The position numbers were made by a program, and so were the translations under genes. Of a DNA stretch of 64,000 nt, positions 1-64,000 are shown one piece after another (position 1 is the first letter of the stretch; the number at the start of each line of letters is the position of its first letter). The stretch covers positions 1 through 64,000 of the forward strand of contig JASBRS010000010.1 of the NCBI GenBank assembly GCA_030149325.1. The letters are read 5' to 3'. The DNA comes from Deinococci bacterium. Its GTDB lineage: Bacteria; Deinococcota; Deinococci; Deinococcales; Trueperaceae. The notes below the pieces were generated by a model that saw only the letters and a program-made list of their open reading frames with translations, was not told where the DNA came from and made no database searches.

Positions 1-2401
1 TGCGGGCCAGGCCCTTGAAGACCTCCCAATCGGAGCGTGACTCCCATGCCGGGGGCACTGCCTCCTGCATGGGGTTGATGAAGCTGTGCAGGTCGGTGCT
101 GTTGAGGTCGTCCTTCTCGTACCAGGTGGCGGCCGGGAGGACGATGTCGGAGTACAGCGCGCTGGTGTCCATGCGGAAGTTGATGTCGACCACCAGGTCG
201 AGCTTCCCGGTGGCCGGGGCCTCGCGGTAGGTGACCTCGCGGACGGCGCCGGCCGCTCGCTCCGGAGCGCTGGCGTTGGAGTGGGTCCCCAGGTAGTGGC
301 GCAGCATGAACTCGTGCCCCTTCATGCTGGTGCCGATGGCGTTGCCGCGCCAGATGAACCAGACGCGCGGCCAGTTCTCCGGTGCGTCCGGGTCGTCGAC
401 GGCGAGCCCGAGGCTGCCGTCGCGGAGCCGATCGACGACGTGCTGCACGATCTCCTCGTCGGTCGTGGCGCCGGCATCTGCCGCCTCGCGGGCCACCTGC
501 AGCGGACTGCGGTCGAACTGCGGGTAGAAGGGCAGCCAGCCCATCCGCACGGCTCGAGCCTGCTGGTCGATGGTGTGCTCCGGGGTCGTGTCGTGGTGGT
601 CGAGGGCGTGCCGGTCGTAGGCAGCGAAGCCGGGCTCGTAGCGCCACTGGTCGGTGTGGACGTAGTGGAAGCTCGGCGCGTTCTGCTGGCGGCTGGCGGC
701 CCCCCAGTCGGCACCGAAGGCGATGGCGCCCCAAGAGGCATGGCAGGCGAGCTTCTCCTGACCGACGTAGTGCGCCAGGCCGCCACCGTTGGTGCCGACC
801 GCGCCGGTGAGCATCAGGGCCGTGATGGCGGAGCGGTAGATGAGGTTGTTGTGGTACCAGTGGTTCGCTCCGGCGCCGATGATGATGAGGTTCCGGCCTT
901 CGGTCTTCTCGCCGTTCGTCGCCCAGGCTCGGGCGAAGCGCAGCAGGGTGTCGCGGTGCACGCCGGTGCGGGACTCCTGCCAGGCGGGGGTGTAGAGCGC
1001 CTCCTCGTCGTCGTAGTCGATCGGTTCGTCGCCGGCAGGGGCCACGCCGAACTGCGCGAGGAGAAGGTCGAAGGTGGTGGCCACCGCCACCCGCCCCTCG
1101 TCGGTCTCGACGTAGCGCACCGGTACGCGCCGCTCCACCGGGCGATCGTTCGAGAGGTCGTCGAAGGTGACGGCCAGGCGTTCGTCGTGCTCCGCTGCGA
1201 AGCTCAGCGCCGGGGCGAGGGGCTCGCCGTCGAGGCCGTCGATCGGCTCGAGGTTCCACTTGCCGGCGTCGCCCTGGCCCCAGCGGAACCCGAGCGTCCC
1301 CTGCGGCATGCGGGGTCGGCCGCTGGTCTCGTCCCACACCAACAGCTTCCAGTCGGGGTTGGCCACCTCGCGGTAGGCCGCGACGGCCCCGGCGCGCAGG
1401 AAGCGGCCCGGGCGGCCCTCGTCGATGCGGACGAGGAAGGGGGCGTCGGTGTAGCGACGCAGGTAGTCGGTGAAGAACGGGACCGTCCGTTCGACGTAGA
1501 ACTCCCGCAGGATGACGTGGTCGACGGCCATCCAGAAGGCACCGTCCTGTCCGGCGTGCGCCGGGATCCACCAGTCGGCGTACTTGGCGACCTGCGAGAA
1601 GTCGGGACTGAGGACGGCGAGGTGGGCCCCGGCATGCCGGACCTCGCTCACGAAGTGCGTGTCCGGCGTGCGCGTCATGTTGAGGTTGGAGCCCATCACG
1701 GCGATGAAGCGCGCGTTGTACCAGTCGGCCGACTCGTGCACGTCGGTCTGCTCGCCCCACACCTCGGGCGAGGCCGGCGGAAGGTCGCAGTACCAGTCGT
1801 AGAACGACAGCGGCACGCCCCCGAAGAGCGACAGGAAGCGGCTTCCCGCCGTATAGCTCACCTGGGACATGGCGGGGATGGGGGAGAACCCGATGACGCG
1901 GTCCGGGCCGTACTTCATGGCGGTATGCAGCGTCGAAGCGGCCACGATCTCCTGGGCCTCGTCCCAGCCGACCCGCCGGAAGCCGCCCTTGCCGCGCGCC
2001 CGCTGGATCGCGCCGCGCGTCTCGGCGTCGTTCATCAACGATGCCCACGCCTCCACCGGGTCGGCGTGTCTCGCCCGGGCAGCGCGCCAGGCGTCGATCA
2101 ACACGCCGCGGGCGTAGGGGTGCTTCACGCGGATGGGGCTGTAGAGGTACCAGGAGAAGCTGATGCCGCGCTGACAGCCGCGGGGCTCGTACGGGGGAAG
2201 GCCCTCCTCGAGCTGGGGGTAGTCGGTCGCCTGCAACTCCCAGGTGACGATGCCTTCCTTGACGAAGACCTCCCAGCTGCAGCTCCCCGTGCAGTTCACG
2301 CCGTGCGTGGTGCGTACGCGCTTGTCGTGCTGGAAGCGGTTCCGGTAGAACTCCTCCCACTTGCGCTCGGTCGGCGACGCGACCTCCTTGATCCACTTCA
2401 T
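1..2401 (-). CDS. narG: respiratory nitrate reductase alpha subunit NarG (partial, C-terminus beyond window)
   Basis: Catalytic Mo-bisMGD subunit of membrane-bound nitrate reductase, which reduces nitrate to nitrite on the cytoplasmic side. About 800 of some 1200 residues are present and the frame is open to the left edge. The N-terminal [4Fe-4S] ligands His33, Cys37, Cys41 and Cys76 are visible in the typical NarG pattern ([10 protein letters not shown], then PRGC). Further in, [12 protein letters not shown] carries the expected Asp ligand of molybdenum, followed by the NarG-typical [14 protein letters not shown]. The last readable residues ([11 protein letters not shown]) also match NarG. 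The start ATG overlaps the narC stop as ATGA, so the two genes are translationally coupled. There is no Tat signal, as usual for NarG. narH, narJ and narI are expected beyond the left edge. Confidence 0.96.
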
Positions 2402-3432
2402 CGACGTGGCCTCCCAACTCGGCCCGTGCGCCTCAGGCGCTCGGACGCGCTCTCGCGCTGGCGCGGCCAGCCGATGAGCAACAGGGCGAAGAGCAGCGGC
2501 GCACCGACGGCGGCGAAGAGCCAGATCCAGTTGAAGCCGAAGCGGGCCGGGTCGGCGCCGGCGGTGCCGTGCGCGTGGGCGGCGCTCGCCGTCTCCCGGA
2601 GGTAGGCGACTAGGTCCGCGATCTCCGCGTCGGTGAGGGGGTGGCTCGCGAACGTCTGCCGCATCACCGGGAAGGCGATGGTCTTCAGGACGCCCTGGAG
2701 TCCGGTGCTCTGCCCCATGCGGTCGTAGGCGGTGGTCAGGTCGCGGCCCATGCTGCCGCCGCCCAGCGGGCTCTCGCGCTGGACGGCGTGGCACGCCGAG
2801 CACGGGGGCGCACCGTTGCGGAAGCGCAGCTCACCGGAGAAGAGGGCGTGGCCGACGGAGGCGTCGCCCGCCGGCGCGGCTGGCGCCGTGGAGGGCGCCG
2901 CCGGAGGGGTCGATGCGGCCGGCGTTGCCGCCGTTCCGCCGCCGGCGCTCGGACCCGCGAAGCCGTTGCCCCAGGCGCTGCGAAGGTAGTCGGCGAGCGA
3001 CTGGACCTCGGCGGCGCCGAGCTGCGCGCCGAACGGCGGCATGCTGCCGTCGAAGGTCGCACCGCCGACCTGCAGCGGGCCCGACAGCCCCTTCTCGATC
3101 ACCGATCGCACGTGTTCCGCGTCCGCGAGGGCGGCGTTGCCGGCGAGGGGCGGGAAGACGCCCGGCACGCCGGTGCCGCCGGCCTGGTGGCATGCGGCGC
3201 AGTGCTGGTCGTAGAGCTCGGCCCCGGTCGCTGCCCGCGCCACCGGTAGCGCGCTCCACGCCGCGACCGCCAGGAGAACTGCCGCCAGTACCTCGGGTCT
3301 CGGTGCCGGTCGTGCGGTGCGGGCGTGAACTGGCTGTCGGCCATGGGACGCCGGCGCCTCGCCAGGGCATCGCTGGGCCGGTGGGGGTTGTAGACGGCGA
3401 TCGCAGGCTGCGTTCGGGCGGTCACGGAACAT
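2398..3432 (-). CDS. narC: diheme cytochrome c NarC
   Basis: Membrane-anchored periplasmic electron carrier with two CxxCH heme-c sites, CAACH at residues 78-82 and CSACH at 211-215. A Pro/Ala-rich linker of about 30 residues separates the two cytochrome domains. A hydrophobic segment at about 49-67 is the export signal and a C-terminal transmembrane helix lies at about 300-322. Position directly before narG matches the Thermus narCGHJI order, where NarC is needed for nitrate respiration; that family knowledge underlies the name. The N-terminus before the signal is unusually long (about 46 residues). The ATG at 3432 is nevertheless supported by a TAGGCT box 9 nt upstream, which would give a leaderless transcript. 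No better in-frame start is seen closer to the signal. Confidence 0.88.
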
Positions 3433-3447
3433 CGTGGGGCGAGCCTA
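3433..3447 (-). promoter_or_regulatory. putative leaderless promoter of narC-narG
   Basis: On the minus strand TAGGCT lies nine bases before the ATG of narC (TAGGCTCGCCCCACGATG). The distance puts the expected transcription start at or next to the start codon, and no Shine-Dalgarno sequence fits between. Prediction by position and TANNNT match only. Confidence 0.45.
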
Positions 3448-3531
3448 GGCGCAGCCGCTTTCGATCGGCTTACGGTGCGCCCACGCCGCGCCCCTCCCGA
3501 CCCGGGGGTCGGTCGTTCCCCCGCCCGCCCG

Positions 3532-4035
3532 TCAACTCCCCAGAGCGTCGCCGCGCATGAGCGTCACCAGTTGATCCAGCGCCTTGCCCCAGCCGTCGTG
3601 GAAGCCCATCGCCTCGTGGTGGGCACGATCCTCCTCGTTGCGGTGGAGGGCGATGGCGGTGTACTTCGTGCCCTGCCCCTGCGCCTCGATGGAGATGACG
3701 GCGGTGAAGGGGAAGTCGGTCGCGGTGGTGGGGGCCGGGGCCGGGCGGTACCCCGGTGCGAGGGCGGCGGTCCAGATGAGCCGGCGCCCCGGGGTGACCT
3801 CCAGGTAGCAGCCCTCGCTGACCATCTCTTCGCCCTCGGGGGAGCGCATCACCACGCGGAAGCGGCCGCCGGGGCGCAGGTCGATGTCGCACGACGGCGT
3901 GGTGTAGGGGGCGGGGGTGAACCAGCGGACGATGTGGCGTGGCTCGGTCCAGGCCGCCCACACCCGCTCCGGGGGGACGTCCACCCAGCGCTCCAGCACC
4001 AGGTCGAGCGCGGGATCGAGCGTGAGGTCGGTCAT
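3532..4035 (-). CDS. SRPBCC (AHSA1-like) family protein
   Basis: A 167-residue START-like hydrophobic-cavity protein of the activator-of-Hsp90-like (AHSA1/SRPBCC) class. The conserved opening is [26 protein letters not shown], seen here at about residues 14-38. A glycine-rich strand ([11 protein letters not shown]) and a C-terminal helix with [13 protein letters not shown] follow. The start ATG at 4035 overlaps the upstream ArsR stop as ATGA. Longer upstream in-frame starts would run through the ArsR gene and are rejected. ArsR plus SRPBCC pairs are common in Gram-positive and Deinococcota genomes, but the ligand is usually unknown, as here. Confidence 0.88.
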
Positions 4036-4370
4036 CCGTCTCCCTCCTTCGCGTCGAGCAGGTAGGCGTCGAGCCGGTCGAGGCGCGCCTCCCACAGGCG
4101 TCGGGTGCGGTCGAGCCAGCCCTCGGCCGGGCTCAGCGGGTCGGGCACGAGGGAGTAGGTGCGGGAGCGCCCACGCTTCTCCGAGCGCACCAGCCCGCTG
4201 TCCTCCAACGTGGCCAGGTGTTGCATGAACGAGGGCAGGGCCATGGCGTGCGGCTCGGCCAGCTCGGTCGCGGTGGCGGGGCCGCGGCACAGCCGCTCGA
4301 CCACCTGCCGTCGGGTGCGGTTCGCGAGCGCGCGGTAGACCTGGTCGAGCTCGAGCTCTTGGTTAGGCAT
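4032..4370 (-). CDS. ArsR/SmtB-family winged-helix repressor
   Basis: A 112-residue repressor. The helix-turn-helix region reads [20 protein letters not shown] and continues into a recognition helix ([17 protein letters not shown]) and wing ([12 protein letters not shown]). No metal-binding Cys cluster is seen, so it is probably one of the non-metal ArsR proteins paired with SRPBCC partners. The start at 4370 is chosen over the in-frame ATG eight codons upstream for two reasons: family proteins begin close to the DNA-binding helices, and a TATGGT box lies 7 nt upstream of it. An inverted repeat covers this start codon, suggesting autorepression. The gene is coupled by ATGA to the SRPBCC gene. 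Confidence 0.88.
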
Positions 4371-4383
4371 CGTGCTAACCATA
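4361..4383 (-). promoter_or_regulatory. operator palindrome and leaderless promoter over the arsR start
   Basis: The plus strand reads GGTTAGgcatcgtgCTAACC at 4361-4380, a perfect 6-bp inverted repeat around an 8-bp spacer. On the minus strand TATGGT (4383-4378) stands 7 nt before the ATG. The palindrome therefore covers the -10 edge, the predicted transcription start and the start codon. ArsR dimers typically bind such imperfect palindromes. The assignment is inferred. Confidence 0.5.
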
Positions 4384-4568
4384 GAGCCTGGCAACAGTTA
4401 GGTCAAGACCTCAACGTGGAGCGGCGGTACCCCGGGAGGAGACCGGCCCCTGGGTTGCGATTGCCGTGCCCTCGGGTCCGGGCGCGACCCGGGGATCCCC
4501 GGGGCCCCAGCGCGCCGAACCTTCTCACGTCGGGAGCGTGTTTGATGCGACGGAGGAGAGGACGAACC

Positions 4569-7241
4569 ATGACCAAGGCACTCCGGCTGACCGTCCTGGC
4601 GGCGCTGGCCCTCAGCCTCGCCGGCACCGCCGCCGCCGCGTCCACCGACGCCGGCCACGTCCTACGCGCCACCCTGCAGAACGGCCTGCGCGTGGTCATC
4701 GTGCGCGACACGTTGGCTCCGGTGGTGACGACCGAGATGAACTACCTGGTCGGCTCCGACGAGGCGCCGGCCGGCTTCCCCGGGACCGCCCACGCCGTCG
4801 AGCACATGATGTTCCGTGGCAGTCCGGGGCTCAGCAAGGATCAGCTCTCGGCCATCGCCGCCAACATGGGCGGCAGCTTCAACGCCGACACCACCGAGGG
4901 CGTCACCCAGTACTTCTTCACCGTGCCGGCGCAGGACCTCGACGTGGCCCTGCGCATCCATGCCATCCGCATGCGGGGCGTCGACATGGCGCCCCAGGAG
5001 TGGGCCACCGAGCGCGGCGCCATCGAGCAGGAGGTGTCGCGCGACCTGTCGAACCCGGGCTACAAGTTCTTCAGCGAGTTGCGGGCCAGCATGTTCCAGG
5101 GCACGCCCTACGCCCACACCGCGCTCGGCACCCGGCCGTCGTTCGAGAAGACCACGGCGGCGGCGCTCAAGACCTTCCACGACACCTGGTACGCGCCCAA
5201 CAACGCCATCCTGGTGGTCGCCGGCGACATCGACCCGCAGGCCGTGCTCGGCAAGGTGAAGGCGCTGTTCGGGTCGATCCCCAGCAAGGCCCTGCCGCCG
5301 CGCCCCGCCTTCCAGTTGGAGCCGGTGCAGGCGCACACGGTGAACCTGCCGACCGACTACCCCTACGGCTTCGTGCTGCTGTCCTACCGCATGCCGGCGC
5401 TCAGATCCCAGGACTACGCCACGGCGCTGGTGCTGTCGCAGGCCATGGACTCCAAGCGCGGTGACCTCTACGCCATGGGCCTCAACGGCACCGCCCTGTA
5501 CGGCGGCTTCTCCAGCAGCTTCCTGCCGCACGCGGGCTTCGCCTTCGCCGAGGGCGTGTTCGCGCGCGGCGGCAAGCCCGACGGGGTGCTGAAGGCCATG
5601 CAGGGCATCCTGGACAAGGCGCGTACCCAGGGCGTCCCGTCCGACCTGGTCGAGGCCGCCAAGGCTCGGGCGATCGCCGACCTGGAGTACCAGAAGAACT
5701 CGGTCAGCGGCCTCGCCAACGCCTGGTCGCAGGCGCTGGCGTTCTCCGGTACCAGCTCTCCCGACGCCGTGAAGGCGGCGATCGAAGCCGTCACCCCGGC
5801 GCAGGTCGATGCCCTGGCCGCCAAGGTCTTCGACCCTGCGCACGCCATCACCGCCGTCCTAACGCCGCAATCGTCGGGCCAGCCGGTCTCCAGCAAGGGG
5901 TTCGGCGGCGCCGAGAGCTTCGGCGGCAAGTCCAGCGGGCCGGTGACGCTCCCCGATTGGGCGCAGAGCGCCCTCGCCGAGCTGGAGGTGCCGCCCACCG
6001 CCCTCCACCCCACCTCGACCACGCTGTCCAACGGCCTGCGCCTGATCGTGCAGCCCGAGAGCGTCAGCCAGACCGTCGAGGTGTTCGGTCGCATCAAGAC
6101 CAACCAGGACGTGCAGGCGCCGAAGGGCCAGGAGGGCGTGGCGGCGGTGCTGGGCGACCTCTTCGACTTCGGCACCACCGGCATGGGTCGCATCCAGTTC
6201 CAGACGGCGCTGGACGCCATCCAGGCGCACGAGAGCGCCGGCTCCAGCTTCTCGCTGGCGGTCCCGGCGGCGAACTTCGAGGCCGGCATGAAGCTGCTGG
6301 CGGCCAACGAGCTCGACCCCGCCCTGCCGCAGCAGGCGTTCGCCCTCATGCAGAAGCGCGAGGCGGCGGCCGCGGCGGGGCAGGTGCAGACCCCGGACTT
6401 CCTGAACAGCATCGCCCTGGACCGGGCGCTCCTGCCCGCCAACGACCCCGGCCTGCGCTACGCCACGGCCCAGTCGATCGACGGCCTGACGCTGGCCGAC
6501 GTCAAGGCCTACTACGCCGCCACCTTCCGCCCCGACATGACCACCGTCGTGGTCATCGGCGACGTCACCCCGGACCAGGCGCGGAAGGTCGTGGAGGCCA
6601 CCTTCGGGAGCTGGACCGCGAGCGGACCGAAGCCCGTGGCCGACTACCCGGCCGTGCCGCTGAACACCACGGCGACCCAGTTCACCACCCCCGACAAGAC
6701 CTCGGTCCAAGACCAGGTCACGATGGCCGAGCTGATCGACCTGAACACCCACAGCGCCGACCGCTACGCCCTCTACGCCGGCAACATGGTGCTCAGCGGC
6801 GGCTTCTACGCCGCGCGCCTGCCCCGCGACCTGCGGGAGCAGCGCGGCCTGGTGTACAGCGTGGGCAGCAGCGTCAGCCTCGACGCCAACCGCGGCCAGT
6901 TCCAGGTGTCGTTCGGCGCCGACCCGGGCAAGGTCGCCGAGGCGCGGGCGCTCATCCTGCGCGACCTCGAGCAGATGCAGACCTCCCCGGTCTCGGCCAG
7001 CGAGCTCCACCAGGTCAAGGGCATGTTGATCCGCCAGTTCCCGCTCGGCGAGGCGAGCTTCGGCAACATCGCCGGCTTCCTGCTGCAACTGGCGTTGCAG
7101 GGCAAGCCGCTCGACAGCGCCACCGTCGCCTCGCAGCACTACCTGGCGCTGACGGCCGCCGACATCCAGGCGGCGTTCCAGAAGTACGTCAGGCCGGACG
7201 CCTTCGTGACGGCGGTGAAGGGGCCAGCCCCGACGCCGTGA
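4569..7241 (+). CDS. secreted M16 family zinc peptidase (two-domain, pitrilysin/insulinase superfamily)
   Basis: An 890-residue exported metallopeptidase. A Sec signal peptide covers residues 1-24 (ALALSLAGTAAAA). The inverted zinc motif HAVEH is at residues 75-79 with the downstream acidic ligand in EQEVSRD near residue 155. The N-terminal half (about 30-440) is the active M16 domain. The second half (about 475-880) has the M16 fold and the conserved arginine-tyrosine pair in LREQRGLVYSV but no HxxEH, so both halves of the clamshell are in one chain. The ATG at 4569 follows a strong GGAGGAG ribosome site. Upstream in-frame codons are not needed. Probably a periplasmic peptide-degrading enzyme; the substrate is unknown. 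It stands alone, divergent from arsR. Confidence 0.93.
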   Translation: MTKALRLTVLAALALSLAGTAAAASTDAGHVLRATLQNGLRVVIVRDTLAPVVTTEMNYLVGSDEAPAGFPGTAHAVEHMMFRGSPGLSKDQLSAIAANMGGSFNADTTEGVTQYFFTVPAQDLDVALRIHAIRMRGVDMAPQEWATERGAIEQEVSRDLSNPGYKFFSELRASMFQGTPYAHTALGTRPSFEKTTAAALKTFHDTWYAPNNAILVVAGDIDPQAVLGKVKALFGSIPSKALPPRPAFQLEPVQAHTVNLPTDYPYGFVLLSYRMPALRSQDYATALVLSQAMDSKRGDLYAMGLNGTALYGGFSSSFLPHAGFAFAEGVFARGGKPDGVLKAMQGILDKARTQGVPSDLVEAAKARAIADLEYQKNSVSGLANAWSQALAFSGTSSPDAVKAAIEAVTPAQVDALAAKVFDPAHAITAVLTPQSSGQPVSSKGFGGAESFGGKSSGPVTLPDWAQSALAELEVPPTALHPTSTTLSNGLRLIVQPESVSQTVEVFGRIKTNQDVQAPKGQEGVAAVLGDLFDFGTTGMGRIQFQTALDAIQAHESAGSSFSLAVPAANFEAGMKLLAANELDPALPQQAFALMQKREAAAAAGQVQTPDFLNSIALDRALLPANDPGLRYATAQSIDGLTLADVKAYYAATFRPDMTTVVVIGDVTPDQARKVVEATFGSWTASGPKPVADYPAVPLNTTATQFTTPDKTSVQDQVTMAELIDLNTHSADRYALYAGNMVLSGGFYAARLPRDLREQRGLVYSVGSSVSLDANRGQFQVSFGADPGKVAEARALILRDLEQMQTSPVSASELHQVKGMLIRQFPLGEASFGNIAGFLLQLALQGKPLDSATVASQHYLALTAADIQAAFQKYVRPDAFVTAVKGPAPTP

Positions 7242-7293
7242 GCGCCCGCTCCGATGGGCCCCGGTCGCAGCGGCGGTCGGATCGCGGCGCCGG

Positions 7294-7707
7294 CTAGGTG
7301 GACACGGGGCGCGCCGGTCGCAACGATCGCGCGCCCCGCCAGGCCAGCACCAGCACGCCGGCCATGGCCGCCAGCTCGAAGGTGGCGAAGAGGACGTACG
7401 ACGGGGTCGCGCTGCCACCCACGACGATGAACGTGGCCGTCAGCACGATCGCCAGCGTACTCACCCAGCGATGGGCCTCCGGCGGCAGGACGAGGCTCAG
7501 GAACACCATGGCGATCGGCACCTCGATGAGCGCCGAGAAGACCAGCAGGAGCCCGGCCGTGGGCTCGACCCCGACGTTGCCTTCGAGGATGTTCTGCAGG
7601 GCTCCTGGATGGATGAACCCCACGATGTCGGCCATGGCCATGTTGAACATCACAACGGCCCACAGCGCCGCGAGCTTGACCTTGGTCTCCAGTCGTTCGC
7701 TTCCCAT
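7294..7707 (-). CDS. DUF6326-like four-helix membrane protein
   Basis: A 137-residue integral membrane protein. It has four hydrophobic segments: residues about 12-30 (VKLAALWAVVMFNMAMADIV), 48-68, 78-98 and 105-122. The opening WAVVMFNMAMADI and the later GGSATPSYVLFATFE resemble the DUF6326 family, which has no assigned function. A strong AAGGAGGAGG site precedes the ATG. It is followed by a second small membrane protein gene on the same strand (7752-8444) and may share its transcript. The long frame continuing upstream to 10482 is antisense noise. Confidence 0.8.
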   Translation of the reverse strand: MGSERLETKVKLAALWAVVMFNMAMADIVGFIHPGALQNILEGNVGVEPTAGLLLVFSALIEVPIAMVFLSLVLPPEAHRWVSTLAIVLTATFIVVGGSATPSYVLFATFELAAMAGVLVLAWRGARSLRPARPVST

Positions 7708-7751
7708 GTCGTTCCTCCTCCTTGGGCGACCGATCGGTACCTGCCCGATGC

Positions 7752-8444
7752 TCAGCCGGCCGGCGCGGCCGCCCGGGTGGTGGATCGAGCTCCGCTGCTG
7801 AAGCCTCGGAACAGCAGCCATCCGCCCATGAACAGCTCGTTCAGGATGATCGGCAGGGCCAGGACCATGGCCGTCGTCGTGCCGACGTCGACGACGTTCA
7901 CGACGGCGATCCCCACGACGCCGAGGAGCCCCCAGACGGGGATGAAGCGCGGCAACATCCGCGAGCGGAACAGCCAGGTGTAGAGCAGCAAGGCGCCGAG
8001 GCAGAAGAAGAGCGGGACCGGGACCCCCGCCAACCAGGCGCGGGTCGCGACGAGCTGCTCGCCGACCACCCCGAGGTCCGAGCGGGCGGCGGCCTCCGCG
8101 GTCGCGAGCTGCCGGCCGAGGCCGATCATCCGGATGGGGAGGATCGCGGCGGCCACGAGGGCGGCGGCCTCGACCACCCGGAAGGCCAGGTACCCCAGCG
8201 CCATCCCTTCGCTGGCACGCTTGACGATCCCGTAGAGCGCCACCGCGATGACGATCACGGCGAGGGCGTTCACCAGCTCGAGCGCCACGCCGGTCCACAG
8301 CCCTGCGGGACCCGCGGCGGCGCGCACCAGGTAGTCGGGCGCGGCGATCACACCCTCCACCATCGCGCCGCCGAGGAGGCTGGCGACCATCGCGACGATG
8401 AACGCCGCCCCGACGACCGTCGCGGCCCTTCGTGTCGTGGTCAT
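7752..8444 (-). CDS. DUF4386 family membrane protein
   Basis: A 230-residue protein with about six transmembrane helices and the DUF4386 layout. An N-terminal helix after TTTRRAATVVGAAFIVAMVA is followed by a loop and paired helices (ALELVNALAVIVIAVALYG). The conserved centre is GYLAFRVVEAAALV, and the C-terminal helices end in a short basic tail. Function is unknown for the family. A second DUF4386 gene occurs at 19470. The gene lies between the DUF6326-like protein and the ankyrin/serine-hydrolase gene, all on the minus strand with 18-44 nt gaps, so one transcript is plausible. Confidence 0.83.
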   Translation of the reverse strand: MTTTRRAATVVGAAFIVAMVASLLGGAMVEGVIAAPDYLVRAAAGPAGLWTGVALELVNALAVIVIAVALYGIVKRASEGMALGYLAFRVVEAAALVAAAILPIRMIGLGRQLATAEAAARSDLGVVGEQLVATRAWLAGVPVPLFFCLGALLLYTWLFRSRMLPRFIPVWGLLGVVGIAVVNVVDVGTTTAMVLALPIILNELFMGGWLLFRGFSSGARSTTRAAAPAG

Positions 8445-8462
8445 GGAGTCCCTCCGATCCTC

Positions 8463-10121
8463 TCAATCGCTGGGCAGCGAGCGGACGAACTCGCTGACGA
8501 GCGTCAGGTTGGCGATCTCGCTGCGCCACGACTCCGAGTCCTGGCGCGGTCCTGGGAAGAACGGATCGGACGTGAGCACGACGACCATGTCGAGGTCGTG
8601 GACGAGCACGATGAGCTGACCACCGTGACCCCAGGCGAAGTTGACGTGGTGCGATCCCACCTCGGCCGACCACCACTGGTAGCCGTAGCCGACGTGGTGG
8701 AAGAAGCCGAGGTCGCTCCAGGCGTTCTCGGAGTACGTCTGCAGGGAATCGTGCACCCACGAGGCGGGCAGGATGCGTCGCCCGTCGACGGTGCCGCCCT
8801 GCAGGTAGAGCAGGCCGAAGCGCGCTGCATCCCGCGCATCGAAGAACATCATGCCGTGACCGACGTAGTAGCCCGACGCCTCCTGGTACCAGTCCCCGAG
8901 CTCGATGCCGAGCGGCGCGAAGAGGTGCGAATCGCCGAAGCTCCGAAGGTCGGTGCCGCAGGCGCGCGCCACGATCATGGCGAGCCAGTCGGACGTCAGG
9001 TTGCTGTACTGGAAGGTCGTGCCGGGGTCGGCGCTGAGCGGGAACGACGCCATCAGTTCGAGGTAGTCGCCGGAGACCAGGCCCTGCCACAGGCTCGCGG
9101 CGGTCTCCTCCCAGGGGTAGCCGGCGCGCATCTGCAGCATCTGGCGCACCGTGATGGTCCGCTTGCGCTCGTCGACGACGGCGGGTGCGACGTCCGGGAA
9201 GAACGACAGCATGGGGGCGTCGAGGCTGTCCAGGCAGCCGTTCTCGAGCGCCAGGCCAACCAGGGCGGACATGAAGCTCTTGCCGACCGACTGCAGGAGG
9301 GTCTTGCGGTCCGCGGCGCCGCCGTTGAAGTAGCGTTCGGCGACGAGCCGGCCGTCCTTGACGATCAACAGCGCATAGGGGTGGTCGAGAGCGGCGGCGT
9401 TGAGGTAGGCCTCGCCGACGAGCTCGGGATCGAGCCCCTGTGCGGCGGTGCTGGACACCTGCCACGTGCCGCCCTCCACGGGTATAACGTCGACACTCGC
9501 CAGGTCCGCCGCCGTGGGGGCGAGCAGGGCGGCGATGCGCGGGCGCGCCAGCCGGACCTGGTCGTAGTCGAGGGTGAGGCCGAGCGGCCCCAGGGCATCG
9601 AGGTAGGCATCGTAGATCGACCGAACGTCGTCGAACGGCGCCAGCACCGAGGAGCGGGCGGTATGCCCGGCGTCGTTGCGCAGGTAGCGATCGGCGCCGG
9701 CGTCCAGGAGGGCCTCCACGATCCCGGCCCGTCCCAGGAAGGCGGCGACGTGGAGCGCGGTGGAGCCTTCGGGGTTGGTCAGGTCGGGATCGGCGCCGGC
9801 CCCGAGCAGGGCGCGCGCGACGTCGGCGTGACCGAAGGTGGCGGCGACGATCAACGGGGTGGAGCCGTAGGCGTCCTTCCGGTCGAGGTCGGCGCCCGAC
9901 GCGATGTACTGCTGCACCGTCGCCAGATCGCCCAGCAGGGCGGCCGTGTGGAGCGGCATCGCGCTCTCCTGGGCGCTCGCCCAAGCGCTGATCAGCGCGA
10001 CGACGAGGGCGAGTCCCCCGAGCAGGGGTGCGCTCGCTCCGCGGATCCTCCGGGCGCCTGCGGCATCGCTGGGCCTGCCGTAGGCGGGCGTCGTGGTGCG
10101 TGCGGGCGTGACCTCGGCCAT
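8463..10121 (-). CDS. ankyrin-repeat / beta-lactamase-fold serine hydrolase fusion, exported
   Basis: A 552-residue protein joining three ankyrin repeats to a class C beta-lactamase-type hydrolase. An N-terminal hydrophobic stretch at about 31-50 looks like a signal peptide or anchor after a charged 28-residue head. Ankyrin repeats occupy about 55-152 (TPLIVAATFGHADVARALL, TALHVAAFLGRAGIVEALL). The hydrolase domain at about 220-550 has the catalytic Ser-Lys pair SVGK (278-281), a YSN motif (372-374) and HGG (499-501) in place of KTG. These are the three motifs of esterase/6-aminohexanoate-dimer-hydrolase-like members. GGGGGAGG precedes the ATG at 10121. Substrate unknown; the ankyrin part probably binds a partner. 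Confidence 0.87.
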   Translation of the reverse strand: MAEVTPARTTTPAYGRPSDAAGARRIRGASAPLLGGLALVVALISAWASAQESAMPLHTAALLGDLATVQQYIASGADLDRKDAYGSTPLIVAATFGHADVARALLGAGADPDLTNPEGSTALHVAAFLGRAGIVEALLDAGADRYLRNDAGHTARSSVLAPFDDVRSIYDAYLDALGPLGLTLDYDQVRLARPRIAALLAPTAADLASVDVIPVEGGTWQVSSTAAQGLDPELVGEAYLNAAALDHPYALLIVKDGRLVAERYFNGGAADRKTLLQSVGKSFMSALVGLALENGCLDSLDAPMLSFFPDVAPAVVDERKRTITVRQMLQMRAGYPWEETAASLWQGLVSGDYLELMASFPLSADPGTTFQYSNLTSDWLAMIVARACGTDLRSFGDSHLFAPLGIELGDWYQEASGYYVGHGMMFFDARDAARFGLLYLQGGTVDGRRILPASWVHDSLQTYSENAWSDLGFFHHVGYGYQWWSAEVGSHHVNFAWGHGGQLIVLVHDLDMVVVLTSDPFFPGPRQDSESWRSEIANLTLVSEFVRSLPSD

Positions 10122-10304
10122 GGCCGGTCCTCCCCCTCGACAGCCTGATCTCTGGACGATGCGATGTGGGATGGAGATCGCTCCGACGGTAGCGGACGGC
10201 GCCAACCGAGCGGGTCCGCGGGGCGCCGACGGGCGTGTAGGAGTTCGGACCACGGGACGTACGCCCCGCTCCCGGCCGAAGCGCGTCGAGGCATCGTCCC
10301 GTAA

Positions 10305-10328
10305 CGGCGAGGCGCATGCGCCTCGCCG
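10305..10328. repeat. 24-bp perfect palindrome in a divergent promoter region
   Basis: The 24 bases centred between 10316 and 10317 equal their own reverse complement; the core is GGCGCATGCGCC. It stands 10 bp before the AraC start and 183 bp before the divergent hydrolase gene. No T-run follows. A dimeric-regulator operator is as likely as a hairpin. Confidence 0.55.
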
Positions 10329-10338
10329 CCCAGGGTGC

Positions 10339-10791
10339 ATGATGGCCCCGGTGACCCGCACGCCCCAGCCCCTTCACGACCTCGTGCGCCTGCGTCGTGT
10401 ACGTGACCGCATCGACCGCGAGTTCGCCCAACCCCTCGACGTCGAGGCGCTGGCGCGCGACGCGCACCTGTCGGCGGGTCACCTCAGTCGCCAGTTCAAG
10501 CTCGCCTACGGTGAGGCGCCGTACAGCTACCTGATGACCCGCCGGATCGAGCGCGCCATGGCGCTGCTGCGGCGCGGCGATGTGAGTGTCACCGACGTCT
10601 GCTTCGAGGTCGGCTGCTCGTCGCTGGGATCGTTCAGCACGCGCTTCCGGGAGCTGGTGGGGATGCCGCCCAGCGTCTACCGGCGGAGCTACGCCGGCGC
10701 CACCGAGGGCCTGCTGCCGTGCGTGGCGAGGCAGGTCACCCGCCCGATCAGGAATCGAGAAGCGGCACCTAAGGCCTCCTCCCTAGAATGA
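10339..10791 (+). CDS. AraC-family transcriptional regulator (stand-alone DNA-binding domain)
   Basis: About 150 residues, consisting almost only of the AraC double helix-turn-helix. The first helix-turn-helix is in LDVEALARDAHLSAGHLSRQFK. The second contains VTDVCFEVGCSSLGSFSTRF and is followed by the family signature ending in GMPPSVYR. No ligand-binding domain is attached. Two adjacent ATG codons, 10339 and 10342, fit; upstream starts would place the protein over the palindrome at 10305. The stop overlaps the next start (ATGA at 10788), so the VOC protein is its coupled partner. AraC-only plus glyoxalase-fold pairs are common and suggest the VOC protein acts on or senses the same compound. 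Confidence 0.9.
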   Translation: MMAPVTRTPQPLHDLVRLRRVRDRIDREFAQPLDVEALARDAHLSAGHLSRQFKLAYGEAPYSYLMTRRIERAMALLRRGDVSVTDVCFEVGCSSLGSFSTRFRELVGMPPSVYRRSYAGATEGLLPCVARQVTRPIRNREAAPKASSLE

Positions 10792-11207
10792 CGCCCATGG
10801 ACATCACCATCCACGGAACCATGCTCCCGCACGAAGATCCGGACGCCTCCCTGGCCTTCTACCGCGACGTCCTCGGCTTCGAGGTCCGCAACGACGTCGG
10901 CTACGGAGGCATGCGCTGGATCACGGTCGGGCCCGCCGGCCAGCCCGGTACCTCGATCGTCGTCTCCCCCCCGGCGGCGTCACCGGGCATCACCGAGGAC
11001 GAGAAGCGCACCATCGCCGAGATGATGGCCAAGGGGACGTACGCCATGATCGTGCTGGCCACGACGGACGTCGACGCCACCTTCGAGCGGCTGCAGGCCG
11101 GCGGGGCCGAGGTCGTGCAGGAGCCGACCGACCAGCCGTACGGCATCCGCGACTGCGCGGTGCGCGATCCGGCGGGTACCCTGGTCCGCATCCAGCAGGT
11201 GCCCTAG
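10788..11207 (+). CDS. VOC (glyoxalase/bleomycin resistance) superfamily protein
   Basis: A 139-residue protein with the beta-alpha-beta-beta-beta fold of the VOC superfamily. It opens with TMLPHEDPDASLAFYRDVLGFEVR and has a second module with ATTDVDATFERLQAGGAEVV. It closes with GIRDCAVRDPAGTLVRIQQ. The HEDPDAS and DPAGTLVRI regions fit metal-ligand positions, but no specific enzyme can be named. The start overlaps the AraC stop as ATGA; the in-frame ATG three codons later is an alternative. It may be a dioxygenase-like, lyase-like or binding protein. Confidence 0.87.
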   Translation: MTPMDITIHGTMLPHEDPDASLAFYRDVLGFEVRNDVGYGGMRWITVGPAGQPGTSIVVSPPAASPGITEDEKRTIAEMMAKGTYAMIVLATTDVDATFERLQAGGAEVVQEPTDQPYGIRDCAVRDPAGTLVRIQQVP

Positions 11208-11254
11208 CGCGGTCGGCTGCCCGTCGCGTGCCGGGCGCCGTGAAGGAGACCACC

Positions 11255-11712
11255 GTGGCTGACAAGAGATCCGCGAAGAAGCGGCCGTCCGCAGCCGGGG
11301 CCGAAGGCTTCAGTGCCGAGGAGAAGGCGGCGCTGAAGGAGCGCGCCCGTGAGGTGAAGGCGGCCCGCGGTGGCGGCGTACAGGCCGACGGCACGGCCGA
11401 CGTGCTCGCCAAGATCGCCGAGATGGAGGCCACCGATCGAGCCATGGCCGAACGCGTCCATGCCCTCATCACGGGCGCGGCTCCTTCGCTGGAGCCGCGC
11501 ACCTGGTACGGCATGCCGGCCTACGCTCGGGGCAAGGATGTGATCTGCCACTTCCAGCCGGCCCGGAAGTTCAAGACGCGCTACGCCACGCTGGGCTTCA
11601 GCGACAAGGCCAGGCTCGACGAGGGTGCCATGTGGCCCAACGCCTTCGCCCTCAAGGAGCTGACGCCCGAGGTCGAGGCTTCGATCGTCGAGCTCGTGAA
11701 GCGTGCGCTGAG

Positions 11713-11716
<4 letters not shown>
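11255..11716 (+). CDS. DUF1801 (YdhG-like) domain protein
   Basis: A 153-residue protein with a lysine-rich N-terminus (ADKRSAKKRPS) and a DUF1801 core at about 75-150. Core motifs are TWYGMPAYARGKDVICHF, KFKTRYATLGFS and GAMWPNAFALKEL. The family has been called iron-chaperone-like, but the biochemical role is not secure. A GTG start at 11255 is preferred because AAGGAG lies six bases before it; an upstream in-frame GTG at 11228 has no such site. The last codons overlap the next gene as GTGA, coupling it to the UvrA-like protein. Confidence 0.83.
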
Positions 11717-14079
<2,363 letters not shown>

Positions 14080-14155
14080 GCCCCCTTCGGGTAGGATGCC
14101 CGGTACGAGAACAGCCCGGGCCCGGCATCCACGTCGGCCCGCACGGAGGATGACG

Positions 14156-15457
14156 ATGGGTTCGAAGCGCGGTCTGGCTTGGGGGGCGATGTGCCTCCTC
14201 GCCCTGGTGACGGTTCCAGCGACGGCACGGGCCTCCGGCACGGAGCTTGGAGCGCGCTGGACGGCGCAACTGGGAAGCGACGCGGCCGACCTGGCGACGG
14301 GTGTGGCGGTGCGGCCGGACGGCTCGGTGGTGGTGGCGGGCACCACCAGCGGGACGATGCCGGATGCCTCGAGCGCGGGCGGGAGCGACGTGTTCGTCGC
14401 CGCGTACGGGCCGGACGGCCGTCGCCTCTGGGTCCGACAGTTCGGGGGTGCGGGGATCGACCGCGCCACGGGGCTGGCCGTGGACGCCCAGGGCGACGCC
14501 TACGTCAGCGGCTACACCAACAACCGCATGCCCCCCGGCGACAGCATCGGAGCAGGCGACGCCGTCCTGGCCAAGGTCGGCGGGGATGGGACGCTGGTGT
14601 GGCTGCGGCAGTTCGGCACCACGGGTTCGGACTACGCGCGCGGCGTGGCGCTGGACGCCACCGGCAACGTCTTCGTGGCCGGCGACACCAACGGGACCTT
14701 GGAGGGCGCCGTCTACGGCGGGGGTGACGGCGACGCCTTCATCGCGAAGTACGACGCCAGCGGGGACCTGGTGTGGCAGCGCCAGTTCGGCAGCGCGGGG
14801 GACGACCGGCTCAACGGCATCGCCGTCGATCCGTCCGGCAACGTGCTGGTGACGGGCGTGACCACCGGCGCGCTGCCCACGAACCGTTCGCGCGGCGGCA
14901 AGGACGCCTTCCTCGCCAAGTACGACAACAACGGTCAGCGGGTGTGGGTGCGCCAGTTCGGCAGCGAGGCCGCCGACTTCGCCTACGCCGTCGCCGCCGG
15001 CGCGAACGGCGGGAGCTACGTCGCGGGCTACACCTACGGCTCCATGCCGGGACAGACCAGCAGCGGCAACATCGACGCCTTCCTGGCCCACTTCGACGCG
15101 AACGGCAATCGCGTCGGGGTCGAGCAGTTCGGGGGCGATCAGGCGGCCCTCGCGAACGCCGTGACCGTCGCGCCATCCGGGACCGTCCTGGTCGGGGGCT
15201 GGGCGAACTACGACGTCACCAGCACCAGCGGCGACCCCGGGTCGTGGCACGCCTTCGTCCTCGCCTTCGATGCCATGGGGATTCGCACCGCCGCGCGTCA
15301 GTTCGGCGCCAACGGCATGGAGCAGCCGGTGGCGCTGGCCGTCGCGGGGGACGGGAGCGTGGTCGTGGCCACCAGCGGTACGCTCGCGACCGACGCGAAG
15401 CCCGCCCCTTCGGGGATGCCGGATGCGCTCCTGATCCGCTTCCCGGCGCTGCCGTGA
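14156..15457 (+). CDS. secreted SBBP-repeat beta-propeller protein
   Basis: A 433-residue exported protein with a signal peptide (LAWGAMCLLALVTVPATARA) followed by about seven repeats of some 55 residues. Each repeat carries the SBBP hallmark, a W-x-RQFG strand (WVRQFGGAG, WLRQFGTTG, WQRQFGSAG, WVRQFGSEA). GVAVDPSGNVLVTGVT-type strands and DAFLAKYDNNG turns are also present. No catalytic domain or anchor is visible. The ATG at 14156 has GGAGG six bases upstream; the ATG two codons earlier touches that site and is less likely. A TAGGAT box at 14092-14097 could be its promoter, giving a leader of about 50 nt. Probably an extracellular binding or scaffolding protein. Confidence 0.87.
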   Translation: MGSKRGLAWGAMCLLALVTVPATARASGTELGARWTAQLGSDAADLATGVAVRPDGSVVVAGTTSGTMPDASSAGGSDVFVAAYGPDGRRLWVRQFGGAGIDRATGLAVDAQGDAYVSGYTNNRMPPGDSIGAGDAVLAKVGGDGTLVWLRQFGTTGSDYARGVALDATGNVFVAGDTNGTLEGAVYGGGDGDAFIAKYDASGDLVWQRQFGSAGDDRLNGIAVDPSGNVLVTGVTTGALPTNRSRGGKDAFLAKYDNNGQRVWVRQFGSEAADFAYAVAAGANGGSYVAGYTYGSMPGQTSSGNIDAFLAHFDANGNRVGVEQFGGDQAALANAVTVAPSGTVLVGGWANYDVTSTSGDPGSWHAFVLAFDAMGIRTAARQFGANGMEQPVALAVAGDGSVVVATSGTLATDAKPAPSGMPDALLIRFPALP

Positions 15458-15524
15458 ACGCGCTGCGACCGGTCCGCGGCGGGCCGGGGTCACGCGGGCG
15501 CTCGGGCCGTACGCTGCGGCCCGC

Positions 15525-16124
15525 CTAGGCCGCCGTCTCGGCCTCGCGCGGCTGCTCCCGTGCGGTGCGGAGGGCGGTCGCCCACCACGCCAGCTGGTCG
15601 AGCATGGCGTCGGCGCTGCTGCGCAGGTGGTCGAGCTGGTCGAAGGTCGCCTCGCCGCGCTTGAGCTGCCGGTAGTCCGAGCCGATGATGTGCACGGCAT
15701 GCCGCAGCGGCGCCATCTGCAGTTCGACGGCGATGCCCCGCAGGTGCTCGACGGCGCGGGCGGCGCCCAGCGAGCCGTACCCGAGGCAGGCGGCGGGCTT
15801 GCGGTGCCACTCGTGCGAGGCGTAGTCGAGCGCGTTCTTGAGCACGCCCGAGATCGAGTGGTTGTACTCCGCCACCACGAAGACGTAGCCGTCGAGCGCG
15901 TCGATGGTGGCCTGCCAGCGCCTGGCGGCGGGGTCGCGCGAGGGCGTGTGGAGGTTCGAGGCGGGCTCGTCGAAGAACGGCATGGGAAAGTCGCGGAGGT
16001 CGACGATCTCGGCGCTCAGATCGGTGCGCTCGGATGCCACGCGCTCGAGCCACTGCGCGGGTGCCATCCCGAAGCGCGTCTCGCGCGTGGTACCGACGAT
16101 GATGCCGATGCGGGGTCTATCCAT
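15525..16124 (-). CDS. NADPH-dependent FMN reductase family flavoprotein
   Basis: A 199-residue flavodoxin-fold reductase. The FMN phosphate loop is GTTRETRFG at about residues 10-18. The family signature VVAEYNHSISGVLKNALDY lies at about 82-100, and GYGSLGAARAVEHL forms the next nucleotide-contacting loop. Members reduce FMN, quinones, chromate or azo dyes with NAD(P)H. The particular substrate is not evident. The gene is divergent from the large LuxR regulator and separated by 195 bp containing an inverted repeat (16199-16232), so it is a candidate target of that regulator. Confidence 0.9.
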   Translation of the reverse strand: MDRPRIGIIVGTTRETRFGMAPAQWLERVASERTDLSAEIVDLRDFPMPFFDEPASNLHTPSRDPAARRWQATIDALDGYVFVVAEYNHSISGVLKNALDYASHEWHRKPAACLGYGSLGAARAVEHLRGIAVELQMAPLRHAVHIIGSDYRQLKRGEATFDQLDHLRSSADAMLDQLAWWATALRTAREQPREAETAA

Positions 16125-16198
16125 GGAGGGGTCCCACTCCTTCGATTTCGATGCGATCTCGCGCGGGTCGGGTCGCGGGGGTCCCCGGCGACCGCCCC

Positions 16199-16232
16199 GG
16201 TTCCGCAAGGTACTTCGGAATGGAACGGAACC
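16199..16232. promoter_or_regulatory. inverted repeat in the divergent LuxR / FMN-reductase promoter region
   Basis: GGTTCCG at 16199-16205 is matched by CGGAACC at 16226-16232. A further TTCCG/CGGAA pair (16201-16205 with 16216-16220) and an ATGG/CCAT pair lie inside. It is 75 bp from the FMN-reductase start and 87 bp from the LuxR start, a sensible place for an operator serving both. Function inferred. Confidence 0.4.
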
Positions 16233-16305
16233 ATGTAGGACGTGGTGACCCGAGGACCTGGCGCCGCGAGGCCGGCCCAGGTGTCGACCGCGGCGACCGG
16301 CCCGG

Positions 16306-16319
16306 TAGGATGACCTAGC
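16306..16319 (+). promoter_or_regulatory. putative leaderless promoter of the LuxR regulator
   Basis: TAGGAT (16306-16311) stands 8 nt before the GTG at 16320 (TAGGATGACCTAGCGTG). No ribosome-binding site is present, in line with a leaderless message. Confidence 0.5.
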
Positions 16320-18977
16320 GTGCCTTCCCAGCTCGTGACGACCAAGCTCTACGCGCCCCCGCATCGGTCGGCGCTGGTGGCGAGGCCCCACCTCGCCGAG
16401 CGCCTCGATGCCGGAGCGTCTCGGGCGCTGACGTTGCTGTCCGCGCCCGCCGGCTTCGGCAAGACCACCCTGGTGGCGGAGTGGTCGGCAGCGCGCGCGA
16501 CGCCCGCGGCCTGGCTCTCGCTCGACGAGGACGACGGTGAGCTGTCGCGCTTCCTGCTCCACCTGGTCGCGGCGCTGCGGACCCACGACGCCGGCTTCGG
16601 CGAGGCCGTGCTGGCCGCCCTGAACGCGCCCCAGGCGCCGCCCACGCGCTGGCTGCTGGCCGAGCTCCTCAACGCCCTCGACGCCCTCGAGGCCGACCTG
16701 GTGCTGGTGCTGGACGACTACCACACCGTCGACTCCGCCGACGTCGACGCGGCGCTCGGCTACCTGCTCGAGCGCCTGCCCCCGAAGCTGCACCTGGTGA
16801 TCACCACCCGCGAGGACCCGGACCTGAAGCTCGCCGGGCTGCGCGCCCGTGGCGAGCTGGTCGAGCTGCGCGCTGCCGATCTGCGCTTCGCTCGCGACGA
16901 GTCGGCGGCGTTCCTGCGGGAGGTGATGGGGCTCGAGCTCGCTCCCGAGGACCTCGCGGCGCTGGAGTCCAGGACCGAGGGCTGGGTCGCCGGGCTGCAA
17001 CTGGCGGCGCTCTCGATGCGCGGCCGCGACGACGTGTCCGGCTTCATCCGGGCCTTCGCCGGCGACCACCGCTTCGTCGTCGACTACCTCGTCGAGGAGG
17101 TGCTACAACGCCAGTCCGACGAGGTCCGCGACTTCCTGCTGGCGACCTCGGTCGTCGACCGCCTGTGCGCCGCGCTGGGTCAGGCGCTCACCGGGAACCG
17201 GGAGGCCGGCGCGCTGCTCGACACCCTGGAGCGCAGCAACCTCTTCGTGACCCCCCTCGACGACCGCCGCGCCTGGTACCGCTACCACCCGCTCTTCGCC
17301 GACATGCTCCGGGCCAGGCTGGGGCAGCAGGGCCCCGAACCGGTGGCCGAGCTGCACGCCCGCGCCAGCCGCTGGTTCGAGGCTGAGGGTGAGGTCGCGG
17401 AGGCCGTCGATCACGCCTTGGCGGCCGGCGACATCGAGCGCTCGGCCCGCCTCATCGAGGGTGCCTGGCAGGCCATGGACAGCGCGTTCCGATCGTCGAC
17501 CTGGAAGGCCTGGGTGGAACGCCTGCCCGAGGCCGACATCCGCTCGCGGCCCGGGCTGATGGTCGGGCACGCCTGGGCGCTCCTCAACGCCGGGGAGATG
17601 GAGGCCGCCGAGCGGCGGCTGCAGGATGCCGACGAGCTCTTCGAGGCTGCCGGCGACGATGTGGAGCTTCGCCCCTTGGCCGGGACCGCCGCGTCGGCAG
17701 GCGCCTACCTGGCGCTGGCGACGGGCGACCCGGCCGCCAGCGTGGCGCAGGCGCGGCGCGCGCTCGAGCTGCTGCCTCCCGACGACGCCGTGGGGCGCGG
17801 CGTCCCGCTGGGGCTGTTGTCGCTGGCCCACTGGGCGAACGGGGACCTGGCGGAGGCCTACGCCGTGATGGCGGACGCCATGGACGGCTACCTCGCGGCC
17901 GGCAACCTGGTGGCCGGACTCAGCGGGACCTTCGCACTGGCCGACATCCTGACCTCCCAGGGGCGGTTGCGCCAGGCGGCGCGCACCCTGGAGGATGCGC
18001 TCGTGCGGGTGGGCGCCGTCGACGACGTGGTGCCCGGCACCGCCGAGCTGCACGTCGGCCTGGCGGAGACGCTCCGCGAGCGCGGCGAGCTGGAGGCGGC
18101 CGAAGCCCACCTGCGTTCGGCCGAGGCCTTGGGCGAGCCGGCGGTTCTGCCCGGCGACGAGGCGCGGCTGCGCGTCGCGATCGCCCGGGTGGAGGCCGGG
18201 CTCGGCCGGCGCGAGCGCGCGCTGGAGCTGCTCGACGAGGCCGATCGGCTGCGCATCCGCACACCCATGCCCGAGTTGCGGCCGGGGGAGGCGTGGCGGG
18301 CGCGGTGGTGGCTCGAGCTGGGCCGCCTGGCCGAGGCGCAGGCGTGGATGCGCGAGCGCGGCTTGCCCGACCCCGACGACGCGCGCTACCTTCGGGAGTT
18401 CGAGCAGCTGGTCGCGGTGCGCGTGCGCCTGGCCGAGAGGCGCCGGGTCGCCGAAGCCGACCTCGACGACGTGCTGCAGACGCTCGAACGCCTCCTGGGT
18501 GGAGCCCGCGAGGGCGATCGCCGCGGGAGCGCGATCGAGATCCTCGTGCTGCGGGCGCTCGCCCAGCAGGCCGCCGGCGACCCCGACGCCGCCGCCGCCC
18601 TGGCCGAGGCGCTGGAGCTGGCCGGGCCCGAGGGCTACCTGCGCACGTTCGTGGACGAGGGACCGGCCCTGCGGCCGGTCCTGCGGGAGGTCGTGCGGCG
18701 CAAGCTCGGCGGCGCCTACGCGCGACGCCTGCTGGCCGCGTCCGACCCCGACGGGGCCGCTCCGCCCCCCCTGCCCGACGACGTCGAGCCGCTCACCGAG
18801 CGGGAGCGCGAGGTGCTGCGCCTGCTCGCCAGCGAGCTGAGCGGTCCGGAGATCGCGCGCCACCTCGGGGTGTCGCTGAACACCGTGCGCACCCACAGCA
18901 AGAACGTCTACGGCAAGCTCGGCGTGAGCAGCCGGCGGGCGGCGGTGCGCCGGGCCGAGGAGCTCGGGCTGCGCTAG
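16320..18977 (+). CDS. LuxR-family (MalT-like, LAL-type) ATP-binding transcriptional regulator
   Basis: An 885-residue signal-transduction ATPase. A MalT-type NTPase module begins at about residue 35 with Walker A SAPAGFGKTT (41-50), followed by Walker B LVLVLDDYH and the VITTREDPDL segment. A TPR-like helical repeat region spans about 350-790. The C-terminal LuxR helix-turn-helix lies at about 822-885 (LTEREREVLRLLASELSGPE, then GVSLNTVRTH). Such proteins activate transcription when ATP and an inducer drive oligomerisation. The GTG start is supported by the TAGGAT box 8 nt upstream and the family opening TTKLYAPPHRSALV. It heads a module with the 83-residue protein at 19202 and the DUF4386 protein. 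The inducer is unknown. Confidence 0.94.
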   Translation: MPSQLVTTKLYAPPHRSALVARPHLAERLDAGASRALTLLSAPAGFGKTTLVAEWSAARATPAAWLSLDEDDGELSRFLLHLVAALRTHDAGFGEAVLAALNAPQAPPTRWLLAELLNALDALEADLVLVLDDYHTVDSADVDAALGYLLERLPPKLHLVITTREDPDLKLAGLRARGELVELRAADLRFARDESAAFLREVMGLELAPEDLAALESRTEGWVAGLQLAALSMRGRDDVSGFIRAFAGDHRFVVDYLVEEVLQRQSDEVRDFLLATSVVDRLCAALGQALTGNREAGALLDTLERSNLFVTPLDDRRAWYRYHPLFADMLRARLGQQGPEPVAELHARASRWFEAEGEVAEAVDHALAAGDIERSARLIEGAWQAMDSAFRSSTWKAWVERLPEADIRSRPGLMVGHAWALLNAGEMEAAERRLQDADELFEAAGDDVELRPLAGTAASAGAYLALATGDPAASVAQARRALELLPPDDAVGRGVPLGLLSLAHWANGDLAEAYAVMADAMDGYLAAGNLVAGLSGTFALADILTSQGRLRQAARTLEDALVRVGAVDDVVPGTAELHVGLAETLRERGELEAAEAHLRSAEALGEPAVLPGDEARLRVAIARVEAGLGRRERALELLDEADRLRIRTPMPELRPGEAWRARWWLELGRLAEAQAWMRERGLPDPDDARYLREFEQLVAVRVRLAERRRVAEADLDDVLQTLERLLGGAREGDRRGSAIEILVLRALAQQAAGDPDAAAALAEALELAGPEGYLRTFVDEGPALRPVLREVVRRKLGGAYARRLLAASDPDGAAPPPLPDDVEPLTEREREVLRLLASELSGPEIARHLGVSLNTVRTHSKNVYGKLGVSSRRAAVRRAEELGLR

Positions 18978-19002
18978 TTCGGGGAGGGTACCGTTCCCGC
19001 CG

Positions 19003-19045
19003 CCTCGAACGCGATGTCAGGCCCGCCTTGCCATCGCGTTCGAGG
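19003..19045 (+). terminator. perfect 14-bp inverted repeat after the LuxR gene
   Basis: CCTCGAACGCGATG (19003-19016) pairs exactly with 19032-19045 around a 15-nt loop, 25 bp downstream of the stop codon. There is no downstream T-run, so it may stop transcription inefficiently or only protect the mRNA 3' end. Confidence 0.6.
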
Positions 19046-19201
19046 GCCCTGCAGATCGCCCCACGACTCCGACAGCACCGACGCGCCCGGCCCCTCACAT
19101 CATCGGGGGAGGACGGCTCACCCCGTTCCTCCCTACCCTCGTTCCATCGCGGGGCCGACCCCACCCGGTCGGCTCTTGCGGAGAGAGGGAAGCGACCCCC
19201 G

Positions 19202-19453
19202 ATGCCCCGACCGCCGGCCCCCAACCCCAGACCCAGCAGGAGCGACCGTTACGAGATCCGCGTCGACGGCCACCTGAGCGACCGCTGGGCCGACTCGTTC
19301 CCGGGTCTGCGCCTGCGTCGCGATGCCGACGGCACCACCGTGCTCATCGGCGAGCCCATCGACCAGGCGGCCCTCCACGGCGTCCTGCGCCGCATCCGTG
19401 ACCTGGGGCTGCCGCTGCTCTCGGTGCAGCGCGCCCCGAACGCCCACCCCTAG
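19202..19453 (+). CDS. small conserved protein of LuxR/DUF4386 modules
   Basis: An 83-residue protein with a Pro/Arg-rich head and a compact core. The core includes YEIRVDGHLSDRWADSFPGL, DGTTVLIGEPIDQAALHGVL and RRIRDLGLPLLSV. I recognise this pattern from small proteins next to MalT-like regulators, but no function is established. Length and strand-rich pattern suggest a small ferredoxin-like or binding fold. A possible TACCCT box is at 19134-19139. Seventeen bases separate it from the DUF4386 gene, so the two are probably cotranscribed. Confidence 0.8.
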   Translation: MPRPPAPNPRPSRSDRYEIRVDGHLSDRWADSFPGLRLRRDADGTTVLIGEPIDQAALHGVLRRIRDLGLPLLSVQRAPNAHP

Positions 19454-20906
19454 GAGAAGGAGAGAGACCATGATCGCGACCGAACGCACCACCCCCCAGC
19501 CCGCCCCCGCCCGGCTCCACACCCGGCCTGTCGCCGCGCCCCAGCGCACCGCCAGGATCGCCGGCCTGCTCTACCTCGTTCTCGCCGTCTGCGGCGGCTT
19601 CGCCGAGTTCTTCGTGCGCCAGGGCCTCATCGTGCGCGGCGACGCCGAGGCCACGGTGGCCAACATCCTCGTGTCTCCCGCCCTCTACCGCTTCGGCATC
19701 TTCGCCGAGCTGGTGGGCCAGGTGGCGTTCGTGCTGCTGGTGATCGCGCTCTACCGCGTGCTGAAGCCGGTCGGTCGCGATCTCGCCAACGTGATGGCGG
19801 CCCTCGTGCTGGTCGCGGTGACCATCACCAGCCTCAACATGCTCAACCAGGTCGCGCCGCTGGTGCTCCTGAGCGGCGCCCCCTACCTGGGCGTGTTCGA
19901 GCCCTCCCAGCTCCATGCTCTCGCGCTCGGCTTCCTCGATCTGCACGAGGCCGGCTACATGATCGCCCAGGTGTTCTTCGGGCTGTGGCTGCTGCCGCTG
20001 GGCATCCTGATCGTGCGCTCGGGCTTCCTGCCCAAGGTGATCGGCGCCTTCCTCATGCTCGCCTGCGCCGGCTACGTCGTGGACGTCGCCACCTACCTGC
20101 TGGCGCCGGGCTTCGGCATCACCTTCAGCGAGTTCACCTTCGTCGGCGAGCTGATGCTGATGCTGTGGCTGGTCATCTTCGGGGTGAACGTGCGGCGCTG
20201 GGAAGCGCGAGGGCTGCACACGGCCTGATCGGACCCTCCAACGAGGGAAGCGCGTGGCCGCCCCGGGATGCGGGGGGGACACGCCCCGTGAGCGGTGCGT
20301 CCAGTCGTTCGGGTCGTCGGTCGCGCTCGGCGACAACCCCAGCGTGTCGCCGTCGGTGGTGACGCCCAGGCCGAGCACCGTGCGGTTGGCGTAGGCGAAG
20401 TAGGCGACGACCTGGTTGACCTCGAGGATCTCGCCGTCGTCCATGCCCGCGTCGCGCATGGCCTGGACCGGGGCCTCGTCGAGCTCGCCGGGGTGCAACG
20501 TGAGGGCCTCGGCGTAGCGCAGCAGCGCCAGCTCGCGGCCGTCGAAGGCGTCCTCCGGGCGCCGCGCCTGCAGCGCCGCCCGCATGCCGTCGGCGCGCGC
20601 GTCGTCGCCCAACAGCCGCTTGAGTCCCATGAAGTGATGCTCCACACAGTAGTCGCAGCCGTTGAGAAGGCTGACGTAGACCCCCGCGGTCTCGAGGAGC
20701 CAGCGCGGCAGTGCGTTGCGGGCGTGGTGCAGTGTCGCCTTGTAGAGCGCCAGGTGGCCCTCCATGGTGTGCGGGCGCAGGCTGTGCGCGCGCATGATGT
20801 TGTCGACGGCGCCGTCGGCGCCGCCGATGCGGCGGTACAGCTCGGCCAGTCGGCCGGTGGCCTGCTCGACCGGAACGGTCTCGATCCAACGGATGCGCGG
20901 GTCCAT
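19344..20906 (-). CDS. peroxidase-related (AhpD-like/carboxymuconolactone decarboxylase) protein with apparent stop-codon loss
   Basis: The first 205 residues (20906 down to 20292) are a peroxidase-related AhpD-like protein. It opens with IRWIETVPVEQATGRLAELY and has the redox pair in NGCDYCVEHH (CxxC followed by xxxH). The conserved C-terminal part has VNQVVAYFAYANR and DPNDWTH. Family members end right after this WTHR/WSHR sequence. Here the next codon is TCA (20291-20289), one base from TGA. The frame stays open for another 315 residues, all antisense to the DUF4386 gene, and that tail is low-complexity and looks like no protein. I read this as stop loss or a sequence error; the functional gene is 20292-20906. 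The enzyme would protect against peroxides. Confidence 0.75.
   Translation of the reverse strand: MDPRIRWIETVPVEQATGRLAELYRRIGGADGAVDNIMRAHSLRPHTMEGHLALYKATLHHARNALPRWLLETAGVYVSLLNGCDYCVEHHFMGLKRLLGDDARADGMRAALQARRPEDAFDGRELALLRYAEALTLHPGELDEAPVQAMRDAGMDDGEILEVNQVVAYFAYANRTVLGLGVTTDGDTLGLSPSATDDPNDWTHRSRGVSPPHPGAATRFPRWRVRSGRVQPSRFPAPHVHPEDDQPQHQHQLADEGELAEGDAEARRQQVGGDVHDVAGAGEHEEGADHLGQEARAHDQDAQRQQPQPEEHLGDHVAGLVQIEEAERESMELGGLEHAQVGGAAQEHQRRDLVEHVEAGDGHRDQHEGRHHVGEIATDRLQHAVERDHQQHERHLAHQLGEDAEAVEGGRHEDVGHRGLGVAAHDEALAHEELGEAAADGENEVEQAGDPGGALGRGDRPGVEPGGGGLGGGAFGRDHGLSPSPRGGRSGRAAPRAAAAPGHGCGAGRRGGPPGRWARR
19470..20228 (+). CDS. DUF4386 family membrane protein
   Basis: A 252-residue membrane protein with about seven hydrophobic helices. 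The opening RTARIAGLLYLVLAVCGGFAEFFVR and the central YRVLKPVGRDLANVMAALVLV are typical of DUF4386. HEAGYMIAQVFFGLWLLPLG and the last helix (ELMLMLWLVIFGVNVRRW) are likewise typical. GAGAAGGAGAG precedes the ATG. It follows the small LuxR-associated gene by 17 nt. The antisense strand of the whole gene is open and is read through by the peroxidase-related frame that lost its stop (19344-20906). Confidence 0.88.
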   Translation: MIATERTTPQPAPARLHTRPVAAPQRTARIAGLLYLVLAVCGGFAEFFVRQGLIVRGDAEATVANILVSPALYRFGIFAELVGQVAFVLLVIALYRVLKPVGRDLANVMAALVLVAVTITSLNMLNQVAPLVLLSGAPYLGVFEPSQLHALALGFLDLHEAGYMIAQVFFGLWLLPLGILIVRSGFLPKVIGAFLMLACAGYVVDVATYLLAPGFGITFSEFTFVGELMLMLWLVIFGVNVRRWEARGLHTA

Positions 20907-21075
20907 CCGGGAGTCTACCGTGGCGACGGCCCCGATGCCGGTGGATGGGACGGCGGGAGCGCTGTCGGGGACGACTCCGGTCGTCGCCGTGATGGGGGTG
21001 CCGAGGCCGGCCGCGACCGGCGCTACCGTGGAGGTGGTCGGAGCGATCTCCGTCGTTCGTTCGGGAGGCTCTTGC

Positions 21076-22278
21076 ATGGCACGTGTCCCCCCCTGGGTCG
21101 TGGCCCTGACGGCTCTCGGCGGATGGCTTGTGGCGTGCGGTCCGCTGGCTCCGGCGTCCCTCCGGGACCTGGATGTGCACGCAGGCGCCCATGGCCTGTC
21201 GGGCGGAGCCTCGCTGGGCGTCACCGATCTGGACTCATCCCGAGCGCTGGCCATCGCCGCCGGCACCTTCCACTCGCTGGCGCTGGAGCGCGACGGCGTG
21301 GTCCTGGCGTGGGGTTCGAACCGAGCCGGCCAGGTGGGGGACGGCACCCGCATCGACAGGCCGGTACCCGTGCAGGTACGCGACCTGCGTGATGCCACCG
21401 GAGCGGCGGGCGGGTACGGGCGCTCGCTTGCGTCCGATGCCTCGGGGTCGGTCTGGAGCTGGGGGCTCGACGTCCTCGACGTGCTGCCGGGCGCCGGTCC
21501 AGGGGGCAGCCTCGTCCCCGAGCGTGTGACCGGACCCGCCGGCGTGGTGGAAGTCGCCGCGGGGGACCTCCATGCGCTCGCCCTCGACGGACGCGGCCGG
21601 GTGTGGGCGTGGGGTTCGAACGGTCACGGCGAGCTCGGCGACGGATCGACGATCGCGAGGCTCACCCCCAGGATCGTAGCCGGGCTCCCCCCGATCGTCC
21701 ACGTGGCGGCCGGCGGGGACTACTCGTTGGCGCTCGCCGCAGACGGTCGCGTGTGGGCCTGGGGGTTCAACTACGTCAGCCAGCTCGGCGACGGCAGCAA
21801 CCAGGATCGCTACGTTCCGGTGCCGGTGGAGGGGCTCGCCGACGTCGTGGCGATCGCGGCGGGCGAGACCCATGCTCTCGCGCTCGATCGCGGCGGCACG
21901 GTGTGGAGCTGGGGGGACAACCACGAGGGGACGGTGCTCGGCACCAGCCACCCCGTGCCGATCCCGGGGCTCTTCGACGTCACCGCCATCGCGGCCGGCG
22001 GGGGGCACTCGCTGGCCCTGGTGTCGAACGGGCGCGTCTGGGCGTGGGGCTACAACTGGCACGGGGCACTGGGCGACGGCACCACCGACGTCCGCTTCGA
22101 GCCGGCCCCGGTGCAGGGCCTCGGCCACGTCGTGGCGATCGCCGCCGGCTTCGATCACTCGCTGGCGCTCGACGCCGATGGGGTCCTGTGGGCGTGGGGG
22201 GCCAACGACGTCGGCCAGCTCGGCGACGGTACGCGGGAGGCCCGCTTGACGCCGGTGCGGGTGGCGCTCCCGCCGTGA
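21076..22278 (+). CDS. RCC1-repeat beta-propeller lipoprotein
   Basis: A 400-residue lipoprotein. The lipobox LVAC puts the lipidated cysteine at residue 21. Seven RCC1-type blades follow, each with a W-(A/S)-WG-x-N strand and often an LGDG turn (WAWGSNRAGQVGDGT, WAWGSNGHGELGDGS, WAWGFNYVSQLGDGS, WAWGYNWHGALGDGT). HSLAL or YSLAL repeats occur between blades. The ATG at 21076 has GGGAGG eight bases before it. Bacterial RCC1 proteins are usually surface binding proteins; no enzyme motif is seen. It is one of four exported propeller proteins of different families in this window. Confidence 0.88.
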   Translation: MARVPPWVVALTALGGWLVACGPLAPASLRDLDVHAGAHGLSGGASLGVTDLDSSRALAIAAGTFHSLALERDGVVLAWGSNRAGQVGDGTRIDRPVPVQVRDLRDATGAAGGYGRSLASDASGSVWSWGLDVLDVLPGAGPGGSLVPERVTGPAGVVEVAAGDLHALALDGRGRVWAWGSNGHGELGDGSTIARLTPRIVAGLPPIVHVAAGGDYSLALAADGRVWAWGFNYVSQLGDGSNQDRYVPVPVEGLADVVAIAAGETHALALDRGGTVWSWGDNHEGTVLGTSHPVPIPGLFDVTAIAAGGGHSLALVSNGRVWAWGYNWHGALGDGTTDVRFEPAPVQGLGHVVAIAAGFDHSLALDADGVLWAWGANDVGQLGDGTREARLTPVRVALPP

Positions 22279-22308
22279 TCCCGAGCCCACCCTCCGCGGC
22301 GGATCCGG

Positions 22309-22650
22309 TCAGTGTCGCAACGTCGGATCCAGCACGTCGCGCAACCCGTCGCCCAGCAGGTTGAAGCCGAGCACGGCGAGGGTGATGGTCACGCCCGGCA
22401 CGAACGCCATCAGGGGGTCGATCGTCAGGTAGAGCTGCGCGTCGCTCAGCATGGACCCCCACTCGGGGGTCGGCGGTTGGACGCCAAGGCCCAGGAACGA
22501 CAGGCCGGACGCCACCAGCAGGGTAACGCCGGTGCGCAGCGTGGCGTAGACGAGGATCGGGGCGATCACGTTGGGGAGGAGGTGTCCGAAGACGATGCGC
22601 CCGTGCCGGGCGCCGAGTCCGTCCTGGCGGAGGCGCTCCGGCGCGAGGCG
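22309..22650 (-). pseudogene. C-terminal remnant of a DppC-type ABC transporter permease
   Basis: About 110 codons matching the C-terminal third of dipeptide/oligopeptide permeases. The order is a GARHGRIVFGHLLPNVIAPI loop (the EAA-type coupling region), a transmembrane helix, then SFLGLGVQPPTPEWGSML and FNLLGDGLRDVLDPTLRH ending at a proper stop. The upstream two thirds of the permease (N-terminal helices) are absent. No start codon stands near the join and no other transporter subunit gene is nearby. The upstream boundary is approximate. This looks like debris from a deletion or recombination event. Confidence 0.75.
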
Positions 22651-22725
22651 CGCGAGGCTCGCATGCGTGCACTCCTGGACCAGGGGGCTACCCTGACGGA
22701 GGCACGCAGGCGGTTGACGGAGTAG
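22582..22725 (+). CDS. possible small protein of 47 residues
   Basis: GTG start with GGGGAGGA directly upstream, coding for an acidic then Arg-rich helix-forming peptide (LAEALRREAREARMRALLDQ). Its first half is antisense to the permease remnant. I recognise no family. It may be a real small gene, or chance reading opposite the broken permease. Confidence 0.25.
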   Translation: MSEDDAPVPGAESVLAEALRREAREARMRALLDQGATLTEARRRLTE

Positions 22726-22863
22726 CGACGGGCGCGGGCCGCCGGAGGGCAGCGAACCGTACCCTTCGGTCGACCTCCAACGGGTACCGTGGGGCCACGC
22801 ACACCCATCGGCCCGGCGGGCGGGACCCGCCCGGCCCCACCCCCCAAAGCCCCAGGAGGCACC

Positions 22864-23805
22864 ATGCGCACCCGCCCCATCGGTTCCCTGAACGCCTCGG
22901 TCGTCGGCCTCGGCTGCAACAACTTCGGTCGCAGGCTCGACCTGGCCGGTACCAAGAACGTCCTCGACGCCGCCATCGAGGCGGGGGTCACCTTCCTCGA
23001 CACCGCCGACCTCTACGGAGGTACCGACAGCGAGAGGTTCATGGGCGAGGCCCTCAAGGGGCGACGCGACCAGGTCGTGATCGCCACCAAGTTCGGGCAC
23101 CCCGCCAACACCGACGCCCCCAAGGGTGCCCGGCCCGAGGACGTGCGGGCGGCGCTCGACGCCAGCCTGGCGCGGCTGCAGACCGATCACGTCGACCTCT
23201 ACCAGCTCCACTTCCCCGACGCCGACGTGCCGATCGCCGACACCCTGGGTGCGCTGGCCGAGGCCGTCCGCGAGGGCAAGGTGCGCGAGATCGGCTGCTC
23301 GAACTTCAGTGCCGCGCAGCTGCAGGAGGCGGAGGACGCCACGGCGCAGGGCGCGCCGCGCTTCGTCAGCGTGCAGAACGAGTACAGCCTGCTCAAGCGC
23401 ACCGCCGAGCGCGAGGTGCTGCCGGCGTGCGAGCGCCTGGGCGTGGCCTTCCTGCCGTACTTCCCGTTGCTCTCGGGCATCCTCACCGGCAAGTACCGCA
23501 GGGGGCGCCCGCTCCCCGAGGGCACGCGCGTCACCGGCAACGCGCGCTGGGAGGCGATGCTCACCGACGGCGTGCTCGACCTCGTCGAGGAGCTGACCGA
23601 CTTCGCCGAGGCACGAGGGCGCGAGCTGATCGACCTGGCCTTCGCCTACCTGCTGGCGCACCGGCCAGTCGCCAGCGTCATCGCCGGCGCGACCTCGCCC
23701 GCGCAGGTGAGGCGCAACGCCCAGGCCGGCGGCTGGGAGCTCTCCGCTACCGAGTTCGCCGAGGTGCGCGCCCTGCTCGACGCCGCCGGCGTGCTCCTCG
23801 ACTGA
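22864..23805 (+). CDS. aldo/keto reductase
   Basis: A 313-residue NADPH-dependent oxidoreductase of the AKR superfamily (TIM barrel). It opens with SLNASVVGLGCNNFGRRLD. The active-site Asp-Tyr pair is in FLDTADLYG and the Lys in VVIATKFGH. HVDLYQLHFPD carries the active-site His position. The C-terminal cofactor loop is VIAGATSPAQVRRNA. An AGGAGG site precedes the ATG. Substrate is unknown. It is one of three aldo/keto reductases in the window; the one at 41748-42734 is broken. Confidence 0.92.
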   Translation: MRTRPIGSLNASVVGLGCNNFGRRLDLAGTKNVLDAAIEAGVTFLDTADLYGGTDSERFMGEALKGRRDQVVIATKFGHPANTDAPKGARPEDVRAALDASLARLQTDHVDLYQLHFPDADVPIADTLGALAEAVREGKVREIGCSNFSAAQLQEAEDATAQGAPRFVSVQNEYSLLKRTAEREVLPACERLGVAFLPYFPLLSGILTGKYRRGRPLPEGTRVTGNARWEAMLTDGVLDLVEELTDFAEARGRELIDLAFAYLLAHRPVASVIAGATSPAQVRRNAQAGGWELSATEFAEVRALLDAAGVLLD

Positions 23806-23816
23806 GGACGGACGCC

Positions 23817-23972
23817 GTGGCCCGCGCGAGTGACGGCAGCGCCGCGGTGCAGTTCCCCCTCGGCGAGCCCATGCCGCTCGACCTGATCGCCCGCATCGTG
23901 CGCTACCGCGTCGAGGAGAACGCGCGACGGGCGCAGGAGCGGGCGGGGCGTCGGTCGCCCGAGCGACGCTAG
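23817..23972 (+). pseudogene. C-terminal fragment of a DUF1801 (YdhG-like) protein
   Basis: Fifty-one codons from a GTG at 23817. They contain the distinctive C-terminal end of YdhG-type DUF1801 proteins, VQFPLGEPMPLDLIARIVRY followed by RVEENARRAQER. In the family this piece is preceded by about 80 residues that are missing here; the aldo/keto reductase ends 11 bp upstream. The last four bases overlap the convergent acetyltransferase stop. It could still be translated, but it is best explained as the remnant of a truncated gene. An intact DUF1801 gene stands at 11255. Confidence 0.65.
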
Positions 23973-24787
23973 TCCGAGGGGCGCGCGGGGAACCAGCCGC
24001 AGGTGCGGTACTCGAAGGTGTCCCGGAACCCCATCGCCCGGTAGAGGTTCGCCGCCATCGCCGACGATTGCAGGATGCCGTAGCGGTAGCCGCGCCGGCG
24101 CGCTTCCGCGAGCGCCGCGGCCGTGACCATCGCGCCGATGCCTCGCCGGCGCGCGGAGGGTGCGGTTCCGACGCCGTAGATGCCGGCGACGCCGTCGTCG
24201 CCGAGGTAGACGGTGGCTCCACACACGGGCTCGCCGTGCAGGCTCCCCAGGAAGTTGTGCACGGCCCCGCCGGGCTCCAGACCGGCGTGCTGGCAGAAGC
24301 GCCCCCAGATGGCGATGGCGTCCGCGGTCATGCCGTAGGCCGTGGCGAGGGCACCGACGTAACGTCGAAGCGTCTCGGCGTCGCCCACGCGCTCGATCTT
24401 CACCTCGTCGGGGACGGCCGGGGACACGAGCTCTCCCAGCTCGATCGCCATGGCCGGCGTGACGCCGATGGGGCGGAATCCCTCGGCCTCGAGCCGCGCC
24501 GCGAGGTCGTCGGGGGTGTCCAGTGGCGACAGCCACAGCATGACGTCGGTGCCGAGCCGTTCGTGGGTTGCCCGGACCTCGCCCGCGAACGAGCGCACGT
24601 CGCCGGGCGCCAGCCGCACGCGGGAGACCATGTTGAACCAGAACATCGGATCGGGGTTGGCGACCCAGGTGACGGCCCCGTCGTGGCGCACCTCCGAGCC
24701 CGCGAGGCCCGCTTGGAGCGCCAGGAAGCTGCTGAAGTTGGCGACGTTGGCGGCGGCCAGGTCGACGGCGGGGTCCTGGTGGGCCAT
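23969..24787 (-). CDS. GNAT family N-acetyltransferase
   Basis: A 272-residue acetyltransferase. The C-terminal GNAT domain (about 135-272) has the acetyl-CoA loop GVGTAPSARRRGIGAMV, followed by AAALAEARRRGYRYGILQSS and NLYRAMGFRDTFEYRTC. The N-terminal 130 residues form a second, degenerate GNAT-like half (MLWLSPLDTPDDLAARLEAE), as in two-domain members. GAGGAG precedes the ATG at 24787. The acceptor substrate is unknown. The gene is divergent from the PLP enzyme at 24867 with 79 bp between. Confidence 0.88.
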   Translation of the reverse strand: MAHQDPAVDLAAANVANFSSFLALQAGLAGSEVRHDGAVTWVANPDPMFWFNMVSRVRLAPGDVRSFAGEVRATHERLGTDVMLWLSPLDTPDDLAARLEAEGFRPIGVTPAMAIELGELVSPAVPDEVKIERVGDAETLRRYVGALATAYGMTADAIAIWGRFCQHAGLEPGGAVHNFLGSLHGEPVCGATVYLGDDGVAGIYGVGTAPSARRRGIGAMVTAAALAEARRRGYRYGILQSSAMAANLYRAMGFRDTFEYRTCGWFPARPSD

Positions 24788-24853
24788 GGCGGGCTCCTCT
24801 CCACGGTGCGCTTCGGTGCCCGGGTTTCCGGATGCGCCCAGGATAGACCGCGC

Positions 24854-24866
24854 TACCATGCTGGGT
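24854..24866 (+). promoter_or_regulatory. putative leaderless promoter of the cysteine desulfurase-like gene
   Basis: TACCAT (24854-24859) is 7 nt before the ATG at 24867 (TACCATGCTGGGTATG). This decides between two in-frame ATGs: the upstream one at 24858 lies inside the box. Confidence 0.45.
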
Positions 24867-26093
24867 ATGCTCGACCTCGCGTTCGCACGCTCGCAGTTCC
24901 CCGCCTTGGCCGGCGACTGGGTGTTCCTCGACAACGCCGGCGGCTCGCAGACGCTGATCGGGGTCGCCGACCGCGTTCGCGACTACCTGCTCACCAGCGA
25001 CGTCCAGCTCGGTGCCAGCTACGCCGTCTCGCAGCTCGCCGGGGAGCGCGTGGCCGAGGCTACCCGGGCGATCGCGGCGATGATCGGCGCAGCCGACGAG
25101 CACGAGGTGGTGATCGGCTCCAGCACCACGCAACTGATGGCCAACCTGGCCCGCGCGCTGCGGCCGCAGCTGCGGCCCGGCGACGAGGTCGTGGTGACCG
25201 ATTGCGACCACGAGGCGAACATCGGTGCCTGGGTGCGGCTGGCCGAGCACGGGGTCGTCGTCAAGACCTGGCGCGTCGACCCGGAGAGCCTGGAGCTGAG
25301 GCTGGAGGACCTCGACGCGCTCATGACGGAGCGGACGCGCCTGGTGGCGTTCACGCACGCCTCGAACATCCTGGGGACGATCAACCCGGTGGTCGACATC
25401 ACCCGCTTCGTTCACGAGCGTGGTGCGCTCGTCTGCGTCGACGCGGTGGCGTACGCGCCCCACCGCGCCCTCGACGTCCGCGCCTGGGACGTCGACTTCT
25501 ACGCGTTCAGCGCCTACAAGGTCTACGGCCCGCACCTGGCGGTGCTCTACGGCAAGCGCGAGCTGCTGGAGGGCCTGGCGACCCTCAACCACGCCTTCAT
25601 CCCCGACGACGACGTGCCCTACAAGCTGCAGCCGGGGGGTGTGAACTACGAGCTGACCTACAGCATGCTGGGGGTCGTCGAGTACCTGGAGACCCTGGGG
25701 CGGCGGAGCTCGACGGCGCCGGCGGACGACCTGCACGGCCGCGTGGCGCAGGCCTTCGCGGCGGGTGCCGAGCAGGAGCAGGCGCTGGCCGGGCGCCTGC
25801 TGGCGTTCCTGCGCGACCGCCGCGGCGTGCGCATCTACGGCCACGAGCGCGCCGACAAGGAGCTGCGCGTCCCGACCGTCAGCTTCACGGTGGAGGGTCA
25901 CGACCCCGCCGCCGTCGCGCGCCACGTCGACGGCGCCTCCATCGGCATCCGCTACGGGGACTTCTACGCCCGGCGGCTCATCGCAGCCCTGGGGCTGGGA
26001 GAGCGCAACGGGGTCGTGCGCGTCTCGATGGTGCACTACAACACGCTGGAGGAGATCGACGCGCTGATCGCGCGGCTGGCCGAGGTGATGTGA
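24867..26093 (+). CDS. cysteine desulfurase-like class V aminotransferase (PLP enzyme)
   Basis: A 408-residue fold-type I PLP enzyme. It opens with FPALAGDWVFLDNAGGSQ, the substrate-loop hallmark of the class V/SufS-like group. Lys218 in FYAFSAYKVYGPH is the Schiff-base lysine and Asp192 in VCVDAVAYAPH contacts the pyridine nitrogen. VVIGSSTTQLMANLARAL forms the phosphate-binding region. The C-terminus (YGDFYARRLIAALGL) has no Cys in the place of the persulfide cysteine, so a selenocysteine lyase/cysteine desulfurase-like or other C-S/C-N lyase role is possible and no specific name is justified. Start 24867 chosen from the promoter box and the family N-terminus. Confidence 0.9.
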   Translation: MLDLAFARSQFPALAGDWVFLDNAGGSQTLIGVADRVRDYLLTSDVQLGASYAVSQLAGERVAEATRAIAAMIGAADEHEVVIGSSTTQLMANLARALRPQLRPGDEVVVTDCDHEANIGAWVRLAEHGVVVKTWRVDPESLELRLEDLDALMTERTRLVAFTHASNILGTINPVVDITRFVHERGALVCVDAVAYAPHRALDVRAWDVDFYAFSAYKVYGPHLAVLYGKRELLEGLATLNHAFIPDDDVPYKLQPGGVNYELTYSMLGVVEYLETLGRRSSTAPADDLHGRVAQAFAAGAEQEQALAGRLLAFLRDRRGVRIYGHERADKELRVPTVSFTVEGHDPAAVARHVDGASIGIRYGDFYARRLIAALGLGERNGVVRVSMVHYNTLEEIDALIARLAEVM

Positions 26094-26109
26094 CCGCCAT
26101 CGCTTCCGG

Positions 26110-26442
26110 TCAGCCGCCCGTCACGATCGAGGAGATCAGTTCCAGCAGCACCACCAGCGCCACCACCGCCTGCGCCAGGCGGCGGGCGGCGGCGTAGTAC
26201 GCGCCGGCGGTGAGCACCCGCACGGCAGGGAGCAGGCACAGCACGATGATGCCGTCGAGCATCAGGCGCTGACCTCGGGCGCCGAGGTCGATCGCGTGGA
26301 CGTCGATCGGGTGCGGGCCGGTCACGGAGATCACGAACCCCACCAACATCAGCACCAGGGCGAAGCCCGACAGCCCACGGGAGACGCGGCGCATGTTTCG
26401 GTCCAGAACGTCGTCGGGGTCGTGTGGAACACTCTCGCTCAC
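26110..26442 (-). CDS. DUF1634 family membrane protein
   Basis: A 110-residue protein with three hydrophobic helices (about 23-43, 58-78 and 85-107). DUF1634 proteins usually sit beside TauE/SafE exporters, and here the GTG start overlaps the exporter stop as GTGA. It is the last gene of the five-gene molybdoenzyme operon. It is likely a partner or auxiliary of the exporter. No catalytic residues are visible. Confidence 0.82.
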   Translation of the reverse strand: MSESVPHDPDDVLDRNMRRVSRGLSGFALVLMLVGFVISVTGPHPIDVHAIDLGARGQRLMLDGIIVLCLLPAVRVLTAGAYYAAARRLAQAVVALVVLLELISSIVTGG

Positions 26443-27215
26443 ACCCCACCTCGCAGTCCGCGCAGCAGCATCTGGACGCCGATCCCGAGCAGCAGCACGA
26501 TCAACGCCCAGCGTAACGCGCCGACCTTGACCCGCGCCTGCAGCAGGCTGCCGGCGACGGCGCCGAGGAACACGCCGCCGGCGGTGGGCACGACCACCAG
26601 CGGCAGCACGTCGCCGCGCGCGATGTAGACGAACACGCTGGCCGCGGCCGTGATGCCCACCATGAAGTTGCTGGTGGCGGTGGCGACGCCCAGCGGCACG
26701 CCCATGACGGCGTACATGGTGGGGACCTTGATGAAGCCGCCGCCCACCCCGAGCAGGCCCGACACCATGCCGGCCAGCCCGGCGGTGGCGGACCCCAGGG
26801 TCCAACGCCGTGGCCGGTAGTCGCGGCGGTACATCGCCTCGTCGGAGGTGCGGCCGAGGCTCTTGACCAGGGTGTAGCCGGCGGTCGCGAACACCACGGC
26901 CGCGAACAGCACCGCCAGCGCGTTGGGGCTGACCAGCCCCGCCACCAGGCCGCCGAGCACGGCGCCGGCGGCGGTCGCCACCTCGAGCCGCAGCGCCAGC
27001 AGCACGTCGGCGCCGCTCTCGTGATCGGCGGCGGCGGCGACGCCGGCGGAGGTGGCGATGACGCTCACCAGGCTCGTCCCTACCGCGATGCGGACCGGCA
27101 GATGGAAGGCGAGGGTGAGGGCGGGCACCAGGAAGATGCCGCCGCCGAGGCCCAGCATGGCCCCCACCGTCCCGGCCGCCACGCCCGTCGCGAAGAGCGC
27201 GAGCAGCACGGTCAC
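26439..27215 (-). CDS. TauE/SafE (TSUP) family anion exporter
   Basis: A 258-residue permease with eight helices in two repeated halves. Each half begins with the family glycine motif: GAMLGLGGGIFLVPALTLAF and GLLGVGGGFIKVPTMYAVMG. The family moves sulfite, sulfonates or other organosulfur anions, often out of the cell. The GTG start overlaps the TorD stop as GTGA. Its place in an operon with a cytoplasmic-facing molybdoenzyme suggests it handles the sulfur anion made or used by that enzyme; this is inference. A longer reading upstream into the TorD gene is rejected. Confidence 0.9.
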   Translation of the reverse strand: MTVLLALFATGVAAGTVGAMLGLGGGIFLVPALTLAFHLPVRIAVGTSLVSVIATSAGVAAAADHESGADVLLALRLEVATAAGAVLGGLVAGLVSPNALAVLFAAVVFATAGYTLVKSLGRTSDEAMYRRDYRPRRWTLGSATAGLAGMVSGLLGVGGGFIKVPTMYAVMGVPLGVATATSNFMVGITAAASVFVYIARGDVLPLVVVPTAGGVFLGAVAGSLLQARVKVGALRWALIVLLLGIGVQMLLRGLRGGV

Positions 27216-28225
27216 GCCCCTCCGGAGGGAGGACCCGTCACGTGCCCGCGGCCGGGCGACGCCGAGGCGGCCTCGACGGGGTGCGCCGTCCCGGAGCGCC
27301 CTAGCCGCGCCAGGGTGGCGGCGGAGAGCTCGAGCCACGGCGCCCACAGCGGCCGCGCTTGCGGCAACCGGCGCCCCCAGGCCGCCACCTCGTCGCGCTG
27401 CGCCGTCACCCGGCGCGCCAGGGCGTCGGTCAGCTCGGAGGTCCGGTCGGCCTGGGAGGCCGCCTGCACCAGGCTCTCCACCATGAAGCCGCGGCCGCCG
27501 AAGCGGAGCGCGAGATCGAGGTCGCCGGCGATGCCCGCCAGGTCGGACCGGCTGAGGAAGATGCCGGAACGCGCCGGGACGGTCAGCCAGCCGAGTCGGT
27601 CGCGCCGACCCCGCTCCGTGCGGGGAGGCTCGGCGGGTCCTCGCGGTGCCGCGTTCCAGGTGGGTACCGATCCGTGGCTCGACGCCGGCAGCCGCCCCAC
27701 GTGATCGCTCAGCAGGCCCCCAGCGAGCCGGGCCGCGGCGCCGTACAGCGCGCCGTCGGCCCGCTCGATGGCAGCGAGGAAGAGGGGCATCCAAGGGAGC
27801 AGGTGCTTGAGCAGAACCACCCTCTGGGCGTGTCGGGCGCGGTCGCGATCGAGCGCCGAGCGTGCCGCCGCCTCCCTTTCCAACAGCGTCGCCAGCGCGT
27901 CGAGCAGCACGCTCACGTGGTCGGCTGCCAGGCCCGGAGCGACCCTGAGGCCGAGCGCCCCCAGGACGCCGCGGGTGAGCGCGGTGCGTTCCCCGTCGAG
28001 CGCCCCGTCGGGATCGAGGAAGACCGAGGCGAACGGGTAGACGTTGAGGACGAAGACGTGGGTGTGGCGTGCGGCCGCGGCCTGCGTGGCGTGGGGCCGC
28101 AGGGCGGGGACGGTGGCCGCCAGCGCCAGCAGCTCGGCGTCGGGCTCCGCCGAGAGCAGTTCGGCCAGCAGCCGGTAGGGCCCGGCGAGCTCCAGGGCAT
28201 CGGCGCCGAGGGCGGCGTCAGGCAT
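27212..28225 (-). CDS. TorD/DmsD family molybdoenzyme maturation chaperone
   Basis: A 337-residue all-helical chaperone. Recognisable TorD features are GPYRLLAELLSAEPDAELL at the start, the NVYPFASVFLDPDG segment and LLKHLLPWMPLFLAAI. The family folds and proof-reads Mo-bisMGD subunits before cofactor insertion. At 337 residues it is longer than most TorD proteins (about 200-230), with an extended C-terminal tail rich in Arg, Pro and Ala. The start overlaps the end of the catalytic-subunit gene by 8 bp, so it is made together with its client. Confidence 0.86.
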   Translation of the reverse strand: MPDAALGADALELAGPYRLLAELLSAEPDAELLALAATVPALRPHATQAAAARHTHVFVLNVYPFASVFLDPDGALDGERTALTRGVLGALGLRVAPGLAADHVSVLLDALATLLEREAAARSALDRDRARHAQRVVLLKHLLPWMPLFLAAIERADGALYGAAARLAGGLLSDHVGRLPASSHGSVPTWNAAPRGPAEPPRTERGRRDRLGWLTVPARSGIFLSRSDLAGIAGDLDLALRFGGRGFMVESLVQAASQADRTSELTDALARRVTAQRDEVAAWGRRLPQARPLWAPWLELSAATLARLGRSGTAHPVEAASASPGRGHVTGPPSGGA

Positions 28226-31200
28226 CGTCGGTCTCCGCGACGCGCTCGCGCGGGCTTCCGTCGTCCGGGAGGCGGTACGCCTCGGCGCTGGGGTGCAGCG
28301 GCCGGGGCAGCCAGCGCGGACGCCGGGTGCCGTCGGGGCTGTGACGCAGGGCAGGGCGGGTCTTGGCGAGCCAGCTTCGGTAGCTGTCGTGGGCCTTCTG
28401 GGTGTCGACCCAGACGTCGCCGTTGCGGTCGCCCGGCCGGGCCCGCTCCACCGTCACGGCCTGGTGCCAGCAGTGCTGGCCCGAGACCGGATCGGGGTGG
28501 ACCTCGAAGGCGATGTTCTGGTGCACGCCGACGTCGCTCCACCAGATGCGCCGCGTGTCGGGGTCGCTGGAGTCGAAGGGGCGCACGCCGTGGCGGCGGC
28601 GCAGGGTCCAGGTGGAGCCCGAACGCTCCAGCCCCACCACCGACGACATCGTGCGGTTGCCGCCGCCCTCGTCGTCGAGGCGCCAGCGCCCGAAGTGGTG
28701 GGAGCAGGCCACGATGTCGGGGCGGATCCCCTCGGTCACCCAGGCCGGGAGCACGAAGTAGCCGATGTGGGTGGTGACCCGCAGGAGGTCGCCCGTCCGG
28801 ACCCCCAGCGCTTCGGCGCGCCGCGGGTGCAGCCACAGCGGGTTGGTGTGGGCGATCTCGTCGAGCCACTTGCTGTTGGCGCTGCGGGTGTGGATCTGCA
28901 CCGGCAGGCGGAAGTTCGGCAGCAGCGCCACCTCACCGGGTGCCAGCGCGTCCTTGTGGACGTGGCTGCGGATGTACGTGGGCAGCGCGTACTCGGGCCA
29001 GCCCCAGGCGCTCAACGTGGGGGAGTAGAACTCCAGCTTGCCGCTGGGGGTGGGCCAGCCACGCAGCACCCGACCTTCGACGTCGACGCCGACCGCGCTC
29101 CGCCCGTCGGGCAGCGGCTCGGCGGCAGGCCCGTAGCCGGCGCCTCCGCTGCGGGCGTAGACGACGCCGTCGCGGGTCACCGGGTCGACGAGCTGCGCCG
29201 CCGGGACCTCCTCGAGGTAGCGCGCGTTCGGCTCGGCGGTGACCTCGAAGGCCCCGTAGCGGCGCATGTAGGCCAGCGGTGTCAGGCCCTCGCGCGCCGC
29301 CGCTTCCGGCAGCCCCGGGACGCCGTGGTCGAAGAGGTAGCCGTAGTAGTCGTCGACGGTCATCTTGCGGGGCGGGGCGTCCTCGGCGGGGGCGTCTCGC
29401 GTGGGGGCCTCGAAGTAGCGGCGGATGCCGAGCGAGCCGTCGGGATCGATGCGCCACGACAGCTCGATCCAGAACTCGTTCTCCTCCCACACCTCACCGG
29501 GGTTGACGTCGCGGGTGTCGCGGAAGGCGCGCCCGGTGCGCTCGTAGTGCGCGCGCATCACCGGCTGCCGGAAGCCGATCCACTGGTGCCGACCGGTCTC
29601 CTGCGACTGCACGTCGTGGCGCTCGCTGGAGTGCCCCATCGGCAGCACGTAGTCGGCGAACCAGGCGGACTCGTTCCAGGTCGGCGTCAGGGCCACGTGG
29701 CAGCCGATCTTGGACTCGTCGGTCAGGGCCTCGAGCCAGCTGAAGCCGTCGGGATTGGTCCACACCGGGTTGTAGACGCGCGTGAAGTAGACGTCGATGT
29801 GCCCACGCCCCTCGCGCAGCAGGTGCGGCAGCAGGAAGCTCATCTCGAAGAAGGCGAGCGGGTACTCGCCGGGCATGTGCAGGTCCTGCCACCAAGTCGG
29901 GCCCGGGGCCGGGTGCGGTTGCGGGGCCACGTGCTTGGTCCAGGTGTTGGGCCAGAAGCCGCCGGGGGTCGCGATGGAGCCGGTAAGGGCGTGCAACAGC
30001 ATCAGGCAGCGCGCCACCTGCCAGCCGCCCTCGTTGCCGGCGCCGGCGCTGCGCCAGTTGTAGCTCGAGAAGCGCGCGCCGGCCCGCGCCACCAGGTGCG
30101 CGAGGGTCTCGATGCGGTCCTGCGGCACCCCCGACTCCTCGGCGGCGAAGGCGAAGGTGAAGTCGCGGTAGAGCTCGGCCAGGACGCCCTCGAACGCCTC
30201 GAAGGTGGGGTCGAGATCGGGGCGTTCGGCGCGCAGGTAGGCCTCCCAGTTCCACCAGCGCCGCACGAAGGCACGGTCGTAGGCGCCGCTCGCGATCAGG
30301 TGGTTGGCGACCGCGAGCAGCACCGCCGCCTCGCTGCCGGGGTAGCTGGGCAGCCACAGGTCGGCGCGCGACGCGGTGTTGGACAGCCGCGGGTCGAACA
30401 CCGCCACCTTGCAGCCGTTCGCCTGCGCCTCGACGATGCGCTGGGCGTGCGGGTTGAAGTAGTGGCCGGTCTCGAGGTGGGCCGACAGCAACAGGATGAA
30501 GTCGGCCTCGGCGAAGTCGGGGGAGGGCCGGTCGATGCCCATCCAGAAGGCGTAGCCCGCGCGGGCGCTGCTGGAACAGATGTTGGTGTGGCTGTTGTGG
30601 CCGTCGATCCCCCAGGCCTGCAGCACGCGGGAGGTGAAGCCGTCCTCGCCGGGGCGACCGACGTGGTACACGACGTGGCGGCCCTGGTGCGCCCGGAGGT
30701 CGGCACGGATGCGCGCCGCGATGTCGTCGAGCGCCTCGTCCCAGCTCACGCGTTGCCAGGCGCCCTCGCCGCGCGCGCCGCTGCGCTTCATGGGGTAGAG
30801 GATGCGGTCGGGATCGGTGATCTGGTTGTGCGTGGCCGGGCCCTTGGCGCAGTTGCGGCCGCGCGAGCCGGGGTGGAGCGGGTTGCCCTCGAGCTTGCGG
30901 ATCGCGCCGCTGTCGTGGTCCACGTAGGCGAGCAGGCCGCAGGCGGACTCGCAGTTGAAGCACAGCGTCGGCACCAGGTCGTAGCGCCGGCCGCGACCGG
31001 TACCGTCGTGGGCGCGCGCTTCGGCCCAGTCCTGCCAGCTCTCGACCGGAGGGTGGCTGTCGAGGCCGATCTCGCTGGGACCGGGGAAGCGGCTGCGGTG
31101 ACCTTCGGGCGAGGCGTAGTGGGGGCCGGCGTCCGTCACGGCGCGCCGGGCACGGCCCCGGAGGGCGGCCAGCAGGCGCGCGCCGGTCGGCGCGTCGCCG

Positions 31201-31268
31201 GTCGGCGCGCCGACCGCGGCTTCGTCGCCGATGGCGTCGGGGCGCTCGTGGGGATCCGGGGACGACAC
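28218..31268 (-). CDS. molybdopterin oxidoreductase catalytic subunit (CISM family, sulfur-oxyanion type)
   Basis: A 1016-residue Mo-bisMGD catalytic subunit. The [4Fe-4S] ligands are Cys103, Cys106, Cys110 and Cys140 (CFNCESAC, then GRNCAKGP). Cys231 in HTNICSSSARAGYAFWMG is the likely molybdenum ligand. The C-terminal MGD-binding domain includes LLPNFRLPVQIHTRSANSKW. No twin-arginine signal is present in the first 70 residues, so the enzyme should face the cytoplasm, as SoeA-type sulfite dehydrogenases do. GTG start with AGGAGG six bases upstream; that site overlaps the stop of the preceding gene. Gene context with a TauE/SafE exporter favours sulfite or another sulfur oxyanion. Arsenate, selenate and polysulfide cannot be excluded. 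Confidence 0.9.
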   Translation of the reverse strand: MSSPDPHERPDAIGDEAAVGAPTGDAPTGARLLAALRGRARRAVTDAGPHYASPEGHRSRFPGPSEIGLDSHPPVESWQDWAEARAHDGTGRGRRYDLVPTLCFNCESACGLLAYVDHDSGAIRKLEGNPLHPGSRGRNCAKGPATHNQITDPDRILYPMKRSGARGEGAWQRVSWDEALDDIAARIRADLRAHQGRHVVYHVGRPGEDGFTSRVLQAWGIDGHNSHTNICSSSARAGYAFWMGIDRPSPDFAEADFILLLSAHLETGHYFNPHAQRIVEAQANGCKVAVFDPRLSNTASRADLWLPSYPGSEAAVLLAVANHLIASGAYDRAFVRRWWNWEAYLRAERPDLDPTFEAFEGVLAELYRDFTFAFAAEESGVPQDRIETLAHLVARAGARFSSYNWRSAGAGNEGGWQVARCLMLLHALTGSIATPGGFWPNTWTKHVAPQPHPAPGPTWWQDLHMPGEYPLAFFEMSFLLPHLLREGRGHIDVYFTRVYNPVWTNPDGFSWLEALTDESKIGCHVALTPTWNESAWFADYVLPMGHSSERHDVQSQETGRHQWIGFRQPVMRAHYERTGRAFRDTRDVNPGEVWEENEFWIELSWRIDPDGSLGIRRYFEAPTRDAPAEDAPPRKMTVDDYYGYLFDHGVPGLPEAAAREGLTPLAYMRRYGAFEVTAEPNARYLEEVPAAQLVDPVTRDGVVYARSGGAGYGPAAEPLPDGRSAVGVDVEGRVLRGWPTPSGKLEFYSPTLSAWGWPEYALPTYIRSHVHKDALAPGEVALLPNFRLPVQIHTRSANSKWLDEIAHTNPLWLHPRRAEALGVRTGDLLRVTTHIGYFVLPAWVTEGIRPDIVACSHHFGRWRLDDEGGGNRTMSSVVGLERSGSTWTLRRRHGVRPFDSSDPDTRRIWWSDVGVHQNIAFEVHPDPVSGQHCWHQAVTVERARPGDRNGDVWVDTQKAHDSYRSWLAKTRPALRHSPDGTRRPRWLPRPLHPSAEAYRLPDDGSPRERVAETDDA

Positions 31269-31278
31269 GGTGGGCCTC

Positions 31279-32877
31279 CTAGGCGAGCGGCACGGCCTGG
31301 CCGGCCTGGACGAAGGCGTGCTCGTAGGCGAGCAGCCCGGCGAGCGCGCACACGGCGGCGACGCTGAGCACCGCGCCGGCGCCGCTGACGAGGCAAAGGG
31401 CGGCCGGTACCAGCGCTCCCAGGCCGATCCCGATCCGGAAGAACGTGCGGAAGGCGCCGTGCGTGAGCTGATGCTCGGCGGCGCGGGCGTGGGCCGTGCC
31501 CTTAGGCAGGGCGAGCTCGCTGCCGACCATCAGGGCGTGGGTGGCGACCGCCGCCAGCAGCACCCAGCGCAGCGGCGCCAGCAGGTCCCCGTCGCTCGCC
31601 AGGGCGGCCGCCGGTAGCAGCGCCGAGGTGCCCGCCAGCACGGCCTGCACCGCCATGTGGCTGGGGAGCAGGGGGCTCTGCCAGAGGTCGCGCGCCTTGG
31701 CCTGCGCGAACAGGTACGCCGTGTACACCGCGGTGGCCAGCGCGACGGGCACGATCGGCCACATGAGCACGCGCTGGAGGCCCGGGGAGCCGACCATCGA
31801 GCCCAGCAGCCACAGCGCCAGCAGCCCCCCGAAGGCGCCGATGATGAAGGCGCCGCGCACCAGCCACGACCGCCACTGCGGGCGCGTGAAGATGCGGTAG
31901 AAGCGCAGCGGATGCGACAGGTCCCAGATCAGCAGGCCGCCGGTGGCGGCCAGGAAGGCGCCGGTGATGAGCGGCGCCACCCACCGCGCCAGGGGCGCGC
32001 TGAGGTCGAGCCAGCCGAGGGCCACCGCCACCACCGCCATCAGGAGGGAGCCGGCGGCGATCGACTTGGTCCAGGTGTAGAGGCTGACGCGCTCGTCCCA
32101 GGGGCGCTTGTGCGCGATGTCGTAGGTGACCATGGCGGCGGCGGCGTTGCTGGTGCTCCACCCGGCCGGCAGGCGGCTGCCGCCGTGGCCGGCGAGGTCG
32201 TGGGGCTGCTCGCTCCACTGGTGCAGGCCGCCGGTGGGCGTGGCGGCGGCCAGCGGATCGAGGGTGGCCTGGTCGATGCCGAGGTAGTAGAGCTTGGGTT
32301 GCGTGTGCTTCTCGGGGCGGCGCACGGCGACGTTGTCGCGCCCCACCAGGGCGGCGACCTTGCCGCTGGGCTCGTGGAGGTCGCCGACCAGGATGGCCTC
32401 GGCGGGGCACACCGACACGCAGGCAGGCTCGAGCCCCTCGTCGATGCGATGGCTGCACAGGTTGCACTTCTCGGCGCTGCCGTCGTCGGGGTTGATGAAG
32501 ATGGCGTCGTAGGGGCACGCCGCGATGCAGGCCTTGCAGCCGATGCACACGTCCTTGTCGAAATCGACGATGCCGTCGGGCCGCTGGTACATGGCGGTGA
32601 CGGGGCAGGACGCCACGCACGGCGGGTCGGCGCACTGGTTGCAGCGCGTCACCTGGAAGCTGCGGCGGGTGTTGGGGAAGGTGCCCTTCTCGACGTGCTT
32701 GACGTAGGTGCGTGTGACGCCCACCGGCACCTCGTTCTCGCTCTTGCAGGCGACCGTGCAGGCGTGGCATCCCACGCAGCGGGTGTGATCGATCACCTTG
32801 ATCCACTGCGGGTCGTGCGCGCGGTAGAGCTGGTCGAGGAGGGCGGCGCCGCGCTCGGCAGGTCCCGGTTGCGTCAT
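31279..32877 (-). CDS. fused iron-sulfur subunit and NrfD/PsrC membrane subunit of the molybdoenzyme
   Basis: A 532-residue natural fusion. Residues 1-215 form a four-cluster ferredoxin subunit with 16 cysteines: Cys34/37/40/44, 79/82/87/91, 111/114/117/121 and 138/141/153/157. After a linker, residues about 255-532 form an NrfD-type quinone-reactive membrane domain of eight or so helices, starting at DERVSLYTWTKSIAAGSLLM. These are normally separate subunits (B and C) of CISM enzymes. The fusion places electron entry from the membrane quinone pool and transfer to the catalytic subunit in one chain. It is the first gene of the operon. The start ATG has a TAAAAT box 8 nt upstream within an AT-rich island. 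Confidence 0.92.
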   Translation of the reverse strand: MTQPGPAERGAALLDQLYRAHDPQWIKVIDHTRCVGCHACTVACKSENEVPVGVTRTYVKHVEKGTFPNTRRSFQVTRCNQCADPPCVASCPVTAMYQRPDGIVDFDKDVCIGCKACIAACPYDAIFINPDDGSAEKCNLCSHRIDEGLEPACVSVCPAEAILVGDLHEPSGKVAALVGRDNVAVRRPEKHTQPKLYYLGIDQATLDPLAAATPTGGLHQWSEQPHDLAGHGGSRLPAGWSTSNAAAAMVTYDIAHKRPWDERVSLYTWTKSIAAGSLLMAVVAVALGWLDLSAPLARWVAPLITGAFLAATGGLLIWDLSHPLRFYRIFTRPQWRSWLVRGAFIIGAFGGLLALWLLGSMVGSPGLQRVLMWPIVPVALATAVYTAYLFAQAKARDLWQSPLLPSHMAVQAVLAGTSALLPAAALASDGDLLAPLRWVLLAAVATHALMVGSELALPKGTAHARAAEHQLTHGAFRTFFRIGIGLGALVPAALCLVSGAGAVLSVAAVCALAGLLAYEHAFVQAGQAVPLA

Positions 32878-32898
32878 GGAGTTGGATTTTAAATCAAA
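32878..32898 (-). promoter_or_regulatory. leaderless promoter with AT-rich inverted repeat upstream of the molybdoenzyme operon
   Basis: In otherwise GC-rich DNA, TTGGATTTtAAATCAAA (32882-32898) forms an inverted repeat with 7 of 8 arm positions matching and a 1-bp spacer. On the minus strand TAAAAT (32891-32886) lies 8 nt before the ATG. Arms resembling TTGAT/ATCAA suggest an FNR/CRP-type regulator, but the spacing (5, not 4) is off the FNR consensus. A bound protein would cover the -10 box, so repression is more likely than activation. Confidence 0.5.
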
Positions 32899-32963
32899 AA
32901 TAGATGAGGTTCAAACGAGCGCGCCGGATCCGTCCTCCCGCGGCTCCGGCTCCTCGTCCCCGA

Positions 32964-33000
32964 TCCGATAACGCTCCGATAACGGTCGCCCACCTAGCCT
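32964..33000 (+). promoter_or_regulatory. 11-bp-period direct repeats and -10 box upstream of the lipoprotein gene
   Basis: TCCGATAACG occurs at 32964-32973 and again at 32975-32984, exactly 11 bp apart. A TAGCCT box follows at 32995-33000. The TAA core of the second repeat is 15 bp from the box, the same geometry as at 34930 and 59107. Such tandem repeats in the -35 region are typical of OmpR/PhoB-class activators. Inferred from the sequence only. Confidence 0.5.
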
Positions 33001-33052
33001 GCGGTGTCCGCACGAACCAACGGCCCTGCGTCGTTCCTCGGGGAGGGGGACC

Positions 33053-34867
33053 ATGTCACGAATCCATCGTCTGTCCGTCATCGGCGTGCTGCTGTTCGCC
33101 GTCGCCTGTTCGTCCACCCAGGTCCCCTCGGCGCCCGGTGGCGGCGGGGGTGGAGGACCGAGTGGGTCGGGCCCCATCCCGATGAGCTACACACCCGACA
33201 CCGCGCACGCCTCGCACGCCTCGATCGGTGCCGCTGGGGGCACCCTCACCGCCACCGGCGCCGACGGCAGCCGCTACACCCTCACGGTGCCCGCCGGCGC
33301 CCTCACCAGCGCCACCGACCTGTCGCTGACGCCGCTCAAGGACGTCGTGGTCGACGGCACCAGCGCCGGCTGGCAGGTCGGTGTGCAGCTCGGTCCCAAC
33401 GGCACGCAGTTCCTGCAGGCCGTGACGCTCGACATCCAGACCGCGGCCGGCGCGCCCTCCCAGGCCGCCGTCACGCTCGTCGACGGCAGCGGGACGGTGT
33501 ACGTACCGCAGAGCTCGCCGACGACCGGTGCGAGCTTCAGCGCCGACCTGTGGCACTTCAGCGACTACCTCGTCGCACCCCTGACCGACGGCCTGCTGGG
33601 CCGCGCGGCCGACGCGGCCATCGCCGACGTTCAGGTGCCCGCCGTGAGCCAGGACCTGCAGGACCTGATGGGTCTGTGGGCGGCGGCGAGGTCGAAGCAG
33701 TTCGCGGACGCCGTAGCGCGCCTCGACCAGGCGCTCGCCGCAGCCATCGCCTCGTTCACCGATGCTCAGCAGGGCAACGCCGATCCCACCGCGGGCACGC
33801 TCTACTCCGGCCTCGGTGCCTACCACGCCGCCGTCGCGTCGGGACGGACGAACGATGTAGGCACGCTGCAGCAGAACGTGCAGCACGTCTTCGGCACCTG
33901 GATGCGGGTCCTCGACCTGCGGTACCTCCAGGCGGGCGGCGACTTCGCCACGCTCCAGTCGCTCATCGCTCCGCTCGCCCAGGCCATCGACATCGCGGCG
34001 GCGAACCCCTTCATCCTGGCGGGCGGCTACGTCATCGATCCGACGGCCGAGGCGCAGAAGGTCATCGACACGCAGCTCGCCCTCGCCGACCAGGACTGCG
34101 ACAAGGCCCACTTCGCCAGCGGCGTGATGGAGCTCCAGGACATCATGGGTGGCGTGAAGCTGCTCGGACTCACGACGCCCAGCGAGACGCTGCTCCAGAA
34201 CGACGCGGCCACCTGCGTGCCGCCGGTCGTGACGGGGATCGAGATCGTGTCCGACACCGTCAGCGCCACCTCCGACTACAACCCGAACAACGGTCAGCCC
34301 GGGGCCACCACGAGCGACGTCGAGCCCCCGAGCCCGCTCCTGGTCACCAGCAGTACGAAGATCACCGCTCCGGCGCAGACGCAGGACGCGAGCGTCCAGA
34401 TCGACCTCGGCGCCGCGCTCACCGGCAATGACACCGCGACGCTCGACGTCTCGGGCACGGCCAATGCGGCGCACCCGGTATCGACCGAGCTGAGCTGTGC
34501 CTACGGCGATCTCGGGAGCGGCGGCTACGACGCCATCCGCATCGACTACGACCACGCGCGGGCTCCGATCAAGGTCACGGTGAAGTGGACGGCCGGCTCC
34601 AGTGCCGGCGGCTACGCCAACGCCCGTGTCAGCGGCACGGTGCTGGGCACGGACCTGGGGTTGTCGGGAGGCAGCAGCGGCACGGCCACGCTGTCCCGAG
34701 CCGGCATGGGCTGGACGCCCGGGAACCCCGATCCCAGCAGCTCCGCTTCCGTCTACCTGGGTCTCAGCGTGGGCGCCGGGGACTGCAAGGGGATCATCAC
34801 GCAGGACGGCTCGGCCACGGCGAGCGCAAACGTGGCGGTGCAGATCGCGCCCGACCCGCAGCCCTGA
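33053..34867 (+). CDS. secreted lipoprotein with ZU5-like domain
   Basis: A 604-residue predicted lipoprotein. The lipobox AVAC puts the lipidated Cys at residue 19, followed by a Gly/Ser/Pro linker. Residues about 55-140 resemble a ZU5-like beta domain (IGAAGGTLTATGADGSRYTL, TVPAGAL). The middle (about 190-370) is helical with LQDLMGLWAAARSKQFADAV. The C-terminal 200 residues are Thr/Ser-rich and strand-forming. No enzyme motif is seen and I do not recognise a full-length family. GGGGAGGGGG precedes the ATG. It is followed by a terminator-like hairpin, so it is probably a single-gene unit, under the tandem-repeat promoter at 32964. Confidence 0.82.
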   Translation: MSRIHRLSVIGVLLFAVACSSTQVPSAPGGGGGGGPSGSGPIPMSYTPDTAHASHASIGAAGGTLTATGADGSRYTLTVPAGALTSATDLSLTPLKDVVVDGTSAGWQVGVQLGPNGTQFLQAVTLDIQTAAGAPSQAAVTLVDGSGTVYVPQSSPTTGASFSADLWHFSDYLVAPLTDGLLGRAADAAIADVQVPAVSQDLQDLMGLWAAARSKQFADAVARLDQALAAAIASFTDAQQGNADPTAGTLYSGLGAYHAAVASGRTNDVGTLQQNVQHVFGTWMRVLDLRYLQAGGDFATLQSLIAPLAQAIDIAAANPFILAGGYVIDPTAEAQKVIDTQLALADQDCDKAHFASGVMELQDIMGGVKLLGLTTPSETLLQNDAATCVPPVVTGIEIVSDTVSATSDYNPNNGQPGATTSDVEPPSPLLVTSSTKITAPAQTQDASVQIDLGAALTGNDTATLDVSGTANAAHPVSTELSCAYGDLGSGGYDAIRIDYDHARAPIKVTVKWTAGSSAGGYANARVSGTVLGTDLGLSGGSSGTATLSRAGMGWTPGNPDPSSSASVYLGLSVGAGDCKGIITQDGSATASANVAVQIAPDPQP

Positions 34868-34878
34868 GGGGGAGGGCA

Positions 34879-34920
34879 GCGTGGGTCCGACGTCGTTCCA
34901 GAGCGACGACGGACCCACGC
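34879..34920 (+). terminator. hairpin after the lipoprotein gene
   Basis: GCGTGGGTCCG (34879-34889) pairs with 34910-34920, and CGTCG (34891-34895) with CGACG (34904-34908) after a single A/A mismatch. It starts 12 bp after the stop and ends before the HD-GYP promoter repeats, separating the two units. Confidence 0.6.
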
Positions 34921-34929
34921 CGTGCCGCC

Positions 34930-34968
34930 GTAAGAGCGATGTAAGACCGGGCCTGGTATCAAGGTCGC
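34930..34968 (+). promoter_or_regulatory. 11-bp-period direct repeats and leaderless promoter of the HD-GYP gene
   Basis: GTAAG at 34930-34934 repeats at 34941-34945 (11-bp period). TATCAA at 34957-34962 begins 15 bp after the second TAA and stands 6 nt before the GTG at 34969. The box is an imperfect TANNNT match. The repeats would lie over the -35 region, as for OmpR/PhoB-type activators. Confidence 0.5.
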
Positions 34969-36048
34969 GTGAGGTCCGGCCCCCCGACCGGCCTCGCGCG
35001 GCGCCTCGTCGATCCGCGCGTGGCCGCACTGGTCACGGTCCCGGTCGTTGTTCTCGTACTCACGTGGGGGCTGGGTCGAGTCACTCCGGGTATCCCGTTC
35101 CTGGCGCTCTTCGTCGTTCTGGCGGCGGGGCTCTGGTTCGGCCCCGTGGCGGGCGCCATCGAGGGCGTCTACGCGGCGGTCGTCCTCGGTCCCTGGATCG
35201 GGGGCGTGGTGGTGGTCGGCACCAGAGGCGGCCAGGGCCCCTGGTGGGGCCCGCCGCTGTTCTTCGCGATCCTCGGGCTGGCCGCCGGTATCGCTACCGA
35301 TCGCCTTCGCAAGCGCCTCGCCGCCGAGGAGGCGCAGCGCAGGGAACTCACCCGAGTGCACGCCCGGACGTTGATCACCTTCGCCAACCTGGTCGCGCAC
35401 CGGGATCAGCCCACCGCCTACCACTGCGAACGCGTCGCCGCGAACGTGCGCAGCCTCGGCAAGCTCTACGGATTGCGCGGCAACGAGCTCAACGCCCTGT
35501 ACTGGGCGGGCATGCTGCACGATCTCGGCAAGGTCACCACCCCCGCCGCCATCCTCCTCAAGGACCGCAGCCTCACCCCCGAGGAGTACCGGATCATCCA
35601 GCAGCACGCGGCCATGGGCGCCGAGGTCCTGCTCGACATCAGCCCGCGCTTCCGGCCGATCGCCGAGGGCGTGCGCAGCCACCACGAACGGTGGGACGGC
35701 AGCGGCTACCCCGACGGCCTTGCCGGAGAAGCCATCCCGCTGTTCGGGCGGCTGCTGGCGGTGGTCGACGTGTTCGAGGCGATGACGGCGCCGCGTCCCT
35801 ACCGCGGTCCGATGCCCCGCGACGAGGTGTTGGAGCACCTGCGCAAGCGCTCCGGCAGCGAGTTCGATCCCGAGATCGTGCACCTCTTCGAGTGCCTCTA
35901 CCAGGAGGGCCGGATCCGGACCTACGCCGACGGCCAGCCCGCCCCCGCCGACCTCGCCACCGGCATCTTCAGCACCGGCTTCTGGGACGCGCCCGATGGG
36001 GACGCGGCCAGGGCCGAGCCCGACCGCGTGCTGGCCGGGACCGACTGA
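34969..36048 (+). CDS. membrane HD-GYP domain cyclic-di-GMP phosphodiesterase
   Basis: A 359-residue protein. The N-terminal part (about 17-110) has three or four membrane helices and no recognisable sensor domain. A short coiled linker (RKRLAAEEAQRRELTRVHAR) leads into an HD-GYP domain at about 130-320. Metal-binding HDLGK is at 184-188, HHE at 238-240 and the GYP triad in DGSGYPDGL at 246-248, so the enzyme should be active against cyclic di-GMP. The GTG start has no ribosome site but has a promoter box 6 nt upstream. The promoter repeats match those of the pilin operon, tying c-di-GMP turnover to pilus genes. Confidence 0.93.
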   Translation: MRSGPPTGLARRLVDPRVAALVTVPVVVLVLTWGLGRVTPGIPFLALFVVLAAGLWFGPVAGAIEGVYAAVVLGPWIGGVVVVGTRGGQGPWWGPPLFFAILGLAAGIATDRLRKRLAAEEAQRRELTRVHARTLITFANLVAHRDQPTAYHCERVAANVRSLGKLYGLRGNELNALYWAGMLHDLGKVTTPAAILLKDRSLTPEEYRIIQQHAAMGAEVLLDISPRFRPIAEGVRSHHERWDGSGYPDGLAGEAIPLFGRLLAVVDVFEAMTAPRPYRGPMPRDEVLEHLRKRSGSEFDPEIVHLFECLYQEGRIRTYADGQPAPADLATGIFSTGFWDAPDGDAARAEPDRVLAGTD

Positions 36049-36142
36049 GCTCGACCCGTCGAGACATCGGCCGCCGGGCCCGGTGTCGGCGGTCACGCCC
36101 GTCCAGCACGGGGTGCCCTACCTTGGTCGTGGGGGGATCCGG

Positions 36143-37075
36143 GTGGGGTTCGAGACGACCTTCACCGTCTTCACGCCGACGTTCGACCGAGCATCCACAC
36201 TGGGCAGGGTCTACGAGAGCCTGAAGGCCCAGACGCTCGACGACTTCGAGTGGCTGATCGTCGATGACGGCTCGACCGATGGGACGGGCGAGCTGGTGGC
36301 GTCGTGGCAGCGCGCCGCGTCCTTCCCCATCCGCTACCTGTACCAGGAGAACGCCGGCAAGCACGTGGCCTTCAACCGAGGGGTCCGCGAGGCCCGGGGA
36401 GCGCTGTTCCTGTCGCTCGACTCCGACGATGCTTGCGTCCCCGACGCACTCGAGCGCTTGCTGTCGTGGTGGGATGCCATCCCGGCGGACCGGCGTGAGG
36501 GCTTCTCGGCCGTCACCGCCCTCTGCCGGGACCAGCACGGCGAGCTGGTGGGAACGCCCTTCCCCGAGAGCCCGCTCGACTGCAGCTCGATCGAGATGCG
36601 TTGGGTGCACCGCGTGGAGGGGGAGAAGTGGGGCTTCCAGCGCACCGACGTCCTCCGTCGTCACCCCTTCCCCGAACCGCCGGGCGTGAGGTACGTGTCG
36701 GAGTCGCTGGTGTGGCGAGCCATCGACCAGCAGGGCTACCAGACCCGCTTCGTCAACGAGCCGCTGCGCATCTACTGGGTCGACGAGGCCGGCAAACCGA
36801 GTCTGACGAACGTATCTCCGGTCGTGCTGCACGGCAGGCTGCTGGTCCACCAGCAGACGCTCAACGACCTGGGCCGCTGGTTCACCCGCCGGCCCGACGC
36901 CTTCGCGGCCGCCGCGATCAACCTGTCGCGCTACGGCCTGCAACTGGGCATGCGGGGGCCGGAGGTCGTTCGCAGCGTGCGGCCCGTCTGGGCCCGGGCG
37001 CTGGTCACGGCACTGCTCCCGTTCGGGATCGCCGCCGCCGCCCGGGATCGCCGACGCTACCGCGGCGGATCGTGA
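36143..37075 (+). CDS. family 2 glycosyltransferase
   Basis: A 310-residue GT-A fold glycosyltransferase. The N-terminal nucleotide-sugar site includes TVFTPTFDRASTLGRVYESL and FEWLIVDDGSTDGT. The DxD-like metal motif is in ARGALFLSLDSDDAC (DSDD). The acceptor half includes WGFQRTDVLRRHPFPE. The C-terminus has a short hydrophobic stretch (ALVTALLPFGIAAAA) that may touch the membrane. The GTG at 36143 has GGGGGGA upstream and gives the family N-terminus; earlier starts add Pro/Arg-rich noise. A TACCTT box at 36119-36124 may be the promoter. Probably acts in cell-surface polysaccharide or glycolipid synthesis. Confidence 0.88.
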   Translation: MGFETTFTVFTPTFDRASTLGRVYESLKAQTLDDFEWLIVDDGSTDGTGELVASWQRAASFPIRYLYQENAGKHVAFNRGVREARGALFLSLDSDDACVPDALERLLSWWDAIPADRREGFSAVTALCRDQHGELVGTPFPESPLDCSSIEMRWVHRVEGEKWGFQRTDVLRRHPFPEPPGVRYVSESLVWRAIDQQGYQTRFVNEPLRIYWVDEAGKPSLTNVSPVVLHGRLLVHQQTLNDLGRWFTRRPDAFAAAAINLSRYGLQLGMRGPEVVRSVRPVWARALVTALLPFGIAAAARDRRRYRGGS

Positions 37076-37076
37076 C

Positions 37077-38225
37077 TCAACGCAGCCGCGCCGAGTGCCC
37101 TTCGTCGTGGCGGAACTCCGGCCACGACGAAGGTGCGGGCCCGTAGGCGGCGCCCGAGATGGCGTAGAGGTTGGTGTCCCACGAACCGACGTAGAGCGTG
37201 CCGTTCGACCCCAGCGCAGGCGACGAGGTGACGTAGTAGGCGGTCTTCACCCGCCAGGCCAGGCTGCCGTCGGGGTGGAGCGCGTAGACGTAGGCATCGT
37301 TGGCGCCGAAGTAGACGGTGCCGTCGCGGCCGATGGCGGGGGACGAGGTCACGTAGTCGGCCATGCGGTACCGCCACTTCAGCGAGCCGTCGGGGTTCAG
37401 GGCGAGCAGCTCGCGGCTCTCCGACCCCACGTAGACGGTGCCGTCGGGGGCCACGGCGGGCGAGGAGTAGACGATGTCGCCGGTGTCGTAGCTCCAGCGC
37501 AGCTTTCCGCCCGGGGTGAAGGCGTAGACCGAGCCGCCGCTCGAGCCCACGAACACCGTGCCGTTCGGCCCCAGGGCCGGCGACGACAGCACCTCGCCGG
37601 AGGTCTGGGCCTTCCAGGCGAGGTGGCCGTCGGGCGTGACGGCATAGAGGTAGGTGTCGTTCGAACCGACGTAGAGGGTTCCGTCGCGGCCGATCGCAGG
37701 GGAGGAGTAGACGATGTCGTCGGTCCGGAAGCGCCACGCCAGGCTGCCGTCGGGGTGGACGGCGTAGAGGTAGCCGTCGCCGGAGCCGACGTAGATGGTG
37801 CCGTCGGCGCCGATGGCGGGCGACGAGCTGACGGCGTCGCCGGTGACGTACGTCCAACGCAGCTTGCCGGCAGGGGTGAAGGCGTAGAGCTTGCCGTCGC
37901 CGGAGCCGACGTAGATGGTGCCGTCGCGGCCGATGGCGGGCGACGAGTACACGATGCCGCCGGTGAGCGCCTTCCACTTCAGCTTGCCGTCGGGCGTGAA
38001 GGCGTACAGGCGATCGTCGTCGGAGCCTACGTAGACGGTGCCGTCGGCGGCGATGGCGGGCGACGACTGCACCCAGTCGCCGGTGGGGTAGTGCCAGACG
38101 ATGTGGCCGGGAGCGCTCTGGGCCAGGCCGCTCGTGAGCAACGCGGCCGCGGCCCAGGCCAGCACGATGGCGACGAACGACGTCTGGAGCGCCGTCGGTC
38201 GTGGAGTGGAGGGCGGAGGCGTCAT
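37077..38225 (-). CDS. secreted PQQ-like eight-bladed beta-propeller protein
   Basis: A 382-residue exported protein. A signal peptide-like helix (SFVAIVLAWAAAALLTSGLA) is followed by eight near-identical repeats of 40 residues. The repeat unit is SSPAIGRDGTIYVGSGDGKL followed by YAFTPDGKLKW. Eight SSPA motifs are counted, so the propeller is complete. The DNA repeats every 120 bp with long identical stretches (about 37140-38100), a sign of recent duplication or gene conversion. No PQQ-dehydrogenase catalytic or cofactor residues are seen. The start ATG is 7 nt from a TAGGCT box. The stop faces the convergent glycosyltransferase with one base between. Confidence 0.88.
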   Translation of the reverse strand: MTPPPSTPRPTALQTSFVAIVLAWAAAALLTSGLAQSAPGHIVWHYPTGDWVQSSPAIAADGTVYVGSDDDRLYAFTPDGKLKWKALTGGIVYSSPAIGRDGTIYVGSGDGKLYAFTPAGKLRWTYVTGDAVSSSPAIGADGTIYVGSGDGYLYAVHPDGSLAWRFRTDDIVYSSPAIGRDGTLYVGSNDTYLYAVTPDGHLAWKAQTSGEVLSSPALGPNGTVFVGSSGGSVYAFTPGGKLRWSYDTGDIVYSSPAVAPDGTVYVGSESRELLALNPDGSLKWRYRMADYVTSSPAIGRDGTVYFGANDAYVYALHPDGSLAWRVKTAYYVTSSPALGSNGTLYVGSWDTNLYAISGAAYGPAPSSWPEFRHDEGHSARLR

Positions 38226-38238
38226 CGGCCCCAGCCTA
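38226..38238 (-). promoter_or_regulatory. putative leaderless promoter of the PQQ-like propeller gene
   Basis: On the minus strand TAGGCT (38238-38233) is 7 nt before the ATG (TAGGCTGGGGCCGATG). No ribosome site is available in the 7-nt gap. Confidence 0.45.
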
Positions 38239-38283
38239 CGGTGCGCCGCCTCGCCGCGCGTGAGCCCGGTGGACCGGCGCGGG

Positions 38284-39264
38284 TCAGGCGCGCGGCTGCG
38301 CCTCCTCGCTGCGATCGGTGGCCGGTGGGGGGCTCGGCGTGAGGGCGGTGAGCGCCTCGCGCATCTCGGCCGGCATGGCGAGATCGGCAGCCGCCAGGGA
38401 CGGCTCGAGCTGCTCCACGTTGCGGGCACCGATGATCGGTGCGGTGACGCCGGGATGGCTCCTCACCCACGCCACCGCCAGCGTGGCCGGGTGGACGCCG
38501 TGCTGCTGCGCGAAGTCCGTGACGGCGTCGGCGACGCGCAGGTAGGACGCGCCGTGGTAGCGCGAAGCGTACATGGCGTTCTCCACCAGACGGCCGCTGT
38601 CGGGACGGCGGTCGCTGCCGTACTTGCCGGTGAGCAGCCCCCCTCCCAGCGGGCTGTAGGGCACGACGGACAGCCCTTCGGCCTGCGCCATCGGCAGGAT
38701 CTCGACCTCGACCTGGCGCTTCGCCAGGCTGTACATGGGCTGGACGACCTCGAAGCGCGCGAGCTGCTCGCGGGCGCTGACGCCGAGGGCCTTCTCGATC
38801 TGCCAGGCGGCCCAGTTGCTGACGGCGGGGTAGAGGACGAGGCCGCGCTGCACCAGGTGATCGAGGGCGCGCACCGACTCCTCGATCGGGGTCAGGGGGT
38901 CGAACTGGTGGACGTAGTAGACGTCGAGGCGATCGGTCTGGAGGCGGCGCAGGCTGGCCTCCACCGCGCGCGTGAGGTTGCGCCGCGACAGCCCGCGGTC
39001 GTTGGGGTCGTCGCTCATCCGTCCGAAGCCCTTGCTGGCCACGATCAACCCGTCGCGGTGCTCGCGCATCAGGCCGCCGAGGATGGTCTCCGAGCGGCCC
39101 TGGCCGTAGACGTTGGCGGTATCGAAGAAGTTGATGCCGGCGTCGAGGCAGCGCCGGAACATGCGGCCCGATTCGGCCTCGTCGGCGGTGGTCCCGAAGG
39201 ACATGGTGCCGAAGCACAGGGAGGACACCTGCACGCCGGTGCGACCGAGGATGCGGAGTTCCAT
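38284..39264 (-). CDS. aldo/keto reductase
   Basis: A 326-residue NADPH-linked AKR of the YajO/general-stress type. The first barrel strand is ILGRTGVQVSSLCFGTMSFG. The Asp-Tyr active-site pair is in FFDTANVYGQGRSE, the Lys in VASKGFGRM and the His position in LDVYYVHQFDP. The cofactor loop is PIIGARNVEQLEPSL. GAAGGAG precedes the ATG at 39264. Longer upstream starts are Arg-rich noise. Substrate unknown. Confidence 0.92.
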   Translation of the reverse strand: MELRILGRTGVQVSSLCFGTMSFGTTADEAESGRMFRRCLDAGINFFDTANVYGQGRSETILGGLMREHRDGLIVASKGFGRMSDDPNDRGLSRRNLTRAVEASLRRLQTDRLDVYYVHQFDPLTPIEESVRALDHLVQRGLVLYPAVSNWAAWQIEKALGVSAREQLARFEVVQPMYSLAKRQVEVEILPMAQAEGLSVVPYSPLGGGLLTGKYGSDRRPDSGRLVENAMYASRYHGASYLRVADAVTDFAQQHGVHPATLAVAWVRSHPGVTAPIIGARNVEQLEPSLAAADLAMPAEMREALTALTPSPPPATDRSEEAQPRA

Positions 39265-39347
39265 GGGGCTCCTTCCGGGTGACGACCGTCGGCGTGGCGG
39301 CCGAGGACCCGGCCAGCATAGCCGCCGAGGGCGGCCGGGGCGAGCCG

Positions 39348-40124
39348 TCAGGCCCGGCGTTCCCAGTGCAGGCCCGAGCCGTCGCGCACCGCGCGGTGCG
39401 CGCCGCGGATGTGGCTGAAGAAGACGCGCGCCCGCTCGCGTTCGGCGCGCTCGAGCAGGGCGCGCTTGCTGGTGTGCATGGCGTCGACGTCGACCCACGC
39501 CACATCCAACTCGGGATCGTCGAACTCGAGCGCGTGGTGGTAGAGGTCGCCCGCCAGGTAGACGACGTCGTCTTCGTGTCGTGCGCGGGCCAACTGGTGC
39601 CCCGGCGACTCGCCGGGCGCGGCCACGATCCGCAAGCCGTCCCCGAGATCGACGTCGCCGTCGACCAGCTCGAGCAACCCTGCGCGCTCGACGGTGAGCA
39701 GGTCCTGGCGCCCCATGGCGGCGAAGGCGGCCGGGTCCCAGTCGCCGTGCCCCAGGTAGTGACGGGCGTGCGGGAAGGCGGGCACGGAGCCGGTCGCGAC
39801 CGCGCGTTCCAGGCTCCCGAGGTGGTCGAAGTGGGCGTGTGTGACGATCACGTCGGTGATCTCGTCGGGCTCGATGCCGCGCTCTCGGAGTTGCGCGAGC
39901 AGCGGCGGCGGAGCGGCGTACCCGGGCAGCCGGTAGGGCTCCGGGGTGTCGGCCTCGACGTAGGCGGGGGCATCGACCAGCACCGAACGGCGCGGCAGCG
40001 CCACATGGTAGGCGAGCACGGGGAGCTCGACCGCGGCGGCGAGGTCCGGCGGCCGTCCGTAGGCGGCGGCGAGGTCGAAGCGCAGCAGCGCGATCTCGAG
40101 AGGGGTGACGGAGAGGCGGGCCAT
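39348..40124 (-). CDS. MBL-fold metallo-hydrolase
   Basis: A 258-residue metallo-beta-lactamase-fold hydrolase. The binuclear zinc motif VTHAHFDHLG covers His96, His98, Asp100 and His101. Further ligands are expected in APGESPGHQLARA (His) and VYLAGDLYHH (Asp). The C-terminus has VFFSHIRGAH. The family includes lactonases, glyoxalase II-like and other hydrolases; nothing fixes the substrate. It lies downstream of the SDR gene on the same strand with 42 bp between and a possible TAGCCT box 14 nt before its ATG. Confidence 0.88.
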   Translation of the reverse strand: MARLSVTPLEIALLRFDLAAAYGRPPDLAAAVELPVLAYHVALPRRSVLVDAPAYVEADTPEPYRLPGYAAPPPLLAQLRERGIEPDEITDVIVTHAHFDHLGSLERAVATGSVPAFPHARHYLGHGDWDPAAFAAMGRQDLLTVERAGLLELVDGDVDLGDGLRIVAAPGESPGHQLARARHEDDVVYLAGDLYHHALEFDDPELDVAWVDVDAMHTSKRALLERAERERARVFFSHIRGAHRAVRDGSGLHWERRA

Positions 40125-40166
40125 GTCGGTTCGTCCCCAGGCTACGGCGCTGCGGGCCGGTCGGCC

Positions 40167-40907
40167 TCAGACCAGGGTCCGTCCTCCGTCGACGTACAGC
40201 ACCTGGCCGGTGATGAAGCCCGCTTGCGGCGACGCGAGGAACAGCACGGGTCCGACCAGCTCGCCTACGCTGCCGAGGCGCCCCGCCGGCACCAGCGCCG
40301 TCAAGCGCTCGCGATTGCCGTCGCGGTCGAGGTAGTCGCGTGTCAGGCCGGTCTCGGTGTAGCCCGGTGCGATGGCGTTCACCGTGACGCCGTCGGCGGC
40401 CAGCTCGTGCGCCAGGACGCGCGCGAGCTGGTTCATACCGCCCTTGCTGGCGGCGTACGGGGCGTGGTGCCGGTGGGCCAGCAGGCCCGACGCCGAGGAC
40501 ACGAAGACGATACGGCCGGAGCGCTGCGCGCGCATCCGCCGGGCCGCGGCCTGCGCCAGCCAGAACGCGCTCGCCAGGTTGACGGTGAGGATGTCGTCCC
40601 AGTCATGATCGGTGAGATCCTCGAAGCCCTTGCGGCGGTTGATGCCGACGCTGTGGACGAACACGTCCAGCCCGCCCAGTGCGTCGGCGGCGCGATCGAC
40701 CGCGGCGCGGCAGGCGTCGGCGGAGGTCACGTCGACCTCCAGCGTCGCCGCGGCGCGGCTCGCGAGCCCCGCCAGTCGCTGCGGATCTCGGTCCGCCACC
40801 GCGACCGAGCTTCCGACCTCGCCGAAGCCCTCGGCCACGGCTGCGCCGATGCTGCCCGCCCCGACGACGAGCACGCGGGCGCCCTCGAGCCCGAGCCAAC
40901 GGCTCAT
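40167..40907 (-). CDS. short-chain dehydrogenase/reductase
   Basis: A 246-residue Rossmann-fold SDR. The cofactor loop is VVGAGSIGAAVAEGF and an acidic ADRDP after strand 2 suggests NAD(H). The catalytic residues are Ser in VFVSSASG and YxxxK in YAASKGGMNQ. The end has the usual ITGQVLYVDGG. The start ATG overlaps the stop of the upstream FCD-cupin gene as ATGA. Probably acts on a sugar or sugar acid (gluconate 5-dehydrogenase or 3-oxoacyl-reductase-like); the substrate is unknown. Confidence 0.92.
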   Translation of the reverse strand: MSRWLGLEGARVLVVGAGSIGAAVAEGFGEVGSSVAVADRDPQRLAGLASRAAATLEVDVTSADACRAAVDRAADALGGLDVFVHSVGINRRKGFEDLTDHDWDDILTVNLASAFWLAQAAARRMRAQRSGRIVFVSSASGLLAHRHHAPYAASKGGMNQLARVLAHELAADGVTVNAIAPGYTETGLTRDYLDRDGNRERLTALVPAGRLGSVGELVGPVLFLASPQAGFITGQVLYVDGGRTLV

Positions 40908-41731
40908 CGCGGTGGCGCACTCCGCAGGCGCCAGACGTTCAGGGTCAGCACCTCGTCGTCCCCGACGACGGCGCTGTGCGGGGTATCCCCCGGGATCAGT
41001 ACCAGCTCGCCCGGACGCAGCGCCATCTCGTTGCCGGCCACCGTGAAGCGCAAGCCGGCGCCCCGGAGCACCAGGGTGAGCTGGTCCTCGGGGTGCTGGT
41101 GCGTCTCCCACACGGCGCCTGGGAGGTAGCGGTAGGTGGTGACGGTCAGATCGTCGCTCTCCACCGTCGCGCCTTCGACGCCCGGCCGCACGGCAGCGAA
41201 GCGCTGCTCCTCGGCAGGGGAGCGTGCCGGCTCGCGGATGCAGCGTCCCGCGCGCAGTCGGAACGGGGCTCCGGCCCCCAGGCGCACAGCGACGTCGTTG
41301 GCGGTCCGGGCTAGATGGTCGTGCAGTTCCGCCGCTGCACGGCGGCCGTCGCCCGACCGGCAGGCAGCCACCACGGTGCGGAGCTCGTCCAGCGCCCGAG
41401 GCCGCCCTCGGCCGCCCATGCCGGCGTCCAGCCAGGTGCGGTAGGGCCAGGCAGCATCGCGTGCCGTAGCGGCCAGACGCACCAGCCAGGGCGCGCCGGC
41501 GGCGGCGCCCAGCACTGCCCAGAAGTCTTCGCTCGCCTGGCGTGCGTCGTCGTCGTCGCCCCGCTCCTCGGCGCGCGCCTGGCGTTCCAGGCAGGCTCCG
41601 GCAGCCTCGGCGTCGTGCTCGGTGAACCGGCGGGCCGCCCGGTCGACGATCTCGGGCTCGAGCAACAACCTGGCCTCGTAGATCGACACCAGCACGTCGA
41701 GGTCGGCGGGAGGATGCGGCTGCGTGGACAC
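40904..41731 (-). CDS. FCD-like/cupin fusion lacking a DNA-binding domain
   Basis: A 275-residue two-domain protein. Residues about 10-150 match the effector-binding FCD domain of GntR/FadR regulators (VSIYEARLLLEPEIVDRAAR). The usual DFHxxL has become DFWAVL and the later EH pair reads DELRTV, so metal ligands appear lost. The normal N-terminal winged helix is absent: the GTG start follows the upstream aldo/keto reductase stop by 16 bp. Residues about 190-270 form a cupin (YLPGAVWETHQHPEDQLTLV, with HxH and a later PGDTPHS). It could be a ligand-binding or isomerase-like enzyme. Coupled to the SDR gene by ATGA. Confidence 0.8.
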   Translation of the reverse strand: MSTQPHPPADLDVLVSIYEARLLLEPEIVDRAARRFTEHDAEAAGACLERQARAEERGDDDDARQASEDFWAVLGAAAGAPWLVRLAATARDAAWPYRTWLDAGMGGRGRPRALDELRTVVAACRSGDGRRAAAELHDHLARTANDVAVRLGAGAPFRLRAGRCIREPARSPAEEQRFAAVRPGVEGATVESDDLTVTTYRYLPGAVWETHQHPEDQLTLVLRGAGLRFTVAGNEMALRPGELVLIPGDTPHSAVVGDDEVLTLNVWRLRSAPPR

Positions 41732-41747
41732 GCGTCGTCCGCCCGCG

Positions 41748-42734
<987 letters not shown>

Positions 42735-42882
42735 GCGTTCTCCTTCGCGGGTCGCGGGTCGTGGCCGGCTGCGAGGCGCGCGTCCGGCGGTCTGGGGTCA
42801 TGGTCGGGCCCGCCGGCCCGGGCCCATGTGTGCCGGGGTACGCACGACGCTTCCGGTACCTTACGCCGCGGCCCCCGAAGGG

Positions 42883-44172
42883 ATGCGAGACTACGCGGAT
42901 GCAGCCCGGACCGAAGCCGGCGCCCGCTGCGGGAGGCGCACCGTAGACCAGCGAGGATCATCGACCGAACCGCCCTCCGGGGCCCGGACCGGCGCGGCGG
43001 GGCTGCGGGCCGGCTCGCCCCTGACGCTGCTGCTGGCCGTCGCTACCGGCATCTCGGTGGCCAACCTGTACTACGCCCAACCGCTGCTCGACACCCTGGG
43101 GCGCAGCCTCGGCGTGGCCGGCGGGACGGCTGGGCTGATCGTGACGGTGACGCAACTCGGCTACGCCGTCGGGCTGGTCCTGGTCGTGCCGCTCGGCGAC
43201 CTCCTCGACCGCCGGCGGTTGATCTCGGGCGTCTCGGTGCTGACCGCGCTGGCGCTGACCGGCGCAGCGCTGGCCCCGACCCTGACCTGGTTCCTGATCG
43301 CCAGTGCGGCCATCGGCCTGACGGCGGTGGTGGCGCAGGTGCTGGTGCCGTTCGCGGCGCACCTGGCCGCCGACCGCGAGCGCGGCCGCGTGGTGGGACG
43401 GGTGATGACCGGCCTGTTGCTGGGGGTGCTGCTGGCGCGGGTGGCGTCGGGGTTGGTGTCCGATGCCCTGGGGTGGCGTGCCGTCTTCGGGATCGCCGCC
43501 GGCCTGATGCTGGCGCAGGCAGCGCTGCTGCGTCGGCTGCTGCCGGCGAGCGGGTCCGGGGGCCGGGTGGCCTACGGGGCGCTGCTGCGTTCGGTGGCGG
43601 CGCTGGTGCGCACCGAGCCCGTGCTGCGCCGGCGGGCGCTCTACGGCATGGCCGTGTTCGGCGGCTTCAGCGTGCTCTGGACGGGGCTGCCGTTCCTCCT
43701 GGCGCGGCCTCCCTACGGCTTCGGCGACGGCGTCATCGGCCTGTTCGGGCTGCTCGGGGTGGCCGGGGCCCTCACCGCCTCCTTCGCCGGCGGCCTGCAC
43801 GACCGGGGGCACGCCCGCCCGGGAACCGGCGCCTTCCTGGCGCTGGCGGTGCTCGCCTTCGTGCTGCTGGGGCTCTGGCCCGGGTCCCTGGCCACGGTGA
43901 TCGCCGCCGTGGTGCTGCTCGACCTCGGGACCCAGGGCACCCAGGTGCTCAACCAGGGCGCCATCTACGCGTTGCGGCCGGAGGCCCGCAGCCGCCTCAC
44001 CACCGCCTACATGACCGCCTTCTTCCTGGGCGGAGCGGCGGGCTCGGCGGCGGCCTCGGCTGCCTTCTCCGCCTTCGGCTGGGCCGGGGTGGCGGCGGCC
44101 GGTGCGGCCTTCGGGCTGGTGGGTCTGGGCGCCTGGTTGCTGGGCGAGGGCGGCCGGCCCGCGGCCGATTGA
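42883..44172 (+). CDS. MFS transporter
   Basis: A 429-residue major facilitator with 12 predicted helices. The first helix region reads PLTLLLAVATGISVANLYYA and the conserved loop between helices 2 and 3 is PLGDLLDRRRLI. Helices 4-5 carry ADRERGRVVGRVMTGLLLGV. The AQPLLDTLGRSLGV opening is typical of drug/sugar exporter-like members of this type. The ATG at 42883 has CGAAGGG just before it and a TACCTT box at 42857-42862. The first about 35 residues are hydrophilic. Substrate unknown. It stands between the broken AKR and the hydroxyproline cluster and could be an uptake system for the latter, but nothing in the sequence shows that. Confidence 0.88.
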   Translation: MRDYADAARTEAGARCGRRTVDQRGSSTEPPSGARTGAAGLRAGSPLTLLLAVATGISVANLYYAQPLLDTLGRSLGVAGGTAGLIVTVTQLGYAVGLVLVVPLGDLLDRRRLISGVSVLTALALTGAALAPTLTWFLIASAAIGLTAVVAQVLVPFAAHLAADRERGRVVGRVMTGLLLGVLLARVASGLVSDALGWRAVFGIAAGLMLAQAALLRRLLPASGSGGRVAYGALLRSVAALVRTEPVLRRRALYGMAVFGGFSVLWTGLPFLLARPPYGFGDGVIGLFGLLGVAGALTASFAGGLHDRGHARPGTGAFLALAVLAFVLLGLWPGSLATVIAAVVLLDLGTQGTQVLNQGAIYALRPEARSRLTTAYMTAFFLGGAAGSAAASAAFSAFGWAGVAAAGAAFGLVGLGAWLLGEGGRPAAD

Positions 44173-44224
44173 CGACGGGGCCGACCGGCGCCGGGAAGGG
44201 TGCGCACCTGCGCTCCGGCTGGCG

Positions 44225-45754
44225 TCAGCGCAACGGAGGCGGGAGCAGGGTCGCGGGCACGTTCTGGTAGGCGACGAGGCGGGTGAAGCGCTCCATGGCG
44301 CGCGCCCCCACCGAGGTGCTGCGGCCGTCGGAGGTGGCGGGGTAGGGCCCGCCGTGGACCATGGCCCGGCACACCTCGACGCCGGTCGGCACGCCCTCGA
44401 CGATGAGGCGTCCGACCTTGCGCTCGAGCACCGCCGCCAGCGGCTGCGCCCCCTCCCACTCGTCGGCCTCGCCGAAGAGCGAGGCCGTGAGTTGCCCCTC
44501 CATGGCACGGGCGAAGGCTACCAGCTCCTCGAGCTCGCGGTAGCGCACCAGCACGGTGCTCGGTCCGAACACCTCCTGGGCCAGGCCGGGCCGCGCCACC
44601 AGCTCGTCGACCCCCACCTCCCACACCGCCGCGCTCGCCGCCGTCGCGGCCGTGCCGCCGCGGCCGTCGGCGAGCCGTCGCGCGCCGAGCTCGGCCAGGC
44701 GCTCGAGCCCTCCTTGGAAGGCGCGGTGGATCCCGGCGGTGAGCATCACCTGCGCCTCGGAGCGGCGCGCGCCCTCGACCAGCCGGTCGCGCAGCGCGTC
44801 GCCGGCCCCGCCGGCCGGGACCAGCACCAGCCCGGGGTTGGTGCAGAACTGCCCGACCCCCAGGGTGAACGACGCCAGCAGTGCGTCGGCGATGGCCCGG
44901 CCGCGCTCGCGGGCCGCCCCGGGCAGCACGAACACCGGGTTGACGCTGCTCATCTCGGCGAACACCGGGATCGGCTCGGGCCGCTCGGCGGCGAGGTGCA
45001 CGAGCGCCTGGCCGCCGGCGCGGGAGCCGGTGAAGCCCACGGCGCGGATGGCGGGGTGGCGGACCAGCGCCTGCCCGAGCTCGTGGCCGTCGTCGAACAG
45101 CAGCGAGAAGGTGCCGTCGGGCATGCCCGTGTCGCGGGCGGCGGAGCGCAGCGCGCGCCCGACCAGCTCGGAGGTCCCGGGGTGCGCCGGGTGCGCCTTG
45201 GCCACCACCGGGCACCCCACCGCCAGAGCCGAGGCGGTGTCGCCCCCCGCCACCGAGAAGGCCAGCGGGAAGTTGCTGGCGCCGAACACCGCCACCGGTC
45301 CGAGCGGGCGCCTCAGAGAGCGCACGTCGGGCCTGGGTGCGGGTTCGCGTTCCGGGTCGGCGCGGTCGATGCGCACGTCGCGCCACCGACCCTCGTCGAC
45401 CAGGGTGGCGAACAGCCGGAGCTGGTTGGCGGTGCGGCCCAGCTCGCCGGTCAGGCGGGCGACCCCCAGCGCCGTCTCGCGGTCGGCGCGCGCCACGATG
45501 GCGTCGCCGCGCGCCTCCAGGGTGGAGGCGGCGGTGCGCAGGAAGGCCGACCGCTCGGCGTCGTCGAGGGCGGCGTAGGCCGGGAAGGCGCGTTCGGCCA
45601 TGGTGACCGCGCGCTCGAGGTCGGCGCTGCCGGCGGCATGGAAGGGGGGCTCGAGCGGCTCCCCGGAGCGGGCGTCGACGGCCTGGAAGCTGCGCGCTCC
45701 CGGCTCGGCCGTCGCCAGCCCCAGCAGCGACCGCCCCTCCAGCGTGCCCGGCAT
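44225..45754 (-). CDS. 2-oxoglutarate semialdehyde (2,5-dioxovalerate) dehydrogenase-type aldehyde dehydrogenase
   Basis: A 509-residue NAD(P)-dependent aldehyde dehydrogenase. The catalytic Cys304 is in GVGQFCTNPGLVL and the general base Glu267 in PVFAEMSSVNP. The nucleotide site includes FGASNFPLAFSVAGGDTASA and GFTGSRAGG. The latter sequences are characteristic of the ketoglutarate-semialdehyde dehydrogenase group that completes hydroxyproline or sugar-acid degradation. The start overlaps the upstream deaminase stop by one base (TGATG). With the deaminase, epimerase and FAD enzyme nearby, its role as the last step to 2-oxoglutarate is well supported by context. Confidence 0.9.
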   Translation of the reverse strand: MPGTLEGRSLLGLATAEPGARSFQAVDARSGEPLEPPFHAAGSADLERAVTMAERAFPAYAALDDAERSAFLRTAASTLEARGDAIVARADRETALGVARLTGELGRTANQLRLFATLVDEGRWRDVRIDRADPEREPAPRPDVRSLRRPLGPVAVFGASNFPLAFSVAGGDTASALAVGCPVVAKAHPAHPGTSELVGRALRSAARDTGMPDGTFSLLFDDGHELGQALVRHPAIRAVGFTGSRAGGQALVHLAAERPEPIPVFAEMSSVNPVFVLPGAARERGRAIADALLASFTLGVGQFCTNPGLVLVPAGGAGDALRDRLVEGARRSEAQVMLTAGIHRAFQGGLERLAELGARRLADGRGGTAATAASAAVWEVGVDELVARPGLAQEVFGPSTVLVRYRELEELVAFARAMEGQLTASLFGEADEWEGAQPLAAVLERKVGRLIVEGVPTGVEVCRAMVHGGPYPATSDGRSTSVGARAMERFTRLVAYQNVPATLLPPPLR

Positions 45755-46707
45755 CAGGACGCCTCGACGGCCTCGGGCCGTTCCGCCAGCGCCCGCGCCA
45801 CCACCCGCTCGGCCTCCGCCAGCTCCTCGCCGGCCAGCGCCAGGCGCGGCGGACGGACGCGCGCCGAGCCTCGCCCCACGCGCTCCTGAACCAGCTTGAT
45901 GAGCTGCACGAACTTGGGCACGGTGTCGAGGCGCAAGAGCGGCAGGAACCAGCGGTAGAGCGCCTCGGCCTCGCCTCCGCGGCCGTCGCGGGCGAGCTCG
46001 AACAGGCGGACCGATTCCTCCGGGAAGGCGTTCACCAGGCCGGCGATCCACCCCACCGCCCCCGCCCCCACGCCCTCGACGATGGCGTCGTCGACCCCCA
46101 CCAGCACCTCCAGGCGGTCGCCGAGCAGGGCGCGCAGGGCGGTGACCCGGCGCACGTCGGTGCTCGATTCCTTGATGGCGACCAGGTTGGGGTGCTCGGC
46201 GGCGAGCTCGGCGACCTGCTCCGGGGTGAAGTCGGTGGTGTACGCCACCGGGTTGTTGTAGAGCATGCAGGGCAGCCCGGTGGCCACCAGCACGGCGCCG
46301 ACGTGCGCCTTCATCTCGCGGAAGTCGGTGCTGTAGACGTAGGGCGGCAGCACCATCAGGCCCGCGGCGCCCGCCGCCTCGGCGGCGCGCGCGAAGCGCA
46401 CCGCTTCCGCGGTGGAGAGCGCGGCCACGCCCGGGACGACGGCGGCGCGGCCGGCGAGGGCGCCGACCAGCGTCCGGACCACCGCCACCTTCTCGTCGAA
46501 GCTCAGGGTGGCCGACTCGCCCAGCGAGCCGCACGGCACCACGCCGACGCAGCCGGCGTCGACCATCCAGCGGGCGTGCTCGGCCAGGAAGTCGTGATCG
46601 ACGCTGAGGTCGTCGTGGAAGGGGGTGGTGATGGCCGGGAGGACGCCCCGCCAACGCAGCGGTGCGGCACCCCCGGCGGCCGAGGGGTCGGGATCGAAGG
46701 TCGGCAT
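45754..46707 (-). CDS. DapA-superfamily deaminase/aldolase, probably 1-pyrroline-4-hydroxy-2-carboxylate deaminase
   Basis: A 317-residue Schiff-base enzyme of the dihydrodipicolinate synthase family. Lys179 in NLVAIKESS forms the imine and Tyr150 in CMLYNNPVAY is the catalytic tyrosine. The substrate carboxylate loop is PCGSLGESATLS. Family members include 5-keto-4-deoxyglucarate dehydratase and the hydroxyproline-pathway deaminase. The neighbouring epimerase, FAD dehydrogenase and semialdehyde dehydrogenase favour the latter. The start ATG has GAGAGGAG upstream. Divergent from the GntR regulator across a palindromic operator. Confidence 0.87.
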   Translation of the reverse strand: MPTFDPDPSAAGGAAPLRWRGVLPAITTPFHDDLSVDHDFLAEHARWMVDAGCVGVVPCGSLGESATLSFDEKVAVVRTLVGALAGRAAVVPGVAALSTAEAVRFARAAEAAGAAGLMVLPPYVYSTDFREMKAHVGAVLVATGLPCMLYNNPVAYTTDFTPEQVAELAAEHPNLVAIKESSTDVRRVTALRALLGDRLEVLVGVDDAIVEGVGAGAVGWIAGLVNAFPEESVRLFELARDGRGGEAEALYRWFLPLLRLDTVPKFVQLIKLVQERVGRGSARVRPPRLALAGEELAEAERVVARALAERPEAVEAS

Positions 46708-46753
46708 GCGTGCGCTCCTCTCGCGGGCGCGCGCCGGGATCCGGCGCGAGTGA

Positions 46754-46780
46754 TTGTCGACAACATGTATACTAAAGCCC
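46754..46780 (+). promoter_or_regulatory. GntR operator and leaderless promoter in the divergent hydroxyproline region
   Basis: TTGTCGACAA (46754-46763) is a perfect 10-bp palindrome, followed directly by the palindromic core GTATAC (46767-46772). Both fit the TGT/ACA pattern of FadR-type GntR operators. TATACT (46768-46773) stands 7 nt before the GTG at 46781 (TATACTAAAGCCCGTG). A bound GntR dimer would block the regulator's own promoter and probably the divergent deaminase promoter. Confidence 0.6.
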
Positions 46781-47527
46781 GTGGCGAGGCCGCATCAAGG
46801 CACCTCCGACGGGACCCCCCACGGCGCGCGACGGAGCCCCCGCCCCAGCGGCGTCGAGCGCGTCTACAGCGCGCTGCGCACCGAGATCCTGACGCTCGTC
46901 CTGCCGCCCAACGAGCCGCTCGACGAGCTCGCCCTGTCCGAGCGCTTCGGGCTGTCGCGCACGCCCGTGCGCGAAGCGTTGGTGCGGCTGGCGGCCGAGG
47001 GGCTGGCGACGTCGCTGCCCAACCGCGGCAGCATCGTGGCGCCGCTCGACCTCACGCGCGCCCCCGCCTACTTCGACGCCCTCACGCTCATTCAACGCGT
47101 CGTCACCCGGCTGGCGGCCCGCCACCACCGCGACGACGAGCTGGCGCGGGTGGAGGCGCTGCAGCGCGGCTTCGCCGACGCCGTCCGGGGCAGCGACGTG
47201 CTGGCCATGATCGAGGTCAACCGCGACTTCCACGTGGCGCTCGCCGAGACCGGGCGCAACCCCTACTACACCGACTTCTACGCCCGCTTGCTCGACGAGG
47301 GGCGGAGGCTCCTGCGGCTGTACTACGCCAGCTTCCACGACCGCCTCCCCGAGCGCTACGTCGACGAGCACGACGTGCTGCTGCGCGCGGTGCGCGAGCG
47401 TGACGAGGAGGCGGCGGACCGCCTGGCGCGGCGCCACGCCGAGCAGGTGGCAGCGCAGATCCGCTCGCTCCTCAGTGCCGACCTCGGCGCCAGCCTCGAG
47501 CTGGTGCGCGCGGAAAGGAAGGGGTGA
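46781..47527 (+). CDS. GntR/FadR-subfamily transcriptional regulator
   Basis: A 248-residue repressor. The winged helix-turn-helix (about 24-92) includes [20 protein letters not shown] followed by [14 protein letters not shown]. The FCD effector domain (about 100-235) has its metal-binding residues in [18 protein letters not shown] and [10 protein letters not shown], with a further His in RRHAEQV. The GTG at 46781 is preferred over a TTG nine codons earlier that lies inside the operator. Four bases separate it from the epimerase gene, so regulator and pathway genes share a transcript. It most likely senses a hydroxyproline-pathway intermediate. Confidence 0.9.
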
Positions 47528-47531
47528 GCCG

Positions 47532-48479
47532 ATGGCCGTCCGGCGCGTCCGCGTGATCGACTCCCACACCGCCGGAGAGCCCACCCGGGTGGTGCTGGAC
47601 GGCGGACCCGACCTCGGCTCCGGCTCGATGGCGGAGCGGTTGGAGCGATTCCGCAACGAGCACGACGCCTTCCGTTCGGCCGTGGTCAACGAACCGCGCG
47701 GCTCCGACGTGCTGGTCGGAGCGCTCCTGCAGCCCGCCGTCGATCCCGCGGCCGCCGCCGGCGTGCTGTTCTTCAACAACGTCGGCATGCTGGGCATGTG
47801 CGGCCACGGCACCATCGGGGTGGTGGCGACGCTGGCCCACCTCGGACGGCTCGAGCCCGGCCCCCACCGCATCGAGACGCCGGTGGGCGCGGTCGAGGCC
47901 GAGCTCCACGACGACGGCCGGGTGAGCGTGCGCAACGTGCCCGCCTACCGCCACCTCCACGGCGTGCGCATCGAGGTCCCGGGCCACGGCCCCGTCACCG
48001 GCGACGTCGCCTGGGGCGGCAACTGGTTCTTCCTCACCGACGACCACGGCCAGCGCGTCGAGGCCGGGCGCGTGGGCGCGCTCGCCGACTTCGCCTGGGG
48101 AGTGCGGCGTGCCCTGCAGGCCGCCGGCGTGACCGGCCGCGACGGTGCCGAAGTCGACCACATCGAGCTGTTCGCGCCGCCGCCCGCCGACGGCGGCGCC
48201 GACGGCCGCAGCTTCGTGCTGTGCCCGGGCGGCGCCTACGACCGCTCCCCCTGCGGGACCGGCACCAGCGCCAAGCTGGCGTGCCTGCAGGCCGACGGAC
48301 GCCTCCGTCCGGGGGAGAGCTGGACGCAGGAGAGCGTGATCGGCAGCCGCTTCGAGGCGCACTACCGGCTCGACGACGGCGGCCGGGTGGTGCCGACCAT
48401 CACCGGCCGGGCCCACGTCACCGCCGAGGCGACGCTCCTCCTCGACGAGAGCGACCCGCTGTGCTGGGGCATCCGATGA
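47532..48479 (+). CDS. proline racemase family, probable 4-hydroxyproline 2-epimerase
   Basis: A 315-residue enzyme with the two catalytic cysteines of the racemase/epimerase group, Cys90 in [10 protein letters not shown] and Cys241 in [10 protein letters not shown]. Keeping both cysteines separates it from the trans-3-hydroxyproline dehydratases, where the second or first is Ser or Thr. N-terminal [13 protein letters not shown] is the family hallmark. The expected reaction converts trans-4-hydroxy-L-proline to cis-4-hydroxy-D-proline, the entry step of the pathway. Its stop overlaps the FAD dehydrogenase start (ATGA), linking it to the enzyme that uses its product. Confidence 0.92.
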
Positions 48480-49765
48480 GCCGTCACGTGGTGGTGGCGG
48501 GCGCCGGCGTGGTGGGGCTGTTCGCTGCCCTGTACGCGCGCGACGCCGGCTTCGAGGTGACGGTGGTCGAGCGCCTGGGGCCGCAGCGAGCCACCGCCTC
48601 CTACGGCAACGCCGGGCTCATCGTGCCCAGCCACCTGGTGCCGCTGGCGGCGCCGGGGGCGGTGGTGCGGGGCCTGCGCTGGATGACCGATCCGGAGAGC
48701 CCCTTCGCGTTGCGGCTCGAGCCCGATCCCGAGCTGCTCGCCTGGGGCTGGCACTTCTGGCGCGCCTCCACGCGAGCGCGCGCCCGGGCCGCCGGGCCGC
48801 TGCTGCGCGACCTCCACCGGGCCGGCAAACGCGCCTACCAGGAGCTCGAGGCGCGTCTGGGCGCCGACGCCTTCGGGTTGCGCGGCGGCGGCGTGTTGAT
48901 GCTGTGCGTCAGCGAGGAGGGTCTGGAGGAGGAGGCGGCGCTGGCGGCGCGCGCCACCGCCCTGGGGGTGCCGGCGCGGTTGCTCGGCCCTTCCGAGGTG
49001 GCGGTGCTCCAACCCGGTCTCAGCCTCGACGTGGTGGGCGGCGTGCACTACCCCGAGGACGCCATGCTCGATCCCGGCAGGCTGATGGCGGCCCTCCAGG
49101 CCGAGTTGGAGCGGATCGGGGTGCAGTTCCGCTGGGGGGCGCACGTCGAGGGCGCGGAGCGCAGCGGCGACCGCATCGAGGCGCTGCGCCTGCGCCGGCA
49201 GCCCGGCATCGACGCCGACACCGCGGACGCCACCAGGTTGCCGCTCGACGAGCTGGTGCTCGCGGCCGGCGTGGCGTCGGCGCCGTTGGCGCGCGCGCTC
49301 GGCCTGCGGCTGCCGCTTCGCGCCGGCAAGGGCTACAGCGTCACGCTGGCCGATCCGCCCGAGCGCCCGGCACTGCCGATGCTGCTGTCCGAGGGGCGGG
49401 TGGCGGTGACGCCCCTGCCCGACGGCGTCCGGGTAGGCGGCACGCTCGAGCTGGGCGCCGCCGACACCACCGTGAACGGACGCCGGGTCCGGGGCCTGCT
49501 GCGTTCGCTCGAACGCGCGCTGCCCGCCTACAGCGCCGAGCGCCTGGCGTCGGCGCCGGTGTGGACCGGCCTCCGGCCGGTGAGCCCCGACGGTCTGCCC
49601 TATCTCGGGCGCAGCGCCACGTCGGCCAACCTGGTTGTCGCCACGGGCCACGCCATGATGGGGGTGTCGCTGGCCCCCGTGACCGGCGCGCTGGTGGCCG
49701 AGCTGCTCGAGGGGCGCGCGCCGAGCCTCCCCCTCGAGGCGCTTCGTCCCGACCGCTACGCCTGA
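48476..49765 (+). CDS. FAD-dependent D-hydroxyproline/D-amino acid dehydrogenase (DadA-like)
   Basis: A 429-residue flavoprotein. The N-terminal dinucleotide site is [20 protein letters not shown] followed by an acidic ribose contact (VVERLG). The substrate-cap region includes [20 protein letters not shown], typical of DadA-like enzymes. The C-terminal FAD loop is [16 protein letters not shown] with [13 protein letters not shown]. It would oxidise cis-4-hydroxy-D-proline to the pyrroline carboxylate handled by the deaminase gene on the other strand. This is a single-subunit type, unlike heterotrimeric dehydrogenases in some bacteria. The ATGA overlap with the epimerase supports the assignment. 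Confidence 0.88.
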
Positions 49766-49810
49766 GCGCCGCCCCGTCGGGAGCGCTGCCACCACCGGAA
49801 GGAGATCGCC

Positions 49811-50809
49811 ATGACCGACCTGCGCTGGGGCATCCTGGGGACGTCGCGCATCGCGGTGGACAAGGTCATCCCCGCGCTGCAGAAGAGCGGGCGGATCGCC
49901 GTCACCGCCGTCGCCTCGCGCGATCTGCAACGCGCGCGCGCCGTGGCCGCGAAGTTGCGCATCCCCCACGCCTACGGCAGCTACGAGGCGTTGCTGGCGT
50001 CCGATGAGGTCGACGTCGTCTACAACCCGCTCCCCAACCACCTGCACGTGCCCTGGTCGATCCGCGCGCTGGAGGCCGGCAAGCACGTGCTGTGCGAGAA
50101 GCCGATCGGGCTGTCGGCGGCGGAGGGCGAGCGGCTGCTGGAGGCGGCGCGGGCCCACCCGCGCCTGAAGGCGATGGAGGCGTTCATGTACCGCTTCCAT
50201 CCGCAGTGGCTCGAGCTCAAGCGCATCGTCGACGAGGGCGGTATCGGCGAGCTGCGCACCATCCACTCCTTCTTCTCGTACTTCAAGGACGACCCCGACG
50301 ACATCCGCAGCCGTCCCGAGTTCGGCGGCGGCGGGCTGATGGACATCGGCTGCTACAACGTCTCGTTGTCGCGTTTCGTGTACGGCAGCGAGCCCCTGCG
50401 CGCCGTGGCGACGGTGGAGTTCGACCCCACCCTGGGGGTCGATCGCCTGGCGTCGGCGGTGCTCGACTTCGGCCGCGGCACCTCGACGTTCACCTGCAGC
50501 ACGCAGCTCTCGCCCCACCAGTCGGTCGCCGTCTTCGGCACCGCCGGAGCCGTCGAGCTCGCCATCCCGTTCAACGCCCCCCAGGACGGGCCCACGCTGC
50601 TGCGCCACCGGCGCGGCGGCGAGACCGTCGAGCGCACCTTCGACCGCGCCGACCAGTACACCCTGCAGGGGGAGGCCTTCACGCGCGCGGTGCTCGACGA
50701 CACCCCGGTGCCGACCCCGCTGGAGGACGCCGTGGCCAACATGCGTGTGCTGGAGGCGGTGTTCGACAGCGGTCGGAGCGGGCGCTGGATCGACGTCGGC
50801 GGCGGCTGA
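49811..50809 (+). CDS. Gfo/Idh/MocA family oxidoreductase
   Basis: A 332-residue NAD(P)-dependent oxidoreductase. The N-terminal Rossmann motif is RWGILGTSRIAVDKVIPAL. The family EKP signature is in HVLCEKPIGLSA and the second domain begins with MYRFHPQWLELK. GGGLMDIGCYNVSLSRFVYG carries the conserved catalytic region. GGAAGGAGA precedes the ATG. It follows the hydroxyproline genes by 45 bp and may share their transcript, but no step of that pathway needs it. A sugar or inositol-type substrate is more usual for the family. Confidence 0.9.
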   Translation: MTDLRWGILGTSRIAVDKVIPALQKSGRIAVTAVASRDLQRARAVAAKLRIPHAYGSYEALLASDEVDVVYNPLPNHLHVPWSIRALEAGKHVLCEKPIGLSAAEGERLLEAARAHPRLKAMEAFMYRFHPQWLELKRIVDEGGIGELRTIHSFFSYFKDDPDDIRSRPEFGGGGLMDIGCYNVSLSRFVYGSEPLRAVATVEFDPTLGVDRLASAVLDFGRGTSTFTCSTQLSPHQSVAVFGTAGAVELAIPFNAPQDGPTLLRHRRGGETVERTFDRADQYTLQGEAFTRAVLDDTPVPTPLEDAVANMRVLEAVFDSGRSGRWIDVGGG

Positions 50810-50853
50810 ACGGCCCGCCCCTGCGGCGCAACGGCGGGCGCCTGCGCCGAGAA

Positions 50854-50880
50854 GGCGCGCGCGCCGAGGAGGCGCGCGCC
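50854..50880 (+). terminator. GC hairpin after the Gfo/Idh gene
   Basis: GGCGCGCGC (50854-50862) pairs with 50872-50880 around a 9-nt loop, 45 bp after the stop. No T-run follows. Between here and the ClC gene at 51085 I see only a possible TAGCAT box (50927-50932) and a 37-codon reading frame from 50944, neither convincing. Confidence 0.5.
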
Positions 50881-51084
50881 GGCACTGCGGTCGCCCGCGG
50901 TGCCGGGCCGGCGTCGAGATCGGTGATAGCATCGGCCCTGGACATGAGAGCGCAAGCACCGGCCGCGCGGGGGAGACCGGCGCACGCGGAGCGCGTCGGC
51001 GGCAGCCGTGACGCGGCCGTGAACAGCGCCCTCGGACCGTCGGCCGAGCCCAGCTAGCCAGGCGCGACCGAGGAGAGGCGCGGG

Positions 51085-53007
51085 ATGGGCCAAGCACCTT
51101 CGCAGACGACGACGAAGCGCTCGAACCCGGACTCCGGCGAGGCGACCTCGACGGAAGACCTCGCGGAGGAGGAGTCAGCCCCCGTCCACGTCGGCGGCGC
51201 GCTCGTCAACGAGGCCGTCGAGGCGCCCGGCGTCAGTCTGAGACTCACGCTCTACGCGCTCCTGGTCGGCATCGTGGCCGGCTTCGGTGCCGTCGGCTTC
51301 CGCGCCCTGATCGCGCTGTTCCACAACCTGCTGTTCTTCGGCCGCGTGAGCGCGGTCTACGACACCCTGCAGCACACGCTCGCCAGCCCCTGGGGCGTCG
51401 GCGTCGTGGCCGTGCCGGTGGTGGGCGCGGTCGCCGTCGCCTTCCTGGTGAAGACCTTCGCCCCCGAGGCGAAGGGCCACGGGGTGCCCGAGGTCATCGA
51501 CGCCATCTACTACCAGGGGGGCCGCATCCGGCCCATGGTGGCGCTCATCAAGTCGCTGGCCTCGTCGATCTCGATCGGGTCGGGCGGCTCGGTGGGCCGC
51601 GAGGGACCGATCATCCAGATCGGGGCGACCTTTGGCTCGGTCCTCGGGCAGTGGGCGCGCTTGCCGGAATGGAAGCGCCTGACGCTCCTGGCCTGCGGCG
51701 CCGGCGCCGGCATCGCGGCCACCTTCAACACCCCCATCGGCGGCATCCTCTTCGCCGTCGAGATCATGCTGGTCGAGATCAGCGCCCGCAGCCTGGTGCC
51801 GGTGATGATCGCCACCGGCGCCGCCAGCTTCATCGGGCGCCTGTTCTTCGGCGCCGACGCCTCGTTCGCGATCCCCTCCATGACGCTGAACTCGGTCACC
51901 ACCACCTCGCTCGCCGTCTACGCCGCCTACGGCGTCCTGGGCGTGCTGATGGCCTTCCTGGCCGTCGCCTACACGCGCTCGATCTACCTCTTCGAGGACC
52001 TCTTCGATCGCCTGCCCGGCAGCTACTACCTGCGCCACGCCTTCGGCATGCTGCTGGTGGGCGTGATCATGCTGGTCCTCCAACTCCGTCTCGGCCACTA
52101 CTACGTGCAGGGCGTGGGCTACGCCACCATCCAGGACATCCTCAACGGCGCCCTCGCCACCACCTGGATCCTGCTGCTGCTGGTCGTGCTGAAGCTGCTG
52201 GCGGTGTCGCTCACGCTGGGCTCGGGCGCCTCCGGCGGGATCTTCTCGCCCGCCCTGTTCATGGGAGCGACCCTGGGGGGCGCGCTCGTCCAGCTCGGCC
52301 ACGCCGCCTTCCCGGGACTGCTGGTGAGCCTGGCGGGCGGAGCCATCATCGGGATGGCCTGCATGGTGGCGGCCAGCACCGGCGCGGCCGTGACCGCGGT
52401 GGTGATGATCTTCGAGATGACACGCGACTACAACGTCATCATCCCCCTGATCATCGCCGTCTCGATCGCCTACGCCGTCCGCCGCTGGCTGCTGGCCGAC
52501 AGCATCTACACCCTCAAGCTCACCCGCCGCGGGCGCGTCATCCCGACCTCGTTCCAGAGCAACCTCTACCTCATGCGCGATGCCCTCGAGCTCATGCATA
52601 CGCCCTTCCTGCGCGTCGATGCCGGGGCGCCGCTCGCGGCGGTGCGCGGCGACGTGCGGACTTGGCAGCCGGTGCCGCACCTGGTGCTCGTGCGCGACGA
52701 TCGCGTCGTTGGCGTCGTCACCGCCGACCTGCTGCGCTCGCGCCTGCGCGGCGGCGGCGGCGACACCCCGCTGATCGATCTCGCCGACGGCCACTACACC
52801 GTGCTCGACGACAGCGCCCAGGTCGTCGACCTGGTGGGACAGCTGCGCATCGAGGCCAGTCGCGTGGCGGTCCTGGTGCACGGGGATGCCGACCCGCTCG
52901 ACCCTGCGGCGGTGGTCGGCATCGTGTCGTGGGCCGACGTCATGCGCAACGCCAACCTGCCCGTCGATCTGCACCGGCGCCGGGCCGCGGCCGGCGGCCG
53001 CGGCTAG
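51085..53007 (+). CDS. ClC-family chloride channel/transporter with C-terminal CBS region
   Basis: A 640-residue ClC protein. The three anion-pathway motifs are present: GSGGSVGREGP (165-175) with the gating glutamate Glu173, GAGAGIAATFNTPIGGILFA, and GSGASGGIFSPALFMGA. About residues 50-480 form the membrane core. A cytoplasmic tail from about 500 to 625 has two CBS-like halves (PFLRVDAGAPLAAV, HYTVLDDSAQVVDLV). The N-terminal 45 residues are acidic and hydrophilic. GAGGAGAGG precedes the ATG. It may act as a chloride channel or chloride/proton exchanger. The upstream region does not match the fluoride riboswitch, so a fluoride exporter role is not indicated. Confidence 0.93.
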   Translation: MGQAPSQTTTKRSNPDSGEATSTEDLAEEESAPVHVGGALVNEAVEAPGVSLRLTLYALLVGIVAGFGAVGFRALIALFHNLLFFGRVSAVYDTLQHTLASPWGVGVVAVPVVGAVAVAFLVKTFAPEAKGHGVPEVIDAIYYQGGRIRPMVALIKSLASSISIGSGGSVGREGPIIQIGATFGSVLGQWARLPEWKRLTLLACGAGAGIAATFNTPIGGILFAVEIMLVEISARSLVPVMIATGAASFIGRLFFGADASFAIPSMTLNSVTTTSLAVYAAYGVLGVLMAFLAVAYTRSIYLFEDLFDRLPGSYYLRHAFGMLLVGVIMLVLQLRLGHYYVQGVGYATIQDILNGALATTWILLLLVVLKLLAVSLTLGSGASGGIFSPALFMGATLGGALVQLGHAAFPGLLVSLAGGAIIGMACMVAASTGAAVTAVVMIFEMTRDYNVIIPLIIAVSIAYAVRRWLLADSIYTLKLTRRGRVIPTSFQSNLYLMRDALELMHTPFLRVDAGAPLAAVRGDVRTWQPVPHLVLVRDDRVVGVVTADLLRSRLRGGGGDTPLIDLADGHYTVLDDSAQVVDLVGQLRIEASRVAVLVHGDADPLDPAAVVGIVSWADVMRNANLPVDLHRRRAAAGGRG

Positions 53008-53008
53008 C

Positions 53009-54460
53009 TCAGGGCAGGTAGATCAGCTCGCGGGAGTTGCCCGTGTCCGCCACCATCAGCATGCCGTCGAACACCCGCACCCCCTGCGGTCCGGAGAGGG
53101 TGGCGCCGCCGGCGGCACCACCGCGGTTGGCCGCGTTGCCACTCAGGTCGGCCTGACCCAGCACCCCGCTGGCGGCGGCGGCGTCCGCGCTCGGGAAGGG
53201 GGCGAAGATCAGCACCCGGTGGTTGCCGGTGTCGGCCACGAAGAGCTGGTTGCCGTTGGCGTCCAACGAGCGCGGCCCGTCCAGGCCGCTCGGCCCGCTC
53301 GCGGCCGCGGCGGTGGCCATGGTCGCCTGTCCCAGCACCACGTTCGCGGGCTGGCCGTTGGTGGTGGGGAAGGCGTTCCAGATCAGCACGCGATGGTTGC
53401 CGGTGTCGGCCACGGCCAGCCGGGTGCCGTCGCTCCACACCCCGCTGGGGCTGGACAGGCTGGAGGCGGTAGGCCCCGCCAGCCCACGGTCGGCGAGGCA
53501 GAGCTGCGGATCGTCGCTGCTCGTCAGCTTCGCTTGGCCGAGCACCAGGTCGGCAGCGGTGCCCGACACGGTCGGGACCTGGTTCCACACCAGCACGCGG
53601 TGGTGAGCGGTGTCGGCCACGATCAGCCGACCGCCGGCCACGACGGCCGCGCGCGGAGCATCGAGCCGTGCGGCGGTGCAGCTGGTGTCGCCGTTGGAGT
53701 ACAGGCCCGGCTGCCCCACCGCCAGCGCGGCCGCTGCGCCGGTCAGCGTGGGCGCTCCGGAGTACACCAAGACGCGGTTGTTGCCGGTGTCCGCGACCAC
53801 CAGGTCGCCGCTACCGCCGGCCACGCTCGAGGGTCCGGCCAGCGCACCGGCGCCGATGGGCGCGGCGGTGCCGTCGGTCCAGGTGGTCTGGCCCAGCAGC
53901 ACGTCGAAGGCGGCGCCGTTGTAGCTCGGCACAGCCGCGAGTCCCACCACCCGATGGTTGCCGGTGTCGGGCAGGTAGAGGCGGCCGCCGACCAGCGCCG
54001 GCGCACCGGCGGGGGCGCGCAGACGCTGCTGGGTGGTGTCGGGGAGCGCAGCCGTGAAGCTCGTCTGGCCGATCACCACCGCGGCCGCCTGCCCGTCGCC
54101 GAGGAGCACGTAGGGGTACACCAGGTCGAGCGTCGCCGTGGCGCTCGCGCCGGATGCCGCGGTGGCCGTGGCCACCAGAGCGTTGGCACCGTCGGCGAGA
54201 TCGACGGTCGCCGTGAAACTGCCGCCTGCGGGGAGCGGCAGCGGCACCTCGGTGCCGTCGAGGGTCAGTCGGAAGGTGGTCGGCGCCGCCCCCTGCACTT
54301 CGCCCGTCACCGTGACGGTGCGCGAGCCGACGATGCGGGCGCCATCGGGGGGTGAGGTGAACGCGACGGTCAGCGCCGGTCCCGGGAAGTCGCAGCCGGC
54401 GAGGGCCAGGATCAGCACCGATCCGGCCAGGGCGACCGCGAGGCGACGTGGGTGCGACAT
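53009..54460 (-). CDS. NHL-like repeat beta-propeller lipoprotein with Ig-like domain
   Basis: A 483-residue lipoprotein with lipobox LAGC (lipidated Cys23). Residues about 30-115 form a bacterial Ig-like domain (TVAFTSPPDGARIVGSRTVT). The rest is a propeller of five or six NHL-like blades, each with an ADTGNHRVL-type motif (YLPDTGNHRVV, VADTGNNRVLVY, VADTAHHRVLVW, VADTGNHRVLIW, VADTGNHRVLIF). VLGQA-type strands alternate with these. The order ends with MVADTGNSRELIYLP. GAGGGAGGGA precedes the ATG, and TACCAT at 54508-54503 is a possible promoter. Likely a surface binding protein. Confidence 0.86.
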   Translation of the reverse strand: MSHPRRLAVALAGSVLILALAGCDFPGPALTVAFTSPPDGARIVGSRTVTVTGEVQGAAPTTFRLTLDGTEVPLPLPAGGSFTATVDLADGANALVATATAASGASATATLDLVYPYVLLGDGQAAAVVIGQTSFTAALPDTTQQRLRAPAGAPALVGGRLYLPDTGNHRVVGLAAVPSYNGAAFDVLLGQTTWTDGTAAPIGAGALAGPSSVAGGSGDLVVADTGNNRVLVYSGAPTLTGAAAALAVGQPGLYSNGDTSCTAARLDAPRAAVVAGGRLIVADTAHHRVLVWNQVPTVSGTAADLVLGQAKLTSSDDPQLCLADRGLAGPTASSLSSPSGVWSDGTRLAVADTGNHRVLIWNAFPTTNGQPANVVLGQATMATAAAASGPSGLDGPRSLDANGNQLFVADTGNHRVLIFAPFPSADAAAASGVLGQADLSGNAANRGGAAGGATLSGPQGVRVFDGMLMVADTGNSRELIYLP

Positions 54461-54626
54461 GGCGTCCCTCCCTCGGGGATGGCTCCCGGACTCGTTGCGT
54501 CGATGGTAGCACCGGCTCTCGGTGGCGCCGTCTCAGGGCTCTCAGCCCGCCATCACCCCTCGCGGACGGCGGTCGGGTAAGGTCGAGGGGCCGCCGCCGG
54601 GCGGCCGGGAGGAAGGCGCGAGCGCC

Positions 54627-55868
54627 ATGGACACGAGCCGCGAGTACGATCTCTACAGCCAGGGCTTCAAGCGCGACGCCTACCGGACCTTCGCGCGGCT
54701 GCGCGAGCGCGAGCCGGTGCTCCATCAGCTCACGCTCGACGCCTCCACCGAGGGGTGGTTCGTGAGTCGCTACCAGGACGTGGAGGCGGCGCTCCGCGAC
54801 GACACCCGCCTGGTGCGCGACCCGGCGCTGGCCGGCGTGCACTTCCCCACCTCGCCGCTCGACGAGCTCCTCAACAGCCACATGCTCGCGCGCGACGGCG
54901 AGGATCACCGGCGGTTGCGGTCGCTGGTGCAGCAGGCGTTCACGCCGAAGCGCGTGGCGGCCCTGAGGCCGCAGGTCCAGCGCTACGCCGACGAGCTCCT
55001 CGACGCCGTGATCCCGCGCGGCCACATGGACCTGGTAGCGGACTTCGCCTTCCCCCTCCCGACCTCGGTGATCCTGGCGATGCTGGGCGTGCCGGTGGAC
55101 GACCGCGACCGCTTCCGTGCCTGGTCCAACGCCCTCATCACGCCGGTGCTCGACGCCGCCACCGCCGACGAGGCGGTGCGGCTGCTGACGCAGTTCACCG
55201 ACTACCTCCGCGAGCTCTTCGCCGAGCGCCGGCGCGCGCCCCAGGACGACCTGCTGAGCGGCCTGCTGGCGGCCGAGGAGGCGGGCGATCGCCTCTCCGA
55301 GGACGAGCTGTTCAGCACCATGGTGCTGCTGATCGTGGCCGGCCACGAGACCACCGTCAACCTCATCGCCAACAGCGTGCTGGCCCTGCACCGCAACCCC
55401 GACCAACGAGCCCGCTTGGAGCGGGCGTTGGCCGCCGGCGACGAGCGCGCCATGCCGCGCGCGGTCGAGGAGCTGCTGCGCTACGACGGCTCGGTCGAGC
55501 GCGCCCTGGTGCGCTGGGCCGCCGAGGACGTGGAGATCGCCGGCAAGCGCATCCCCCGCGGCGACGGCGTGATCCTGATCCTGGGGTCGGCCAACCACGA
55601 CCCGCAGCGCTTCGACCACCCCGAACGCCTCGACCTGGAGCGCGACCCCAACCCCCATCTGGGCTTCGGCAAGGGCGCCCACTACTGCCTGGGGGCGCCG
55701 CTGGCGCGTCTCGAGGCCGACGTGGCGCTGACGACGCTGCTGCGGCGCCTCCCCGGGTTGCGCGTCGACGTTCCCGACGAGGAACTCAGCTACCGACCGC
55801 TGCCGATGTTCAAGGCGTTGGAGGCGCTTCCCGTGGCGTGGGACGCTGCTGGAAGTGAGCCGGCGTGA
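54627..55868 (+). CDS. cytochrome P450
   Basis: A 413-residue soluble P450. The I-helix oxygen-binding motif AGHETT is at 238-243 and the ExxR pair is Glu282-Arg285 (EELLRYDG). The heme loop is FGKGAHYCLGAPLA with the thiolate Cys354. Length and lack of a membrane anchor fit the bacterial class that needs separate ferredoxin partners; no such gene is visible nearby. A TAAGGT box is at 54578-54583, and GGAGGAAGG lies 13-21 nt upstream of the ATG. The stop overlaps the next gene (GTGA). Substrate unknown. Confidence 0.93.
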   Translation: MDTSREYDLYSQGFKRDAYRTFARLREREPVLHQLTLDASTEGWFVSRYQDVEAALRDDTRLVRDPALAGVHFPTSPLDELLNSHMLARDGEDHRRLRSLVQQAFTPKRVAALRPQVQRYADELLDAVIPRGHMDLVADFAFPLPTSVILAMLGVPVDDRDRFRAWSNALITPVLDAATADEAVRLLTQFTDYLRELFAERRRAPQDDLLSGLLAAEEAGDRLSEDELFSTMVLLIVAGHETTVNLIANSVLALHRNPDQRARLERALAAGDERAMPRAVEELLRYDGSVERALVRWAAEDVEIAGKRIPRGDGVILILGSANHDPQRFDHPERLDLERDPNPHLGFGKGAHYCLGAPLARLEADVALTTLLRRLPGLRVDVPDEELSYRPLPMFKALEALPVAWDAAGSEPA

Positions 55869-56674
55869 TCGACCTGCACACCCACCACCAGCGGTGTGGC
55901 CACGCCGAGGGCACGCTGGAGTCGATGGCGCGGGCCGCTGCCGCCACGCCCGGCGTGCGCGTCTTCGGGTGGAGCGACCACGCGCCGCTGTTCGCCGACC
56001 CCGACGACCACCCCAGGCCCGGCGTCCAGATGGCGCGCTCGCAGTGGGACGGTTACCTCGCCGAGGCCTGCCAGGTCCGCTCGAACCTGGCCGACGAGCT
56101 CCCCATGCTCGACCTGCGCATCGGCGTCGAGGCCGACTACCTGCCCGGCACCGAGGACGCCTACCGTGCCGGGCTCGACCGCCGCGAGCTCGACTACGTG
56201 CTGGGCTCGGTGCACGAGGTCGGCACCTGGCACATCTACAAGCCGCGCACCTTCGCCGATCTGCCCGACCCCGACGCCTTCCACCTCGGCTACTGGCGTT
56301 CGCTGCGGGGCGCCGCCGAGAGCGGGCTCTTCGACGTGCTCTCCCACCTCGACGCCATCAAGGCCATGGTGCCGCCCGCCCGAGGCGACATGGAGGGGGA
56401 GATCCGGCAGACGCTCGACTGCATCGCCGACAGCGGCGTGGCGGTGGAGATCAACGGCTCCGGGCTGAGCAAGGCCGGCGAGCTGTTCCCGTCGCCCGCC
56501 ATCCTCGAGGGCCTGGTGCGCCGCGACGTCCCCATCACGCTCGGCTCCGATGCCCACGAGGCCGGGCAGATCGGGCGCGGGTACGCCGAGGGGGCCGCGC
56601 TGCTGGCGCGCCTCGGGCGCACGCGGGTCGTCACCTTCCGGCGGCGCGAGGCCGTCTGGCTCGAGCTCGCCTGA
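55865..56674 (+). CDS. PHP-domain histidinol-phosphatase (HisK/HisJ-like)
   Basis: A 269-residue PHP-family phosphoesterase. Metal ligands are visible in DLHTHHQRCGHAEG near the N-terminus, RIGVEADYLPG, DYVLGSVHEVGTWH and SHLDAIK. Further ones are in the C-terminal TLGSDAHEAGQIG. This set is typical of HisK-type histidinol-phosphatases in the histidine pathway, though the specificity is inferred and other phosphate esters are possible. The GTG start overlaps the P450 stop, so the two are translated together. That pairing is unexpected for a histidine biosynthesis gene. Confidence 0.88.
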   Translation: MIDLHTHHQRCGHAEGTLESMARAAAATPGVRVFGWSDHAPLFADPDDHPRPGVQMARSQWDGYLAEACQVRSNLADELPMLDLRIGVEADYLPGTEDAYRAGLDRRELDYVLGSVHEVGTWHIYKPRTFADLPDPDAFHLGYWRSLRGAAESGLFDVLSHLDAIKAMVPPARGDMEGEIRQTLDCIADSGVAVEINGSGLSKAGELFPSPAILEGLVRRDVPITLGSDAHEAGQIGRGYAEGAALLARLGRTRVVTFRRREAVWLELA

Positions 56675-56753
56675 CCCCCGCCTTCCCGCCGCGCCCGCCG
56701 GCTCCGCATAATGACCTCGAGCCGGGCCGGGCGGCTCGGGAGGGGTGGGGACG

Positions 56754-57608
56754 ATGGACCAGCGGATCCTGGGGGGCATGGGGTGGACGCGCGACCTGCC
56801 GGACGTGCGCGACTACCGTCTCGACACGCCCGAGGTGGCGGCCGTGCTGAAGGGCTCGAAGCCGCTCAAGCGCGTGCGCAAGGCGATGCCGACGAGCGTC
56901 GATCTGCGCGCCGATTGCTCGCCGATCGAGGACCAGGGGGCGCTCGGCTCCTGCACCGCCAACGCCGGCGTGGGGTTGCTGGAGTACTTCGAGCGCCGCG
57001 CCCACGGCAAGTACCTCGACGGCTCGAGGCTGTTCCTGTACAAGGCGACCCGCAACCTGCTGGGCTGGAAGGGCGATCAGGGCGCCTACCTGCGCACCAC
57101 CATGAAGGCGATGGCGCTGTTCGGGGTGCCGCCCGAGAAGGTGCGCCCCTACGACGTCGCCGCCTTCGACGAGGAGCCGCCGGCGTTCTGCTACGCCTTC
57201 GCCCAGAACTACAAGGCGCTGCGCTACTACCGTCTCGATCCCGCGGGGACGCCCGGGGCCGACGTGCTCCAGGCGGTCAAACAGAACCTGGCCGCCGGGT
57301 TGCCGTCGATGTTCGGCTTCACGGTCTACAGCTCGATGCCGGGCATCGGCGAGGGCAGCGGCGACATCCCCTACCCGGAGCCCGGCGACTCCGTCCAGGG
57401 CGGGCACGCCGTCGTGGCGGTGGGCTTCGACGACGCGCACCGCATCGGCGACGAGGAGGGGGCGCTGCGGATCCGCAACTCCTGGGGGGTGGCGTGGGGG
57501 GACCAGGGCTACGGCTGGCTGCCCTACCGCTACGTCGTCGACAGCGTCGCCGTCGATTTCTGGTCGTTGGTCCAGGCCGACTTCGTCGATACCGAGCTGT
57601 TCCGCTGA
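56754..57608 (+). CDS. papain-like (C1 family) cysteine peptidase without signal peptide
   Basis: A 284-residue papain-fold peptidase. The triad is readable: Cys67 in DQGALGSCTANA with the oxyanion Gln61, His218 in QGGHAVVAVGF and Asn242 in IRNSWGVAW. The N-terminus (WTRDLPDVRDYRLDTP) resembles the short pro-like segment of bacterial C1 proteins. No Sec or Tat signal is seen, so it appears cytoplasmic or released otherwise. The ATG at 56754 is eight bases after GGGAGGGG; a GTG three codons earlier overlaps that site. A CATAAT box at 56707-56712 is a possible promoter. Confidence 0.9.
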   Translation: MDQRILGGMGWTRDLPDVRDYRLDTPEVAAVLKGSKPLKRVRKAMPTSVDLRADCSPIEDQGALGSCTANAGVGLLEYFERRAHGKYLDGSRLFLYKATRNLLGWKGDQGAYLRTTMKAMALFGVPPEKVRPYDVAAFDEEPPAFCYAFAQNYKALRYYRLDPAGTPGADVLQAVKQNLAAGLPSMFGFTVYSSMPGIGEGSGDIPYPEPGDSVQGGHAVVAVGFDDAHRIGDEEGALRIRNSWGVAWGDQGYGWLPYRYVVDSVAVDFWSLVQADFVDTELFR

Positions 57609-57620
57609 TCGAGCGACGAG

Positions 57621-58964
57621 CTAGCGGGCCGGCGCCTCGCTGCCGCCGGCGTCGGCCGCCGTGGTCGGCTGCGGCGCGGCCGCCGATGCGCGGAGGCGTT
57701 CCTGGGCGCGGCGCACGTCGCCGCGGTGGGGACGCAGGCTCAGCGTCGCGACCAGACCCAGCACCCCCAGCGTGAACAAGCCGGTCCGCGGGCCCAGGTG
57801 GCCGGCGAGCTGTGTCGCCAGCAGCGCGCCGAAGGGGATGAGGCCGGCGAACACCAGCATGTAGATGCTCATGGCGCGGCCGCGCAGGGCGTCGGGCACC
57901 ATCAGCTGCACCGTCGCCTGGGCGTTGACCATGGTCAGGATCATGCCGGTGCCGCACGCCACCAGGGCGGCGGCGGCCGTCCACAGGCCCGGCGCCAGCG
58001 TGAACAGCAGGAACGCCACCCCCAGCAGCAGCACGCCGCGCCGCATGAGCACCAACCGCGCCTCGTCCGGGAAGCCGGCGTTGACCACGAACGCCACGAA
58101 GGCGCCGACGCCGAGGCTCGACAGCAGCAGCCCGAGATCCCCGACGGTGCCGTGGAGCGCCTGCCGCGCGAACAGCGGCACGATGGTCTGGAAGTTGACG
58201 ATGGTCAGTGACAGCGCCCCCACCAGCAGCGTGGCGATCCGCACCTCGGGCGTCCGCAGCACGAACCGCAGCCCCTCGCGGATCTCGCTCAGCACGCGGT
58301 GCGGGACGATCGGCCGGGTCGGCAGGGGGGTGAGGGCGATCACCGCGATGACCCCGAGGTAGGAGGCCGCGTTGGCCGCGAAGGCGGGGCCGTAGCGCAG
58401 CAGTGCGTCGCCGCCCAGCAGGTGCCCCGAGAGCCCGATGGCCGAGGCGGCGATCACCGGCCCCGCCAATCGGGCCAGGTTGAACGACAGCGAGTTGAGG
58501 GCGACGGCGTTGCGGACGTCGTGGCGCGGCACCAGGTCGGGGATCAGGCTCTGCCGGGCGGGCGTGTCGAAGGTCCCGGCGACGCCGTTGAAGGCGGCCA
58601 GGACCAGCAGCCACGGGTAGGTGAGGGTGCCGCTGAGCGTCAGGACCGTCATGGCGGCCGCCGACAACGCCAGCGCGCTCTGTGTCGTCAGCAGCACCTG
58701 CCGGCGGGAGCGGGCGTCGATCACCACCCCCGCGAACAACCCCAGCACCAGCGTCGGCGCGAACTGCACGGCGCCCACGTAGCCGAACTTCAGCGCAGCC
58801 TCGGTGGGGTCGGGGATGAGGTCGAAGACCAGCCACGACTGAGCCGTGATCTGCATCCACGATCCGACCACACTCGCGAGCTGGGCGAACCAGTAGTTGC
58901 GGAACGAGCGATGCGCCAGCGCGTCGAAGGTGTGCGGGAACCGGCCGATGATGGGACGCGTCAC
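57621..58964 (-). CDS. MFS exporter (EntS/MFS_3 type)
   Basis: A 447-residue 12-helix transporter. The opening SFRNYWFAQLASVVGSWMQI is the hallmark of the EntS-like exporter group. GLFAGVVIDARSRRQVLL is the MFS loop 2-3, and TFDTPARQSLIPDLVPRHDV is strongly conserved in this group. Members export siderophores or drugs. The Ala/Pro-rich C-terminal tail is cytoplasmic. The GTG at 58964 has a TATGCT box 8 nt upstream and no ribosome site; longer upstream readings are rejected. Convergent with the papain-like gene. Substrate unknown. Confidence 0.9.
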   Translation of the reverse strand: MTRPIIGRFPHTFDALAHRSFRNYWFAQLASVVGSWMQITAQSWLVFDLIPDPTEAALKFGYVGAVQFAPTLVLGLFAGVVIDARSRRQVLLTTQSALALSAAAMTVLTLSGTLTYPWLLVLAAFNGVAGTFDTPARQSLIPDLVPRHDVRNAVALNSLSFNLARLAGPVIAASAIGLSGHLLGGDALLRYGPAFAANAASYLGVIAVIALTPLPTRPIVPHRVLSEIREGLRFVLRTPEVRIATLLVGALSLTIVNFQTIVPLFARQALHGTVGDLGLLLSSLGVGAFVAFVVNAGFPDEARLVLMRRGVLLLGVAFLLFTLAPGLWTAAAALVACGTGMILTMVNAQATVQLMVPDALRGRAMSIYMLVFAGLIPFGALLATQLAGHLGPRTGLFTLGVLGLVATLSLRPHRGDVRRAQERLRASAAAPQPTTAADAGGSEAPAR

Positions 58965-58978
58965 GACCGACCAGCATA
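58965..58978 (-). promoter_or_regulatory. putative leaderless promoter of the MFS exporter
   Basis: On the minus strand TATGCT (58978-58973) lies 8 nt before the GTG (TATGCTGGTCGGTCGTG). It is the clearest TANNNT-plus-start arrangement on this strand. Confidence 0.5.
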
Positions 58979-59095
58979 CGCCCGCGCGCCTGGGACGGGA
59001 GCGGTGCGGCGGCGCCGACGCGGGCAACGGGAGCGGCGGGCCAAGGGCGTGGTCGTGTCTGCGAGCCACGTGCAGGACCACACCGGGGACGGCTT

Positions 59096-59138
59096 GTGAG
59101 AATCCCGTAAGAACTTCGTAAGGGGGCGCTCCTAACAT
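59096..59138 (+). promoter_or_regulatory. triple 11-bp-period direct repeat and -10 box of the pilin operon
   Basis: GTGAG (59096-59100), GTAAG (59107-59111) and GTAAG (59118-59122) follow each other at exactly 11-bp steps. TAACAT (59133-59138) starts 14 bp after the last TAA. The repeats occupy the -35 region, as expected for an OmpR/PhoB-type activator that touches RNA polymerase. Matching double repeats precede the HD-GYP gene (34930) and the lipoprotein gene (32964). The gap from the MFS exporter start to the first pilin (58965-59313) is otherwise non-coding. Confidence 0.6.
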
Positions 59139-59145
59139 GGGCGCA

Positions 59146-59224
59146 CCCCCATCCGGGGGATACACGGCCCCGCCTTGGGTCTGTAGGGTCGGGGTAGGTC
59201 CGACCCGAACCAGACGGCAGACCC
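59146..59224 (+). ncRNA. predicted structured 5' leader of the pilin operon
   Basis: The leader can fold into a small hairpin (59146-59150 with 59155-59159) and a nested structure. GGGTCGG (59186-59192) pairs with CCGACCC (59200-59206). GGGTCTG (59177-59183) can pair either with CAGAC (59211-59215, five pairs) or with CAGACCC (59218-59224, seven pairs). The two outer pairings exclude each other, as in a switch. It does not match the c-di-GMP or other riboswitch motifs I know. Confidence 0.4.
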
Positions 59225-59313
59225 TAGGCTTGCGCCTGTGCGAGCGTCGGCCTGCACGCGGCCGCCAGAGCTCGGACGGATCGGGGTTGGTGCAGGAGGG
59301 GGTAGACACGAGC

Positions 59314-59823
59314 ATGACACCGTTCTCTGCGCGTCGTGGGATGACGCTTCTCGAAGTCCTCCTGGTCATGGCCGTGCTCGGCCTTCTCCTGGCCGCTGGC
59401 ATCACGAGTCTGGGGCGGCTCGGTCGTAATCAGGCCTACCAGGGCTACGTTACGGGCTTCAGCCAGGCCGTGTCCGAAGCGACCACGCGCGCGAACGAGT
59501 CGAACACCGTCTACGCGCTCGCCTTCGACCCGACCGGCTACCGCTGGGGTCCGGTGGGTGGCACGGTGGCGTCCTGCACCGGAGCTTCCACGGTGCCATC
59601 GTTCGTGGGAGGCGCCGTCACCCAGCGGTCGGCGCCCAGCGGCGTGGCGACGTCCCCGAGCGGCTGGCTCTGCTTCTCGGCACCGGGGCTGGTCGATCGA
59701 CTGACCGCGCTCGGCGCCACCTGCGCCTACAAGGGCTACACCTTCCCCTGCATCACGTTCTCCGGCACCGGCAAGAGCGAGCGCATGTTCATCTCGGTGG
59801 GCGGGCAGGTGGTGCTGCAATGA
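59314..59823 (+). CDS. type IV minor prepilin (GspH/PilA-like)
   Basis: A 169-residue prepilin. The leader peptide MTPFSARRG is cut by prepilin peptidase before MTLLEVLLVMAVLGLLLAAG, with the conserved glutamate at +5. The hydrophobic helix is followed by a globular domain with four cysteines that could form two disulfides (VASCTGAS, GWLCFSAP, ATCAYKGYTFPC). The ATG at 59314 gives the correct short leader; the longer upstream reading from 59137 crosses the structured leader and is rejected. First of four genes coupled by overlaps. The homologous Thermus cluster encodes minor pilins needed for pili and DNA uptake. Confidence 0.92.
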   Translation: MTPFSARRGMTLLEVLLVMAVLGLLLAAGITSLGRLGRNQAYQGYVTGFSQAVSEATTRANESNTVYALAFDPTGYRWGPVGGTVASCTGASTVPSFVGGAVTQRSAPSGVATSPSGWLCFSAPGLVDRLTALGATCAYKGYTFPCITFSGTGKSERMFISVGGQVVLQ

Positions 59824-60278
59824 GACGCACGACGGGCTTCACGCTCATCGAGGTCATGGTCGCGCTCGCGATCCTCTTGGTGGTCATCTCGGCCGCGGCA
59901 GGCGTCTACCTGACGGGATTCCGATCGAACGCGCAGACGCAGCTCACCACGCAAGCGAGCCAGGTGCTCGCCGGACTTTCGGGACAGATCACGCAGCATC
60001 AGATCTCCCTGGCGGCGGGCGCCTCGACGATCATCGTCTACGATCAGGGGCCTTCGCCGCAGCAGATCACGGTGACGCCGGCTCCTGCGAGCTGCAGCAG
60101 TTTCCTGGCCAACGATCACACGCACCTGTGCGCCACCATCCGAAACGTCGACGCGTTCGATCCGAAGTCTGCCGGAGGGGTCACCTTGCTGGCGAATGCG
60201 ATGCGGCACTACAACATCCAGGTCTGCTGGCCCATCCGGGGGGGTACCCACTGTGCTGAAGCCAACACGCTCTACTGA
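59820..60278 (+). CDS. type IV minor prepilin (PilV/GspI-like)
   Basis: A 152-residue prepilin with a six-residue leader and the N-terminal signature TGFTLIEVMVALAILLVVIS. Cleavage falls after the glycine, with Glu at +5. The globular part has Cys in ASCSSFLAND and HLCATI and a third and fourth in QVCWPIRGGTHC. The start overlaps the upstream stop as ATGA, and the C-terminus overlaps the next prepilin gene by 26 bp. Probably part of the initiating minor-pilin complex at the pilus tip. Confidence 0.92.
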   Translation: MRRTTGFTLIEVMVALAILLVVISAAAGVYLTGFRSNAQTQLTTQASQVLAGLSGQITQHQISLAAGASTIIVYDQGPSPQQITVTPAPASCSSFLANDHTHLCATIRNVDAFDPKSAGGVTLLANAMRHYNIQVCWPIRGGTHCAEANTLY

Positions 60279-61164
60279 CGGTTTCACCCTGATCGAGGTG
60301 TTGCTGGCTGCGACGATCCTCATCGTCGTCCTGGGGATCGTCACGCGCGGGCTCGTGGGATACCTCGGCTACACGGGCCAGGTCCAGGCGAGTACCGACG
60401 TTCAGATGCAGTTGCGGCGCACCATGGAGCTCGTCACCCAGGACCTCCGGAACGCCAGTTTCGGCATGCTCGCCTCCACACCCTACGTCTCCGACCAGCA
60501 CGACGTCTCGTTCATGCAGATGGACGAGACCAGCGCCTACCAGGTCCTCAAGGGCAGCGCGACGCCGTCGCAGGGGTTCCAGAACGCCGACAACTTCCAG
60601 GTGGTGGCGCCCGCCGACCTGAGCTGGGTCAGCGGCGACCTGGTGCTCCTCCTCAACCCGCACAGCGGCCAGGGGACAGCGCTGGTGCTCTCGAAGAACC
60701 CGGGGATGACGGGCCACGACTGGACCGCCGTCCACGCCAAGCAGGCCAACACCATCTGTTGGGACCAGGACATGCTCGCCGTGAAGGCGACGGCCCTGGG
60801 CTACCGCTACGACGCTGCCAACAAGCTGCTCATCCGAGGTACCGGCGTGAGCGTGGCCGGGTCGTCGGCGGGCTCACCGCTGGGTAGCGTCGTGGAACAG
60901 CCCGTCGCCTTCGACGTCAACGGCTTCGACCTGGGGTACATCGGAGCGGACGGAACCAACTACCCCTCCCTGGCCAGCGTGCCGAGCGGTGTCCGCGTCG
61001 TGCGCATCGCGGTCACCGTGAAGATGAGTGCCGTGAGCCAGCATCGGACCATCACCAAGTCGCTGACCAGCTACGTCGAGCTGCCGCAGCAGTTCACGCT
61101 CACCTCGCAACCGCTCGACTTCGTCCAGGCCGTCCAAGGCAGCCCGAACGTCACGTGCCCATGA
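60253..61164 (+). CDS. type IV minor prepilin (PilW-like)
   Basis: A 303-residue PilW-type prepilin. From the GTG at 60253 the leader is about ten residues (LKPTRSTDG), then FTLIEVLLAATILIVVLGIV. The large globular domain has RTMELVTQDLRNASFGML, a conserved PilW region, and a strand-rich end with VRIAVTVKMSAVSQHRTI. The GTG is chosen because it gives a proper prepilin leader; an earlier in-frame GTG adds antisense-like residues from the previous gene. It overlaps the preceding gene by 26 bp and leads directly into the ComZ-like gene. Confidence 0.9.
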   Translation: MLKPTRSTDGFTLIEVLLAATILIVVLGIVTRGLVGYLGYTGQVQASTDVQMQLRRTMELVTQDLRNASFGMLASTPYVSDQHDVSFMQMDETSAYQVLKGSATPSQGFQNADNFQVVAPADLSWVSGDLVLLLNPHSGQGTALVLSKNPGMTGHDWTAVHAKQANTICWDQDMLAVKATALGYRYDAANKLLIRGTGVSVAGSSAGSPLGSVVEQPVAFDVNGFDLGYIGADGTNYPSLASVPSGVRVVRIAVTVKMSAVSQHRTITKSLTSYVELPQQFTLTSQPLDFVQAVQGSPNVTCP

Positions 61165-61175
61165 GAGGAGCCGTC

Positions 61176-63170
61176 ATGCCCCGACGCCAACGCAGCCAAG
61201 GCTTCGCCATGGTCACGGCGCTGCTGTTCGTCGCCGTGCTGTCGGTTCTCACCGGGCTGGTGGCGCTGTTCACCGTCAACAACGCCCGCCACACCAAGTC
61301 GAACGTCCTCATCAACCGGACGTTGGCCGTGGCGCAAGGCGCCAGGAACCTGGGCGCCGCCCTGCTGAGCCAGACGATCAGCACGCAGCTCGGCAACGAG
61401 ATCGACGCCGAGGCGAGCTCGGGGGCCCTCGGCGGCAACGGCACCTGGGTCTTCGATCCGACCAACAACCAGCAGAACGCTGCGGCGCCGAACCCGAGCG
61501 CCGTGATCGCGAACCTCCAGACGCTGGCGACGAACCTCCAGCAGACGCTGGCGGGCGGAGGATGCTACGGCCCCTACGCGCTCTCCAGCGGAGAGCGGAT
61601 CCTGGTGCGGATCACCTTCACGGGGGCGCTGCCCAACTGCGATGGCAGCGGCAGCTCCACGGCCGTCAAGATCGGCTACGGCCGGTTCCTCAGTGGCTCC
61701 CGCTCGAGTACCCAGTCCTACACCCTGCCGTACGTGATGGTCGTGTCGGGCACGGAAGGGTCCGCCCAGCGTACGCTGACCCTCTCGGGGCAGTACAACT
61801 TCGACGTGGGCAACGGCAGCTTCGCACGCTACGCGCTGTTCACCGACTCCGAGCAGGTGGCGAGCGGGAGCTACAACTACCTGACCGGCTCGTACCTGTT
61901 CGACGGCCCGGTGCACACCAACGGCAACTTCGCCTTCTACGGGAACCAGTACGACAAGGCCACGCCTGGAACGGGCCAGCCGTACTTCTTCGGGAAGGTG
62001 GGCAGCGCCGGCGTCAACGACCGAGGCAGGCCCGGCGCCTACTTCTGGCCGTCGAACGGCGGTGGAGGGCCGAGCTTCCGCACCCCCAGCCAGCTCGCGA
62101 CGCCCTCCTACGGGGGAACGACGCCGAACTTCCAGAAGGGGGTCGACTGGCAGGCTCCGTACATCCCGCTCCCGACGAACGCCACCGATCAGGTGGCCGG
62201 CGCCAAGAGCAACGGCCTCTACATCAACGGGAGCGTGGCGTCGATCCAGCTCTTCGCCGGGGACGATGCCGGCAACACCCTCGTGCAGGACCCGCAGACC
62301 AAGGCCTGGCAGCCGTCGGCGGGATCCAACGCCACCGTCTACCAGTACATCAAGGTGTGCGCTACCGCCACGTCGTGTGACCTGTACCGTTCCTACGTCG
62401 ACCCCGCTACCGGCAACAAGGTGCTGGAGCTCCAACAGAACAACGGATCCTGGAAGTACCAGGTCTCGCCCTTCAACGGCGTGATCTACGCCAAGGGGAA
62501 CGTCGATTCCTTCAGCGGACCGGCCCGCCCCAGTGGCGCTTCCGACGCCAGCACCACGCCTCCCGCCATCGCTTCGTTCTCGCAACTCGACCTGGTCACC
62601 GCCCTGGACGTGCGCGTGACGGGCGACCTGAAGTACCAGGATCCGGTGTGCGACGGCGCGTTGCGTCGCGACCCGGCCAGCGGCACCCCGATCAGGCCGA
62701 CCTGCCAGAGCGACCCCGCGGCCGTTCAGAACGTTCTCGGCATCTACGCTTCGGGGCAGGGCGGCGGCAGCCCGACCTGCACCTTCCCACCGGGCACCGG
62801 AGCGAACGGCAAGGGCAACGTGTGCTTCGGCTACAGCTTCAGCGACCCATCGCTCAGAGCGCCCCGGAACCTCGAGGTCGACGCCAGCATCATGGCTGCG
62901 AACAAGGTCGACATGGAACAGTGGGCCTACGCCCCGGTGCGCGGCACGCTCTCGATCCTCGGTGGGGTCATCACCAAGTACGACGGCGTGTTCGGCGTCT
63001 TCAGCGCCTCCAACGGCGCGCAGCTCAACGGCGTGTTGCCCCGCTTCACGTACGATCCGCGGTTCGACAACGGCCTGGCTCCCCCCCTCTTCCCACAGGC
63101 CACGCAGCCCAAGTTGACGGGCACCGTGGCCCCCATCATCTACAGCCAGAGGGAACAGGTCGCGAACTGA
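61176..63170 (+). CDS. PilX-like/DUF4900 pilus protein (ComZ-like)
   Basis: A 664-residue protein with a PilX-type N-terminus (RQRSQGFAMVTALLFVAVLS), i.e. a class III-like signal helix, then a very large beta-rich domain. Parts resembling DUF4900 include SGSYNYLTGSYLFDGPVHTN and NGVIYAKGNVDSFSG. The last 150 residues carry ILGGVITKYDGVFGVF. In Thermus the gene in the equivalent place after three minor pilins is comZ, required for DNA uptake; the correspondence here is by order and N-terminus, not by proven homology. The ATG at 61176 has GAGAGGAG seven bases before it; ATGs at 61161 and a GTG at 61155 are alternatives. Followed by a strong terminator. Confidence 0.85.
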   Translation: MPRRQRSQGFAMVTALLFVAVLSVLTGLVALFTVNNARHTKSNVLINRTLAVAQGARNLGAALLSQTISTQLGNEIDAEASSGALGGNGTWVFDPTNNQQNAAAPNPSAVIANLQTLATNLQQTLAGGGCYGPYALSSGERILVRITFTGALPNCDGSGSSTAVKIGYGRFLSGSRSSTQSYTLPYVMVVSGTEGSAQRTLTLSGQYNFDVGNGSFARYALFTDSEQVASGSYNYLTGSYLFDGPVHTNGNFAFYGNQYDKATPGTGQPYFFGKVGSAGVNDRGRPGAYFWPSNGGGGPSFRTPSQLATPSYGGTTPNFQKGVDWQAPYIPLPTNATDQVAGAKSNGLYINGSVASIQLFAGDDAGNTLVQDPQTKAWQPSAGSNATVYQYIKVCATATSCDLYRSYVDPATGNKVLELQQNNGSWKYQVSPFNGVIYAKGNVDSFSGPARPSGASDASTTPPAIASFSQLDLVTALDVRVTGDLKYQDPVCDGALRRDPASGTPIRPTCQSDPAAVQNVLGIYASGQGGGSPTCTFPPGTGANGKGNVCFGYSFSDPSLRAPRNLEVDASIMAANKVDMEQWAYAPVRGTLSILGGVITKYDGVFGVFSASNGAQLNGVLPRFTYDPRFDNGLAPPLFPQATQPKLTGTVAPIIYSQREQVAN

Positions 63171-63204
63171 TCGCGGCCGTTGCCGCGTCCGCAAGCCGGC
63201 CTGA

Positions 63205-63237
63205 GCGAGCGCCCGACCGACCCGGTCGGGCGCTCGC
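63205..63237 (+). terminator. perfect 15-bp hairpin after the pilin operon
   Basis: GCGAGCGCCCGACCG (63205-63219) pairs exactly with 63223-63237 around the loop ACC, 35 bp after the stop codon of the ComZ-like gene. It is the strongest hairpin found in the window. No T-run follows, as for the other hairpins here. Confidence 0.7.
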
Positions 63238-63333
63238 CGTCACGGCCCGGCGCACCGCCCCCTGGCTATCCTGGGGCCACAGCATCGGTCGGGACGGGGG
63301 CCGCCGGATCTCCGCTGGGACGGGAGGCAGGCG

Positions 63334-64000
63334 ATGCAGGCGAGGCGGACGCTGCGCTGGAGCAAGGCGGCGGCAGCGGCGCTGCTGGCCTTGGTGTCGC
63401 TCGGCGGTTGCGGCCCCACCCAGCGGGAGCGCGACCTCAGCGCGTCCAACCAGCAACTGTCCCACCAGGTCGATCAGCTCCGCTCCGACCTGGCGGCGGC
63501 GAACGCGGCCCGCGAGGGCGCGGCCCAGGAGGCCGAGGCGGCCCGTCAGGCGCGCGACGCCGCCCGCAAGGAGCTTGCCGATGCCGAGGCGCACGCGGCC
63601 ATGGTCGCCGACCAGCGCGACGCCTCCGACCGAGCGCTGACGGCCGCTCGCAGCCAACTCGCGGCGGTGACGAAGCAACGCGATGACGCCCTGCGATCGC
63701 TGCAGGACGTCTCGACGCAGCTCCGGGACCTCCAGGGCACCGACGCCGGTGCCGCCGCCGTCGGGGCGGCCCCGATCGACCCGCTCAGGACGGCGCTCGA
63801 CGCGGCGACCCAGCGCGCCGACGATGCCGAGGCGCAGGTGGCGGCCCTCCAGGCGCGCGTCGCGGAGTACGAGACGAAGCTCGTGGCCGCCAGCGATGCC
63901 CTGGCGCAGCTCACCCAGGAGCGCGACGCCAGCCTACGCACGCGCAGCGCCCTCGATGCCCAGTCGGTGGAGCAGGCCAACACCATCGCGACCCAGGCGC
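63334..64000 (+). CDS. coiled-coil lipoprotein (partial, C-terminus beyond window)
   Basis: At least 222 residues, running off the right edge. The signal peptide ends in lipobox LGGC (Cys26). After it, almost all residues fall in heptad-rich coiled coils (NQQLSHQVDQLRSDLAAANA, then repeated AEAARQARDAARKELADAEA). A short break around residues 140-150 (GTDAGAAAVGAAP) separates two coils. GGGAGGC precedes the ATG, and TATCCT (63267-63272) is a possible promoter. The C-terminal domain, which would decide the function (OmpA-like, peptidase or other), is not in the window. Its own promoter and the terminator before it separate it from the pilin operon. Confidence 0.82.
   Translation, partial: MQARRTLRWSKAAAAALLALVSLGGCGPTQRERDLSASNQQLSHQVDQLRSDLAAANAAREGAAQEAEAARQARDAARKELADAEAHAAMVADQRDASDRALTAARSQLAAVTKQRDDALRSLQDVSTQLRDLQGTDAGAAAVGAAPIDPLRTALDAATQRADDAEAQVAALQARVAEYETKLVAASDALAQLTQERDASLRTRSALDAQSVEQANTIATQA

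Follow-up and report, generated by a model that had tools for sequence, protein, structure and literature searches.

A peroxidase-related gene that very probably lost its stop codon through a single-base change, with a long antisense open frame as by-product

In a 64,000-nucleotide stretch of the genome of a Deinococci bacterium of the family Trueperaceae (assembly GCA_030149325.1, contig JASBRS010000010.1; hereafter the window), a gene for a peroxidase-related, AhpD/CMD-like enzyme (20292..20906, minus strand) has TCA at 20289..20291, the position of the stop codon in its relatives, and its frame continues free of stops for 315 codons (19347..20291, minus strand), antisense to a DUF4386 gene in exact codon register, up to a TGA at 19344..19346. 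Read from 20906 to 19344, the minus-strand frame translates to 520 residues followed by a stop. With high confidence we attribute this arrangement to a single-base substitution in the stop codon, arising either as a consensus error or as a recent mutation, and we regard the 315-codon tail as a by-product rather than a functional domain.

The enzyme itself, of 205 residues, is apparently intact when its start is taken as the ATG at 20906; the mechanical open reading frame reaches farther upstream, to 21398. It matches TIGR01926 (E 9.3e-26) with 90.7 bits against a curated cut-off of 81.8 and PF02627, the CMD family, with E 3.7e-7, and its relatives of solved structure include 6k40, which matches residues 3-183, and 2oyo (residues 11-183). 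The core motif of AhpD is CxxC with downstream histidines, and C84, C87, H90, and H91 are all present in the window's enzyme. Across 36 aligned sequences, C84, Y86, H90, and H91 are invariant and C87 nearly so, and the same holds close to the C terminus, where W202 and H204 are invariant. Compared with the relative at locus L032, the gene has a dN of 0.215 and a dS of 0.767 (dN/dS about 0.28), and only 1 of 70 conserved columns is changed in the window's enzyme versus 3 of 70 in L032. By these comparisons, the gene is under purifying selection, with no decay. Set against the TIGR01926 family as a whole, the first 205 residues fit, scoring over the curated cut-off and keeping the CxxC and the histidines that follow it, and the gene departs only by its missing stop codon and the tail.

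The normal end of the gene was established from two sets of relatives, one from the genomes of the family and order (with a match in 38 of 61 genomes, the window's own included) and one from public genomes (the best 80 of 191 loci). A total of 109 relative loci were aligned to the window, and the stop count drew on 87 of them, omitting 22 (L010-L031) as distant or broken. One of the 87, L096, runs off its contig, leaving 86 with a readable end, although L003 and L032 are apparently one record found twice, so that one relative is counted in two rows. In 85 of the 86 the stop directly follows the residue aligned with residue 205, and the sole exception, L085, stops 7 codons later. The closest relative compared (L032, 74% identical, also Trueperaceae) ends with WSHR and then TGA, while residue 205 of the window's enzyme closes the sequence DDPNDWTHR and is followed by TCA at 20291-20289. 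The sequence-only reading, which had expected the protein to end right after DPNDWTHR, had recognized the TCA as one base from TGA, and had proposed an ortholog alignment to fix the usual end, is thus borne out on each of these points. It had also named orthologs with the same long tail as the observation that would make the extension a conserved feature, and the tail is found in none of the 86. Among the omitted relatives, 21 of 22 gave an alignment row (L031 gave none), and in 20 of the 21 rows no more than 28 residues follow the alignment, with L010 meeting the end of its locus. The loss of the stop is a real departure from the family. A frameshift in place of a substitution was considered and rejected, as the other two minus-strand frames stop at 20173 and 20093 and not at the expected place, the bases at the site having been read by eye. 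As separate observations, G027, the source of locus L003, belongs to the same family as the window's genome, and the related draft genome G012 (contig C14, 13325-13925, minus strand; locus L012) carries a relative of the enzyme in two pieces, in different frames and joined at residue 123, apparently the result of a frameshift.

Base composition explains the length of the tail: with so much G and C in the genome, the frame meets no stop as it passes along the reverse strand of the neighboring gene. Over DUF4386, the codon boundaries of the tail coincide with those of the sense gene, and each tail codon is consequently the reverse complement of a DUF4386 codon; GC by codon position in this part of the tail (0.956/0.417/0.702) is the exact mirror of the sense gene. 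Such a register is closed only where the sense strand uses TTA, CTA, or TCA, which together account for 0.2% of codons in this genome (from a simple codon-usage script that called 286 genes over 415,591 bases). Of the 205 genes of at least 250 codons in these 416 kb, 116 are fully open in this antisense register and 160 stay free of stops over at least 250 consecutive codons, in agreement with the earlier proposal that high GC keeps the antisense strand free of stops, and the length of the tail is accordingly unsurprising. Only 2/205 and 4/205 genes reach 250 codons in the other two antisense registers, and a stop loss into a convergent neighbor in a random register would open at least 250 codons in about 27% of cases (166/615). 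In G013, a single-contig relative with a GC content of 0.68 versus 0.72 here, TTA, CTA, and TCA make up 1.0% of codons and 30 of 189 genes reach 250. The same trend is found among relatives of DUF4386 itself, which have 9-29 stops in the same register at 40-48% GC and 0-3 at 61-70% GC; antisense openness thus follows GC, and a specially preserved antisense frame was rejected on this basis. Long tails are nevertheless not inevitable in GC-rich DNA. For the nine relatives of the enzyme with at least 65% GC, the next in-frame stop behind their own lies at 14, 16, 19, 39, 44, 56, and 350 codons, while L003 and L032 have no further in-frame stop before the end of the locus; L032, which has its own stop and, by eye, a different neighbor, remains open behind that stop for the remaining 833 codons of the locus. 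The median for the 77 relatives at lower GC is 17 codons. The window as a whole holds 146 open reading frames of at least 150 residues, and a tail of the length seen here is a fair draw in this genome that says little about function.

The tail also lacks the properties expected of a protein. Its coding score per codon is -0.14, and that of its DUF4386 part is 0.04, whereas the enzyme scores 0.52 and the 5th percentile of called genes is 0.10; it is without a coding signature. No family was matched by the tail at E values up to 1 in the NCBIfam and Pfam profiles, and a hidden domain was rejected accordingly. A tblastn search of the tail against the 149 fetched loci recovered only the antisense of DUF4386 genes; its similarity to this antisense in L113, L120, and L114, loci fetched for DUF4386, is explained as the mirror of DUF4386 homology. 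In an AlphaFold2 model built with 36 sequences, blocks within residues 11-190 of the enzyme have mean confidences of 82-99, followed by 79 and 63 at its end, whereas most of residues 208-520 fall below pLDDT 50, the exceptions being 321-330 (block mean 65) and 371-410 (60-86, with a helix at 370-408). The low confidence over the tail is weak evidence, because the tail has no aligned relatives.

The DUF4386 gene (19470..20228, plus strand), which is convergent with the peroxidase-related gene, is of normal length, matching PF14329 with E 2e-51 over positions 1-210 of the 210-position profile and having a coding score of 0.69 per codon. Sixteen bases upstream of it lies a short gene-like open reading frame of 83 residues (19202..19453, plus strand; coding score 0.37 per codon), part of which is overlapped by the tail and which has no match in NCBIfam or Pfam. 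No DUF4386 gene was found beside relatives of the enzyme in the loci fetched for the enzyme, where flanks extend at most 2.5 kb; the contig with the enzyme relative in G014 does carry a DUF4386 match, weak and partial, about 14 kb off. The claim that the cell makes a meaningful 520-residue protein, 60% of it antisense-encoded, is thus not upheld, given a tail that is absent from the relatives compared and has neither a domain nor a coding signature, and given that no DUF4386 gene was seen next to the fetched relatives. The space between the convergent genes contains two hairpins (20234-20247 and 20252-20284), and the stretch 20234..20284 might conceivably act as a bidirectional terminator. The folding energy of 20229-20291 on the minus strand is -32.7 kcal/mol (z -1.1 versus shuffled sequence), and a longer stretch, 20229-20300, folds differently (z -0.3), so that the minus-strand hairpins are not clearly stronger than those in shuffled sequence; on the plus strand, 20200-20288 folds at -47 (z -2.05). 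When the region was scanned for promoters and terminators, the junction showed no T-run terminator, and the one terminator-like site lay inside DUF4386. Elsewhere in the window, 21076-22278 (plus strand) encodes an RCC1-repeat protein, in a bacterium, with 7 matched RCC1 repeats, and a further RCC1-repeat protein was recognized by eye in L132 (10643-11386, minus strand).

The sequence of events that we favor would begin with an otherwise normal peroxidase-related gene, whose stop, TGA as in the closest relative, would have become TCA in the assembled sequence by a change of one base. The frame would then run on in the register where its codons mirror those of DUF4386, almost unhindered as the sense codons that close it are nearly unused. 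If the mutation is real, the transcript would presumably end between the convergent genes without a stop codon, and ribosomes on such a non-stop transcript would be freed by tmRNA and SmpB; alternatively, the tail may be partly translated and degraded. Both tmRNA and SmpB are present in the genome, which shows only that ribosome rescue exists.

The rest of the assembly provides some context for whether the change is an error. Tails of at least 60 codons follow 5 of the 367 coding ends in this genome (416 kb); of these tails, two are clear of any other coding segment and three, that of the peroxidase-related gene among them, run antisense through one. The corresponding count for G013 is 4 of 297 ends, with no tail passing through another coding segment, a contrast that rests on small numbers and is blunted by the lower GC of G013, at which tails of this kind are more difficult to detect. 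Screening for frame changes within genes gave nothing under strict settings and eight candidates under relaxed ones, of which six look, by spacing alone, like ordinary gene junctions. The other two are the genes behind the two further antisense tails of this genome (G000). In one, a squalene/phytoene synthase-like gene (L139, contig C12, about 7743, minus strand), PF00494 is matched to position 168 of 263 before the reading passes to another frame, and 347 codons follow the frame change, lying antisense to a further coding segment; this continuation was identified by eye, and the downstream piece, as translated for the search, has no match in Pfam. This frame change may be an assembly indel or may mark a pseudogene. 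The other (L146, contig C20, about 15650, minus strand) is a gene for a KUP potassium transporter whose frame shifts within a run of 8 C not far from the 3' end, leaving a 188-codon antisense tail. Taken together, these observations suggest that the assembly holds occasional base-level faults, with pseudogenes also possible.

There is about an even chance, in our judgment, that the TCA is a consensus or assembly error, in which case the organism has a normal stop and the gene ends at residue 205. This accords with a gene that is otherwise conserved and under purifying selection, and the evidence leans slightly toward error in that the 416 kb of the same assembly include two other antisense tails, each after a frame change, in the squalene/phytoene synthase-like gene and at the C run of the KUP transporter, and in that 3/367 ends here, versus 0/297 in G013, have long tails antisense through a coding segment. 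However, these two cases bear on base-level error only indirectly, because they look like indels whereas the present change is a substitution; the screens inside genes, which add no frame change beyond those two, point to a low error rate, and the comparison with G013 is small in number and made with a genome whose lower GC makes such tails less visible. A real and recent stop-loss mutation, fixed or present as a strain variant, with a tail that is neutral or mildly harmful, non-functional, and possibly relieved by tmRNA, has a chance that we place somewhat short of even, the weighting of these two being a matter of judgment. A lasting tail of 315 residues would usually be selected against, which counts against a real mutation, but tmRNA and SmpB are available, weak hairpins lie between the genes, and stop loss by point change is described as a route to 3' extension in the available text of PMC3887535 and PMC2478687.

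It is very unlikely that the 315 added residues contribute to the working of the protein. We give only a slim chance to the stop loss having been fixed and the His/Glu/Gln-rich antisense tail being translated and tolerated as a very young extension, although, if true, it would show a protein end just as it originates from the antisense of a gene for a membrane protein. A functional C-terminal extension arising from the antisense strand of DUF4386 is more improbable still: were the codon genuine and the transcript long, the open frame would be translated, and part of the tail is modeled as a helix with moderate confidence, but the tail is absent from all relatives compared, has no domain or coding signature, resembles L113, L120, and L114 only as the mirror of DUF4386 homology, and is modeled mostly below pLDDT 50, although without aligned relatives to guide the model. 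Were it a new protein after all, a long extension of antisense origin such as this would be a rarity. The chance that the gene truly continues, the family having longer members for which residue 205 is not the natural end, is negligible. Distant members (26-43% identical) do end differently, 0-28 residues past the aligned region, but the nearer relatives end exactly at residue 205 in 85 of 86 cases and all 36 aligned sequences keep W202 and H204, and a conserved longer family was rejected.

A single-base loss of the stop codon, by error or by mutation, also has an ordinary place among known cases. In the available text of Palleja, Harrington and Bork 2008 (PMC2478687), 178 convergent overlaps of more than 60 bp were examined, and 124 of them were assigned to 3' extensions that arise when a frameshift or a point change removes the stop codon from its frame (class iii), while Fonseca and colleagues (PMC3887535), in the portion drawn on here, describe how overlaps on the same strand can arise through loss of the stop codon. 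The remaining 54 of the 178 were left as possibly real in that text of PMC2478687, and this, together with the moderate model confidence at residues 321-330 and 371-410, counts against our preferred explanation. A functional convergent overlap is expected to be conserved in relatives, and here the tail occurs in 0/86, with no DUF4386 in the fetched flanks. At about 72% GC, one changed base or indel can yield hundreds of meaningless antisense codons, and long tails over a convergent neighbor therefore need comparison with orthologs before they are believed. As far as class iii is described in the available text of PMC2478687, the present case fits it, a class already catalogued and of ordinary cause, in that the gene has 315 extra codons versus none in 85 and 7 in 1 of the 86 relatives, and its neighbor is of normal length, DUF4386 covering the whole of its profile. 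It differs from that class, as there described, in that the overlap here spans the whole of the neighboring gene, in a genome of about 72% GC.

Follow-up and report, generated by a model that had tools for sequence, protein, structure and literature searches.

The window analysed here is a stretch of 64,000 nucleotides from a Trueperaceae assembly of 3.04 Mb (below, the source genome), which was scanned by pattern searches. Three promoters in the window, located in front of a lipoprotein gene, an HD-GYP gene and a minor-pilin/ComZ operon, carry tandem direct repeats followed by a −10-like box. The features of these loci are as follows:

32964..32984, + strand: two-copy CGATAAC box (TCCGATAACGCTCCGATAACG), distinct in class from the GTAAG boxes but sharing their geometry
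32995..33000, + strand: presumed −10 box TAGCCT, 11 nt past GATAAC
33053..34867, + strand: lipoprotein gene (604 aa, lipobox VACS), without a Pfam or NCBIfam family
34930..34945, + strand: two-copy GTAAG box GTAAGAGCGATGTAAG of the HD-GYP promoter, copies at 34930 and 34941, 11-bp period
34957..34962, + strand: presumed −10 box TATCAA, 11 nt past the GTAAG box
34969..36048, + strand: membrane HD-GYP (c-di-GMP phosphodiesterase-type) gene, 359 aa, Pfam HD_5 2e-40
59096..59122, + strand: three-copy box GTGAG/GTAAG/GTAAG of the pilin operon promoter, copies at 59096/59107/59118, 11-bp period
59133..59138, + strand: presumed −10 box TAACAT, 10 nt past the three-copy box
59314..59823, + strand: first minor prepilin gene (MTPFSARRGMTLLEVLLVMAVLG...), N_methyl Pfam match on ORF 59137-59823, TIGR02532
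59820..60278, + strand: second minor prepilin gene, N_methyl 1.8e-8
60196..61164, + strand: third prepilin gene, N_methyl 1.6e-4 (ORF limits, the true start is perhaps downstream)
61155..63170, + strand: gene of a ComZ-like large protein with DUF4900 (8e-22)

All three arrays, first noticed in a sequence-only reading of the window, were confirmed at the coordinates given there and have an 11-bp period (the copies of TCCGATAACG in the lipoprotein promoter begin at 32964 and 32975). The −10-like boxes, which the same reading had placed 14–15 bp after the last TAA, follow the repeats after 11, 11 and 10 nt, TATCAA being an imperfect match to TANNNT. The HD-GYP gene also matched the NCBIfam response regulator c-di-GMP phosphodiesterase family, below the cut-off. 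The start of the first minor prepilin gene was picked from the sequence, and the name ComZ is one that we assume from the position of the gene. A search of the window by regular expression retrieved one HD-GYP gene and three prepilin genes, all of them located behind GTAAG sites. The TATCAA box lies 6 nt upstream of the GTG start codon and the HD-GYP transcript is predicted to be leaderless, as are those from several sites located 5–8 nt upstream of a start codon.

The window was searched for the GTAAG-N6-GTAAG pattern with dinucleotide shuffles as a control, while the reversed pattern served as a control for the exact pair in the source genome. With at most one mismatch allowed, the window contained four matches compared to 0.29 expected, and none of 100 shuffles attained four. 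The exact pair occurred eight times in the source genome and its reverse was absent. The proposal that the HD-GYP promoter and that of the pilin/ComZ operon belong to one class is supported. When TANNNT was added to the pattern and up to three mismatches were allowed, the source genome yielded 26 sites (2 in the control) at a distance of 11 nt and 12 sites (5 in the control) at 10 nt. A search of 111 genomes of the phylum for an exact match to the two-box pattern with TANNNT at 10–11 nt retrieved 66 sites in 19 genomes (control, 0), all of them belonging to the family of the window or to two genomes of a second family; the one-mismatch pattern retrieved 188 sites in 39 family genomes (control, 2). 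The excess over chance that the sequence-only reading had proposed as a check was therefore observed. Since single GTAAG copies are not rare, chance repeats in GC-rich promoters could be considered, an explanation to which we attach practically no weight: it is already refuted by these counts, and orthologous genes are repeatedly found behind the sites.

The consensus of 23 sites of the source genome reads G-T-(A/C)-A-G-A-(A/G)-N-N-C-(C/T)-G-T-(A/C)-A-G, followed after 10–11 nt by TANNNT, with box positions T2, A4, G5 and G12 invariant; since the sites were found with that pattern, the consensus, including the invariant positions, is partly or mostly a matter of construction, the letters outside the search pattern being (A/G) at position 7 and C at position 10. 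A weak box with two mismatches (GTAAGCCGATCGAAAG, window 3442-3473, minus strand), followed by TAGGCT 10 nt on and located upstream of ORF 2398-3432, may be due to chance.

Outside the window, sites in the source genome precede further pilus genes, the major pilin being among the targets: two type IV pilin genes (contig 76), a prepilin operon (contig 55), pilT (a T2SSE ATPase by Pfam, with a four-copy array upstream) and a HAD-pilB operon in which Pfam identified an MshEN domain. The c-di-GMP targets include, by Pfam, another membrane HD-GYP besides that of the window, one receiver-HD-GYP and one GGDEF-EAL protein. Further sites are located in front of a CheY-like receiver gene, the genes of the S1 protein (rpsA) and a DsbH/DUF255 protein, an rlpA-like operon, and a small gene that has a LysM-M23 gene behind it. 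Seven of the 19 sites with at most two mismatches lead into pilus, c-di-GMP or receiver genes, an outcome with a chance probability of about 5e-6 if such genes make up as much as 4% of the genome (an assumed share); the genes behind many sites have no evident pilus or c-di-GMP link. Of the surface regulon suggested by the sequence-only reading, the pilus and c-di-GMP genes stand, the lipoprotein gene is not supported as a member, and rpsA, dsbH and the rlpA-like genes are not obviously connected with the surface.

Genes downstream of sites in the relatives were grouped by regular expressions and blastp clustering. By the latter, pilA was located behind sites in nine other genomes, including both genomes of the second family. 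The same was true of dsbH in several other genomes, rpsA in at least two, the rlpA-like operon in two and the pilB operon in one; receiver/HD-GYP genes were found behind sites in several other genomes, and minor pilins recurred too. The repeats are therefore present upstream of orthologues in other genera (pilA, dsbH, rpsA, pilB and rlpA-like genes), and hits in related genomes do concentrate before pilus and c-di-GMP genes, as had been anticipated; the same expectation failed for the lipoprotein box, the CGATAAC pattern being at background level in the relatives. In the dsbH promoters of G012, G019 and G106 the second half-site is GTCAG, with the geometry kept. No site was found upstream of pilT in four other Trueperaceae MAGs (all four nearest PilT relatives of the window genome were such MAGs), and the dsbH site is missing in many family genomes, so that individual targets turn over. 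The pilT promoter, lacking conservation in the four MAGs, was rejected as a conserved footprint.

A search of leaders behind the sites against Rfam returned no family except SRP RNA near pilA. In three genera the gene of the small SRP RNA is only some hundred bases away from the pilA site (L053 875-971, L259 5067-5163, L268 4-100). The dsbH leaders behind the box (L063 1534-1700; L260, L251, L266, L375) are long and flanked by GCGCTGGA-like and CCAGCGC-like segments; they matched no Rfam family among those searched, and this shared leader could be a structured regulatory RNA. Another leader type, GTGGACCTGAGGTAATTCTCCC, is common to several genomes (L008 1533-1796; L256, L269, L288, L291), has an S1/rpsA gene downstream where read and is likewise without an Rfam match.

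Activators of the PhoB/OmpR type use class II promoters in which direct repeats, spaced by one helical turn, end 10–11 nt before the −10 element. The GTAAG sites consist of two to four tandem direct copies with an 11-bp period, a TANNNT box (assigned as the −10 element by sequence) is located 10–11 nt past the last copy, and 13 proteins of the source genome carry Trans_reg_C, the DNA-binding domain of the OmpR type. Period, copy number and −10 spacing thus agree with the OmpR/PhoB-class geometry that had been claimed for these promoters, and for the sites before pilus and c-di-GMP genes the sequence-only reading was right. Being close to the −35 region and at a fixed distance from a −10 box, GTAAG could instead be the −35 element recognised by an alternative σ factor. 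However, arrays of two to four copies at exactly 11 bp are unlike a σ factor pattern, and GTAAG ends too close to the −10 box compared with the normal spacer of 16–18 bp, which leaves no space for a −35 element at normal spacing. In addition, since arrays of three to four copies keep the −10 spacing constant from the last copy, they fit a polymerising activator and not a σ factor −35 element. We consider the σ factor explanation highly improbable; the GTAAG repeats are very probably landing sites of one activator. The GTAAG box is a real, family-wide promoter class of known architecture, with a coherent pilus and c-di-GMP regulon.

Protein binding, activation and the identity of the regulator are inferred, and the following scheme can be proposed. 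The GTAAGA-N4-Y-GTAAG arrays of two to four copies with an 11-bp period would be operators for a response regulator (RR) of the OmpR/PhoB family, acting as a class II activator in Trueperaceae. RR dimers would align head to tail over the −35 region, and the bound RR would make up for the absence of a −35 element by bringing RNA polymerase to the TANNNT box 10–11 nt past the last copy. The core of the regulon would comprise type IV pilus genes (pilA, minor pilins/ComZ, the pilB operon and pilT) and c-di-GMP turnover enzymes (HD-GYP, receiver-HD-GYP and GGDEF-EAL), with dsbH, rpsA and the rlpA-like operon as recurrent extra members.

Since the three window promoters share the 11-bp period, the spacing to the −10 box (11 nt, in one case 10 nt) and a TAA core, a single regulator tolerating GATAAC as a variant of GTAAG could serve all of them, as the sequence-only reading supposed. 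This now appears quite improbable, and the lipoprotein promoter has to be set apart. Its half-site (CGATAACGCTC) differs from the GTAAG of the HD-GYP and pilin promoters: position 5 of the box is G in the 23 GTAAG sites of the source genome and C in the lipoprotein boxes, which keep a fixed CGATAACGCTC register, and the sole recurrence of CGATAAC boxes is in front of a second lipoprotein gene, none being located before pilus genes. The perfect TCCGATAACG pair was never produced by window shuffles. In the source genome, CGATAAC-N4-CGATAAC retrieved one exact match, that of the window, and two overlapping one-mismatch matches (contig 17:7428-7456). The contig 17 array (L404, 7381-7456, minus strand), the only other copy of the lipoprotein box in the source genome, contains three repeats, CGACAACGCTC/CGATAACGCTC/CAATAAC, followed by TAGGCT 11 nt on, and the gene behind it codes for a 568-aa lipoprotein with a poly-Gly linker. 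No homology beyond noise was detected between the two lipoproteins. A second site with the same geometry in the source genome and mere background in the relatives point to a second box class, and the CGATAACGCTC box probably serves a different regulator from that of the GTAAG box; the arrays before the two lipoprotein genes would then form a second, smaller regulon under another regulator of the OmpR/PhoB family.

GTCAGG-N5-GTCAGG boxes were observed near OmpR-family RRs of one type (L040, contig 72, ~950-1010; L139; L150), in the source genome directly upstream of the contig-72 RR, which suggests autoregulation through a different half-site. The separate CGATAAC class fits with these boxes, and several OmpR-family regulators here seem to share one geometry with half-sites differing.

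The PhoB box of E. coli consists of CTGTCAT half-sites arranged as 11-bp direct repeats over the −35 region of phosphate genes. The GTAAG sites resemble PhoB promoters in having two to four copies of 11-bp repeats over the −35 region at about 10–11 nt from the −10 box, but their half-site is GTAAGA and not CTGTCAT, and their targets are pilus, c-di-GMP, dsbH and rpsA genes and not those of phosphate starvation; they are therefore not Pho boxes. WalR/YycF (TGTWAH), PmrA/QseB (TTAA(G/T)) and CpxR (GTAAA at 10 bp) are likewise OmpR-family readers of TAA-containing half-sites in direct repeats of 10–11 bp, from which the GTAAG box differs in consensus letters or period. Another OmpR-family regulator, RpaA of Synechococcus elongatus, is linked to natural competence, which depends on type IV pili (PMC7125226); it belongs to a cyanobacterial circadian system, in another phylum. 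No earlier report of this promoter class was found in the literature searched, which covered few subscription journals.

Which RR could read the GTAAG arrays? An RR gene on contig 22 (31607-32272), part of an RR-HK pair, was detected in 26 of the 28 site-bearing genomes of the family and was missing from 6 of the 11 without sites (table 26/5/2/6, Fisher ~0.003, uncorrected for relatedness; the exceptions are G009 and G097). G002, G006, G018, G024 and G110, all at least 89% complete, have neither this RR nor sites, and in genus g7 a site is present in G109, the single member that has the RR, and absent from the four members that lack it. As to the exceptions, G097 has one site and its genus-mates carry the RR, and G009 (a MAG with 9% contamination) has 10 sites but no full-length copy; at the cut-off of 1e-50 used in this search, truncated copies could be missed. 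No GTAAG array was found upstream of the contig-22 RR gene itself, and the RR, with a similar recognition helix, is also present in families f3 and f4, which are devoid of boxes.

The nearest solved relative of the contig-22 RR is Rra of D. radiodurans (PDB 3Q9S; 113 of 214 aligned residues identical), which, going by its name, is likely to be DR_2418/DrRRA; the contig-22 RR appears to be its orthologue. Another RR, L042, was rejected as the DrRRA orthologue, the solved Rra being closer to the contig-22 RR. The name Rra for the 3Q9S protein is from PMC5965902. The candidate RR is, like DrRRA, an OmpR-family protein of the same phylum, and biofilm formation depends on DrRRA (PMC10778927), so that, if Rra is DrRRA, the candidate connects to this role. 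Unlike the box described here, the binding sites proposed for DrRRA have no GTAAG repeats (PMC10778927, PMC9195949, PMC12027078), and the contig-22 RR therefore remains a candidate; that it reads the GTAAG arrays is a serious possibility, if slightly short of an even chance.

It is rather unlikely that the regulator is another conserved OmpR-family RR (contig 81, L042) or lies outside this family. L042, whose copies in the window genome and G016 are 98% identical and which was present in each of the six genomes sampled (four families), could by its conservation serve a conserved regulon, but it is also strongly conserved in genomes without sites (G002, G006, f3, f4). RRs of a third type, L039, were rejected as the regulator since several site-bearing genomes lack them; they had come into consideration through G007, where the genes of L039-type RRs (L138 990-1050, minus strand; L143) are immediately preceded by three YNTAAG-like repeats with an 11-bp spacing. 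Taken together, we consider it likely that the GTAAG arrays are operators of an OmpR/PhoB-family RR governing a pilus and c-di-GMP regulon, with the contig-22 RR as the likeliest reader and CGATAACGCTC marking a separate regulon.

According to a 2023 Thermus paper (PMC10507856), very little is known about the regulation of pilus genes, and the same largely holds for their switching in the Deinococcus-Thermus phylum. The box would provide a precise operator, a listed regulon for a mostly uncultured family and one main regulator candidate, joining pilus genes and c-di-GMP enzymes at the level of transcription. More tentatively still than the assignment of the reader, one two-component system, that of the Rra orthologue, may act in Trueperaceae as a master activator, coupling type IV pili with c-di-GMP turnover through the GTAAGA box; if so, a pilus regulon would have been mapped in the phylum, along with a molecular path by which a stress regulator could influence surface behaviour. 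Near the pilB operon, on the opposite strand, two neighbouring OmpR-type regulators were also observed whose receiver domains are degenerate (L087/L088, contig 8:14058-15689).
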